The translations under genes were made by a program, and so were the position numbers. Below, one piece after another: positions 1-37,149 of a DNA stretch of 37,149 bases (within the stretch, counting starts at the first letter, position 1; the number at the start of each line of letters is the position of its first letter). Under the pieces are notes generated by a model. That model saw nothing but the letters and a program-made list of their open reading frames with translations. It was not told the DNA's origin and made no database searches. Source of the DNA: Syntrophaceae bacterium (GTDB lineage: Bacteria > Desulfobacterota > Syntrophia > Syntrophales > Smithellaceae); NCBI GenBank assembly GCA_016927935.1, contig JAFGLS010000204.1, positions 1 through 37,149 on the forward strand, read 5' to 3'.

Positions 1-10
1 ATATCGGGAT

Positions 11-163
11 TGGATAGTTCGTCCAACAAATTTCAGTGCATTGCGCTTCTGAAATTTGGGACTCACTACGACTTGCAAATTTCAATATACCCTATAGTGC
101 CCCATGGTGCCCTTTAGGGTATTTAGGTTATTTGTTTTTGAAATTTGAGTCTCACAAATAAAT
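11..163 (+). repeat. Structured interspersed repeat, left copy (two stem-loops)
   Basis: Hairpin 1 spans 21-62: GTCC, a two-base bulge, CAAATTTCAG, a 12-base loop, CTGAAATTTG, then GGAC. Hairpin 2 is closed by CAAATTTC (76-83) and GAAATTTG (140-147), with an inner stem ATACCCTA (86-93) and TAGGGTAT (114-121). The 73 bases 11-83 match the reverse complement of 8856-8928 at 58 positions, and 144-163 match the reverse complement of 8816-8835 at 18 of 20. Stem differences between the copies include compensatory pairs. This copy ends just before the ribosome-binding site at 170-175, so it may also form the leader of the binding-protein mRNA. I do not recognise the family. Confidence 0.8.
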
Positions 164-179
164 TTTAATGGAGGTGTGT

Positions 180-1322
180 ATGTCAAAAAATATTTTCAGA
201 ATTATTTTTGTTTTTCTTTTCAGTCTATTAATGGCCGGGGCGGTTTTTGCCGCTCCTGTGGTGAAAATAGGAGCCTTGTTTTCCGTGTCCGGTCCCGCGT
301 CTTTTCTGGGTGAACCGGAACGCAATACAGCGGAAATGATGGTGGCTGAAATCAACAAGGCGGGGGGAATAAAGGGAACTAAACTGGAACTTATCGTCTA
401 TGATACCCAGGGGGATGCGACCAAAGCGGTGCAAGGCGTGAACAAGCTGATTAAGGACGATAAAGTTGTGGCGATTATCGGACCCAGCACGACAGGCGAC
501 AGCATGGCGGTTATTCCCGTGGTTGAAAAGGCCGGGATACCTCTTATTTCCTGCGCGGCAGGAATCAAGATAACCGATCCTGTAAAAAAATGGGTATTCA
601 AGACAGCGCAAAACGATGTTCTCGCTGTTATGAAGATTTACAAACATCTGCAGAAACAGAAAATTTCCAAAGTGGCGATACTCACCGTTTCCGATGCATT
701 CGGTTCTTCCGGCAGAGAACAGCTTAAACTGCAGGCCAAGGAATTCGATGTTAACATAATTTCTGATGAAACTTATGGTCCCAAAGACACGGATATGACC
801 GTTCAATTGACAAAAATACGGGCCAGCGATGCTCAGGCCATTATCTGCTGGGGAACAAATCCGGGACCGGCTATAGTTGCCAGAAACGCCAAACAGTTGG
901 GAATAAAAGTGCCTCTTTATATGAGTCACGGCGTCTCTTCCAAGAAATTCATCGAGCTTGCCGGTGAAGGTGCCGAGGGAGTTATGCTTCCTTCTGGAAA
1001 GGTTATCGTTGCCGATCAGTTGCCTGATTCCGATTCCCAGAAAAAATCCCTCTTAAACTATGTAAATAAATACAAGGAACGATTCAAGGTGGAAGGTGAT
1101 CATTTCGGCGGCCACGCCTATGACGCGGTTATGCTGCTTAAAAAAGCAATGGAAGGGGGAGGCTTTACCCCGGCGGCAATCCGCGACCAGCTCGAAAAGG
1201 TAAAGAAATTTGCCGGTGTCGGTGGTGTTTTTAGCTATGCTCCTGAAGACCATGCGGGCTTGACCAGTGATGCCTTTGTTTTGGTGCAAGTGGAAAAAGG
1301 CGACTGGAAGTTGATTAAATAA
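180..1322 (+). CDS. Branched-chain amino acid-type ABC transporter substrate-binding protein
   Basis: Periplasmic binding protein of the LivJ/LivK (Peripla_BP_6) family, 380 residues, the usual size. The start at 180 is preferred over the in-frame ATG at 168 because GGAGGT at 170-175 sits four bases before it. The N-terminus is a classical signal peptide with likely cleavage after VFA, near residue 24. The mature protein opens with VKIGALFSVSGP and carries the family motif AIIGPSTTG in the first lobe. It captures the solute and delivers it to the LivH/LivM permease encoded next. The family binds branched-chain amino acids but also aromatic acids, amides and urea. The downstream phenylacetate-CoA ligase makes an aromatic or aryl-acid substrate plausible, though this is only inference. 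Family assignment is firm; the substrate is not. Confidence 0.93.
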   Translation: MSKNIFRIIFVFLFSLLMAGAVFAAPVVKIGALFSVSGPASFLGEPERNTAEMMVAEINKAGGIKGTKLELIVYDTQGDATKAVQGVNKLIKDDKVVAIIGPSTTGDSMAVIPVVEKAGIPLISCAAGIKITDPVKKWVFKTAQNDVLAVMKIYKHLQKQKISKVAILTVSDAFGSSGREQLKLQAKEFDVNIISDETYGPKDTDMTVQLTKIRASDAQAIICWGTNPGPAIVARNAKQLGIKVPLYMSHGVSSKKFIELAGEGAEGVMLPSGKVIVADQLPDSDSQKKSLLNYVNKYKERFKVEGDHFGGHAYDAVMLLKKAMEGGGFTPAAIRDQLEKVKKFAGVGGVFSYAPEDHAGLTSDAFVLVQVEKGDWKLIK

Positions 1323-1356
1323 TTACAGGCATACTCAATACGGTCATTTTGAATGG

Positions 1357-1382
1357 GCGGCGCGGCCATGAGTCCGCGCCGC
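1357..1382 (+). promoter_or_regulatory. G+C-rich intercistronic stem-loop between binding protein and livH
   Basis: GCGGCGCGG (1357-1365) pairs perfectly with CCGCGCCGC (1374-1382) across an eight-base loop, 34 bases after the binding-protein stop. No T-tract follows, so a full intrinsic terminator is unlikely. Such hairpins often protect the 3' end of the upstream message, so that the binding protein is made in excess over the membrane subunits. That role is inferred from family precedent. Confidence 0.6.
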
Positions 1383-1416
1383 GTCAATATCTGGAAACCT
1401 CGCTTTCACCTTATAA

Positions 1417-2301
1417 ATGGAAAATTTCCGTCAATTATTTCAATATATTCTGTCCGGTCTTTCTAACGGCGCCATTTACGCTTTGATTGGCTTCGGCTTT
1501 GCTGTAATCTATAACGCCACAAGCATAATCAACTTTGCCCAGGGCGAGTTTGTGATGCTCGGTGGAATGCTGACGATTTTTTTTCTGTCTGTTTTCCAGA
1601 TTCCGCTTGTTCCGGCATTTTTTCTAGCTATTACTGTTTCGACAATTACAGGAATTATTTTCGAACGTTTTGCCATCAGACCGCTTAAGGATGCCAGTCC
1701 GCTGAGTATGATTATTATCACCATCGGTGCAAGTATTTTTATCCGCGGCGTGGCAATGCTCATCTGGGGAAAGGATACGCACGCTCTGCCCGCTTTTTCT
1801 GGAGATAACCCCTTATATATCGCCGGCGCCACCATTCTTCCCCAACATCTCTGGATTCTTGGTGTTACCATTTTGATAATCATCGTGAGCAGGATTTTTT
1901 TTTATTACAGCATTGTGGGCAAGGCAATGCGCGCCTGTTCCTATAATCCGCGGGCGGCGGGGCTTGTCGGCATTAACGTAAAAAATATGATTCTGCTTTC
2001 CTTTGCTCTTAGTTCGGCTATCGGCTCTCTGGCCGGAATTATAATCGCTCCCCTGACGATGACTTCCTATGATGTCGGTGTGATGCTTGGTTTGAAAGGC
2101 TTTTGCGCTGTAATTATCGGCGGAATGAGCAGCGGCATGGGAACTGTTCTGGGTGGTTTTCTGCTTGGTTTGCTGGAGTCTCTGGGTGCGGGCTATATTT
2201 CCGCCAGCTATAAAGACGCCGTCGCTTTTATAATTTTACTGCTGATACTCTTTATCCGTCCTGAAGGATTATTCCGGAAAAAGGAGACGGAAAGATTTTA
2301 A
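1417..2301 (+). CDS. livH: Branched-chain amino acid-type ABC transporter permease LivH
   Basis: Inner-membrane permease of the LivH family, 294 residues, normal length. The sequence is almost continuously hydrophobic with about eight membrane segments. The family signature NGAIYALIGFGFAVIYNATS lies near the N-terminus (residues 17-36), followed by INFAQGEFVMLGG. The C-terminal half has GLKGFCAVIIGGMSSGMG, the coupling region that contacts the ATPases. It pairs with LivM to form the channel. No strong ribosome-binding site precedes the ATG, so expression may depend on readthrough and coupling from the binding-protein gene. The 130-base gap to livM is unusually long for this operon type and holds palindromes described separately. 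Confidence 0.95.
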   Translation: MENFRQLFQYILSGLSNGAIYALIGFGFAVIYNATSIINFAQGEFVMLGGMLTIFFLSVFQIPLVPAFFLAITVSTITGIIFERFAIRPLKDASPLSMIIITIGASIFIRGVAMLIWGKDTHALPAFSGDNPLYIAGATILPQHLWILGVTILIIIVSRIFFYYSIVGKAMRACSYNPRAAGLVGINVKNMILLSFALSSAIGSLAGIIIAPLTMTSYDVGVMLGLKGFCAVIIGGMSSGMGTVLGGFLLGLLESLGAGYISASYKDAVAFIILLLILFIRPEGLFRKKETERF

Positions 2302-2304
2302 ACT

Positions 2305-2401
2305 TTGATTTTAAATCAATGACACTCGATAAAAACAAACGAAGCGTGGTTTTTATCGTAAGTGGAATTGATCCCGCAAAGACGAAGTCTTATGCGGGAT
2401 C
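2305..2401 (+). repeat. Cluster of three palindromes between livH and livM
   Basis: Three inverted repeats sit in the gap between the two permease genes. TTGATTT and AAATCAA flank a single base at 2305-2319. CGATAAAAAC (2327-2336) pairs perfectly with GTTTTTATCG (2349-2358). GATCCCGCA (2370-2378) pairs with TGCGGGATC (2393-2401), extended inward by AAGAC and GTCTT with a bulged A. No T-run follows the last stem. They could be REP-like palindromic units, RNA-processing sites or an attenuator. Confidence 0.7.
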
Positions 2402-2434
2402 TTCGGGTTATTTAATTTAATTCAGGAATTTTTG

Positions 2435-3412
2435 TTGGATATGGTAATGGGGAAAAAGCACCAGATTCTGATTTTTTTTATTTTCGCGGCCATCGCACTT
2501 TTGGTTCCTTTTTTTCTAAAAGGCAGCTATCTTTTAAACGTTCTTATATTTGTCGGAATTAATACCATTCTGGCCGTGGGACTTAATCTGCTTCTTGGGT
2601 ATGCCGGACAAATTTCTCTCGGGCATGCCGCTTTTTTCGGCACGGGCGCTTATATTTCCGGCATAGTCACTTCCAGATTTCCCGTTGATCCGTTTCTGAT
2701 AATGATTCTAGCGGCTTTTTGCGCCGGTGTGCTTGCTTTTGTTATCGGTTTTCCCATATTGAAACTCAAAGGGCATTATCTGGCGATGGCCACGCTTGGC
2801 TTCGGCATAATACTGTATATAATTTTCAACGAAACCGTTGATTGGACGGGGGGGCCATCCGGTTTGTCGGGAATTCCCAATCTATGTATCGGCTCAATGG
2901 TTTTTGACAATGACTGGAATAATTATTATCTCGTTTGGGTGTTCACCTTGGCCGTAATGCTGCTTTCCATTAATTTATGTGACTCCAGAATCGGCAGGGC
3001 ACTGAGGGCCATTCACGATTCGGAGGCAGCTGCCCGCGTCATGGGTGTCAATGCCCGATTTCTTAAGGTTCAGATTTTTACAATTTCTGCCGTTATTTCT
3101 GCTATTGCCGGAAGTCTTTATGCCCATATAGTAACTTTTATTGCTCCTTCTTCCTTCGGCTTTAATTTTTCGGTGGAACTGCTCACAATGATTGTTATCG
3201 GGGGCCTGGGTAGTATTTACGGTTCATTTCTAGGGGCGGTAATCCTGACAATGCTGCCGGAATTTTTGAGGGTTTTCCGTGACTTCGATATTGTTATTTA
3301 TGGACTGATGCTTATTTTGATGACCATGTTCATGCCCGGCGGTTTGATCGGCGGCATTAAAGCAGCGGCAGGATTCATCTCCGCTCAATTGACGAAGAGA
3401 AAGGGTAAATAA
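2435..3412 (+). CDS. livM: Branched-chain amino acid-type ABC transporter permease LivM
   Basis: Second permease subunit, about 325 residues, LivM family. It shows the signature LNLLLGYAGQISLGHAAFFG early in the protein, then LATLGFG-type and GGPSGLSGIP motifs, and IGRALRAIHDSEAAARVMGV as the cytoplasmic loop that contacts the ATPases. About ten hydrophobic segments are visible. The start is uncertain: AGGA at 2424-2427 fits the TTG codons at 2432 or 2435, while ATG codons at 2441 and 2447 are also in frame. The stop shares one base with the livG start (TAATG), so translation of the two is probably coupled. Confidence 0.94.
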   Translation: MDMVMGKKHQILIFFIFAAIALLVPFFLKGSYLLNVLIFVGINTILAVGLNLLLGYAGQISLGHAAFFGTGAYISGIVTSRFPVDPFLIMILAAFCAGVLAFVIGFPILKLKGHYLAMATLGFGIILYIIFNETVDWTGGPSGLSGIPNLCIGSMVFDNDWNNYYLVWVFTLAVMLLSINLCDSRIGRALRAIHDSEAAARVMGVNARFLKVQIFTISAVISAIAGSLYAHIVTFIAPSSFGFNFSVELLTMIVIGGLGSIYGSFLGAVILTMLPEFLRVFRDFDIVIYGLMLILMTMFMPGGLIGGIKAAAGFISAQLTKRKGK

Positions 3413-4164
3413 TGCTCAGGTTTGAAAGCATAACCAAGGTTTTTGGCGGATTGACTGCGCTGGATAATGTTTCTTTCTTGGCGGAAAACGGATCAATAAC
3501 GGGGATTATCGGTCCCAACGGTGCGGGCAAGACCACTCTATTTAATATTGTCACGGGTTTTTATGCACAGGACAAAGGAGAAGTTTATCTCGACGGAAAA
3601 AACATTTCTTTTTTAAATACGGAAGAACTTGCCGGATTGGGTCTGGTGCGCACTTTTCAGAATGTGGAACTTTTTCGGCAAATGACGGTTTTGGAAAATG
3701 TCATGGTCGGTCTGTACACCAGAAGTAGAAGCGGCATTTTTTCCTGTGCTTTTAAAATGCCCCGCCAAATCAAGGAAGAAAAATATATCCGGGAAAAAAG
3801 CATGGAGTGGCTTAAAGTTGCAGGACTCGCTGATTCGGCCGGTTCTTCAGCCGGTAGTTTGCCTTTCGGCAAAGGAAGACTTCTGGAAATTATCCGAGCC
3901 CTTGCTGTTGAACCGAAGATTATATTAATGGATGAACCGGCAGCAGGACTCAACAGCAGGGAAACTGCCGAGCTGGCATCGCTTATCCGCAGGATAAATC
4001 AATCCGGCGTAACGATAGTACTTGTGGAGCATGATATGGATTTGGTTATGGACATTTGTGATTCCATTGTTGTTTTAAATCTGGGAAAGAAGCTGACCCG
4101 GGGCACGCCGCGGGAAATTCAGGAAAATCAGCAGGTAATTTCCGCATATCTGGGCGAGGAATAA
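3412..4164 (+). CDS. livG: Branched-chain amino acid-type ABC transporter ATP-binding protein LivG
   Basis: ATPase subunit of the Liv importer, 250 residues. Walker A is GPNGAGKTT at residues 34-42, the Q-loop lies in RTFQN near residue 80, and Walker B with the catalytic Glu is LMDEP (D174, E175). The C-terminal extension with LGKKLTRGTPREI and a final AYLGEE is typical of LivG. The ABC signature is atypical: around residues 150-158 it reads LPFGKGRLLEI, where LivG proteins usually have LPYGQQRRLEI, so the conserved Gln is replaced by Lys-Gly. It starts inside the livM stop codon and is followed by livF after 16 bases. ATP hydrolysis by LivG and LivF drives uptake through LivH and LivM. Confidence 0.95.
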   Translation: MLRFESITKVFGGLTALDNVSFLAENGSITGIIGPNGAGKTTLFNIVTGFYAQDKGEVYLDGKNISFLNTEELAGLGLVRTFQNVELFRQMTVLENVMVGLYTRSRSGIFSCAFKMPRQIKEEKYIREKSMEWLKVAGLADSAGSSAGSLPFGKGRLLEIIRALAVEPKIILMDEPAAGLNSRETAELASLIRRINQSGVTIVLVEHDMDLVMDICDSIVVLNLGKKLTRGTPREIQENQQVISAYLGEE

Positions 4165-4180
4165 TGACGGCTTATAGAAT

Positions 4181-4924
4181 ATGTTAAAAATAATAAACAT
4201 AAACACATATTATGGTCAGGCGCAGGCACTGAAAAATGTTTCTCTTCATTTAACTCGAGGTGAAATAGTAACTCTTCTCGGTGCCAATGGGGCCGGCAAG
4301 ACAACGCTTCTAAATTCTTTATCCGGTGTAATTCCTCCCCGAAGCGGTCAGATTATTTTTGATAGCGTTCCAATAAATAATCTTGCGATACACCAGATCG
4401 TCCGCATGGGTATTTCTCATGTTCCGGAAGGTAGGCAGGTATTCAAGCCCGTTTCGGTGGAAGACAATCTGGAATTGGGCGCTTACCTGCACCATAAATT
4501 TCTGGGCGATAGGAATAAAGTAAAAAAAAATAAAGAGATGGTTTATGACCTATTTCCAATTCTTCGGGACAGGAAAAAACAATTGGCCGGAACGCTGTCG
4601 GGAGGAGAGCAGCAGATGCTCGCCATAGGCCGGGCTCTTATGACCGGACCTAAGCTAATACTTCTGGACGAGCCTTCTATGGGGCTCGCTCCCATGGTAG
4701 CTCAGGAAATTTTCCGCGTTATTGGAGATCTGTCCAAAAAAAAGAAAACAACAGTTTTGCTGGTAGAGCAAAACGCACGGGCAGCCCTGAAACTGGCCAG
4801 CCGCGGCTATGTACTGGAAACCGGACGCATGATTCTGGAAGGTACTGCTGCCGAATTGCTGGATAATAAAGATGTTCAGAGAGCTTATCTGGGCAAGGAT
4901 AAAAAGGAAATATGGGAAAGATAA
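4181..4924 (+). CDS. livF: Branched-chain amino acid-type ABC transporter ATP-binding protein LivF
   Basis: Second ATPase of the importer, 247 residues. It has Walker A GANGAGKTT (34-42), a canonical signature LSGGEQQ beginning at residue 139, and Walker B LILLDEPSMGLAP with D163 and E164. VPEGRQVF, in the helical region, is diagnostic of LivF. The protein ends close after AYLGKDKKE, as usual for the family. It is the last transporter gene. The gap to paaK is 57 bases and holds a short translatable frame. Confidence 0.95.
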   Translation: MLKIININTYYGQAQALKNVSLHLTRGEIVTLLGANGAGKTTLLNSLSGVIPPRSGQIIFDSVPINNLAIHQIVRMGISHVPEGRQVFKPVSVEDNLELGAYLHHKFLGDRNKVKKNKEMVYDLFPILRDRKKQLAGTLSGGEQQMLAIGRALMTGPKLILLDEPSMGLAPMVAQEIFRVIGDLSKKKKTTVLLVEQNARAALKLASRGYVLETGRMILEGTAAELLDNKDVQRAYLGKDKKEIWER

Positions 4925-4949
4925 TTTCTATTCTAAAGAGGATATATAA

Positions 4950-4985
4950 ATGAATTTTTTCCATAACTGTGGAGGTTTTTTATGA
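4950..4985 (+). CDS. Possible 11-codon leader peptide overlapping paaK
   Basis: A frame of 11 codons (MNFFHNCGGFL) starts at an ATG seven bases after AAGAGGA (4936-4942), a good ribosome-binding site. Its stop TGA overlaps the paaK ATG as ATGA. The paaK ribosome-binding site GGAGG lies within its two Gly codons. This geometry allows translational coupling. It has no recognisable homology and could be chance in a short leader, so confidence is low. Confidence 0.3.
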   Translation: MNFFHNCGGFL

Positions 4986-6283
4986 ATATCTGGGATAAAA
5001 CTCATGAGTGCATGTCACGGGATGAACTTGAGCAGCTGCAATTGGAAAGACTGCAAGTCGTGATAAACAGAGTGTACAAGAATGTTACTCACTACCGTAA
5101 AATATTTAATGATTTAGGCATAATTGCGGAAGATATATGTTCTTTGTCTGATTTGACCAAATTGCCTTTCACCACAAAGGATGACTTGTGTGTAAATTAT
5201 CCTTACGGAATGTTTGCCGTGCCGCTCAGAGAAATTGTGCGCATTCATTCCTCTTCCGGCACCACCAGCAAGCCGATAGTGATGGGCTACACGAAAAACG
5301 ACATAAAAATATGGTCTAATCTGACGGCGCGTTTTATGACTGCCGCTGGTGTTACTCATGATGATGTGGTGCAGATAACTTTTCGTTATGGTCTTTTTAC
5401 AGGAGCGTTTGGCGTGCATTATGGTGCTGAGACAATCGGAGCTTCAGTCATTCCGATGGGCACCGGCAACACGGATAAGCAAATTATGATTATGCAGGAT
5501 TATAAAACTACTGCGCTGGTCAGCACGTTAAGTTATGCATTGGTCATAGCAGACCGACTCGAACAGCTGGAAATTGATCCCCAGTCGCTTTCATTGAAAA
5601 CAGGACTGTTTGGCGGAGAACTATGGTCGGAAAAGATGTGTGAAGAAATTGAAAACAGGCTTTTGTTGAAAGCAACCGACAATTATGTTGTTTCTGAAGT
5701 TATGGGCCCTGGTGTTGCCGGCGAATGTTTGTGCAAAAGAGGCATGCACATTAATGAAGACTCTTTTATACCTGAAATAATAAATCCTGAAACAGGAGCA
5801 CTATTGCCTGCCGGCAGCGAGGGTGAACTGGTGCTCACGACGTTGACCAGAGAGGCTTTTCCGATGATTCGTTACCGTACCGGAGATATTTCCAGCCTTG
5901 ATTATTCTCTTTGTGAATGCGGACGAACCCTTGTGCGCATGAAAAAAGTAGCACGGCGTTCAGACGATATGCTTATTGTCAAAGGAGTGAATGTTTTTCC
6001 TTCCCAGGTTGAGGATGCAATCTTCAGTGTGGCGCAGGGAGAAACACCTTACCAGATTGTCGTGGAAAGAAAAGGTGCGATGGATAATGTGGAAGTTGTT
6101 ATTGAAGTCACAGATAAAATATTTTCTCTGGAACTGCAGAAGCAAAGGTCTTTTCTGGAAGCGATTAAAAAACGCATTAGTTCAGTTACGGGAATTAATG
6201 CTGACGTCAGGCTGGTGGAGGCAAAAAGTCTTTTGCGGCAGAAGGGAAAAATTTCACGGGTGCTGGATAAAAGAAAATTATAA
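4982..6283 (+). CDS. paaK: Phenylacetate-CoA ligase (AMP-forming)
   Basis: Cytoplasmic adenylate-forming ligase of the PaaK family, 433 residues, full length. It activates phenylacetate or a related aryl acid with ATP and CoA. The P-loop-like motif HSSSGTTSKP lies at residues 89-98 (S90 to T95 bind ATP phosphates), and YRTGD is at 298-302. The hinge and C-terminal domain follow with RRSDDMLIVKGVNVFPSQVE near residues 325-343, the PaaK form of the mobile C-terminal domain. GGAGG precedes the ATG by six bases. It follows the Liv importer on the same strand, which suggests uptake followed by CoA activation. Real substrates could include indoleacetate or other aryl acids; the family call is secure. 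Confidence 0.93.
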   Translation: MNIWDKTHECMSRDELEQLQLERLQVVINRVYKNVTHYRKIFNDLGIIAEDICSLSDLTKLPFTTKDDLCVNYPYGMFAVPLREIVRIHSSSGTTSKPIVMGYTKNDIKIWSNLTARFMTAAGVTHDDVVQITFRYGLFTGAFGVHYGAETIGASVIPMGTGNTDKQIMIMQDYKTTALVSTLSYALVIADRLEQLEIDPQSLSLKTGLFGGELWSEKMCEEIENRLLLKATDNYVVSEVMGPGVAGECLCKRGMHINEDSFIPEIINPETGALLPAGSEGELVLTTLTREAFPMIRYRTGDISSLDYSLCECGRTLVRMKKVARRSDDMLIVKGVNVFPSQVEDAIFSVAQGETPYQIVVERKGAMDNVEVVIEVTDKIFSLELQKQRSFLEAIKKRISSVTGINADVRLVEAKSLLRQKGKISRVLDKRKL

Positions 6284-6286
6284 CAA

Positions 6287-7045
6287 CTATTCTTTTTTCT
6301 TTTTTAGCTTTTTAAGCGTTTCAATTATCTTATCGCGATAGTAGTATACCGGGATGTAAATCGCTATACCTAAAAAAAGGATAACGGCTAAGCGGATGTA
6401 TTGCCCCTTGATGGCAAAAGCTCCGGTGAGAGAAAGCAAAATCGTGCCAAAGATACGTCCGGCAGTTGAAATTACGATGAATGTTCCCGTTGGAATGCGG
6501 CTTACGCCCATAATATAACATAAATAATCCTTGGGAAAGCCCGGAATGAGAAAGAGTAAAAAAGAAACCATAAGACCCTTGTGTTCCATAAAGTGTTCAA
6601 ATTTTTCATATACTTCTTTTCTGACTACGTTTTCCAGAAGCGGTTCGCCGAAAAATCTTGCCAGCATGAAAGCAATCCATGAACCAATTGTGAGACCAAT
6701 TGTGGAATAGACGGTTCCGAAGAAAGGACCGTAAAGACTACCGCCGATAAATCCGGTGATTTCCCCGGGAATGGGAGAAACCACAACCTGTATTATCTGG
6801 AGAGTAATGAAAATCAACTGATTAAATGGGTATGACTTAATGAAAGTCATCAGTTTATGCCTGTCCTTGAATAACAAATACAAGTCGTAATGAATAAATA
6901 TAAAGAAAGATAAAGTGATCAGAAGGACTAATAAAATAATTCTGAAAGCCAGGATTTTGTTCATACCGAAAATAGTTAAAACTATAACCAGTACGAAAAT
7001 GAAAACCATCACAGGCACAAGTACTTCAAACATAATGATATCCAC
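6287..7045 (-). CDS. TVP38/TMEM64 family inner-membrane protein
   Basis: Polytopic membrane protein of the DedA/VTT (SNARE-associated) superfamily, 252 residues. N-terminal hydrophobic segments precede the family core: VVSPIPGEITGFIGG, then GTVYSTIGLTIGSWIAF and ARFFG, and later FLLFLIPGFPKDYLCYIMG. The C-terminus is a run of Lys and Glu. Relatives act in lipid scrambling or envelope homeostasis, but the role of this member is unknown. The start is either GTG at 7045 or ATG at 7033; neither has a strong ribosome-binding site. It is convergent with paaK, with only three bases between the stops, and appears to have its own promoter. Confidence 0.85.
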   Translation of the reverse strand: MDIIMFEVLVPVMVFIFVLVIVLTIFGMNKILAFRIILLVLLITLSFFIFIHYDLYLLFKDRHKLMTFIKSYPFNQLIFITLQIIQVVVSPIPGEITGFIGGSLYGPFFGTVYSTIGLTIGSWIAFMLARFFGEPLLENVVRKEVYEKFEHFMEHKGLMVSFLLFLIPGFPKDYLCYIMGVSRIPTGTFIVISTAGRIFGTILLSLTGAFAIKGQYIRLAVILFLGIAIYIPVYYYRDKIIETLKKLKKKKE

Positions 7046-7063
7046 GGCTTATTTTTTAACGCT

Positions 7064-7090
7064 CTTATAATATTATAGTTGTTTCGTCAA
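7064..7090 (-). promoter_or_regulatory. Sigma-70-like promoter for the TVP38 gene
   Basis: On the minus strand TTGACG (7085-7090) and TATAAG (7064-7069) are separated by 15 bases, just upstream of the TVP38-family start. Each box matches five of six consensus positions; the spacer is short. Confidence 0.4.
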
Positions 7091-7171
7091 ACTGATTGTC
7101 CGCTTTTTACTGCCAGAATGATACGCTGATACTTTTATAGAGTCGTATTATTAACAATCAAACCAAAATTG

Positions 7172-7199
7172 TTGACTTTAAAAAAACTCTATGTAAAAA
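7172..7199 (+). promoter_or_regulatory. Candidate promoter for the thiolase gene
   Basis: TTGACT (7172-7177) and TAAAAA (7194-7199) are 16 bases apart, about 80 bases before the thiolase start. An inverted repeat ACAAT N9 ATTGT overlaps the -35 box and could be an operator. The -10 box is weak. Confidence 0.35.
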
Positions 7200-7277
7200 G
7201 CAGACGGAAACTTGTTCGACAATTTTCTTTTACCAATGAATTTTCATCAGAAATAAGGCAGAAGGGAGAATATCTTT

Positions 7278-8642
7278 ATGTCAAAAATACCGCAAAAACT
7301 GGAAAGAAAAAAATCAGAAGTTTATAAAGATGCGCCTATCGCCAAGTTTGGCGAAAGAAAGCCGGATTTTTCCACGATGGGCAGAAAAATAAAAAATCAG
7401 TATAAAAAATTCCGGGAAGTGGTTTGTGTGGAAGCCTGCCGGACACCATACGGCCGTTCGGGTGGTGCGCTGAAAGATTTTTCCGCGATGGAACTGGGAG
7501 CACTGGCGATTAAAGAAGTTATCCGCCGTACCGCGGGCAGGGTGAAGCCGGAGGATGTTGATTATATTTTTATGGGACAGGTTGTTCCCGCAGGCTGTGG
7601 TCAGATTCCCGGTCGTCAGGCAGCTATTCTGGCGGGAGTGCCGGATTATGTCCCTTCCATTACCATCAATAAAGTCTGTTCATCCGGCATTAAGACAGTA
7701 GATCTGGCATTGCAGATGATTTTGCTTGGACGCGCCGAAATATGCATTGCCGGTGGCCAGGAAAGTATGAGCAACTGTCCGTTTGTTCTGCCGGATATGC
7801 GTTGGGGCACAAAAATGGCTCTGCCCAGTGGCCGCGTTGTGGATTCAATGGTTTATGACGGTTTGTGGGATGCATTTTATAACCGCCACATGGCGATTCA
7901 CGGTTCGGAAGTTGCTGATGAGTTTGGTTTCAGCAAGGAAGAACAGGATGAATGGGCGCTGAATTCTCAGATGAACGCCGTTAAAGCGATGAATGAAGGA
8001 AAACTTGATAACGAGATTTTTCCTGTAGAAGTTAAACAGGGCAAAAAGATTATCATTATGGACAAGGATGAAGGACCGCGGCCGGATACTACACTTGAAG
8101 GATTGGCAAAACTTCCGCCTGTCTTTGGTCATGTCAGTACCGTTACCGGCAAACCGGGAAGCGTAACAGCCGGAAACGCACCCGGTGTCAATGACGGCGG
8201 TGATGTTTGTCTGATCATGAGCCGCGAAAAAGCCGATGAACTGGGACTGAAGCCGATTTTTACGATTATTGACTACGCCGAAGTGTCGCAGCCCACTAAA
8301 GACATTGCGACAGTACCGGGGCTGGCCATCAAAAAAGTTCTGGAGCAAAACGATATGACACTCAATCAGATGGAACTGATTGAAGTCAATGAAGCTTTTG
8401 CCGCGGTAGCGCTGGTGAGCTGTCGCTCGATTCTGGGAATGTCCAAGGAGGAGATGTTTAAAAAGGTTAATGTCAACGGCAGCGCGGTCGCTTACGGCCA
8501 TCCCATCGGAGCGACTGGCGCGCGGATTTTGATGACGCTGGGGTATGAACTGAAACGCCGCGGCGGCGGCTGGGGAGTTTGCGGCATTTGCTCCGGACAT
8601 GCGCAGGGAGACGCGATGTTGATCAGGGTAGATAAAAGTTAA
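7278..8642 (+). CDS. Acetyl-CoA C-acetyltransferase (thiolase family)
   Basis: Thiolase of 454 residues, catalysing condensation or thiolytic cleavage between acetyl-CoA and an acyl- or acetoacetyl-CoA. The nucleophile is C134 in NKVCSSG. NEAFAAV starts at N371, H408 lies in GHPIGATGAR, and the second catalytic Cys is C438. Two features are unusual. The first 45 residues are a basic, hydrophilic extension before the normal thiolase start (REVVCVEACRTPYG). The C-terminal motif reads CSGHAQG where most thiolases have CIGGGQG or similar. GGGAGA at 7264-7269 is a good ribosome-binding site. It stands alone, 230 bases from its divergent neighbour, and could serve beta-oxidation of the products activated by PaaK or a separate acetoacetyl-CoA step. 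Confidence 0.93.
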   Translation: MSKIPQKLERKKSEVYKDAPIAKFGERKPDFSTMGRKIKNQYKKFREVVCVEACRTPYGRSGGALKDFSAMELGALAIKEVIRRTAGRVKPEDVDYIFMGQVVPAGCGQIPGRQAAILAGVPDYVPSITINKVCSSGIKTVDLALQMILLGRAEICIAGGQESMSNCPFVLPDMRWGTKMALPSGRVVDSMVYDGLWDAFYNRHMAIHGSEVADEFGFSKEEQDEWALNSQMNAVKAMNEGKLDNEIFPVEVKQGKKIIIMDKDEGPRPDTTLEGLAKLPPVFGHVSTVTGKPGSVTAGNAPGVNDGGDVCLIMSREKADELGLKPIFTIIDYAEVSQPTKDIATVPGLAIKKVLEQNDMTLNQMELIEVNEAFAAVALVSCRSILGMSKEEMFKKVNVNGSAVAYGHPIGATGARILMTLGYELKRRGGGWGVCGICSGHAQGDAMLIRVDKS

Positions 8643-8731
8643 TCTTGTCATTTCCGACCTGATCGTGAATCCAGTTCTTTTAAAAAGCTTTATTATCCCA
8701 AAATCCTTTTTGCTGACTGAAATCGTTTTGG

Positions 8732-8821
8732 ATAAATCTAAGGCTTGCTTCAGGCGATTACAAAACTCACCTTCGGCTCAAACATATGTAGTCGCTGATC
8801 TTCAGCTTCGCCAAGATTTAT
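8732..8821 (+). other. Long imperfect hairpin in the intergenic region after the thiolase gene
   Basis: ATAAATCT (8732-8739) pairs with AGATTTAT (8814-8821), and inside it GCGATTACA (8754-8762) pairs with TGTAGTCGC (8787-8795) with one G-T. No T-tract follows. It directly abuts the right copy of the structured repeat within the 417-base gap 8643-9059. I see no gene in the rest of that gap: short open frames there lack ribosome-binding sites and recognisable protein features. Confidence 0.5.
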
Positions 8822-8928
8822 ATGTGAGACTCCAATTGAGCAGGTGCACTGTGAAGAAATTGGTAAGTTGTAATGAGACCCAAACTTCAGAAGCTACGCG
8901 CGCTGAAGTTTGTTGGTCGAATTATCCA
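8816..8928 (-). repeat. Structured interspersed repeat, right copy (inverted)
   Basis: This is the inverted partner of 11-163. Hairpin 1 spans 8877-8918: GACC, CAAACTTCAG, a 12-base loop, CTGAAGTTTG, TT, GGTC. Hairpin 2 is closed by CCAATT (8832-8837) and AATTGG (8858-8863). Compared with the left copy, three stem pairs change on both sides: T-A to A-T in the outer stem, T-A to C-G in the long stem, and A-T to C-G in hairpin 2. The apex of hairpin 2 is shorter here (20 versus 56 bases). Confidence 0.8.
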
Positions 8929-9059
8929 TTAGTTAGTCTTTAACTATTGGAAACTATCCCCCAAAGCGAAAGGTATGAAAGCAGATTTATTAATTTCATA
9001 CCCGTGATTCGCCAAGAGCCAAAACGTTTCTGGCATAGTCGCTTTTTATATGCTCCCGT

Positions 9060-9362
9060 TCAATTAGGTATTTTCATCAATCTTTCACTACGCCAGATGC
9101 GGACGATTTTTATTTTATTTTTGTCGAGGCGGTAAACAATCCGGAATGGCGCAAATATTATTTCCCGCAGGTTTTCGATGTTAAATTCCGGCACAATGCG
9201 TCCGCTTTCGGGGAAAGCAACGAGTCTTTCGACCTGAGAAATAATCTCACTGATTAATCTATCACCAACATCAGGTGTTTGTTGATCAATATACCAGGCG
9301 CGGATATCTTCCAGATCATTGAATGCCGATAAAGCAAAAGAAATGAATCTTTTCTTTGGCAT
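9060..9362 (-). CDS. Type II toxin, ParE/RelE superfamily
   Basis: Small basic protein of 100 residues with the ParE/RelE fold signature: an N-terminal strand with FALSAFNDLEDIRAWY, a central VERLVAFPESGRIVPEF, then LREIIFAPFRIVYRLDKNKIKIVRIWRSER. The FPESGR and YRI-type core followed by a terminal strand is typical of ParE-like toxins, which poison gyrase, while RelE relatives cleave mRNA on the ribosome. The motif set favours ParE, but the target cannot be decided from sequence. It starts two bases after the antitoxin stop, so the pair forms one operon with coupled translation. Confidence 0.88.
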   Translation of the reverse strand: MPKKRFISFALSAFNDLEDIRAWYIDQQTPDVGDRLISEIISQVERLVAFPESGRIVPEFNIENLREIIFAPFRIVYRLDKNKIKIVRIWRSERLMKIPN

Positions 9363-9364
9363 GA

Positions 9365-9643
9365 TTATTTACTCATTCCCAGCCGTTTTTTAACTTCAGC
9401 CAAACTTATTTCCCGGTCTTCTTCAATATCCATCAATCCTTGAACAACATCGCGCAGGAAGGCCTGCTCTTCAGCTTTTTCTTCATAATCTTTTACCGAT
9501 TCAACAACGGCAATACCTCTGCCTCGACTGGTTAGAAGAACCGGTCTGCGGGTTTTATCAACCTGGTTTAGAACTTTGCCCGGATTGATTTTTAGATCGG
9601 TAATTGGAATAATATCTTCCGAATATTTTATATTGGATCGCAT
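9365..9643 (-). CDS. Type II antitoxin, Phd/YefM family
   Basis: Antitoxin of 92 residues. An ideal AAGGAGG (complement of 9650-9656) lies six bases before the ATG at 9643, so longer upstream frames are not used. The N-terminal domain has the Phd/YefM pattern ITDLKINPGKVLNQVDKTRR followed by PVLLTSRGRGIAVVES, the DNA-binding and dimerising fold. The acidic C-terminus (YEEKAEEQAFLRDVVQGLMD) would wrap the toxin. It is expected to repress its own promoter, and an imperfect palindrome around the -10 region (9669-9702) is a likely operator. It neutralises the ParE-like product of the next gene. Confidence 0.9.
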   Translation of the reverse strand: MRSNIKYSEDIIPITDLKINPGKVLNQVDKTRRPVLLTSRGRGIAVVESVKDYEEKAEEQAFLRDVVQGLMDIEEDREISLAEVKKRLGMSK

Positions 9644-9677
9644 AAAAATCCTCCTTAAAGATCTATTAGCAGGTTTA

Positions 9678-9706
9678 AAGATAGCACTTGTTAAACGACC
9701 TGTCAA
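9678..9706 (-). promoter_or_regulatory. Promoter and likely operator of the toxin-antitoxin operon
   Basis: On the minus strand a perfect TTGACA (9701-9706) is 17 bases from TATCTT (9678-9683), about 35 bases upstream of the antitoxin start. The half-sites CAGGTTTAA and TTAAACGACCTG on the plus strand flank the -10 box as an imperfect inverted repeat, consistent with autoregulation by the antitoxin. Confidence 0.65.
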
Positions 9707-9781
9707 GTTAGATAAAAATAAGCTTACTTCGCTTTATTTTAATCTTTTTAATGCCTTAGTAATTTTATGCAGTATGTTATT

Positions 9782-11812
9782 TCATCGAAACGGCGACGAA
9801 TAAAGAATGTCCTGTCCGGACTGCGGAAGAATGGCAAAACGGTAATATTTTTCTTTCCCGCCTGAAAGTGGATTGTACCAACGGGTTTGATAAATTCCCG
9901 TCTCTCCCCGATTGATTATGTTATTGCAGATTACCGCGATATCGTATCCGCTGTCATCCACAGGCTGTTCTCTTTGCCGGGATTGCCTCCAGTTAATACC
10001 ATCGTCACTTTCTTCGATTTTTACAAGCATCTTTTTCCATGAGATTAAATTAGGCGGCAAATCCTTCCAGACAAACAACCAGTATGGTTCGTCATTAGTT
10101 TTCGCTGGAATAAATACCGGTTCGGCAATTGTTTTTCTTTCTGTTTTACTTGCAGCTTTACCGGCAATAAATTTTTTCACCCGCAGGTTATAAGACCATT
10201 TATCGGGAAAATTATTTTCCGCTTTTCCTTGCATCATTTCCATCGTCAATTTGCTTACTTGGCTGGCCAAAAAAGGTTGTGTTTGCGGGCCGTACAATGT
10301 ATGACCGCCCTCGTAACGCTGGATGCTGTATTCTTCCGGTGTTGTAGCATATCCGAAGTAACCGTTGGCACAGCTAATGACGGCAAATAATCGCAAATCA
10401 TTTTCACCTTCAGATGAAAGTTTATCCTCGCACTCTTTAGCTATTCTGTTTCCGGTTTCTTTTGTTGCTTCAAAGGGCAGGGGAATCAGCAAAACATCAT
10501 CAATCTGAATCGTCTGCAAAAGCATTTGATGGGGGAAATCTTTCCTGGGCAGGTAAAGGTATTGCAAGGGGCCGGCCAGAGTACGCTTGTGTCCCTGACA
10601 GGATTTTGTGAAAAACCATCGTGCAGAGCCCTGTCTGAGCCAGGGGATTTTGCTGATTATGGGAGATGGTCCGTCATCCGCTCCCGCAGCAAGCGATGAG
10701 CCTACAACCGGTTTTTCACAGAGACAGGTTTCGTTAATGCAGGGTTGGGAAAATGTATCTATTTCCCGGGCTGCAAAACGAATCATCACATCATTTTTAA
10801 GTTTGTCGTCCAGTGAGCGAAAAAGTTTCAGTGCTTTTTGACCGATGAATGTTCCTATCCGGCGTGCTTCCCGGAAGCCCTGTATCCTGTAATTAGGTGA
10901 GTTATCGCCATGCGTGCCGTTGAAAGCGGCGTGAATGGGTTCATCATGTGTTTTGTATCTGCTTTTTATGCCATGCTCTACCTCCCGTTCAATATAGGCA
11001 AAAACGTCGCCGTTATAGAGATTATTTTGAGCAGGAACAGCGGTTCCATGAATGGAAAAGCTCGAAAGTGCCGCCAGTGGTCGGTATTGCCCGTTATTAT
11101 CTAGTGTATCCACGCGAATTAAATACAGGTCAGGGTTGACGGCTTCATAAATATCCGGTGGTTTTTGAGCCGATATATTTTTATTGGCCAGGTATGATTC
11201 AATACTGCGGTTGCGGGTCATTTTACATATTTGAGTTTTTCCTGTGGCAATTTTTGCCGGCCTCTTTTCTCTAAAGGCGAGAATGACCGATTTAGCTATT
11301 TGTTTGGACAGGTAATCAAAATATTCGGGATCGAACCCTGACGCATTGGAGGCATTGTCATTGTAGAAATTATTTTCAAAAAAGTTACCCGGTCCCGAAT
11401 GGGTATGAGTTCCCGCAATCATTAAACCATCTATCCCAATGTCGGTTTCTTTAGCTATTAATTCAGCAATACGTTGATTAAGTAAAATAGAACCGGTTAA
11501 AAGATCGCATTGAACTAGAGCTACCGATTGCCCCGATGCAGGCTTTAAATATAAAATACGGGCGTAGAGTCTGGTGCGGAACCCTTTCCCATAATTTGCC
11601 CACATGGAATATCCGCCCATCGGCATACCGGGAGGTGGGGTTATGTCAGCTTTTGCTGCGCCGGCCAGCAAAATGTTATTTATCACGTCTTGTCGGGGTA
11701 TTTGTTTGCTGATTTCTATTTGAACATTATTGCTGAAAAACGCGCATCCCGTTAATATAAAGAGTAAAACGACTGCTAAAAAAAGTATTTTTCGTTTTCC
11801 TGCAATGTTCAT
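9782..11812 (-). CDS. Neutral/alkaline non-lysosomal ceramidase family lipoprotein
   Basis: Predicted lipoprotein of 676 residues. The start at 11812 follows GGAGA by seven bases. The N-terminus is a lipoprotein signal with lipobox LTGC. Family motifs are clear: AGTHTHSGPG (zinc ligands), NGTHGDNSPNYR, in which the Ser of GDNSPN corresponds to the nucleophile region of neutral ceramidases, and YATTPEEYSIQRYEGGHTLYGP. A C-terminal beta domain follows. The family hydrolyses the amide bond of ceramide, but many bacterial members are uncharacterised N-acyl amidases. Membrane anchoring places it in the periplasm or at the cell surface. It stands alone between the toxin-antitoxin operon and the divergent glycan cluster. 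The catalytic class is likely; the natural substrate is unknown. Confidence 0.87.
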   Translation of the reverse strand: MNIAGKRKILFLAVVLLFILTGCAFFSNNVQIEISKQIPRQDVINNILLAGAAKADITPPPGMPMGGYSMWANYGKGFRTRLYARILYLKPASGQSVALVQCDLLTGSILLNQRIAELIAKETDIGIDGLMIAGTHTHSGPGNFFENNFYNDNASNASGFDPEYFDYLSKQIAKSVILAFREKRPAKIATGKTQICKMTRNRSIESYLANKNISAQKPPDIYEAVNPDLYLIRVDTLDNNGQYRPLAALSSFSIHGTAVPAQNNLYNGDVFAYIEREVEHGIKSRYKTHDEPIHAAFNGTHGDNSPNYRIQGFREARRIGTFIGQKALKLFRSLDDKLKNDVMIRFAAREIDTFSQPCINETCLCEKPVVGSSLAAGADDGPSPIISKIPWLRQGSARWFFTKSCQGHKRTLAGPLQYLYLPRKDFPHQMLLQTIQIDDVLLIPLPFEATKETGNRIAKECEDKLSSEGENDLRLFAVISCANGYFGYATTPEEYSIQRYEGGHTLYGPQTQPFLASQVSKLTMEMMQGKAENNFPDKWSYNLRVKKFIAGKAASKTERKTIAEPVFIPAKTNDEPYWLFVWKDLPPNLISWKKMLVKIEESDDGINWRQSRQREQPVDDSGYDIAVICNNIINRGETGIYQTRWYNPLSGGKEKYYRFAILPQSGQDILYSSPFR

Positions 11813-11980
11813 ATGTAATCTCCGGAAAGTTGCTAATAAAATCATTTTAAATATAATCCCCTATCAATAAATTTGGACAGTTGTTATTTTTTAGCTTCAC
11901 TTAATTCCTGTCTGATAATAACAGAAATTTTGTTGAAATCAACGACCAGTTATGTAAAGGAGTTATTAATTGGGTAAGAT

Positions 11981-12814
11981 ATGATAATTCGGGAATACAA
12001 AAAAAATGGTGATGTTTTCGTTTTTGATGATAATGTGTGTGAAAATCATCCGGATTATCAAGCTAATGGTCTCGATGGTCATATTGAAAGTGAAAATAAT
12101 CATTTCTGGTTCATTGCCCGCAAGGAATTTCTGCTGAGCCGTTTTAAAAAACATATTGATAAACAAAGCAGGGGAATTGATATTGGTGCAGGTACTGGAA
12201 ATGTAACAGGATATTTGATGTCCAACGGTTATAAAAATATATGTGTTGGCGAGATGCATAGAAACGGTCTGGAATATGCCCGCCGTTACGGAATAAAGGA
12301 ATTATATCAATTTGATATACTAAAATTAACATTTGATGATGAATTTGATTTTGTGTGTTTGTTCGATTTACTGGAACATATAGAAGACGAAAATGTGGTT
12401 TTTCGTAATATTCGCGGAATGTTGCACAGGGAAAGCGGAGAAATAATTATAACCGTTCCTGCGCACCAGTGGTTGTGGAGTCTGTATGACAAAGTCACGC
12501 ACCATAAAAGGCGGTATACAAAAAAAGATTTGAGAGAAAAACTCAAGAAGAATAATTTTGATGTTATAGAAATGAAATATTTTTTTATGTTCATTACACC
12601 GCTTTTATTTATTCGCGCTATTTTTAAACCGGACAGAGGAGAAAATTATACAGGTTATAGGGCGGAAGATTCAGTAAAAAATCCCTTTATTAATAAAATC
12701 TTCCTCTGGCTTTGCCGGATGGAAAACAGATTGATTGATTTTATTCCCAACTTTTTCGGGGGAAGTTTATGCGTAATCGCGCGGGTGGTAAATAATGATA
12801 AAATATCTCCGTAA
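11981..12814 (+). CDS. Class I SAM-dependent methyltransferase
   Basis: Cytoplasmic methyltransferase of 277 residues. Motif I is GIDIGAGTGN near residues 65-74, followed by a Glu-ending strand (ICVGEMHRNGLEYA). FDFVCLFDLLEHIEDE is the post-I acidic region, and GEIIITVPAHQWLWSLYDKVTHHKRRY matches the Methyltransf_11/23 proteins common in polysaccharide clusters. The C-terminal part is hydrophobic and may associate with the membrane. No strong ribosome-binding site precedes the ATG. It is the first gene of the plus-strand glycan cluster, followed after 38 bases by a glycosyltransferase. Its acceptor is probably a sugar or lipid-linked intermediate, which is inferred from context only. Confidence 0.85.
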   Translation: MIIREYKKNGDVFVFDDNVCENHPDYQANGLDGHIESENNHFWFIARKEFLLSRFKKHIDKQSRGIDIGAGTGNVTGYLMSNGYKNICVGEMHRNGLEYARRYGIKELYQFDILKLTFDDEFDFVCLFDLLEHIEDENVVFRNIRGMLHRESGEIIITVPAHQWLWSLYDKVTHHKRRYTKKDLREKLKKNNFDVIEMKYFFMFITPLLFIRAIFKPDRGENYTGYRAEDSVKNPFINKIFLWLCRMENRLIDFIPNFFGGSLCVIARVVNNDKISP

Positions 12815-12852
12815 ACGTTTAAGTATAAAAATGTTGAAATTTGGGGACTGTT

Positions 12853-13812
12853 ATGCAAATGTCTGATTATATGAAAAAAAACAATAAAATATCGGTAGTA
12901 ATACCTTGCTATAATTGTGCCGACTTACTCGTTGAATTGCACAGGCGGTTAGTTCTTTGCCTGGCGCAGATAACTGAAGAGTTTGAAATTATTTTTGTAA
13001 ATGATGCCAGTCCGGAAAGAGACTGGCAGATTATTGAAGAATTGGCCGGTAAGGACAGCCGCGTCATTGGTATTAATCTGTCCCGTAATTTTGGTCAGCA
13101 TTACGCAATAACCGCCGGTCTGGATTATTGTAATGGTGATTGGATTGTGGTTATGGATGGCGATTTGCAGGATAAACCTGAAGAAATTAAAAAACTTTTT
13201 GAAAAAGCATCCAGCGGATATGAAATTGTAGTCGGAAAACGAGAGAACAGAAGAGATTCTCTCATTGTGAGAATGACATCTAAACTATTCTATATGGTTT
13301 TTAATTATCTGACAGGACAAAAATTTGATAATAAAGTGGCCAATTTTGGTATCTATTCCAAAAGAGTAATCGATAATGTTAGAAAACTTAAAGAAGCGGA
13401 TAGGTCGTTCGGTCTTCTTGTGAGTCTCGTGGGCTTCTCCAAACTGGAAATAGAGGTTGAACACGCCAACAGAACAAGCGGTAAATCTGCATATTCGTTT
13501 AAAAGCAGATTAAATCTGGCTTTTGATCATATATTGTCGCACTCCAATAAACCCCTTATTCTCTCCATTCAGGTTGGGTTTATAATATCCTCATTATCTT
13601 TACTTTATGCTTTTTGGCTCATTATAAGATATTTTATAAGTTCCCATGTTGCCGATGGATGGACAAGTCTTATGGTTTCCCTGTTCTTTTTGTCCGGGTT
13701 GATAATTGTCGTGGCAGGAATGGTGGGATTGTACGTTGGGAAAATATACAATGAAGTGAAAAACAGACCTCTCTATATAGTCAAAGAGATAACTAAAAAT
13801 AGTAAAGAATAG
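12853..13812 (+). CDS. Family 2 glycosyltransferase, DPM1/GtrB-like, membrane-anchored
   Basis: Glycosyltransferase of 319 residues. The ATG at 12853 is chosen because GGGGA at 12843-12847 precedes it; the in-frame TTG at 12841 has no such site. The GT-A domain shows ISVVIPCYN at the start, FVNDASPERD, and VVMDGDLQDKPEEI with the metal-binding acidic motif. Two C-terminal hydrophobic segments anchor it, as in GtrB and dolichyl-phosphate mannosyltransferase. Such enzymes transfer a sugar from a nucleotide donor to polyprenyl phosphate on the cytoplasmic face. The product would be a donor for GT-C-type enzymes, and three such candidate genes lie downstream. The exact sugar is unknown. Confidence 0.9.
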   Translation: MQMSDYMKKNNKISVVIPCYNCADLLVELHRRLVLCLAQITEEFEIIFVNDASPERDWQIIEELAGKDSRVIGINLSRNFGQHYAITAGLDYCNGDWIVVMDGDLQDKPEEIKKLFEKASSGYEIVVGKRENRRDSLIVRMTSKLFYMVFNYLTGQKFDNKVANFGIYSKRVIDNVRKLKEADRSFGLLVSLVGFSKLEIEVEHANRTSGKSAYSFKSRLNLAFDHILSHSNKPLILSIQVGFIISSLSLLYAFWLIIRYFISSHVADGWTSLMVSLFFLSGLIIVVAGMVGLYVGKIYNEVKNRPLYIVKEITKNSKE

Positions 13813-13851
13813 CCATTTAATTGTATCAACAAAAAGTGGGGAAAAAGAAAA

Positions 13852-14979
13852 ATGGCGCAAAAAATGGATATAATAAAAAAGTTATCTCAAGGTTTTGTTC
13901 TCGATAAAATAAAAGAAACAGATTGGACGAAAGGCTCAACGAATCCGCTGGTAGTGGAACTGGATGCTACTGAAGAATGTGATTTAGCGTGTCCCGGTTG
14001 TGTCAGTGAAGATATAATAGCCAATAAAGGTCGTTTTTCCAATGAACGACTGCTTTCACTTGGTGTTGAGCTTAAGGATGCCGGAGTAAAGGCTTTGATT
14101 TTAATCGGCGGTGGAGAGCCGTTAATGCACCCAGCTATTGGGGAATTTATAAAGTACCTCGGTGAAAATGACATTCATCTGGGTATTACCACAAATGGAA
14201 CATCAATAGATAAATATATGGATGTGATAGCCGAATTTTCCAGTTGGACGCGGATTTCTTTGGATGCGTCAACAGAAAAAACATTCAATAGATTAAGGCC
14301 GGCAAGAAACGGAGAATCCAAGTTTAATCATGTTATCAATAGTATGAAAAAGCTCGCCAAAATCAAAAAAGGCAAAATGGGGTTTTCTTTTCTGATTCGC
14401 ACCGAAGCCGACGGCTTTGGCATCAAAACTAATATACACGAAATATTTGATGCCGCTGTATTGGCCAGGGATATCGGATGTGATTATTTTGAAGTTAAAC
14501 CCAGTTACGTTTATGCCGGTGGAGTAGCTCATGCTCTGGTTGTTCATAGCAAAAAGCAAATGCAGGAAGCGAGAAGCGAAATAAACCGTTTGGATACTCT
14601 AATGGGTGATTCATTTAAAATAATGAAGGCGATTAATCTGGAAGAATCTCTAAGCGGAGCAAAAATTATTCAGACTAAAAATTACAGCAGATGTCCGGTA
14701 TCCGAATTGAGAACGCTTATATGTCCTTCGGGAGTTTTTATATGTCCTTACTGGCGGGGAAAAGATAAATTCCGCATAGGCGATGTCAATAATATGTCTT
14801 TTTCGGATATGTGGAATGGAAAACGCCGTCAAGAAGTTATGAAGTTTGTTAACCCGTCTAAAAAATGCACATTTCATTGTCTCAGGCATGAATCAAATAT
14901 TGAGATTTTAAGAATTATCAAAGATTTTAAAAATGGCAAAAATGTGGATGCAATAAATGAATATGATCGATTTATTTGA
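13852..14979 (+). CDS. Radical SAM/SPASM domain protein
   Basis: Radical-SAM enzyme of 375 residues. The Fe-S cluster motif CxxxCxxC is C43, C47 and C50 in EECDLACPGC. GGGEPLMHP and TTNGT are the usual SAM-binding strands. The C-terminal region carries Cys281, Cys291, Cys298, Cys339 and Cys343, in a SPASM or twitch-like auxiliary-cluster arrangement with the typical RIGDVNNMSFSDMWNG element. SPASM enzymes modify peptides, sugars or other small molecules by radical chemistry. Its place between glycosyltransferase, methyltransferase and aminotransferase genes suggests a sugar or glycolipid substrate, but a small peptide cannot be excluded. The reaction is unknown. Confidence 0.88.
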   Translation: MAQKMDIIKKLSQGFVLDKIKETDWTKGSTNPLVVELDATEECDLACPGCVSEDIIANKGRFSNERLLSLGVELKDAGVKALILIGGGEPLMHPAIGEFIKYLGENDIHLGITTNGTSIDKYMDVIAEFSSWTRISLDASTEKTFNRLRPARNGESKFNHVINSMKKLAKIKKGKMGFSFLIRTEADGFGIKTNIHEIFDAAVLARDIGCDYFEVKPSYVYAGGVAHALVVHSKKQMQEARSEINRLDTLMGDSFKIMKAINLEESLSGAKIIQTKNYSRCPVSELRTLICPSGVFICPYWRGKDKFRIGDVNNMSFSDMWNGKRRQEVMKFVNPSKKCTFHCLRHESNIEILRIIKDFKNGKNVDAINEYDRFI

Positions 14980-15005
14980 TATAATTTAAAATTATGTAAA
15001 TAATT

Positions 15006-15867
15006 ATGGAAAACAAATGTTTTGTATGTAAAGGCAAATTAGTTTTTTTAGGAAAGCGTTTAGGTTATCAATATGATCAGTGTGTGAATTGCAGGAGCAT
15101 ACAGTTAAATCCGATGCCAAGTTCTGAGGAAATTTCCTCTGCTTATAATGAAGAATACATTGAAACAGGTCATCATGAAAGAGATCCTATTTTATGTAAT
15201 AGAGAAAAACACAACCATTATCGGAGTATCATTAAAGCATTAATCACAAATGAGGCAGAAGGATTGGTTCTGGATTATGGAGCAGGCTGGGGGGGGGGTA
15301 ACTGAATTATTATTAAAGAACAATTTTGAAACAATGGGAATAGAGTTATCAGAAAAAATGGTTGCTTATTGTCAAAAGAATAATCTTCCTGTCAGGCATG
15401 GTGATATAAAGTCATTAGCGAATATGAAAGAGGTTTTTGGTGCAGTTGTCCTTTGCACTGTTTTTGAACATCTGACTAATATTGAAGATTTTTTACAAGA
15501 TATGAGTAAATTAATTAAGAAAAATGGTTTTTTTATATCATTGCATCCGACAAGTATTTTCCCTACTTTAATGGTGCGTTTATTTCGTTTATTGGGTAGG
15601 AATAGTAATTTGCCGGCTCTTCATAGGACTTTTTTCCCGCCCTGGCATACAAACTTCACATCGTTAAAGGGAATGGAAATATTAATGAACAGGCATGGAT
15701 TTGAGCTGGTTTCTATTATGCCGGCACTTCAATCTCGTGCAAACGACTTTTCTCGATATTTACAAATAGTTCTTGAAAGAATAAACAAAGTTGGATGGTT
15801 TCTGATAGGATCAAGGTGGCCGCTTGTAATCGCACATGTTTTTGTTTTCAGAAAAATTGGGGTCTGA
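15006..15867 (+). pseudogene. SAM-dependent methyltransferase split by a +1 frameshift at a G10 run
   Basis: Two overlapping frames form one methyltransferase. The first starts at 15006, has a zinc-ribbon-like CxxC...CxxC N-terminus (CFVC and CVNC), runs to motif I (VLDYGAGWGG) and stops at 15305. The second continues in the next frame with VTELLLKNNFETMGIELSE and reaches 15867 with an intact methyltransferase body. The break falls in a run of ten G (15289-15298). Nine G would give one continuous reading frame of 286 codons through the DYGAGWGG motif, and the 862-base span is one base more than a multiple of three. The gene is therefore phase-variable, a recent pseudogene, or carries a sequencing error. 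The Methyltransf_23 type with a zinc-ribbon head is common in glycan clusters. Confidence 0.85.
15289..15298 (+). repeat. Homopolymer tract G10 inside a methyltransferase gene
   Basis: Ten consecutive G lie exactly at the SAM-binding motif codons. Poly-G tracts of this length are prone to slipped-strand mispairing, and one base lost restores the frame. This is the longest G run I noticed in the window. Confidence 0.9.
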
Positions 15868-15917
15868 AATTTTAGATTACAGTAAATATATTATTAACCG
15901 ATGATAAAATATAAAAA

Positions 15918-17408
15918 ATGGAACGAATAAAAGGAAAGGTAAATAATCTAAAAATAGAAAAGAGAGCGTTTATCAACGGCTCTTTTGTGAAATCAGTAAG
16001 CGGCAAGATTATCAGAAAAGAGAGTCCTGTTGATGGCAGGAATATTTCCGGAGTGTGTGCTTGCTCCGCTGAAGATATAAATAAGGCGGTTGCAGCAGCG
16101 AAAAGGACTTTTGAATCCAAAGTATGGCGGGATAAACATCCTGATGAAAAAAAAGAAGTTCTTTTTGAGCTTGCTCTGTTAATGGAAAAAAACAGGGAAA
16201 AACTGGCGATGTTGGATACAATTGAAACGGGCAGGGCTTTTAGAAATTATTATTACGATTCCATACCCAAGGCAATTCAGGCTTTGCGTTATTTTACGGA
16301 GAGTCTGGATAAGTATTATGATTATGCAATACCGCCAAGAGTTGATACACTTGCCACAATTACAAGAGAACCTCTTGGTGTTGTCGGAATAATAACCCCA
16401 TGGAATGATCCTCTGGTGGTGTCAACATGGAAATTTGCTCCCGCATTACTTATGGGTAATTCCGTTGTAATAAAACCTGCGGAACAATCATCTTTTTCAA
16501 TTCTGGAAGTGGCCAAACTGGCTAAGAAAGCAGGAATTCCGGATGGTGTGTTTAATGTCGTGCCCGGTTATGGAGAAATTGCCGGAAAAGAATTGGCGCT
16601 TCATCGGGATGTAGCCGGTATCTTCTTTACCGGTTCATCGGAGACCGGTAAATTGATTCTGCAATACGCAGGACAATCCAATATGAAAAAAGTCGGGCTG
16701 GAATGCGGAGGCAAGAGCCCCTTCATCATATCAAAAAACTGTAAAAATGTGAAAAAAGCAGCAGATGTGCTGGCCAAAAATATTTTTTATAATCAGGGTC
16801 AGATATGTTCCGCTCCGTCAAGAGTTATTGTACATAATGACCTGAAAGCACGGTTAATAGATTATTTGAAATCCGAAAGTATTAAATATATTCCCGATGA
16901 TCCTTTTGATGTAAACTCGGAAGTTGGCTGTGTGGTAAGTAAAGAACAACAAGATAAAATAGAAAACTACATAAAGCAGGGCATTAAATCCGGAGCAACT
17001 TTGATGACCCCAACTCCCAATAACTGGTTTTCGGCAAAAAAAAGAACAGCAGTTCTGCCTTCAATATTCACAGATGTTAAACTTGAATCAAGCATTGTTA
17101 AAGAGGAAATATTTGGACCAGTGTTGGTGGTAATTGGTTTTGACACAATAAAAGAAGCGATTGATATCGCCAATAACTCCAAATACGGACTTGCCGCGTC
17201 AATTTGGACGAGCGATTTAAATGAAGCGTATCATGTTTCCCGTGAGTTGCGGGCAGGCATTGTGCATATTAATAGTTACGGCGATGATGACAACACAGCT
17301 CCGTTTGGAGGAATCAAGGAATCCGGGATTGGAAAAGATAAATCAATCTTTGCCTTTGATGAATATAGTTCTTTAAAAACAACCTGGATTAATTTTGATA
17401 ATATTTAG
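15918..17408 (+). CDS. Aldehyde dehydrogenase, NAD(P)-dependent
   Basis: Full-length aldehyde dehydrogenase of 496 residues. Catalytic residues are all present: N163 in TPWNDPL, general base E262 in LECGGKSP, and nucleophile C297 in NQGQICSAPSR. FTGSSETGK is the cofactor-binding loop, and EEIFGPVL and APFGGIKESGIG complete the family set. It oxidises an aldehyde to a carboxylate, and the closest general types are PuuC/betaine-aldehyde-like enzymes. Its location, 14 bases before an ATP-grasp ligase gene and near sugar-modifying genes, suggests it may make a carboxylate that the ligase activates. That link is inference. The start at 15918 has no strong ribosome-binding site. Confidence 0.92.
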   Translation: MERIKGKVNNLKIEKRAFINGSFVKSVSGKIIRKESPVDGRNISGVCACSAEDINKAVAAAKRTFESKVWRDKHPDEKKEVLFELALLMEKNREKLAMLDTIETGRAFRNYYYDSIPKAIQALRYFTESLDKYYDYAIPPRVDTLATITREPLGVVGIITPWNDPLVVSTWKFAPALLMGNSVVIKPAEQSSFSILEVAKLAKKAGIPDGVFNVVPGYGEIAGKELALHRDVAGIFFTGSSETGKLILQYAGQSNMKKVGLECGGKSPFIISKNCKNVKKAADVLAKNIFYNQGQICSAPSRVIVHNDLKARLIDYLKSESIKYIPDDPFDVNSEVGCVVSKEQQDKIENYIKQGIKSGATLMTPTPNNWFSAKKRTAVLPSIFTDVKLESSIVKEEIFGPVLVVIGFDTIKEAIDIANNSKYGLAASIWTSDLNEAYHVSRELRAGIVHINSYGDDDNTAPFGGIKESGIGKDKSIFAFDEYSSLKTTWINFDNI

Positions 17409-17422
17409 ATATGTTCAGATAA

Positions 17423-18607
17423 ATGATAAAAAAGAAAAAGCTGCTTATTCTAAATGGAAGTCATTCGGAAATTCCTCTAATCAAATCCGCAAAATCTCTT
17501 GGATTTTACGTTATTACAACAGGTAACAATCCGAAACTTATCGGGCATAAGTATTCTGACGAATATTGTTTTGCCGATTATTCCGATAAGGATGCTGTCC
17601 TGAAAATTGCTAAAAAATTGAATATAGATGCCGTTTGTTCATGTTCCAATGATTTCGGTATTATTACCGCATCTTATGTTTCTGAAAAAATAGACTTACC
17701 AGGACATGATTCATACGAAACAACAAAAATATTGCATCAGAAGGACCTTTTTAAGAAATTTTCCATAGAAAATGATATTCTGACACCTTACGCGGAAGGT
17801 TTTGGTGATATTGTTAAAGCGTTGTCTTCTGTAAAAAGGCGCACATTTCCTTTTATTGTCAAACCTATCGATATGAGCGGAGGGAAAGGAGTGTCACTGG
17901 TTGGTTCAGACAGGGAACTGCCGGAAGCGGTGAAAACAGCTTTTTCCTTATCTCATTCAAAACGTATAGTGATTGAGGATTTTACAAAAGGCACTCAACA
18001 TAGTTTCAGCACCTTTATTTTAAAAGGCAGAGTTGTCTTTTATTTCAGTGACAATGAATTCTCCTATCTTAATCCGTATTTCGTTTCAACATCCGCCGCG
18101 CCTTCAATAAATATAGATGAAGTCGCCGATACTTTAATTCAATCTGTTGAGAAAATAGCAAAGTTGCTTTCCTTAAAAGACGGTATTTTTCATATTCAGT
18201 ATTTATACAGCAACAAAAAAACATATATTCTTGAAATTACCAGGCGCTGTTCGGGGGATTTATACCCGTATCCTGTTGATTACTCAACCGGTCTTGATTG
18301 GGCATGCTGGATAGTCAAGGCAGAAACGGGAATGGATTGTTCCAATTTCCCTGAAGTAAGTCAAAAAGGATATTGCGGACGGCATTGTATAATGGGTTCC
18401 AGAAATGGAACGATTAAAAATATAATTTTTGATGAACAGATTGAAGGGAATATTTATGACAGGCTCGTTTTGTTACAAAAAAGTGACCGGATAAATAATT
18501 ATTTAACGGATAAAGCAGAAGTTGTTTTATTAAAATATGATTCAATGAATGAAATGCTCGATAAAACTGAAAGAATCAATAAATTAATTTATATGGATGT
18601 TGAATGA
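17423..18607 (+). CDS. ATP-grasp domain ligase
   Basis: Cytoplasmic ligase of 394 residues with the carbamoyl-phosphate-synthetase-like layout. An N-terminal Rossmann-like domain (KLLILNGSHSEIPLIKSA) precedes an ATP-grasp domain with TFPFIVKPIDMSGGKGV as the nucleotide-binding loop. ILEITRRCSGDLYPY is the metal-binding end, with Glu and Arg in place. ATP-grasp enzymes join a carboxylate to an amine or thiol through an acyl phosphate. With an aldehyde dehydrogenase before it and a sugar aminotransferase after it, amide formation on an amino sugar is an attractive guess; the substrate is not known. The next start is 24 bases past its stop. Confidence 0.87.
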   Translation: MIKKKKLLILNGSHSEIPLIKSAKSLGFYVITTGNNPKLIGHKYSDEYCFADYSDKDAVLKIAKKLNIDAVCSCSNDFGIITASYVSEKIDLPGHDSYETTKILHQKDLFKKFSIENDILTPYAEGFGDIVKALSSVKRRTFPFIVKPIDMSGGKGVSLVGSDRELPEAVKTAFSLSHSKRIVIEDFTKGTQHSFSTFILKGRVVFYFSDNEFSYLNPYFVSTSAAPSINIDEVADTLIQSVEKIAKLLSLKDGIFHIQYLYSNKKTYILEITRRCSGDLYPYPVDYSTGLDWACWIVKAETGMDCSNFPEVSQKGYCGRHCIMGSRNGTIKNIIFDEQIEGNIYDRLVLLQKSDRINNYLTDKAEVVLLKYDSMNEMLDKTERINKLIYMDVE

Positions 18608-18631
18608 TGAAAAATGCAAGAGGGGGGCTAT

Positions 18632-19786
18632 ATGGCAATAAATAAAATTCAAATTCCATTTAATAAACCATTTATTATCGGCAATGAACTCTCTTATATA
18701 ACTCAAGCTGTCATGGAAAACAGTCATATTGCGGGCGATGGTCCATTTACGAAAAAATGTGAAGCATGGCTGGAGAAACGTCTTGGCTGTCGTAAAGTAC
18801 TTCTGACTAATTCGTGCACGGCGGCTTTGGAGATGTCGGCAATGCTTTCTGATATTCAGCCCGGTGACGAAATCATTATGCCTTCCTACACATTTGTTTC
18901 CACAGCCAATTCTTTTGTTTTGCGCGGAGGTGTTCCGGTATTTGTTGATATTCGCCGTGACACCTTCAATATAAATGAAAAAATGATTGAAAAGGCTATA
19001 ACACCACGTACGAAAGCCATTTTGCCGGTTCACTATGCCGGTGTTTCTTGTGAAATGGATATTATTATGGATATAGCCAAAAGGCATAAACTGCTCGTAA
19101 TTGAAGACACAGCTCAGGGTATTATGTCCGCATACAGGGGATGCAAATTAGGAACAATCGGACATTTCGGAGCTTGTTCATTTCACGAAACAAAAAATAT
19201 TATTTCGGGAGAAGGCGGGGCGTTGCTTATTAATGACAAAAAATATTTTGAGCGGGCGGAAATAATCCGGGAAAAGGGCACCAATCGAAGCAAGTTCTTC
19301 CGCGGGAAGGTTGATAAATATACATGGGTTGATATTGGTTCGTCTTATTTGCCCAGTGATATCATTGCCGCTTTTCTTTATGCCCAGATGGAAAAGGCTG
19401 ATCGGATTATCGCCAAACGTAAGCTGATTTATGACCTGTACATGAAGAAATTACAGCCTTTGGCTGAAAAAAATTATCTGAAGCTTCCTTACATTCCTGA
19501 TGATTGTTCAACTAATGGCCATATGTTTTACATAATAACCCGGTCGTTGAAAGAAAGGAAGAAACTTTCTCTTTTCTTGCGTGAGAAAGGAATATCCGCT
19601 GTTTTTCATTATGTGCCCCTTCACAGTTCACCGAAAGGTAAATTATATGGAAGGACTTGCGGTAAATTAGATGTTACAAATATGGTTAGTAGCTGTCTTT
19701 TGCGTCTGCCTGTTTATTATGGAATGACTGAAAAAGATGTGCGAATAGTTACTGATTGTATCACAGATTTTTACAAATTTGATTAA
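18632..19786 (+). CDS. rffA: dTDP-4-amino-4,6-dideoxygalactose transaminase (WecE/RffA)
   Basis: PLP-dependent sugar aminotransferase of the DegT/DnrJ family, 384 residues from the ATG at 18632, which follows a G-rich ribosome-binding site at 18619-18627. The alignment to E. coli WecE, as I remember it, is close along the whole length: IPFN near the start, MPSYTFVSTANSFVLRGG, VHYAGVSCEMD, and SFHETKN with the PLP-binding lysine at K188. REKGTNRSKFFRGKVDKYTW and VFHYVPLHSSP also match. The reaction adds an amino group from glutamate to dTDP-4-keto-6-deoxyglucose, giving dTDP-Fuc4N. The expected RmlA and RmlB are not in this window. A WecD-like acetyltransferase lies downstream. This is the most specific functional call in the cluster. 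Confidence 0.9.
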   Translation: MAINKIQIPFNKPFIIGNELSYITQAVMENSHIAGDGPFTKKCEAWLEKRLGCRKVLLTNSCTAALEMSAMLSDIQPGDEIIMPSYTFVSTANSFVLRGGVPVFVDIRRDTFNINEKMIEKAITPRTKAILPVHYAGVSCEMDIIMDIAKRHKLLVIEDTAQGIMSAYRGCKLGTIGHFGACSFHETKNIISGEGGALLINDKKYFERAEIIREKGTNRSKFFRGKVDKYTWVDIGSSYLPSDIIAAFLYAQMEKADRIIAKRKLIYDLYMKKLQPLAEKNYLKLPYIPDDCSTNGHMFYIITRSLKERKKLSLFLREKGISAVFHYVPLHSSPKGKLYGRTCGKLDVTNMVSSCLLRLPVYYGMTEKDVRIVTDCITDFYKFD

Positions 19787-19847
19787 AATGGGAGGAATTC
19801 GAGAATTATAGAAAGTTCTTGCGAGTAAGAGGACTAATAATCAGACT

Positions 19848-21743
19848 ATGATTGAGAAGAAAGAAAACAATAATAATATAGTCGGGACAAATTATACACA
19901 GTCAAATTCTATGGTTGATACCGATGACCATCATTCATCAAAGATGTCGTCATGTTTTGCTTTTTCAGAAAGACTATTTTCTGCAGAATATTTGAGGTGG
20001 TTATTGATTGTTCTTTTGCTTATTTTAATTTTCCTCCGATATACAGTAAACTTCATGGATTATGATATCTGGTGGCAAATGGCGCACGGCAGATATTATA
20101 TTACTCACCATACATTAAAGATGGATCTGTCAATGTTTTCCTGGACACCCACAAATCCATCCTGGATTTATAATACCTGTTTGGGAAGCATTGTTGTTTA
20201 TTTATTCTACAGTTTTATGGGTGGTTTTGGCCTGTGGCTTTTTCAGTGGCTTATATTTGGTGGAGTTTTTCTTTCTTTTTATCTTTTTCTGCGCCTTATT
20301 AACCAACGTTTGGACGTAAACAATATTACTATTATTGCAGCCATTGGTATTGCCTGTTCCCTGGCCTGTCGTTACTACAAGCCGGAATTGTTTTCTCTCC
20401 TTTTATTTAGCTGGATTGTGTTTATCTTTTTTTATGTGAAGATTACTCGCAAAAAGTTTCTTTTTTATCTTTATCCCCTGATTTTTATATTCTGGGTCAA
20501 TTTGCATGGTGGTTTTATTGTCGGATTGGTTTTTCTTGCCATGGCTTTTGTCGGCGAACTTTTGAACAGAATTTTCTTTTACAGGGAATCATTTACCACT
20601 GAAGAACTGGTTCATCTGGGAATCGCGTTTATTTTATCAGGAGTTGCTGCTTTGCTGAATCCCTACGGTATGGATTATCTAATGTATATCTATAAAGGGA
20701 TTATTCCTGGGAATATTCCAATGGTAGAACTGTCCCCAAAAGTTGATATTTCGGCCTATTTGAGTCTCTGGCCTTATTTAAAAGTTACAGACATTTCATT
20801 TTTCGGTGGAGGGATTACCGCATGGATAATGACTTTAATGATTATTTCTGTGTTAATTCTTTCCATTTATGAATTTATAAAAAGGAAGTCATGTGATGTT
20901 GCTTTGGTAATAATCAGCGTTGCTTTGTATTGGAAAGGTATGGAAACAAACAGAGCAGCATACTTTTTCCTTGTTTTCTTTTTCTTTGGTTTTTTCTTTT
21001 TACTTATTAATCGGCTGAAACTTGACAAAATTTTCAGCAAGGCAACCATCTTTTCATTGCTGCTTTTTCTTTTCTTTTTTATCAGTATTTTTTACATTCA
21101 CGTAATTTATTATGCGAATAACAAATGGTTTGGCATTGGAGTGGATAGTTTAGCTCCTGTTGAAGAAGTAAAATTTCTGAAAAAGTACAAATTGGATGGT
21201 CCGATATTTAATGACTATTTAATAGGCGGTTATCTTGTTTGGGATCTTTATCCTGATTACAAAGTCTTCATTGATCCTCGCGGCGGCTTATACACGGATC
21301 AGATTTTTCGTGATTATATGGAATTTACCACCAAGCATGTAAATGCTGATGATATACGCCGCTTCCGTGAGAAATATCCTTTTAAAATTGTGATACTTCT
21401 TTATCGGCAAATAGCTCTTATTATTGATTTTTTGCAAGCCGGTGAAAATGAATGGCGTCTTTTGTACTTTGATAAGAATGCTGTTATCCTTGTTCACAAA
21501 TCACTTCTTCCCGTGATTGAATCGAAAATACGCAATATTGATCTCAGTCCTTCACGTTTTAAAGAGTTTAAAAATCCCCAGACATTACTCAATGTTTTTG
21601 ATTTTTATGTTCGTATGGATCCGAAAGCCGGTCGTTATATATATAATGTATTTGAAAAGAATGTAAGTGATTTCAATAAGCAAAAGGCAGAAGCAATGAA
21701 CAGGATGGATATTGAAATACGCCTCAGGGAAAAGGCCAAATAG
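19848..21743 (+). CDS. GT-C-like polytopic membrane protein, paralog 1
   Basis: Large inner-membrane protein of 631 residues. A polar N-terminal stretch of about 50 residues precedes about ten or more membrane segments and a soluble C-terminal region of about 190 residues. The first extracytoplasmic loop has MDYDIWWQMAHGRYY, an acidic-Trp motif like that of GT-C glycosyltransferases. The C-terminal part opens with GPIFNDYLIGGYLVWDLYPD and VFIDPRGG, a pattern I recognise from uncharacterised bacterial GT-C-like proteins. It is 60 bases upstream of a close paralog. A role in transferring sugars from polyprenyl-phosphate donors, or in polymerising or flipping glycan, is plausible, but no activity is assigned. 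I call it GT-C-like from layout and motif only. Confidence 0.8.
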   Translation: MIEKKENNNNIVGTNYTQSNSMVDTDDHHSSKMSSCFAFSERLFSAEYLRWLLIVLLLILIFLRYTVNFMDYDIWWQMAHGRYYITHHTLKMDLSMFSWTPTNPSWIYNTCLGSIVVYLFYSFMGGFGLWLFQWLIFGGVFLSFYLFLRLINQRLDVNNITIIAAIGIACSLACRYYKPELFSLLLFSWIVFIFFYVKITRKKFLFYLYPLIFIFWVNLHGGFIVGLVFLAMAFVGELLNRIFFYRESFTTEELVHLGIAFILSGVAALLNPYGMDYLMYIYKGIIPGNIPMVELSPKVDISAYLSLWPYLKVTDISFFGGGITAWIMTLMIISVLILSIYEFIKRKSCDVALVIISVALYWKGMETNRAAYFFLVFFFFGFFFLLINRLKLDKIFSKATIFSLLLFLFFFISIFYIHVIYYANNKWFGIGVDSLAPVEEVKFLKKYKLDGPIFNDYLIGGYLVWDLYPDYKVFIDPRGGLYTDQIFRDYMEFTTKHVNADDIRRFREKYPFKIVILLYRQIALIIDFLQAGENEWRLLYFDKNAVILVHKSLLPVIESKIRNIDLSPSRFKEFKNPQTLLNVFDFYVRMDPKAGRYIYNVFEKNVSDFNKQKAEAMNRMDIEIRLREKAK

Positions 21744-21802
21744 TTTTTGCCTATGGATATGCTTATGGTATATCTTTAAAATAGATAAGGGATAAAGTTG
21801 AT

Positions 21803-23707
21803 ATGAGTGAAATAGAAAATAACGAAAATAAGAATTATATTCAGGAAAAAAACCCTATTTTAAAGGAAAGTTATTATAAATCAAAAAAATCGCATTTTTC
21901 TGATTTTGCTGAAAAAATTTCATCTTCAGAACAACTGAGATTATTAATTATTTTTCTTATGCCCATTTTAGTCTTACTAAACTATCCGGTTGATAGTGTG
22001 GATTATGATTTGTGGTGGCATATGGCTCTTGGTAAATATTACATAACCCATCATACTCTAACAGTAGATCACTCTATTTTTTCCTGGACATCAACAGATC
22101 CAACTTGGATTTATAATACCTGCCTGGGAAGTATAGCCATCTATCTATTTTACAATTTAATGGGTGGTTTCGGCCTCTGGCTATTGCATAGTTTGGTTTT
22201 TCTGGGAGCTTTTCTTTCTTTTTATTTATTTTTACGTCTAATCCATCAGCGTTTGGATATAAACAGCATAACTATTATAGCTGCTGTCGCCATAGCCTGT
22301 AATCCCTCATGTCGTTATTATAAACCGGAATTATTCTCTCTCCTTCTGTTTTCTTGGATTGTATTTATCTTTTTTTATATCAAGATAAGCAACAGAACAT
22401 TTCTTTTTTATCTTTATCCCCTGATTTTCGCTCTATGGGTTAATCTGCATGGCGCATTTGTTGTCGGACTGGTTTTTCTTGCGATGGCTTTTACCGGCGA
22501 GATTTTAAATAAAATTTTCTTTTCCAAAGAATCATTTACTGCTAAAAATTTTGTCCACTTTGGAAGTGTGATAGTTTTATCTCTCCTTGCCACTTTTTTT
22601 AACCCCTACGGGATAGATTACCTTGCGAGCACTTATACTGGAATTACATCAAAAATTAGCGCTGAAATGCATAACACTTATATTGTAGCCTACACAAGTC
22701 TCTGGCCTTATTTAAAAAAAGTTACAGACATTTCATTTTTTAGTGGAGGGCTTACCGCATGGCTAATGACTTTAATGATTCTTTTTGTCTTAATTCTTTC
22801 CATTTATGAATTAATAAAAAAGAAATCATTTGATTTTACTGTACTTATAATTGGTATAGCCTTGTATTGGAAAGGAATGGAAACAAGCAGGACATCCTAC
22901 TTTTTTTCAGTTGCCTTTTTCTTCATCATTTTTTATTTGATTGTATATCGATTAAGACTTGCAGACTACCTAAAAAGAACGGCCGTATTTTCTTTGCTCA
23001 TTTTTGTCTCCTTTTATGTTATTATTTTTTATTTTAATATAAGGCATGGCGCGGATAATACATGGTTTGGCAAAGGACTTGATAATTTTACGCCTGTGGA
23101 GGAAGTGGCTTTCCTGAAAAAATATAAAATGGAAGGACTCATATTCAATGATTATGTCATTGGCGGTTATCTTATGTGGGATCTTTACCCTGAGTACAAA
23201 GTTTTTATTGATCCACGTTGTAGTCCCTATGAAAAACAGGTTCTTCCGGATTATCTGAAATTTACTAACAAGCAGGTGAATATAGAAGACATACAGCGCT
23301 TTCGAAATAAATATCCATTTAAAATTGTAATACTTCATTACAGGCAAATGGTTCTAATTTTTGATTTTTTGAAATCGAAGGATGATGAATGGCGTCTTTT
23401 GTATTTTGGGAAAAATGCGGCCATACTGATTCATAAATCACTTCTTTCATTTGTTCATCCGGAGGCGGCCAATGTTAGTCTCAGCCCTTTGCGTTTTAGC
23501 AATGTCACAAGTCCGAATATTCTGATTAATGTTTTTAATTTTTATGTTCGGTTGAATCCAAAGGCAGGACGATACATTTATAATGTCTTCAAAAGGAACG
23601 TTAACGATTATTACAAGTTGAAACCGAATATATTAAGCGCTATGGATTTCGATATAAAGCTTAAGGAAAAAGAGTTTCGGGACAGGGCAATGTGGTTATC
23701 GCCTTGA
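21803..23707 (+). CDS. GT-C-like polytopic membrane protein, paralog 2
   Basis: Second copy, 634 residues, with the same plan as paralog 1. VDYDLWWHMALGKYY marks the first external loop, and WIYNTCLGS and MGGFGLW follow. The C-terminal region has FNDYVIGGYLMWDLYPE and VFIDPRCS. It is similar to paralog 1 across the whole length, with nearly identical DNA in places: 20763-20843 and 22697-22780 differ at four bases plus an in-frame AAA insertion. That points to recent duplication or gene conversion between these two. The role is as uncertain as for paralog 1. An acetyltransferase gene follows after about 120 bases. Confidence 0.8.
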   Translation: MSEIENNENKNYIQEKNPILKESYYKSKKSHFSDFAEKISSSEQLRLLIIFLMPILVLLNYPVDSVDYDLWWHMALGKYYITHHTLTVDHSIFSWTSTDPTWIYNTCLGSIAIYLFYNLMGGFGLWLLHSLVFLGAFLSFYLFLRLIHQRLDINSITIIAAVAIACNPSCRYYKPELFSLLLFSWIVFIFFYIKISNRTFLFYLYPLIFALWVNLHGAFVVGLVFLAMAFTGEILNKIFFSKESFTAKNFVHFGSVIVLSLLATFFNPYGIDYLASTYTGITSKISAEMHNTYIVAYTSLWPYLKKVTDISFFSGGLTAWLMTLMILFVLILSIYELIKKKSFDFTVLIIGIALYWKGMETSRTSYFFSVAFFFIIFYLIVYRLRLADYLKRTAVFSLLIFVSFYVIIFYFNIRHGADNTWFGKGLDNFTPVEEVAFLKKYKMEGLIFNDYVIGGYLMWDLYPEYKVFIDPRCSPYEKQVLPDYLKFTNKQVNIEDIQRFRNKYPFKIVILHYRQMVLIFDFLKSKDDEWRLLYFGKNAAILIHKSLLSFVHPEAANVSLSPLRFSNVTSPNILINVFNFYVRLNPKAGRYIYNVFKRNVNDYYKLKPNILSAMDFDIKLKEKEFRDRAMWLSP

Positions 23708-23824
23708 GATATTAGAACAAAAAAGTTTTAATTGATATAAACATATGATTGAATTTAAGAAGGATTTTATATAAATCTTTGATAAAGAGAGCGATGCATA
23801 CATGTTTCTAATCTGGGAGGAATA

Positions 23825-24562
23825 ATGAGTTTTTTCTCATCTGATATATTTATTTCTGATATTGATACAGAGAGGTTTGGAGTTGTAACAGCAAGAGTTG
23901 TCGGCCTAAACGCAGCAAGTCTGTCTTCTGTGCTGGATTTTTGCTATGCAAAAAAAGTTAAATTGCTTATCGCACGTTGTGATATGTCAGATCTTGATGC
24001 TGCTCAGGCTATGGAAAGAGAAGGTTTTCTGCTGATGGATACTCTTGTTTATTATAACCTTGATTTGTCTAGAAAAGCTTTGCCTGTCGACAAGGGAGTA
24101 ACGTTTGTTAGACAAATACGTATCGAAGAAGAAAACGAAATGATATCAGTTGCCAGAGAATCGTTTCATAATTATGTAGGGCATTATCATGCCGATCCAA
24201 AACTGGATAAAAAGAAATGTGATGAAGCCTACTCAGACTGGGCAAGTAAAGCCTTTGCCTCCAGGGATTCTGAAAATTTTCTTGTCGGCGAAATAGATAG
24301 CAGAATAGTAGCTTTTGGCGTTTTGAGAATTAATGATCCTGATGAAGGTGAAATGTTTCTGGGTGGTATTCATCCCGATTTTCAGGGTCAGGGTATTTAT
24401 CATTCTTTTTTATGCAAGGCGATGGAATGGTGTCTTGCAAAAAAAGCCAAAAAGATGATTATTTCCACGCAACTCAAGAATATTTCGGTGCAAAAGGTCC
24501 TAATCAAATTTGGTTTTGAAATTTTCAGGGGATACTATACCTACCATAAATGGTTTTATTAA
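23825..24562 (+). CDS. GNAT-family N-acetyltransferase, WecD-like
   Basis: Protein of 245 residues with a good ribosome-binding site GGGAGG four bases before the ATG. An N-terminal domain (DTERFGVVTARVVGLNAA) resembles the first half of E. coli WecD/RffC, and the second half is a GNAT fold. FLVGEIDSRIVAFGVLRI is a central strand, and GGIHPDFQGQGIYHSFL is the acetyl-CoA pyrophosphate-binding loop. The end STQLKNISVQKVLIKFGFEI followed by YTYHKWFY is the usual terminal strand pair. WecD acetylates dTDP-Fuc4N, the product of WecE, and an rffA-type gene lies 4 kb upstream. Acetylation of the same amino sugar is therefore likely. It interrupts the run of GT-C paralogs. Confidence 0.8.
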   Translation: MSFFSSDIFISDIDTERFGVVTARVVGLNAASLSSVLDFCYAKKVKLLIARCDMSDLDAAQAMEREGFLLMDTLVYYNLDLSRKALPVDKGVTFVRQIRIEEENEMISVARESFHNYVGHYHADPKLDKKKCDEAYSDWASKAFASRDSENFLVGEIDSRIVAFGVLRINDPDEGEMFLGGIHPDFQGQGIYHSFLCKAMEWCLAKKAKKMIISTQLKNISVQKVLIKFGFEIFRGYYTYHKWFY

Positions 24563-24635
24563 ACTGACGCAGTGAATCGGAAGTAAATGAAAGTATAGAT
24601 TTCTTTATATTTACATCTTTGTAAAAAAAATAATT

Positions 24636-26603
24636 ATGAACAAAGATAAAACAAAAGAAACTTTAGCTATAAAATCAATTGATGATTCGATTAATGACTA
24701 TGATAAACGACCTAAAATAGTTTCTTACTTGCTTGGTTTTCTGGACAAACTGATTTCTTCAGCACCGGTGTCTTCTTTTCTTGCCTTTTTGGAAAAAATA
24801 GCATCCAACCGAAAGGTGGTTTCTTTCTTTGTCTTTTCGGAAAAAATGGCTTCTTCACGATGTTTGAAATGGGTGGTGATAGCGCTTCTGCCGGTCATTA
24901 TACTGTTAAAATACCCCGTAGAACGTTCCGATTATGATTTGTGGTGGCAGATGGCCCTGGGCAAGTATTATTTAGCTAATCATACTTTAGTTGTTGATCA
25001 TTCAATTTTTTCCTGGACTCCGGCGGATTCGGATTGGATTTATAATACTTGTCTGGGAAGCATAATTATTTACATTATTTACAACTTTTTTGGAGGATTC
25101 GGCCTTTGGGTATTTCAATGGTTTATATTCTTGGGGATTTTTTCCGCAATTTATTTTTTTTTCCGTCTGATTCGCCAACAATTCGATGTAACCAGCGTCA
25201 CCCTTATTGCCGTTCTTGGTATCGCCTGCTCCATTTCCTGCAATCATTACAAGCCCGAGTTATTTTCAGCGCTCCTGGGTTGCTGGATGGGAGTTATCTT
25301 GCTTTGTTTCAAGTTGACCCGCAGAAGGTTCCTTCTTTATCTTTATCCCTTCATTTTCGCCCTTTGGGTCAATCTACATGGTTCTTTCTTTTTAGGTCTC
25401 GCTTTTCTTTCTCTCGCCTTTAGCGGCGAACTGTTAAACATAATTTTTTTTCCAAAAGAATCGTTTAAAATTAAAGATATTGCTCATTTTGGGGCTGCGT
25501 GTGTTCTGTCATTTGCAGCCACCCTGTTGAATCCTTACGGCATAAAATACTTGTTGAACATTTATAATGGGCTGATGACTTCCAAGGCTTATAGCCTGAA
25601 CATTAAATACATCCAAGCTTATATGAGCCTGTGGCCATATTTGAACGATATCGGTATTTCCTTTTTCAGGACTGGCCAAACTGCCTGGATAATGTTGCTG
25701 ATGCTATTTTTTATTTGCTGTCTTGGTCTCTATGAATTAATCAAAAAGAGAACCTTCGACTTTGTAGCGATAATAATCTTGTTTACATTTCTGGGAAGCA
25801 TGATGGCAGCCCGGGCAAGTTACATATTCCCTCTTACATGTTTTTTTGCATTTTTCTACGAGATTCACCAGATGAAATTGAAGAGTATCACCAGCAAGGC
25901 AACCGTCTTGTCTCTACTGGTTTTCATTTTCTTTTTTATTAATATTTCCTATTTCACTTTCAGATACAAAGCTGACAACAAATGGTTTGGTGCTGGTCTT
26001 GACAGTTTCGCGCCTGTGAAAGAAGTATCCTTCCTGAAGAAATACCGGCTGGAAGGACCGATCTTCAATGACTACCTTATTGGCGGCTATCTGCTATGGG
26101 ATCTTTATCCTGATTATAAAGTTTTTATTGATCCGCGGCACGTGCCATATTCCAAGCAGGTTGCACCTGATTATTGGGAATTAGTAAGTAAACCCGCAAC
26201 TGCTGAAGATATAACCCACTTTAATATAAAATATCCTTTTAAAACAGCAATAATTCATTATAGAGAATTACCTTTAATCTTTGACTTTTTGAAAGCTGGA
26301 TGGCAACTTTTGTATTTTGAAAAAAACGCGGTTATACTAGTACATAAGTTAATGCTTTCAAAGATTCCAACAGAAGTTCAATTTGTTGATCTTGGTCCGA
26401 TGCGTTTTAAAGACGTGAAAAATCCTGAAGTTCTGCTTAATGTTTTCAGCCTATATGTTAATTTAAATTTGCCGGCAAGTTTGGTTATTTATGATATTTA
26501 TAAGAAAAATGTCAGCGATTGTTACAAACCGAAAGCCGATCATCTGCGAGTGATGGAAGACGATATAAGACAGAAAAAACTTCAACTGAAGATTAAATCA
26601 TAA
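24636..26603 (+). CDS. GT-C-like polytopic membrane protein, paralog 3
   Basis: Third copy, 655 residues, more diverged at the DNA level than copies 1 and 2. It keeps SDYDLWWQMALGKYY, WIYNTCLGS, FGGFGLW and the C-terminal FNDYLIGGYLLWDLYPD with VFIDPRHV. Its N-terminal polar region is longer and contains three tandem 16-residue units (residues 30-77), of which the other copies have one. No obvious ribosome-binding site precedes the ATG. It is the last gene of the plus-strand cluster and converges on the FadL-like gene with 42 bases between the stops and no clear terminator. Its exact function is not known. Confidence 0.8.
   Translation: MNKDKTKETLAIKSIDDSINDYDKRPKIVSYLLGFLDKLISSAPVSSFLAFLEKIASNRKVVSFFVFSEKMASSRCLKWVVIALLPVIILLKYPVERSDYDLWWQMALGKYYLANHTLVVDHSIFSWTPADSDWIYNTCLGSIIIYIIYNFFGGFGLWVFQWFIFLGIFSAIYFFFRLIRQQFDVTSVTLIAVLGIACSISCNHYKPELFSALLGCWMGVILLCFKLTRRRFLLYLYPFIFALWVNLHGSFFLGLAFLSLAFSGELLNIIFFPKESFKIKDIAHFGAACVLSFAATLLNPYGIKYLLNIYNGLMTSKAYSLNIKYIQAYMSLWPYLNDIGISFFRTGQTAWIMLLMLFFICCLGLYELIKKRTFDFVAIIILFTFLGSMMAARASYIFPLTCFFAFFYEIHQMKLKSITSKATVLSLLVFIFFFINISYFTFRYKADNKWFGAGLDSFAPVKEVSFLKKYRLEGPIFNDYLIGGYLLWDLYPDYKVFIDPRHVPYSKQVAPDYWELVSKPATAEDITHFNIKYPFKTAIIHYRELPLIFDFLKAGWQLLYFEKNAVILVHKLMLSKIPTEVQFVDLGPMRFKDVKNPEVLLNVFSLYVNLNLPASLVIYDIYKKNVSDCYKPKADHLRVMEDDIRQKKLQLKIKS
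24723..24866 (+). repeat. Three tandem 48-base units encoding a 16-residue repeat
   Basis: Residues 30-45, 46-61 and 62-77 of paralog 3 align as SYLLGFLDKLISSAPV, SSFLAFLEKIASNRKV and VSFFVFSEKMASSRCL. Each has the pattern S-x-x-x-F-x-[ED]-K-x-x-S before the first membrane segment. The single equivalent unit in paralog 1 is SSCFAFSERLFSAEYL. The DNA units have drifted, so the expansion is not recent. Confidence 0.65.
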
Positions 26604-26645
26604 TTGTTTTCATTTTGTTCTGTGGATAATTAATGGGATTGAATT

Positions 26646-28421
26646 TTACTCGCTATTTTCTATGAAGTAAAACTTATTTTCATAGCGCATGTTATCGGTT
26701 AAAGTAATAGATGTATCCCTTAATGGTTTAAATTCGGTGACTTTTTTACTCTTAGAGCCCCACTTGGATGCCCACTTCGGTGGCAATAAATCGAAAATCG
26801 GATCGGTAATCAGATCAAGAGGCATCGTGAGCTTCGCTGAACCCAGATAGACATGTAATCTCTCCTCATAATTTAACCCTCTGTAAGGGTTTTGAAGACC
26901 TGCTCCCAGCACATACGAGCTCATGTTGACACTGCTTCCGGCTGGAACCTTGTTCTTTTCACTGACCATGTAGGCGAGAGCAAGATCAATATCTATACTT
27001 TTCCACTTGACTCCCAATCCCGCGCCGAAATAATGCATTGTCGGCATTGCGTATAATAGATCATAGTATCGCGGTACAGTGGAGGTTTTCCTGTATTCAT
27101 AGCCGGCACGAAGCTGGAGCCAGTCCAGTAATTGATATTCTATGCCTACCCCCCAGTTCAGTGTATCCTTAAATTTTCTGGTTTCTACCATGTTGTATGG
27201 TCCCTCAGTGTAGCCCATGAACTTGGATAATTGAAGAAGTTGAATTTTCTGGTCAAATACTATATCGTTTTCCCTAACCGCGGACCATTGTGCCCAGTGC
27301 AGTTCCCCTAAGAGAGAAAGTTGTTTTATTGGTTTGAGCTTGATTCCAAAATTTATGATTTGCGGAAATTCCAAATCCGTCGAAACCGTTCCTGTCTGCT
27401 TTTCTTCAACATTATAAGGCAGGTCAAAAATTATCGAAATAATCTGCATTACGGCGGTGCTACCGCTCCAGGCAACCATTCTCTGCCAATCTTCACTGTA
27501 TTGAAAACTGAATTTTCCGGACATGTGTGATTTAACCGCACTTTGATAACAGAGTCCGAAAGATATCCAGTCAAAAGGTTCCCATAATGCGCCTAAAATA
27601 TATGAAGGAGAAAAATCATCTCGCATATTCAGTTCTACAGTTCCTATTGTGTCATATACTCCAATTCCGCCGCCGAACAAAGGCATGGGAACAGTAAGGT
27701 CTAATATGGGATTGGCCATGTCTTTGGTTGCATCGCCAAGAATTTTTGTTATATTTACGATCTCGTTGGGAGCTCTCATTAACATAGTAATACCCATTGC
27801 CGTTTGCCCCAAACCAACAGAGGCGCCGATGGACAGGTTATTGTTAATCCTGTAACTCACCGCCGGAGAGGCATAAAGTAGGTGCTGCATATATACGGAC
27901 TTTGCCCCGAAAACAGAAGGGTCGTCAGCACCGTATTTCCAACCGCCGGCATACTGGGCATAAGTGGTATAACCGAATGTCCATTTCGATCCCGGTGTTC
28001 TATGAGAGAGACCGAATATGGGGCCAACCATAGGTCCCTCAAATGTGTCGTTCAGAATGGGAATAAAAGTCATGCCGGCGCTGATTTTTCCTTCCTGGCC
28101 GGCAAGGGGATCTTCAGTTTTGTCTCCTTGAAAATTGTGAAAACCGATATGATTGGTATCTTCTTCGAATTTCGATGATTTCTTCATGAGAGCTGGAATA
28201 GCCCCCATGCTAAGAAAAGTACCGTTACCCATCAAAGAGAGCCCCGCAGGATTATAATGGATTGACGCGATTCCCGGAGGATCGGCAGTAGCATTATTGG
28301 CCAGCGAAATGGCTTTTGTATCAATGGCCATTGATTCATTGAAGGCACCTTCTGCCTGAGGAAGACGAAAAAATAAGATTACTGCTAATATTATGCAGAT
28401 AAAATATATACATTTATACAT
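26646..28421 (-). CDS. FadL/OMPP1/TodX family outer-membrane transport protein
   Basis: Outer-membrane beta-barrel of 591 residues from the ATG at 28421, which begins a clear signal peptide (MYKCIYFICIILAVILFF, cleavage near AEG). An in-frame ATG at 28523 would add 34 residues before the signal and has a weak GGAAAA ahead of it; neither start is well supported by ribosome-binding sites. The hallmark N-terminal plug region SLANNATADPPGIASIHYNP, followed by AGLSLM, matches FadL, which admits long-chain fatty acids or aromatic hydrocarbons. Alternating beta-strand patterns fill the rest. The C-terminus lacks the usual final Phe. Together with the next outer-membrane gene it fits uptake of hydrophobic substrates. 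Confidence 0.85.
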   Translation of the reverse strand: MYKCIYFICIILAVILFFRLPQAEGAFNESMAIDTKAISLANNATADPPGIASIHYNPAGLSLMGNGTFLSMGAIPALMKKSSKFEEDTNHIGFHNFQGDKTEDPLAGQEGKISAGMTFIPILNDTFEGPMVGPIFGLSHRTPGSKWTFGYTTYAQYAGGWKYGADDPSVFGAKSVYMQHLLYASPAVSYRINNNLSIGASVGLGQTAMGITMLMRAPNEIVNITKILGDATKDMANPILDLTVPMPLFGGGIGVYDTIGTVELNMRDDFSPSYILGALWEPFDWISFGLCYQSAVKSHMSGKFSFQYSEDWQRMVAWSGSTAVMQIISIIFDLPYNVEEKQTGTVSTDLEFPQIINFGIKLKPIKQLSLLGELHWAQWSAVRENDIVFDQKIQLLQLSKFMGYTEGPYNMVETRKFKDTLNWGVGIEYQLLDWLQLRAGYEYRKTSTVPRYYDLLYAMPTMHYFGAGLGVKWKSIDIDLALAYMVSEKNKVPAGSSVNMSSYVLGAGLQNPYRGLNYEERLHVYLGSAKLTMPLDLITDPIFDLLPPKWASKWGSKSKKVTEFKPLRDTSITLTDNMRYENKFYFIENSE

Positions 28422-28741
28422 AACATTTAATTTGTTTAAATTAGAATTTCCCCTACGAGGAGCATGGAATACAGATAACGGCATAAGAACAATAAACTTT
28501 CTAATTTTTGAAAATATTGTCATTATTGCTAATTTTCCATATCTTACATTATAAAGAATCTTTAGATAACATATTTTATATTACTAACATAGAAAAAGAA
28601 AAAATTACAGCTCTATGTTTCGAGATCTTATCATTTTTGTGAAAATTAATCATTTTATTCCTAATTTGCTAATCATAGAAATATGCGTAATTTATTAATT
28701 TTCTGGCATGTTGTCGCTTCTATTTTTAGGAGAAATTTCTC

Positions 28742-29974
28742 TTAAAATTCATACGGCAGTTTTAAAGATACAGCTACATCGGGGTCATTATTTGTCAGTC
28801 CAATACCCACTGATGCATATATGGATCTTGCCGGGGTTATCCTCCATCCTGTTCCTATGTTAAGTGCGGAAGAGAGAGAACTGCCTGTTTCATTTTCACT
28901 TCGACCACTGGCAGTTCCTTTATTGTAGTATTTACTGCCGAAAGCATAACTGAATTGAGCGGCTAAATTCAAGGATGCCTGATAGGAAAGGGCATAACCG
29001 AATCCAAAAGCTAAACTAATGCTGCTGCCTGGTTCAACTTTAGTTAAATATATTTTACTCGATGGATCTGTTGGATCCTCATAAATTATTTGAGACAGAC
29101 CGCTCTTGGGAAATCCATAATTGTAACCTAGATTGCCAAAGGCGACCAGAGGATCTACAACCGCGCTTAAAGAAACTGAGCCTTGAATTCCGTAATAACC
29201 TGTACCGGTTGGCAGCTCTTTAGCGTAGTTAATTTTGAATGGACTGCTTCCTGTGGGCAAAGACACACCAAGAGTGAATATAGTTGCTGGAATACGTCCT
29301 CCCGCCTTAAATGGCTGCCAACCTAAACCAAGAGATATATCACCTAAGTCTGTTACATCCATCGATTCTGTAGTTCCCACCTTATTGTATTTGTAGACAA
29401 AGGGAAAATTGGAACTCAAGGTAAGATTATTCAGCAGGGCGTATTCAACTGAAATAGTATTAGTTATGTTGTGATTACATCTGCGTAAAACCACTGTCGT
29501 CTCATCAATGACATCTCCAGAATAATACGAATAAGCAAATTGATAGGAGAGCCCGACAGTTCCCTTTTTTAAGAGAGAGTATTGACGACCGGCAGCAGAG
29601 AGAATATCTTCCACCGTCTGGCTCTTTTCCTCTTCCGGTACCTCCAGTTTTTTCCTTGCTTCGCTTTCCCCGCGTATTTTTTTAATTTCTTGTCTTAACT
29701 CATTTAGTTCCTGTTCAATTGTTTTTGACAAGCTATCTTGCTTTGAATCTTTTGTTTCCTGTTCAGCACTTTTGCGTGAGTCAGCCACTTTCGCTTCTGT
29801 TTGGACATTTTTATTCTCATCATCAATTGCCGGTGCCGCATTGTCAGCACTGACTCCACTTAGAGCCAGTTGTACACCTTTTAAAGCTTCATTGGCCATA
29901 ATCGAAGAGGGCACAAAAAAAATGAGCATGAAAAAAAATAACGATAAAAAACGACTAATAATTTTTATTTTCAT
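28742..29974 (-). CDS. Outer-membrane protein, phenol-degradation MetA-like transporter family
   Basis: Protein of 410 residues. ATG at 29974 is chosen because AAAGGA lies five bases upstream; an earlier in-frame ATG at 30016 lacks one. It has a signal peptide ending SIMANEA, then a charged region with a coiled-coil-like stretch (SLSKTIEQELNELRQEIKKI, near residues 75-95), then a beta-barrel domain of about 280 residues ending in LPYEF, with the terminal Phe of outer-membrane proteins. The barrel pattern (GDISLGLGWQPF, TLGVSLPTGSSPF) fits the MetA-pathway outer-membrane family (PF13557). Function within that family is mostly unknown. About 320 bases separate it from the FadL-like gene on the same strand. 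Confidence 0.78.
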   Translation of the reverse strand: MKIKIISRFLSLFFFMLIFFVPSSIMANEALKGVQLALSGVSADNAAPAIDDENKNVQTEAKVADSRKSAEQETKDSKQDSLSKTIEQELNELRQEIKKIRGESEARKKLEVPEEEKSQTVEDILSAAGRQYSLLKKGTVGLSYQFAYSYYSGDVIDETTVVLRRCNHNITNTISVEYALLNNLTLSSNFPFVYKYNKVGTTESMDVTDLGDISLGLGWQPFKAGGRIPATIFTLGVSLPTGSSPFKINYAKELPTGTGYYGIQGSVSLSAVVDPLVAFGNLGYNYGFPKSGLSQIIYEDPTDPSSKIYLTKVEPGSSISLAFGFGYALSYQASLNLAAQFSYAFGSKYYNKGTASGRSENETGSSLSSALNIGTGWRITPARSIYASVGIGLTNNDPDVAVSLKLPYEF

Positions 29975-30453
29975 TAATGTCCTTTTAGTTAAAATTTTTG
30001 CTATTTTGATTTCCATTTTTAAAATAATATATAATTCAAGCCGATAAGTATTATGTCGTATTTTAATTTGTTACAATTTGCCTAGATTCATTTAACAAAG
30101 ATAAGAATAAACATAATTTTTTGAAAATATATTGAATAGCCCAGAGTAATTTTACTGTGTTAATCCCAGTTTCCGATCAAACGACAGATTTTTTCTAGTG
30201 ACACGAAAAAACAAACAGCCCAATTTTTTAATGCTTTGGTGTAGCAAAATTTTTTGCAGATTTAATGCTGAGATAACTCATATATAAGTAAAGCCATATT
30301 GTCAAGTAGAAACAGTGTTTTATTAACGAAAATGTAATATTTTTTAGGTATTTAAGTGTTATCGAGTAAATCTGCTTTTTAAGAAGTATATATAAACAGA
30401 AATAATTATTTTGCACATGCCTGGATTATTTTAAGTTGCTAATATTAGAAGCG
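29975..30453. other. A+T-rich intergenic region, nothing identified
   Basis: About 480 very A+T-rich bases between the MetA-like gene and the 3' end of the phosphoesterase gene. I find no convincing hairpin, terminator or RNA gene. A 62-codon minus-strand frame at 30228-30416 has no ribosome-binding site or family feature and is not called. The promoter of the MetA-like gene should lie in the part nearest 30000. Confidence 0.5.
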
Positions 30454-31569
30454 TTATTTTTTTATTAGGTTAATTACTGTTATTTCCGGCGGGGCAAGAA
30501 AGCGAACAGGCGGTCCCCATGTCCCTGCTCCATTGCTTACATAAATTGATTTATTATCGCTTAATTTGTGATATCCAGAATGTATGGGGAAAAAGATTTT
30601 TGTAAAGAATACAAAAGGGAAAATTTGACCTCCGTGGGTATGGCCGGAAAGTTGCAAGTCAAAATTTTTATCTTTTTTTATCGTCGGTTGATGCTTTAAT
30701 AATAAAATGAACTCCTTACTTTGTTCTTTAGGAAAAAGGTTCAACGAACTGATTTTTTTTCCTGTTAGGTCATATCTCCTCCCTGTTGAATCTTCAAGGC
30801 CGATAATATTTATTCCGGCTACTTTTTTACTTTCATCCCGCAGAATTTCAAAACCGGCATTTTTTGTAAATTCTAAAGATTTTTCAATTCCAGCGTAGTA
30901 TTCATGATTGCCGGTTACCGCATATTTGCCGTATTTTGGTTTTATTTCAGCAAATTGTGCTGCCTCGGTCAATACATTATCTAATTCGCCGTCCAGCAAA
31001 TCACCTGTGGAAACCAAGATGTCCGGCTTTTCGTCTTTCACACTTTTTAAAATATTTTCTAAACGCTTGTTCCTGATAATTAATCCGATATGCACATCGG
31101 ATAATTGGACAATTTTTATTCTTTCATTGTTTGACGACAGTTTTTCAGTATAAATTTCCAGTTTTTTAATTCGTATTTTTTGAGCGTCGAAAAATCCGAA
31201 TACAACAAAAGAAAAGGAAAGAAAAACAGCCATGAAAAAGAAAATGTTTCTCGTTTGAGCGTTTCCAAAGCTTTGGGGGAAAAATTTTAATAAATATCTA
31301 ACTATGTCAAATGAGATGTTAACAAAGAAAAACAAAAAAATAAAAGCCATCCAGAGATATCCGCAGTAAGCAACTGATCTTGCAAGTATCTCTAAGTTAA
31401 GTTTTTCCACTAATCGAATTATTATCGGAGCAAAAATAAGAAATATAAGTAAAATTATTATGATGATTTCCGTTTTACCTGAAAAATTAAAGACATTCTT
31501 TGCCCTGAAGAAAGCATAAAAGTTAAGAACGCTGTAAAGACTCAAAAAAACGAAAAAGAAAAAAATCAT
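30454..31569 (-). CDS. Membrane-anchored metallophosphoesterase (YkuE/YaeI type)
   Basis: Protein of 371 residues. The start at 31569 follows AGGAG by eight bases, so upstream in-frame codons are not used. Four hydrophobic segments occupy about the first 130 residues, then a calcineurin-like catalytic domain. Motifs in order: LSDVHIG, STGDLLDG, VTGNHEYY, LLLKHQP and SGHTHGGQ, which supply all the metal ligands. YkuE- and YaeI-type enzymes hydrolyse phosphodiesters, some at the membrane, such as UDP-diacylglucosamine or other lipids. The end PPVRFLAPPEITVINL is typical. Its 5' region lies close to the promoter of the divergent tRNA-Thr gene. The substrate is not known. Confidence 0.9.
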   Translation of the reverse strand: MIFFFFVFLSLYSVLNFYAFFRAKNVFNFSGKTEIIIIILLIFLIFAPIIIRLVEKLNLEILARSVAYCGYLWMAFIFLFFFVNISFDIVRYLLKFFPQSFGNAQTRNIFFFMAVFLSFSFVVFGFFDAQKIRIKKLEIYTEKLSSNNERIKIVQLSDVHIGLIIRNKRLENILKSVKDEKPDILVSTGDLLDGELDNVLTEAAQFAEIKPKYGKYAVTGNHEYYAGIEKSLEFTKNAGFEILRDESKKVAGINIIGLEDSTGRRYDLTGKKISSLNLFPKEQSKEFILLLKHQPTIKKDKNFDLQLSGHTHGGQIFPFVFFTKIFFPIHSGYHKLSDNKSIYVSNGAGTWGPPVRFLAPPEITVINLIKK

Positions 31570-31603
31570 GTAATTTTCTCCTTTTGCCATACAATGTAAA
31601 AAC

Positions 31604-31630
31604 TTGACAAGCAATTACCCATAATATAAA
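31604..31630 (+). promoter_or_regulatory. Promoter of the tRNA-Thr gene
   Basis: A perfect TTGACA (31604-31609) is 15 bases from TATAAA (31625-31630), with a C-rich stretch just downstream, as in stringently controlled stable-RNA promoters. The tRNA begins about 36 bases later. Confidence 0.5.
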
Positions 31631-31666
31631 TATTGTGCCCCTCTCAATGTTGATTAAAATGCGGAC

Positions 31667-31742
<76 letters not shown>

Positions 31743-31787
31743 GTAAAATCAAATGGTTAAGTAAATCATCTTCCATATATTTTTTAC

Positions 31788-31805
31788 TGCTACCTTGTTG
31801 CTACC
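31788..31805 (+). repeat. Short direct repeat TGCTACC beside the tRNA 3' end
   Basis: TGCTACC occurs at 31788-31794 and 31799-31805, 11 bases apart start to start (one helical turn), about 50 bases after the tRNA. Such spacing resembles arm-type recombinase sites next to tRNA attachment sites. No integrase gene is present, so this is only suggestive. Confidence 0.3.
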
Positions 31806-31986
31806 CTTTTATGAAAAAATTAATAATTTTCAGAAAAGGGAATTTCATTGCTGTAAAATCCGTACGGTATCTATATTATTGACTTATTTATGTCAAAATA
31901 TGTTTAATGAAGACAGGAAATCATGTTGTTTTTCTGATTTTAAGATTTATTTGTAAATGTGAAATATTGTGTATAGGTACTCACTC

Positions 31987-33099
31987 TTAATCCATCGGCT
32001 CTAATATAACCCTGTTGAGAAGCACAGCGTGCTCTTGAAAAATACCATGAGAACCGGCAAAGAATATAAGGTACATATTATAGGTTTTTACTCCGACTAA
32101 TCTGATGGCTTCATTCTGATTTTTCGCCAGTCTGTCAAACCATGCTTTGAGGGTTGGCCGATAGTCATGTATTGAATGATGAACGATTTTGAATTTCGCT
32201 TCCTCGAAAACAGACATGTGTTTTTCAATGGTTGTAATCTCGCTGCCCGGAAATATATTAAACGCACCCCAAATTAGTAAAGGGCTGAATGGATCTTTTG
32301 TTACAGTACTAAACTGGTGAACAATTCTGCCACCAAGTTTTAGGGCCTTCCGTAATTTTTTTGCAAGCGGAAGCAATTCTTTTGGCCGGACAGCTTCAAG
32401 AGATTCTATTGAAAATATTTTGTCCCATGAATTCTCCTCAAATTTAGTCGTGCAAAAATTTACATCTTCAACCCTGAATCCCAAAACTTCTCTTATATAT
32501 TTTATCTGTTCTTTTGCTATCGTCCACCCGATGATATTTTCCTTGTCGCCTGTTTTTTCATAGATTTTTTTCATCATAGGTCCCCACCCACAGCCTAAAT
32601 CAAGTATTTTCTCGCCCGGTTTGGGATCTATCAGCTTGAGTATATAATTTGCTTTATTGTCCTGCGCCTGTTCGATTGAGTCATTTGTTTTTATGAAATC
32701 TGCGCAGGTATAAAACATATATTTTTTATCCAGAAAAAGATTATAAAAATCATTTGAGATACCATAATGTTTGTTTATACCAACAGCATGATTTTTATAT
32801 TTGTAAGAATTTCTGTACCATAATAGAAAGGCAAGCCATCTCAAAGGCTTTAGCGGCCAGTTGTGAAGTAAAAACCGCAAAAATGGAGAGCGCTTTTTAT
32901 CCATACATTTCCACAACCAGTTTGCATCAATGGGTATTGGACTGCTTGCGAAATAATTGGCGAATGAAACCGAAAAACCGAAAACACAAGAATCTATTAT
33001 AAAGATAATAATCCTCTTTAATGAAGGTCGGGTATATATTATATACTCTTTTATTTTCTGTTTATTTGCCTTTAATGATATATTATATCTTGATAACAC
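31987..33099 (-). CDS. Cyclopropane-fatty-acyl-phospholipid synthase-like methyltransferase
   Basis: SAM-dependent methyltransferase of 370 residues. GTG at 33099 follows AAGGAA by seven bases. The CFA-family feature HYGISNDFYNLFLDKKYMFY precedes motif I, KILDLGCGWGPM, followed by IGWTIAKEQIKYI. Classic CFA synthases methylenate or methylate unsaturated fatty acyl chains of membrane lipids using SAM. The C-terminal part is diverged (SSHDYRP-like elements read HHSIHDYRPTLKAWFDRLAK, which agrees with the family). The N-terminal 70 residues include a hydrophobic segment. It lies between tRNA-Thr and its decayed copy and next to radical-SAM genes, so a joint role in lipid modification is possible but unproven. 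Confidence 0.85.
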   Translation of the reverse strand: MLSRYNISLKANKQKIKEYIIYTRPSLKRIIIFIIDSCVFGFSVSFANYFASSPIPIDANWLWKCMDKKRSPFLRFLLHNWPLKPLRWLAFLLWYRNSYKYKNHAVGINKHYGISNDFYNLFLDKKYMFYTCADFIKTNDSIEQAQDNKANYILKLIDPKPGEKILDLGCGWGPMMKKIYEKTGDKENIIGWTIAKEQIKYIREVLGFRVEDVNFCTTKFEENSWDKIFSIESLEAVRPKELLPLAKKLRKALKLGGRIVHQFSTVTKDPFSPLLIWGAFNIFPGSEITTIEKHMSVFEEAKFKIVHHSIHDYRPTLKAWFDRLAKNQNEAIRLVGVKTYNMYLIFFAGSHGIFQEHAVLLNRVILEPMD

Positions 33100-33149
33100 G
33101 CTTCATTTCCTTTTTCTGTAATTATCCTTAATTTGAATGCATATCAAAA

Positions 33150-33224
33150 GGCGATGTTAATAATATCTCCTCCCACTTATTTGTAATCAGTAGGTCGCAA
33201 GTTTAATCTTGGTCATCGGCTCCA
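33150..33224 (+). pseudogene. Degenerate tRNA-Thr copy (loop reads UGU)
   Basis: A 75-base tRNA relic in the same orientation as tRNA-Thr. GGCGATG at the 5' end faces CATCGGC at the 3' end with one mismatch, and CCA is kept. Bases 33183-33225 match 31701-31743 at 37 of 43 positions. The anticodon loop TTTGTAA would read as UGU, which differs from the CGU of the intact gene. The D arm is unrecognisable and the T and anticodon stems each have mismatches, so it cannot fold as a working tRNA. It may be a former attachment site or a decayed second Thr tRNA. Confidence 0.75.
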
Positions 33225-33268
33225 GAATTTTTTTTAGAAAAGTCATCTTTTATGCGTTCATCTGCAAA

Positions 33269-34864
33269 TTATCTAGAGTTATTATAACATACAAAGCACG
33301 TTGGCGGTTGGATGACATCACCCCAGTGGCGATTTCTAAATTCCCGAAACCGGCCAGTCAGTAATAGCCCGCAAGCTACGGCTATTTGAAAAGTATTAGT
33401 TGGCCCAAAGGATTCTTCTATCTTCCACCGGACATCTCTGACCATTTCACGCATTTGAACGGTGGGTACAAGGTAATCCATCGCTGCAAGCGCTATCTTA
33501 TAACTCCTCATCTGATGAGCGAATGAGTCAGCTTTGTCTCGCAGGTGAGGCTTATTTGACTGGCGAAGGTATTTCCATCCCTCATAGTCCGTTTCAATGA
33601 CACGTAGCAATGATGGGCCAAGTTCGTGAAAATCACGCTGGTATGCTTCTTCTTGTATGTCTTTTCCTTCTTTGGTGGTGAAATTGGGATGGTAATACCA
33701 TGGTTCATTAAATGCATGCATATCTTCCCAAGGGATACCGGGTATTATCCTTCCTTCCTTGCACATTCTGTCCCAAAGGGGGGTTTGGGGAATAGGCGCA
33801 TAATGTGCAAATTGGCTGAATGTTGGGCGGCAAGCAAGATGACTATCAATATCTTGCCGGATGTTTTCTTTTGTATGTTCATCAATGAGCAAGATGGAGC
33901 TAAGTACGGTTTTTATACCGTGGCGTCTTAGATCATCAAACAGCGCCTTCATATTAATTCCTCTATTTTTCGGATAAGAGGAAAAATCACTTTCTCTACC
34001 GATCCAAATTCCATCTACCCCCATTTCGGCAAGTTTTTCTGCCCCCAATTCTATCACCTTGTCTGCCGAGCCAAAAATTAATATTTTAAATATCCGACCA
34101 CTTTTTATCATGCACTGTCTTAATTCCTCTGCACGATCTAGGTCAAGAAGGAAATTGTCATCACCGCCTAGGGATATAGTGTTTTTTCCGTATTTCTCGG
34201 ATGTGCGCAATATTTCCTCAAATAAAGCCCTTCCTGTCTTAAAAAATTTGATGTGCTTGTATCCGAAGAATTGACTTGGACTACAGAAATCGCAACCATA
34301 GGAACAACCCAGTCCGACTATGATTTGAGGATTTTTAAGTATTCCGAAAACCGGCATTCCCAGTAGTTCACGTAAATCAAAGCTCATGTCCGGATTTTTG
34401 AATTCGAATTCGGCTGGCAATCCTAGCAACTTGCGCATGAAGCTGATTCCCTCACCTGTGCAAATGTAATCTGCATCAAGCAAGTTACGCAAGTTAGGAA
34501 TAGCGGCGCAGAAACCGCCGAGTATGATTTTAGATTGTGGTGATATTTCCCTTATTTTTGCTGTCATCCATTTAACTTTCTGAAAATTAGGTGTAATTGC
34601 ACCTATGCCGACATAATCATAGCCCTTTTTGATTTCCCGGATGAATCTCTTTTGAGTTGGGAAATCAAGTACGGTACATGGTATTCCAAGATTGTTGGCA
34701 ATAGAATGAAGGCCGAATGAAACATAAGAATGGCGTAACGAGAAAATGCCCTGCACTTTGGTTAATTGATTATGCCAAAGTTCGAGGATGGATTCCTTGC
34801 GTGAATACATATCATTAACCGCGAATGGTTTGAAAACAGATGAAAGAAGAACTCGTGGTGTCAT
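33269..34864 (-). CDS. Radical SAM protein with N-terminal B12-binding-like domain
   Basis: Protein of 531 residues from the ATG at 34864, which follows GGAAAGAG closely; an in-frame TTG at 34888 is less likely. The N-terminal ~150 residues resemble a cobalamin-binding Rossmann domain (GYDYVGIGAITPNFQKVKWM, IILGGFCAAIPNL, ADYICTGEG) but lack the DxHxxG motif that ligates cobalt. The radical-SAM core follows with C187, C191 and C194 in GLGCSYGCDFC. Later elements include SLGGDDNFL, and the protein ends with a CxxC (CFVC) near its C-terminus. Such enzymes act on lipids, terpenoids or cofactors; the substrate here is unknown. It shares a strand and close spacing with another radical-SAM gene upstream (54 bases). 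Confidence 0.82.
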   Translation of the reverse strand: MTPRVLLSSVFKPFAVNDMYSRKESILELWHNQLTKVQGIFSLRHSYVSFGLHSIANNLGIPCTVLDFPTQKRFIREIKKGYDYVGIGAITPNFQKVKWMTAKIREISPQSKIILGGFCAAIPNLRNLLDADYICTGEGISFMRKLLGLPAEFEFKNPDMSFDLRELLGMPVFGILKNPQIIVGLGCSYGCDFCSPSQFFGYKHIKFFKTGRALFEEILRTSEKYGKNTISLGGDDNFLLDLDRAEELRQCMIKSGRIFKILIFGSADKVIELGAEKLAEMGVDGIWIGRESDFSSYPKNRGINMKALFDDLRRHGIKTVLSSILLIDEHTKENIRQDIDSHLACRPTFSQFAHYAPIPQTPLWDRMCKEGRIIPGIPWEDMHAFNEPWYYHPNFTTKEGKDIQEEAYQRDFHELGPSLLRVIETDYEGWKYLRQSNKPHLRDKADSFAHQMRSYKIALAAMDYLVPTVQMREMVRDVRWKIEESFGPTNTFQIAVACGLLLTGRFREFRNRHWGDVIQPPTCFVCYNNSR

Positions 34865-34918
34865 AAAAACTCTTTCCAGAATATTCAAATCAAAAAAGTT
34901 CTTTTGATGAAATAGAGA

Positions 34919-36445
34919 TTACTTTATTTGACAATATTCTATCCACTTTTTAGGAAAATATTTCGTTTTCAGTATATGGAGCATATATCTAGTTATATAT
35001 AACGAGAAGACTTTTATTCGAGGGCTTTTGTGTTTATATCCCAAATAATAAATAGAATAAATGTAAAAGAAAATTTTTATAAAATAAGGTATTCTCTTCG
35101 AAACATTGTAAGTTAACCTCTTTCTTAAAAATGCCGGAAGGCCGGGAAGAACTTTAAAAATGAAATAATACTCTTTGTGAAAATCTTTAGATCCCAGAGC
35201 GCTGGCAAAATAACTGTTAGGATCATGTCCCTGATTGATTAACTTCATTGTTTCATCATTCAGAATTTTTAGTTTATAACCTCTTTTGATGATGTCTGTT
35301 TGGGGATGATAAGACATCCAGTAAGGCTCGATAATATCGGGCATGTTTTCCAGGAAGAAAAGCCTTGCCTCCTCATTATGTTCTATGGTGTCTCCGGGCA
35401 TGGCGACAATATAATCGGCAAAAGAAACAATCCCGTACTTTTTCAAAATCTTAAGGGTATTTACTATATCAATGTTTTTTTCGGGACGCCTCAGGTATTT
35501 TTTGCGGTATTCTTCATTAATATGCTGAATTCCAAAATCCACCCATTTACAGCCGGCTTCTTTGAGCCAGATTGCTATTTCTTCATCAAATAGGTGCGAG
35601 TGTATGTAACACTTGAAGGGAATGGCAATTTCATTTTTGTATACATCCAGAAATTCTTTCAGCCAATTTTTGTCAAGGATAAAAATATCATCCCAAAATT
35701 CAATTAAACTGATATTGTATTTCTTCTTGGCCATAACCAGTTCTTCTATTACATGTTTAACACTTCTGCGCCGTACATAATTTGATTTTTCTTCGGGAAT
35801 GTTTCTAAAATAATGATTGAAGCAATAGGAGCAATTGTAGGGACAGCCTCGGGAAGTTATAGTCAGGTAATAATATTTCCATTGTCGTGAGTCCGGATAA
35901 ATATCTTTGTCGTAATGAGGCAGAGAATCGAGATCCTGAATAAAACCAATTTGTTTGCCTTTAATAATGTTTCCTTCTTTTGATTTGTACCAGGTGTTAA
36001 CTATTGGCTCGGAAGAATCGTTTTTTTCAATATGTTTGATGATGGAAGAGAAAGCTATTTCTCCCTCGCCGATGACGATATAGTCGATGAAATCATTGGC
36101 AATAACAACTTCCGGGGCACAGGAAACATGAATGCCGCCGAAAACAATTTTTGCTTGAGGGCAAATCTTTTTGCAGATTTCAGCATAATAAATTGCCAGT
36201 TTATAGTAATACGTTACAACGGAAAATGCGATTAAGTCGGGCTGATAAACCTCCAGCTGTTTAAATAATAATTGCTTGTCGTAATTAAAAAATTTTGCCA
36301 GCCGCTTGAATTCCCTGGTGAGACCTTCTTTAAAAAGAGTATGAGCGTGAAGACATCTTACAAAGTGCCCTTCTTTTTTGGCAATGGCTGATAGTATTTC
36401 TAGTGCTATATATGGTTGACCAATATTGAAAAATGCTATTTTCAT
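34919..36445 (-). CDS. B12-binding domain radical SAM protein
   Basis: Protein of 508 residues. The N-terminal domain matches cobalamin-binding radical-SAM proteins (VYQPDLIAFSVVTYYYKLAI, KIVFGGIHVSCAPE, DYIVIGEGE), and the radical-SAM motif is C201, C205, C208 in SRGCPYNCSYC. IEFWDDIFILDKNWL and KWVDFGIQHINEEYRKKYLR are standard later strands of the BchE-like group. The C-terminal region is basic and hydrophobic (YFIKIFFYIYSIYYLGYKHK) and could contact membranes. A plain DxHxxG cobalt-ligand motif is not seen, so the B12 domain may not bind cobalamin. It lies upstream of the previous radical-SAM gene on the minus strand and is probably cotranscribed with it. The reaction is unknown. Confidence 0.85.
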   Translation of the reverse strand: MKIAFFNIGQPYIALEILSAIAKKEGHFVRCLHAHTLFKEGLTREFKRLAKFFNYDKQLLFKQLEVYQPDLIAFSVVTYYYKLAIYYAEICKKICPQAKIVFGGIHVSCAPEVVIANDFIDYIVIGEGEIAFSSIIKHIEKNDSSEPIVNTWYKSKEGNIIKGKQIGFIQDLDSLPHYDKDIYPDSRQWKYYYLTITSRGCPYNCSYCFNHYFRNIPEEKSNYVRRRSVKHVIEELVMAKKKYNISLIEFWDDIFILDKNWLKEFLDVYKNEIAIPFKCYIHSHLFDEEIAIWLKEAGCKWVDFGIQHINEEYRKKYLRRPEKNIDIVNTLKILKKYGIVSFADYIVAMPGDTIEHNEEARLFFLENMPDIIEPYWMSYHPQTDIIKRGYKLKILNDETMKLINQGHDPNSYFASALGSKDFHKEYYFIFKVLPGLPAFLRKRLTYNVSKRIPYFIKIFFYIYSIYYLGYKHKSPRIKVFSLYITRYMLHILKTKYFPKKWIEYCQIK

Positions 36446-36774
36446 GCAATTTATATCCGAACAACTTTATGGTGTATATTAAAAGTTTGATTTTTAATAT
36501 TATATGAAAATCACTTTTAGGGTTTGCAATATAATTAGTCTGATTTTTTGTGTCAAGAATTATATCAAATCGGATTGCCTCGAATAGAATATTGCCTGAA
36601 AATCTGTAAAAATATTTGCCGAATAATAGGGAGTATGATGTTTTTATAAAATTGAAGAGGGATCAATATTATTATCTTGCGCTATTGTATCTGATAAACA
36701 TTATAGGTGGCCCGTGTATATCACCTGACTGGGGTCATTACAGTTGGAATTTTCGATTTGACGAAAAAAATATT
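36446..36774. other. Intergenic region between two radical-SAM genes
   Basis: About 330 A+T-rich bases. The only signals I see are a minus-strand promoter candidate near 36500-36530 and a small hairpin, TTTTCG (36750-36755) with CGAAAA (36762-36767), just after the stop of the truncated gene. The T-run is on the wrong side for a minus-strand terminator. Confidence 0.4.
36499..36529 (-). promoter_or_regulatory. Candidate promoter for the radical-SAM pair
   Basis: On the minus strand TTGCAA (36524-36529) and a perfect TATAAT (36499-36504) are 19 bases apart, about 55 bases upstream of the 508-residue radical-SAM start. The spacer is long, so this is tentative. Confidence 0.3.
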
Positions 36775-37149
36775 TTATGACACTGACTTTCCTTGCTGGT
36801 CAATGTTTGACTTCGCCGCAACTATATCTTTAGCAAGCTTGATAAAATGATAACCTCTAATCGTCATATATGTGGCATAAGTAAGGTATCTGTAATTGTA
36901 TCGCAATACTTTTATCAAAAATTTTATTACATCAAGCATGTAGTAGTTAAAGACCGATTTGTAAAAAGCAAATAAATTGGACATCCCTATCTTAAAACTA
37001 CCGGAAAAATCATGTAATAGTTGTCTTTCTAGTAAATGGGTTACATGTATGGTCATGGCCAAATAATTGCGATTAATATTTTCTCTGGGGAAGCGCTTAA
37101 TTAAAGTGAAGAGTCGGTCAAAATAATTCTTCGGAGTGTATATTTCAGA
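36775..37149 (-). CDS. C-terminal end of a likely third radical-SAM protein (cut by window edge)
   Basis: The reading frame is open from the window end to a TAA at 36775-36777, giving 124 residues without a start. The visible part begins SEIYTPKNYFDRLFTLIKRF and continues with basic, helical, partly hydrophobic sequence to GKSVS. The YTPKNYFDRL pattern resembles the C-terminal DUF4070-type region of B12-binding radical-SAM proteins. The catalytic domain lies outside the window, so the call rests on this resemblance and on the neighbouring radical-SAM genes. A start at TTG 37062 or ATG 37056 would make a 95-residue protein, but the continuous open frame upstream argues against it. Confidence 0.55.
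   Translation of the reverse strand, partial: SEIYTPKNYFDRLFTLIKRFPRENINRNYLAMTIHVTHLLERQLLHDFSGSFKIGMSNLFAFYKSVFNYYMLDVIKFLIKVLRYNYRYLTYATYMTIRGYHFIKLAKDIVAAKSNIDQQGKSVS

Follow-up and report, generated by a model that had tools for sequence, protein, structure and literature searches.

A hairpin-forming repeat beside a Liv/paaK/thiolase block

The window, i.e. the whole analysed DNA stretch of 37,149 nucleotides, contains a Liv/paaK/thiolase gene block with a copy of a hairpin-forming repeat, in inverted orientation, at each of its two sides. As the sequence-only reading had noted, the left copy ends just ahead of the ribosome-binding site GGAGG (170-174), which is followed by the ATG at 180 as the start of a periplasmic binding protein; at its other end the copy is interrupted by the contig start. 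A recount of the ungapped alignment between positions 11-83 and the reverse complement of 8816-8928 reproduced 58 identities in 73 positions, and the best match of the left 73-mer in the rest of the window (without 1-200 and 8701-9020) amounts to 37/73. The right element had been placed at 8816-8928, which is indeed the matching part, but it extends to about 9009. The following features were assigned:

1..163, + strand: left composite copy, hairpin B plus hairpin B′ with nested mini-palindrome, cut by the contig start
12..68, + strand: hairpin unit B of the left copy, TAGT-TC-GTCC-AA-CAAATTTCAG / 12-nt loop / CTGAAATTTG-GGAC-TC-ACTA (R1 model, 83.6 bits; pair counts)
70..155, + strand: second hairpin B′ of the left copy (GACT-TG-CAAATTTCA ... 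TGAAATTTG-AGTC), its loop filled by the mini-palindrome (fold)
92..130, + strand: outer mini-palindrome copy in the B′ loop, shorter by one base than usual, with its arms at 92-101 and 122-130
102..121, + strand: inner, nested mini-palindrome copy, CCATGGTGCCCTTTAGGGTA
2317..2373, - strand: third, diverged B-type copy between two permease ORFs, main stem different (CGATAAAAAC), layout the same (43.3 bits, E 3.9e-9; structural scan)
8697..8821, + strand: member of a different dispersed repeat, adjoining the right copy
8817..9009, - strand: right composite copy, ends approximate
8823..8870, - strand: hairpin B′ of the right copy (CCAATT/AATTGG), without mini-palindrome (read from the sequence)
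8871..8927, - strand: hairpin unit B of the right copy (R1 model, 81.0 bits)
8970..9005, - strand: distal hairpin GGTATGAAA/TTTCATACC of the right copy (predicted fold)

The three paired stem changes previously described between the two copies, GTCC/GGAC to GACC/GGTC, AAATTTCAG/CTGAAATTT to AAACTTCAG/CTGAAGTTT and CAAATT/AATTTG to CCAATT/AATTGG, are all present, and a fourth one that had been missed, TAGT/ACTA to TAAT/ATTA, is located outside the TC/TC internal loop. Folded as single-stranded DNA, both copies surpass all of 200 dinucleotide shuffles (z -3.4 left, -5.1 right); with the left copy folded as RNA, one of 200 shuffles equals it (z -2.9). The region of the third copy (2310-2400) reaches a fold z of -7.6. 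Hairpin B′ of the left copy gives a partial R1 match (76-147, 18.6 bits), and that of the right copy is absent from the minimum-energy fold. The abutting repeat at 8697..8821 has further copies in the genus, mostly with 79-90% identity (query 798-922).

Paired changes in hairpin B

Hairpin B follows the layout X4-TC-Y4-NN-Z10-loop12-Z10′-Y4′-TC-X4′, in which changes in one arm are matched in the other and the unpaired TC/TC is constant. In the column alignment of 41 of the 44 distinct 57-nt units, 13 of the 20 pairs change on both sides, with 75 such cells compared to 20.7 in shuffles and none of 500 shuffles as high for both values, counts which take related copies as independent. From 118 matches 98 were kept (24/28, 9/11 and 65/79), low-scoring or truncated rows being dropped, and 50 of the 51 loci L070-L120 were searched. 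A scan for the layout only, without named bases, over 40 stretches (767 kb) and the window yielded 14 hits, each of which has TC/TC and a loop of 12 nt; they comprise only seven distinct main stems, most of one kind; the shuffled control (20 of the 40 stretches, one strand) yielded none.

Dispersal of the repeat

The source genome (3.38 Mb) contains 152 model matches at E<=0.1, and the repeat was matched in all 17 genomes of the genus (own included), apparently Smithella, in 42 of 51 of the family and in 49 of 99 overall, with copy numbers varying widely between species. Further copies and strong covariation were thus both found, the two points on whose absence the sequence-only reading would have been given up. 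Like REP/REPIN sequences, the repeat is a high-copy, mostly extragenic imperfect palindrome, 7 of 39 copies overlapping crude ORFs. Among 30 classified copies 19 lie in tandem, nine in divergent and two in convergent spacers, and those in tandem spacers are oriented in the same sense (12) or in the opposite sense (7). At one locus a member of ca. 105 bp is present in genome G010, while the sequences of G003 and G002 continue there across a short junction; the limits of the large element could be placed only approximately, and no duplication of the target is seen. The left copy found no match in plasmid and phage collections, nor did one exact 24-mer in viral contigs.

The proposal that the two copies bracket the gene block, and so mark the two ends of an 8.7-kb unit that is mobile or recombines, draws on their inverted arrangement with one copy at each side. 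With 152 matches in 3.38 Mb, however, flanking copies are to be expected. Moreover, the third copy lies within the block, the left copy coincides with the contig end (several contigs of the source genome begin or finish inside these repeats), and the thiolase end is conserved in relatives with and without the adjoining repeat. The copies do not specifically flank a mobile block as those of a composite transposon do, and we consider a boundary function scarcely credible.

A mini-palindrome nested in hairpin loops

The mini-palindrome of the CTATAGTGACCTTTAGGTTA type, ca. 20 bp in length, occupies its own loop as well as those of several hairpins that are unrelated to one another, forming nests of two and, at the deepest, three levels. 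Its exact core gives 385 matches in the 17 genomes of the genus and none for the pattern read backwards; the search pattern includes the loop (TTTA or TTCA), the first four bases vary and the left edge is assumed. Eight 77-nt B units correspond to 57 plus 20 nt with the insert at one place, and at one orthologous locus a filled and an empty site are distinguished by 20 bp (GAGGG[20]GAGGG, G010 vs G003), which conforms to a dispersed unit of 20-30 bp as known from small dispersed repeats (SDRs). Insert sites were collected from 80 stretches of seven genomes, taken mostly in listing order with some near contig ends skipped; 138 sites were kept, 88 of them reading C^TT, and reduced to 116. In the latter, positions 9/18 are A-T in 64, C-G in 51 and mismatched in one, and the unit occupies its own loop in 30 or 35 cases, depending on which of two rules is used. 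Many nests join A-T and C-G variants.

The flanks pair across the insert with a median of -9.7 kcal/mol compared to -4.5 kcal/mol at 1248 control sites. Values of -10 kcal/mol or below are reached by only 54 of the 116 sites (controls 10.6%), among them 1 of 11 GTCATTCC-type hosts and 12 of 29 other hosts, and the contrast weakens when shuffled partners serve as the reference (stem>=6 in 56/116 vs 27.8%). The isolated 20-mer folds weakly (-0.4 kcal/mol as DNA). At locus L326 of genome G027 the sequence CAGGTTAT is repeated seven times in tandem and has no left arms to match; nesting beyond three levels was rejected there, only the right arm being repeated.

RNA, transposase substrate or DNA palindrome

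The sequence-only reading took the paired changes as selection on the fold. The covariation is real and strong, and an RNA (leader, riboregulator or processing signal) selected for its structure would also be in line with the left copy ending just ahead of a ribosome-binding site, with the failures of inner-loop pair 27/35 (40 G-T to 6 A-C), with the G-T pair retained by the 20-mer on one strand and with the frequent GT pairing and plausible transcription of many REPs described in passages of PMC3733652. However, in the 18 main stem pairs the failures amount to 34 G-T versus 38 A-C (P 0.72), as pooled from 112 distinct units, i.e. the 57-nt units and the eight 77-nt units minus their 20-nt insert, without the 14 rows that had other lengths and without the two pairs of the inner loop, which were counted later. 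The lead of G-T over all 20 pairs (79 to 56) arises because the inner-loop pairs 27/35 and 28/34 (5 G-T to 12 A-C) are added. Gene context and orientation are not fixed, the copy number is very different between species, and Rfam scans gave nothing over the element in the window, no match at 20 short insert loci and, at 20 other loci, a tRNA and a nhaA-I RNA beside elements but none over them. Since G-T and A-C failures are about equally frequent in the main stems and the repeat keeps no fixed place relative to genes, upkeep at the DNA level is favoured over RNA selection, and a working RNA appears very improbable.

A hairpin with conserved unpaired bases is a suitable Y1 substrate, and insertion without target duplication fits IS200/IS605. 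These properties would agree with classical REP/REPIN elements, hairpins mobilised by REP-associated Y1 tyrosine transposases (RAYTs), as would nine Y1_Tnp matches in the source genome, eight of them over the family cut-off, and the presence of family sequence close to three Y1 loci, two of the matches being strong. Nevertheless, the model scored five matches in three of 37 Y1_Tnp loci, and no consistent association of a RAYT gene with flanking copies of the B repeat was found in a search that also covered 26 genomes, 16 of the genus. Among the plus-strand transposase loci of the source genome, L062, L063 and L066 have other inverted repeats beside the gene. Genomes G007 (98% complete) and G011, with 56 and 55 B matches, respectively, are devoid of a Y1_Tnp match at E<=1, and in G003 and G012 a single match each fails to reach the cut-off. 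A conserved terminal GTAG is likewise absent from the 41 units, whose edge columns read TAAT in most; 12 have G-C at columns 6/55, and their opposite strand reads TAGTGAG; GTAG results only where C is the next base and is thus a feature of a subset. Nor is a CGTC end tag conserved, because CGNC belongs to the pairing stem (columns 10-13 pair with 48-51) and varies, column 11 being T in 14/41. Mobilisation by RAYTs is on this basis unlikely.

Of the three classes offered earlier, RNA, REP- or MITE-like mobile unit and block boundary, the second is retained as a dispersed structured unit. Copies throughout the genome, with loops entered by a self-nesting repeat of ca. 20 letters, give the appearance of miniature mobile DNA rather than of a working RNA or a block marker. 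Both copies probably belong to a modular, non-autonomous DNA palindrome family, multiplied in the genomes of apparently Smithella and its family, and kept complementary in its arms at the DNA level. Mechanistically, the repeats might spread as single-stranded or cruciform DNA hairpins; other hairpins would receive them at their tips, by copying or by joining, through either a putative enzyme supplied in trans or replication and repair. Template switching between the arms or recognition of the DNA hairpin, instead of RNA selection, may keep the arms complementary.

For the mini-palindrome we tentatively envisage, as a reading less likely than not, a mobile Smithella unit that targets hairpin loops including its own, builds palindromes of three levels and moves without a Y1 transposase at extruded tips, a strategy that would have arisen independently in Volvox organelles. 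Nests might otherwise originate without transposition, by template switching or slippage in hairpins, and be carried along by host repeats; the tandem array at L326 looks like slippage, and parts of PMC8794818 present template switching as able to keep hairpin arms complementary. This origin is nonetheless distinctly unlikely, given that the same unit occurs in a number of unrelated hairpins, that another species has the orthologous site without it and that many nests combine A-T and C-G variants.

Relation to known repeats and implications

Passages of PMC3116915 characterise REP/REPIN sequences as short, mainly extragenic, high-copy palindromes, often clustered, and to this extent the B repeat is alike. 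It differs in the lack of a consistent Y1/RAYT link or a conserved GTAG end, in its three-part stem with unpaired TC/TC and in loops occupied by a further repeat. REPs with a CGTC tag, which according to PMC3733652 are said to have no dedicated transposase, are hairpin repeats that are likewise dispersed and have no transposase gene beside them; in the B repeat, however, CGNC lies in the pairing stem and is variable. Searches of the literature for repetitive extragenic palindromic sequences in Smithella and for palindromic repeats inserted within loops retrieved none, and papers on Syntrophus/Smithella palindromes and nested palindromes concern, by their titles, other subjects.

Cyanobacterial small dispersed repeats such as SDR5 were reportedly treated by Elhai in 2008. 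PMC4390886 reports precise insertion of such repeats, e.g. SDR5, within HIP1, and the mini-palindrome shares with them the very small size and precise insertion at a short target; unlike SDRs, its target is often a hairpin loop (C^TT, see above) and it nests in itself. Palindromes within palindromes, with TTTA/TAAA loops, are also described for Volvox carteri organelles in excerpts of PMC2670323, where they are inserted into one another and average 50 nt, and the plastid motif TCCCCTTTAGGGA given there resembles the mini-palindrome GTGCCCTTTAGGGTA. Mutual insertion of this type occurs in our set at two and three levels, with TTTA/TTCA fixed by the search pattern. The host, organelles of an alga, and the average length are different; we treat the resemblance as putative convergence of units that may work alike. 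Mitochondrial double-hairpin elements and sponge hairpin-forming elements are similarly mobile-looking hairpin repeats, but mitochondrial, and the portions of PMC2800124 and PMC7218506 available to us describe no loop-nesting unit of 20 bp.

Our analysis serves as a warning that textbook covariation can stem from dispersed DNA palindromes, for which the comparison of G-T with A-C failures offers a cheap first test against RNA selection, and that such repeats break assemblies. These bacteria, in which filled and empty sites are both available, also lend themselves to the question of how units of ca. 20 bp are moved and what makes hairpin loops accept them, which arises in the same way for SDRs and organelle palindromes.

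Distribution and genomic setting of the hairpin element

The window carries three copies of the element:
1-163, forward strand: left copy
about 8817-9009, reverse strand: right copy
2317-2373, reverse strand: third, diverged copy

The left and right copies align from position 11 with 58 identities over 73 positions and differ by paired stem changes, exactly as the sequence-only reading had listed them; the best match of the left-copy 73-mer elsewhere in the window is 37/73. Folds of both copies as single-stranded DNA beat 200/200 shuffles, and the RNA fold of the left copy was equalled by 1/200. The suggestion of a mobile, REP- or MITE-like repeat is supported by a dispersed, high-copy family. 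When the organism's own assembly (G000) was searched by BLAST, the outer copies had 47 and 46 matches. For the 57-nt hairpin unit B, a covariance model derived from 41 of the 44 distinct units found at least 152 matches at E ≤ 0.1; since scoring was limited to 150 of 2183 candidates from a first pass, the genome may hold more. B matches occur in 49 of the 99 genomes examined (G000 included), namely 17/17 of the genus, 25/34 of the family's other genera and 7/48 of the rest of the order. In a named collection from which G000 itself may be absent, a 23-base pattern matched 31 stretches whose titles give Smithella, Syntrophaceae or Deltaproteobacteria. Some of the Smithella stretches have B matches at coordinates identical to those in compared genomes of the genus, which is thus probably Smithella; examples are:
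L110, 3521-3577: G015, contig C50, 3521-3577
L091, 6687-6743: G011, contig C355

The outer copies had also been regarded as possible boundaries of an 8.7-kb block, which according to Pfam encodes a periplasmic binding protein, two permeases and two ATPases together with an AMP-binding C-terminal domain protein, a VTT-domain protein and a thiolase. This reading is not supported: the left copy starts at base 1 because the assembly (239 contigs, the window being C23) breaks there, and copies also lie at the ends of C95, C161, C73, C136, C16 and other contigs. The unbiased stretches hold 39 copies, of which 7 overlap crude ORFs and 2 are without a flanking gene; a further 19, 9 and 2 occupy tandem, divergent and convergent spacers, which account for 70%, 18% and 12% of spacer base pairs, respectively; the tandem-spacer copies have the same sense as the genes in 12 cases and the opposite sense in 7. 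Just past the right copy, ParE-like toxin and Phd/YefM-like antitoxin genes are found (9060-9706, reverse strand). Another dispersed repeat of about 125 bp (8697-8821), with copies of mostly 79-90% identity in genus genomes, abuts the right copy.

Architecture and upkeep of the hairpins

Unit B has the layout TAAT-TC-GACC-NN-10-bp stem-12-nt loop-GGTC-TC-ATTA. A scan for this layout with bases unspecified, covering 767 kb of two genomes plus the window, gave 14 hits, all with the unpaired TC/TC and the 12-nt loop; they comprise only 7 distinct main stems. Most of these resemble CAAATTTCA; that of the window's third copy, CGATAAAAAC, differs markedly. B is followed by a second hairpin of similar design, B′, and preceded by other hairpins, and the right copy terminates in a GGTATGAAA/TTTCATACC hairpin. 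As B, B′, the preceding hairpins and the distal hairpin combine, the composite copy is a mosaic of hairpins.

Covariation persists with more sequences. In an alignment of 41 units, 95.1% of 820 cells are paired (86.8% in shuffles), and two-sided changes affect 13 of 20 pairs (7.1 in shuffles) and 75 cells (20.7 in shuffles), with 0/500 shuffles as high for either count; further pair types were as high in 2/500 shuffles. Selection on the fold of an RNA, one of the possibilities raised from the sequence, is nevertheless unlikely to be the cause. Selection at the transcript level is expected to leave more G-U than A-C intermediates. However, the 2016 cells given by 18 stem pairs in each of 112 distinct units, with two inner-loop pairs left out, contain 1889 Watson-Crick, 34 G-T, 38 A-C and 55 other combinations, so that G-T is no commoner than A-C (P 0.72). 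The inner-loop pair 27/35 dissents with 40 G-T versus 6 A-C and speaks for an RNA, whereas pair 28/34 shows 5 versus 12; the formation of both pairs is uncertain. Moreover, covariation alone does not prove RNA function, since template switching during replication, as described in a portion of PMC8794818, can create and maintain compensating arms. We lean towards non-autonomous mobile DNA palindromes, with a confidence slightly lowered by the inner-loop G-T count.

For the large element, G010 has a member of about 105 bp (B′ plus distal hairpin) 3′ of the thiolase gene, within another dispersed repeat, and the orthologous place in G003 and G002 is a short junction read through without it. The junctions differ by a few bases and align poorly beyond, and thus no target duplication can be claimed.

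A 20-bp palindrome nested in hairpin loops

The B′ loop of the left copy holds a mini-palindrome that itself contains a second one at 102-121. Eight 77-nt B units correspond to 57 nt plus 20 nt inserted after unit position 30 and followed by TTCG in seven and TACG in one; six further long units, between 75 and 114 nt in length, have either other inserts or more than one. Of 138 mini-palindrome sites, 110 have C before, 89 TT after and 88 both. After removal of near-duplicates 116 remain; their positions 9/18, where the search pattern permitted any combination, are A-T in 64, C-G in 51 and mismatched in 1. Depending on which of two simple rules is used, 30 or 35 of the 116 lie inside another copy's loop, and triple nesting occurs at loci L098 and L239. 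Hosts include B, B′, CTCGG and CCCTCCC hairpins, a repeat of the GTCATTCC type and still others. One orthologous locus is empty in G003, where the sequence is GAGGGGAGGG, and filled in G010 by exactly 20 bp between the two halves of this sequence.

Flank pairing across the insert has a median of -9.7 kcal/mol versus -4.5 at 1248 intergenic C^TT controls and reaches -10 kcal/mol at 54/116 sites versus 10.6% of controls; the contrast is weaker against flanks shuffled among sites, and only 1/11 GTCATTCC-type hosts reach this value. Exact core matches number 385 in the 17 genus genomes and fall to 48 in the family's 34 other genomes and to 1 in 48 genomes from elsewhere in the order; the pattern read backwards gave 0 in the genus and 6 over all 99 genomes.

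A further repeat family, present in four genomes, has the mini-palindrome at an identical spot, CAGCAGA^ / ^TGA (L259, L261, L284, L286, L313, L319). At L326 (G027:C102:13100-13430, reverse strand) a mini-palindrome is followed by seven tandem CAGGTTAT without matching left arms, resembling a slippage-like expansion of one arm. An nhaA-I RNA motif (40.5 bits, L098 442-500) lies near the triple-nested palindrome.

Candidate enzymes and related systems

For REPs, suspicion usually falls on Y1 transposases. These have nine matches in G000, eight above cut-off, but only 3/37 Y1 loci bear a repeat-family match (5 matches, 2 strong). Among 16 genus genomes searched, G003, G007, G011 and G012 lack Y1 at E ≤ 1e-5; at E ≤ 1, G003 and G012 show one match each, under cut-off, and G007 and G011, with 56 and 55 scored B matches, still none. 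Possibly a lost or unrelated enzyme is behind the spread. The Y1 genes at L062, L063 and L066 of G000 are flanked by their own, different inverted repeats (ggggtcaagtc...gacttgacccc at L062).

Judged from the portions consulted, REPINs (PMC3116915) and CGTC REPs (PMC3733652) are the nearest bacterial kinds, and cyanobacterial SDR5 is said to insert precisely (excerpt of PMC4390886). Volvox organelle palindromes insert into each other and have TTTA/TAAA loops, and the plastid motif TCCCCTTTAGGGA resembles GTGCCCTTTAGGGTA of the mini-palindrome (parts of PMC2670323), a likeness treated here as convergence. The literature, with subscription journals mostly uncovered, yielded no fitting report in Smithella or of loop-inserted palindromes. 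It is the loop-nesting 20-bp unit that merits specialist attention.
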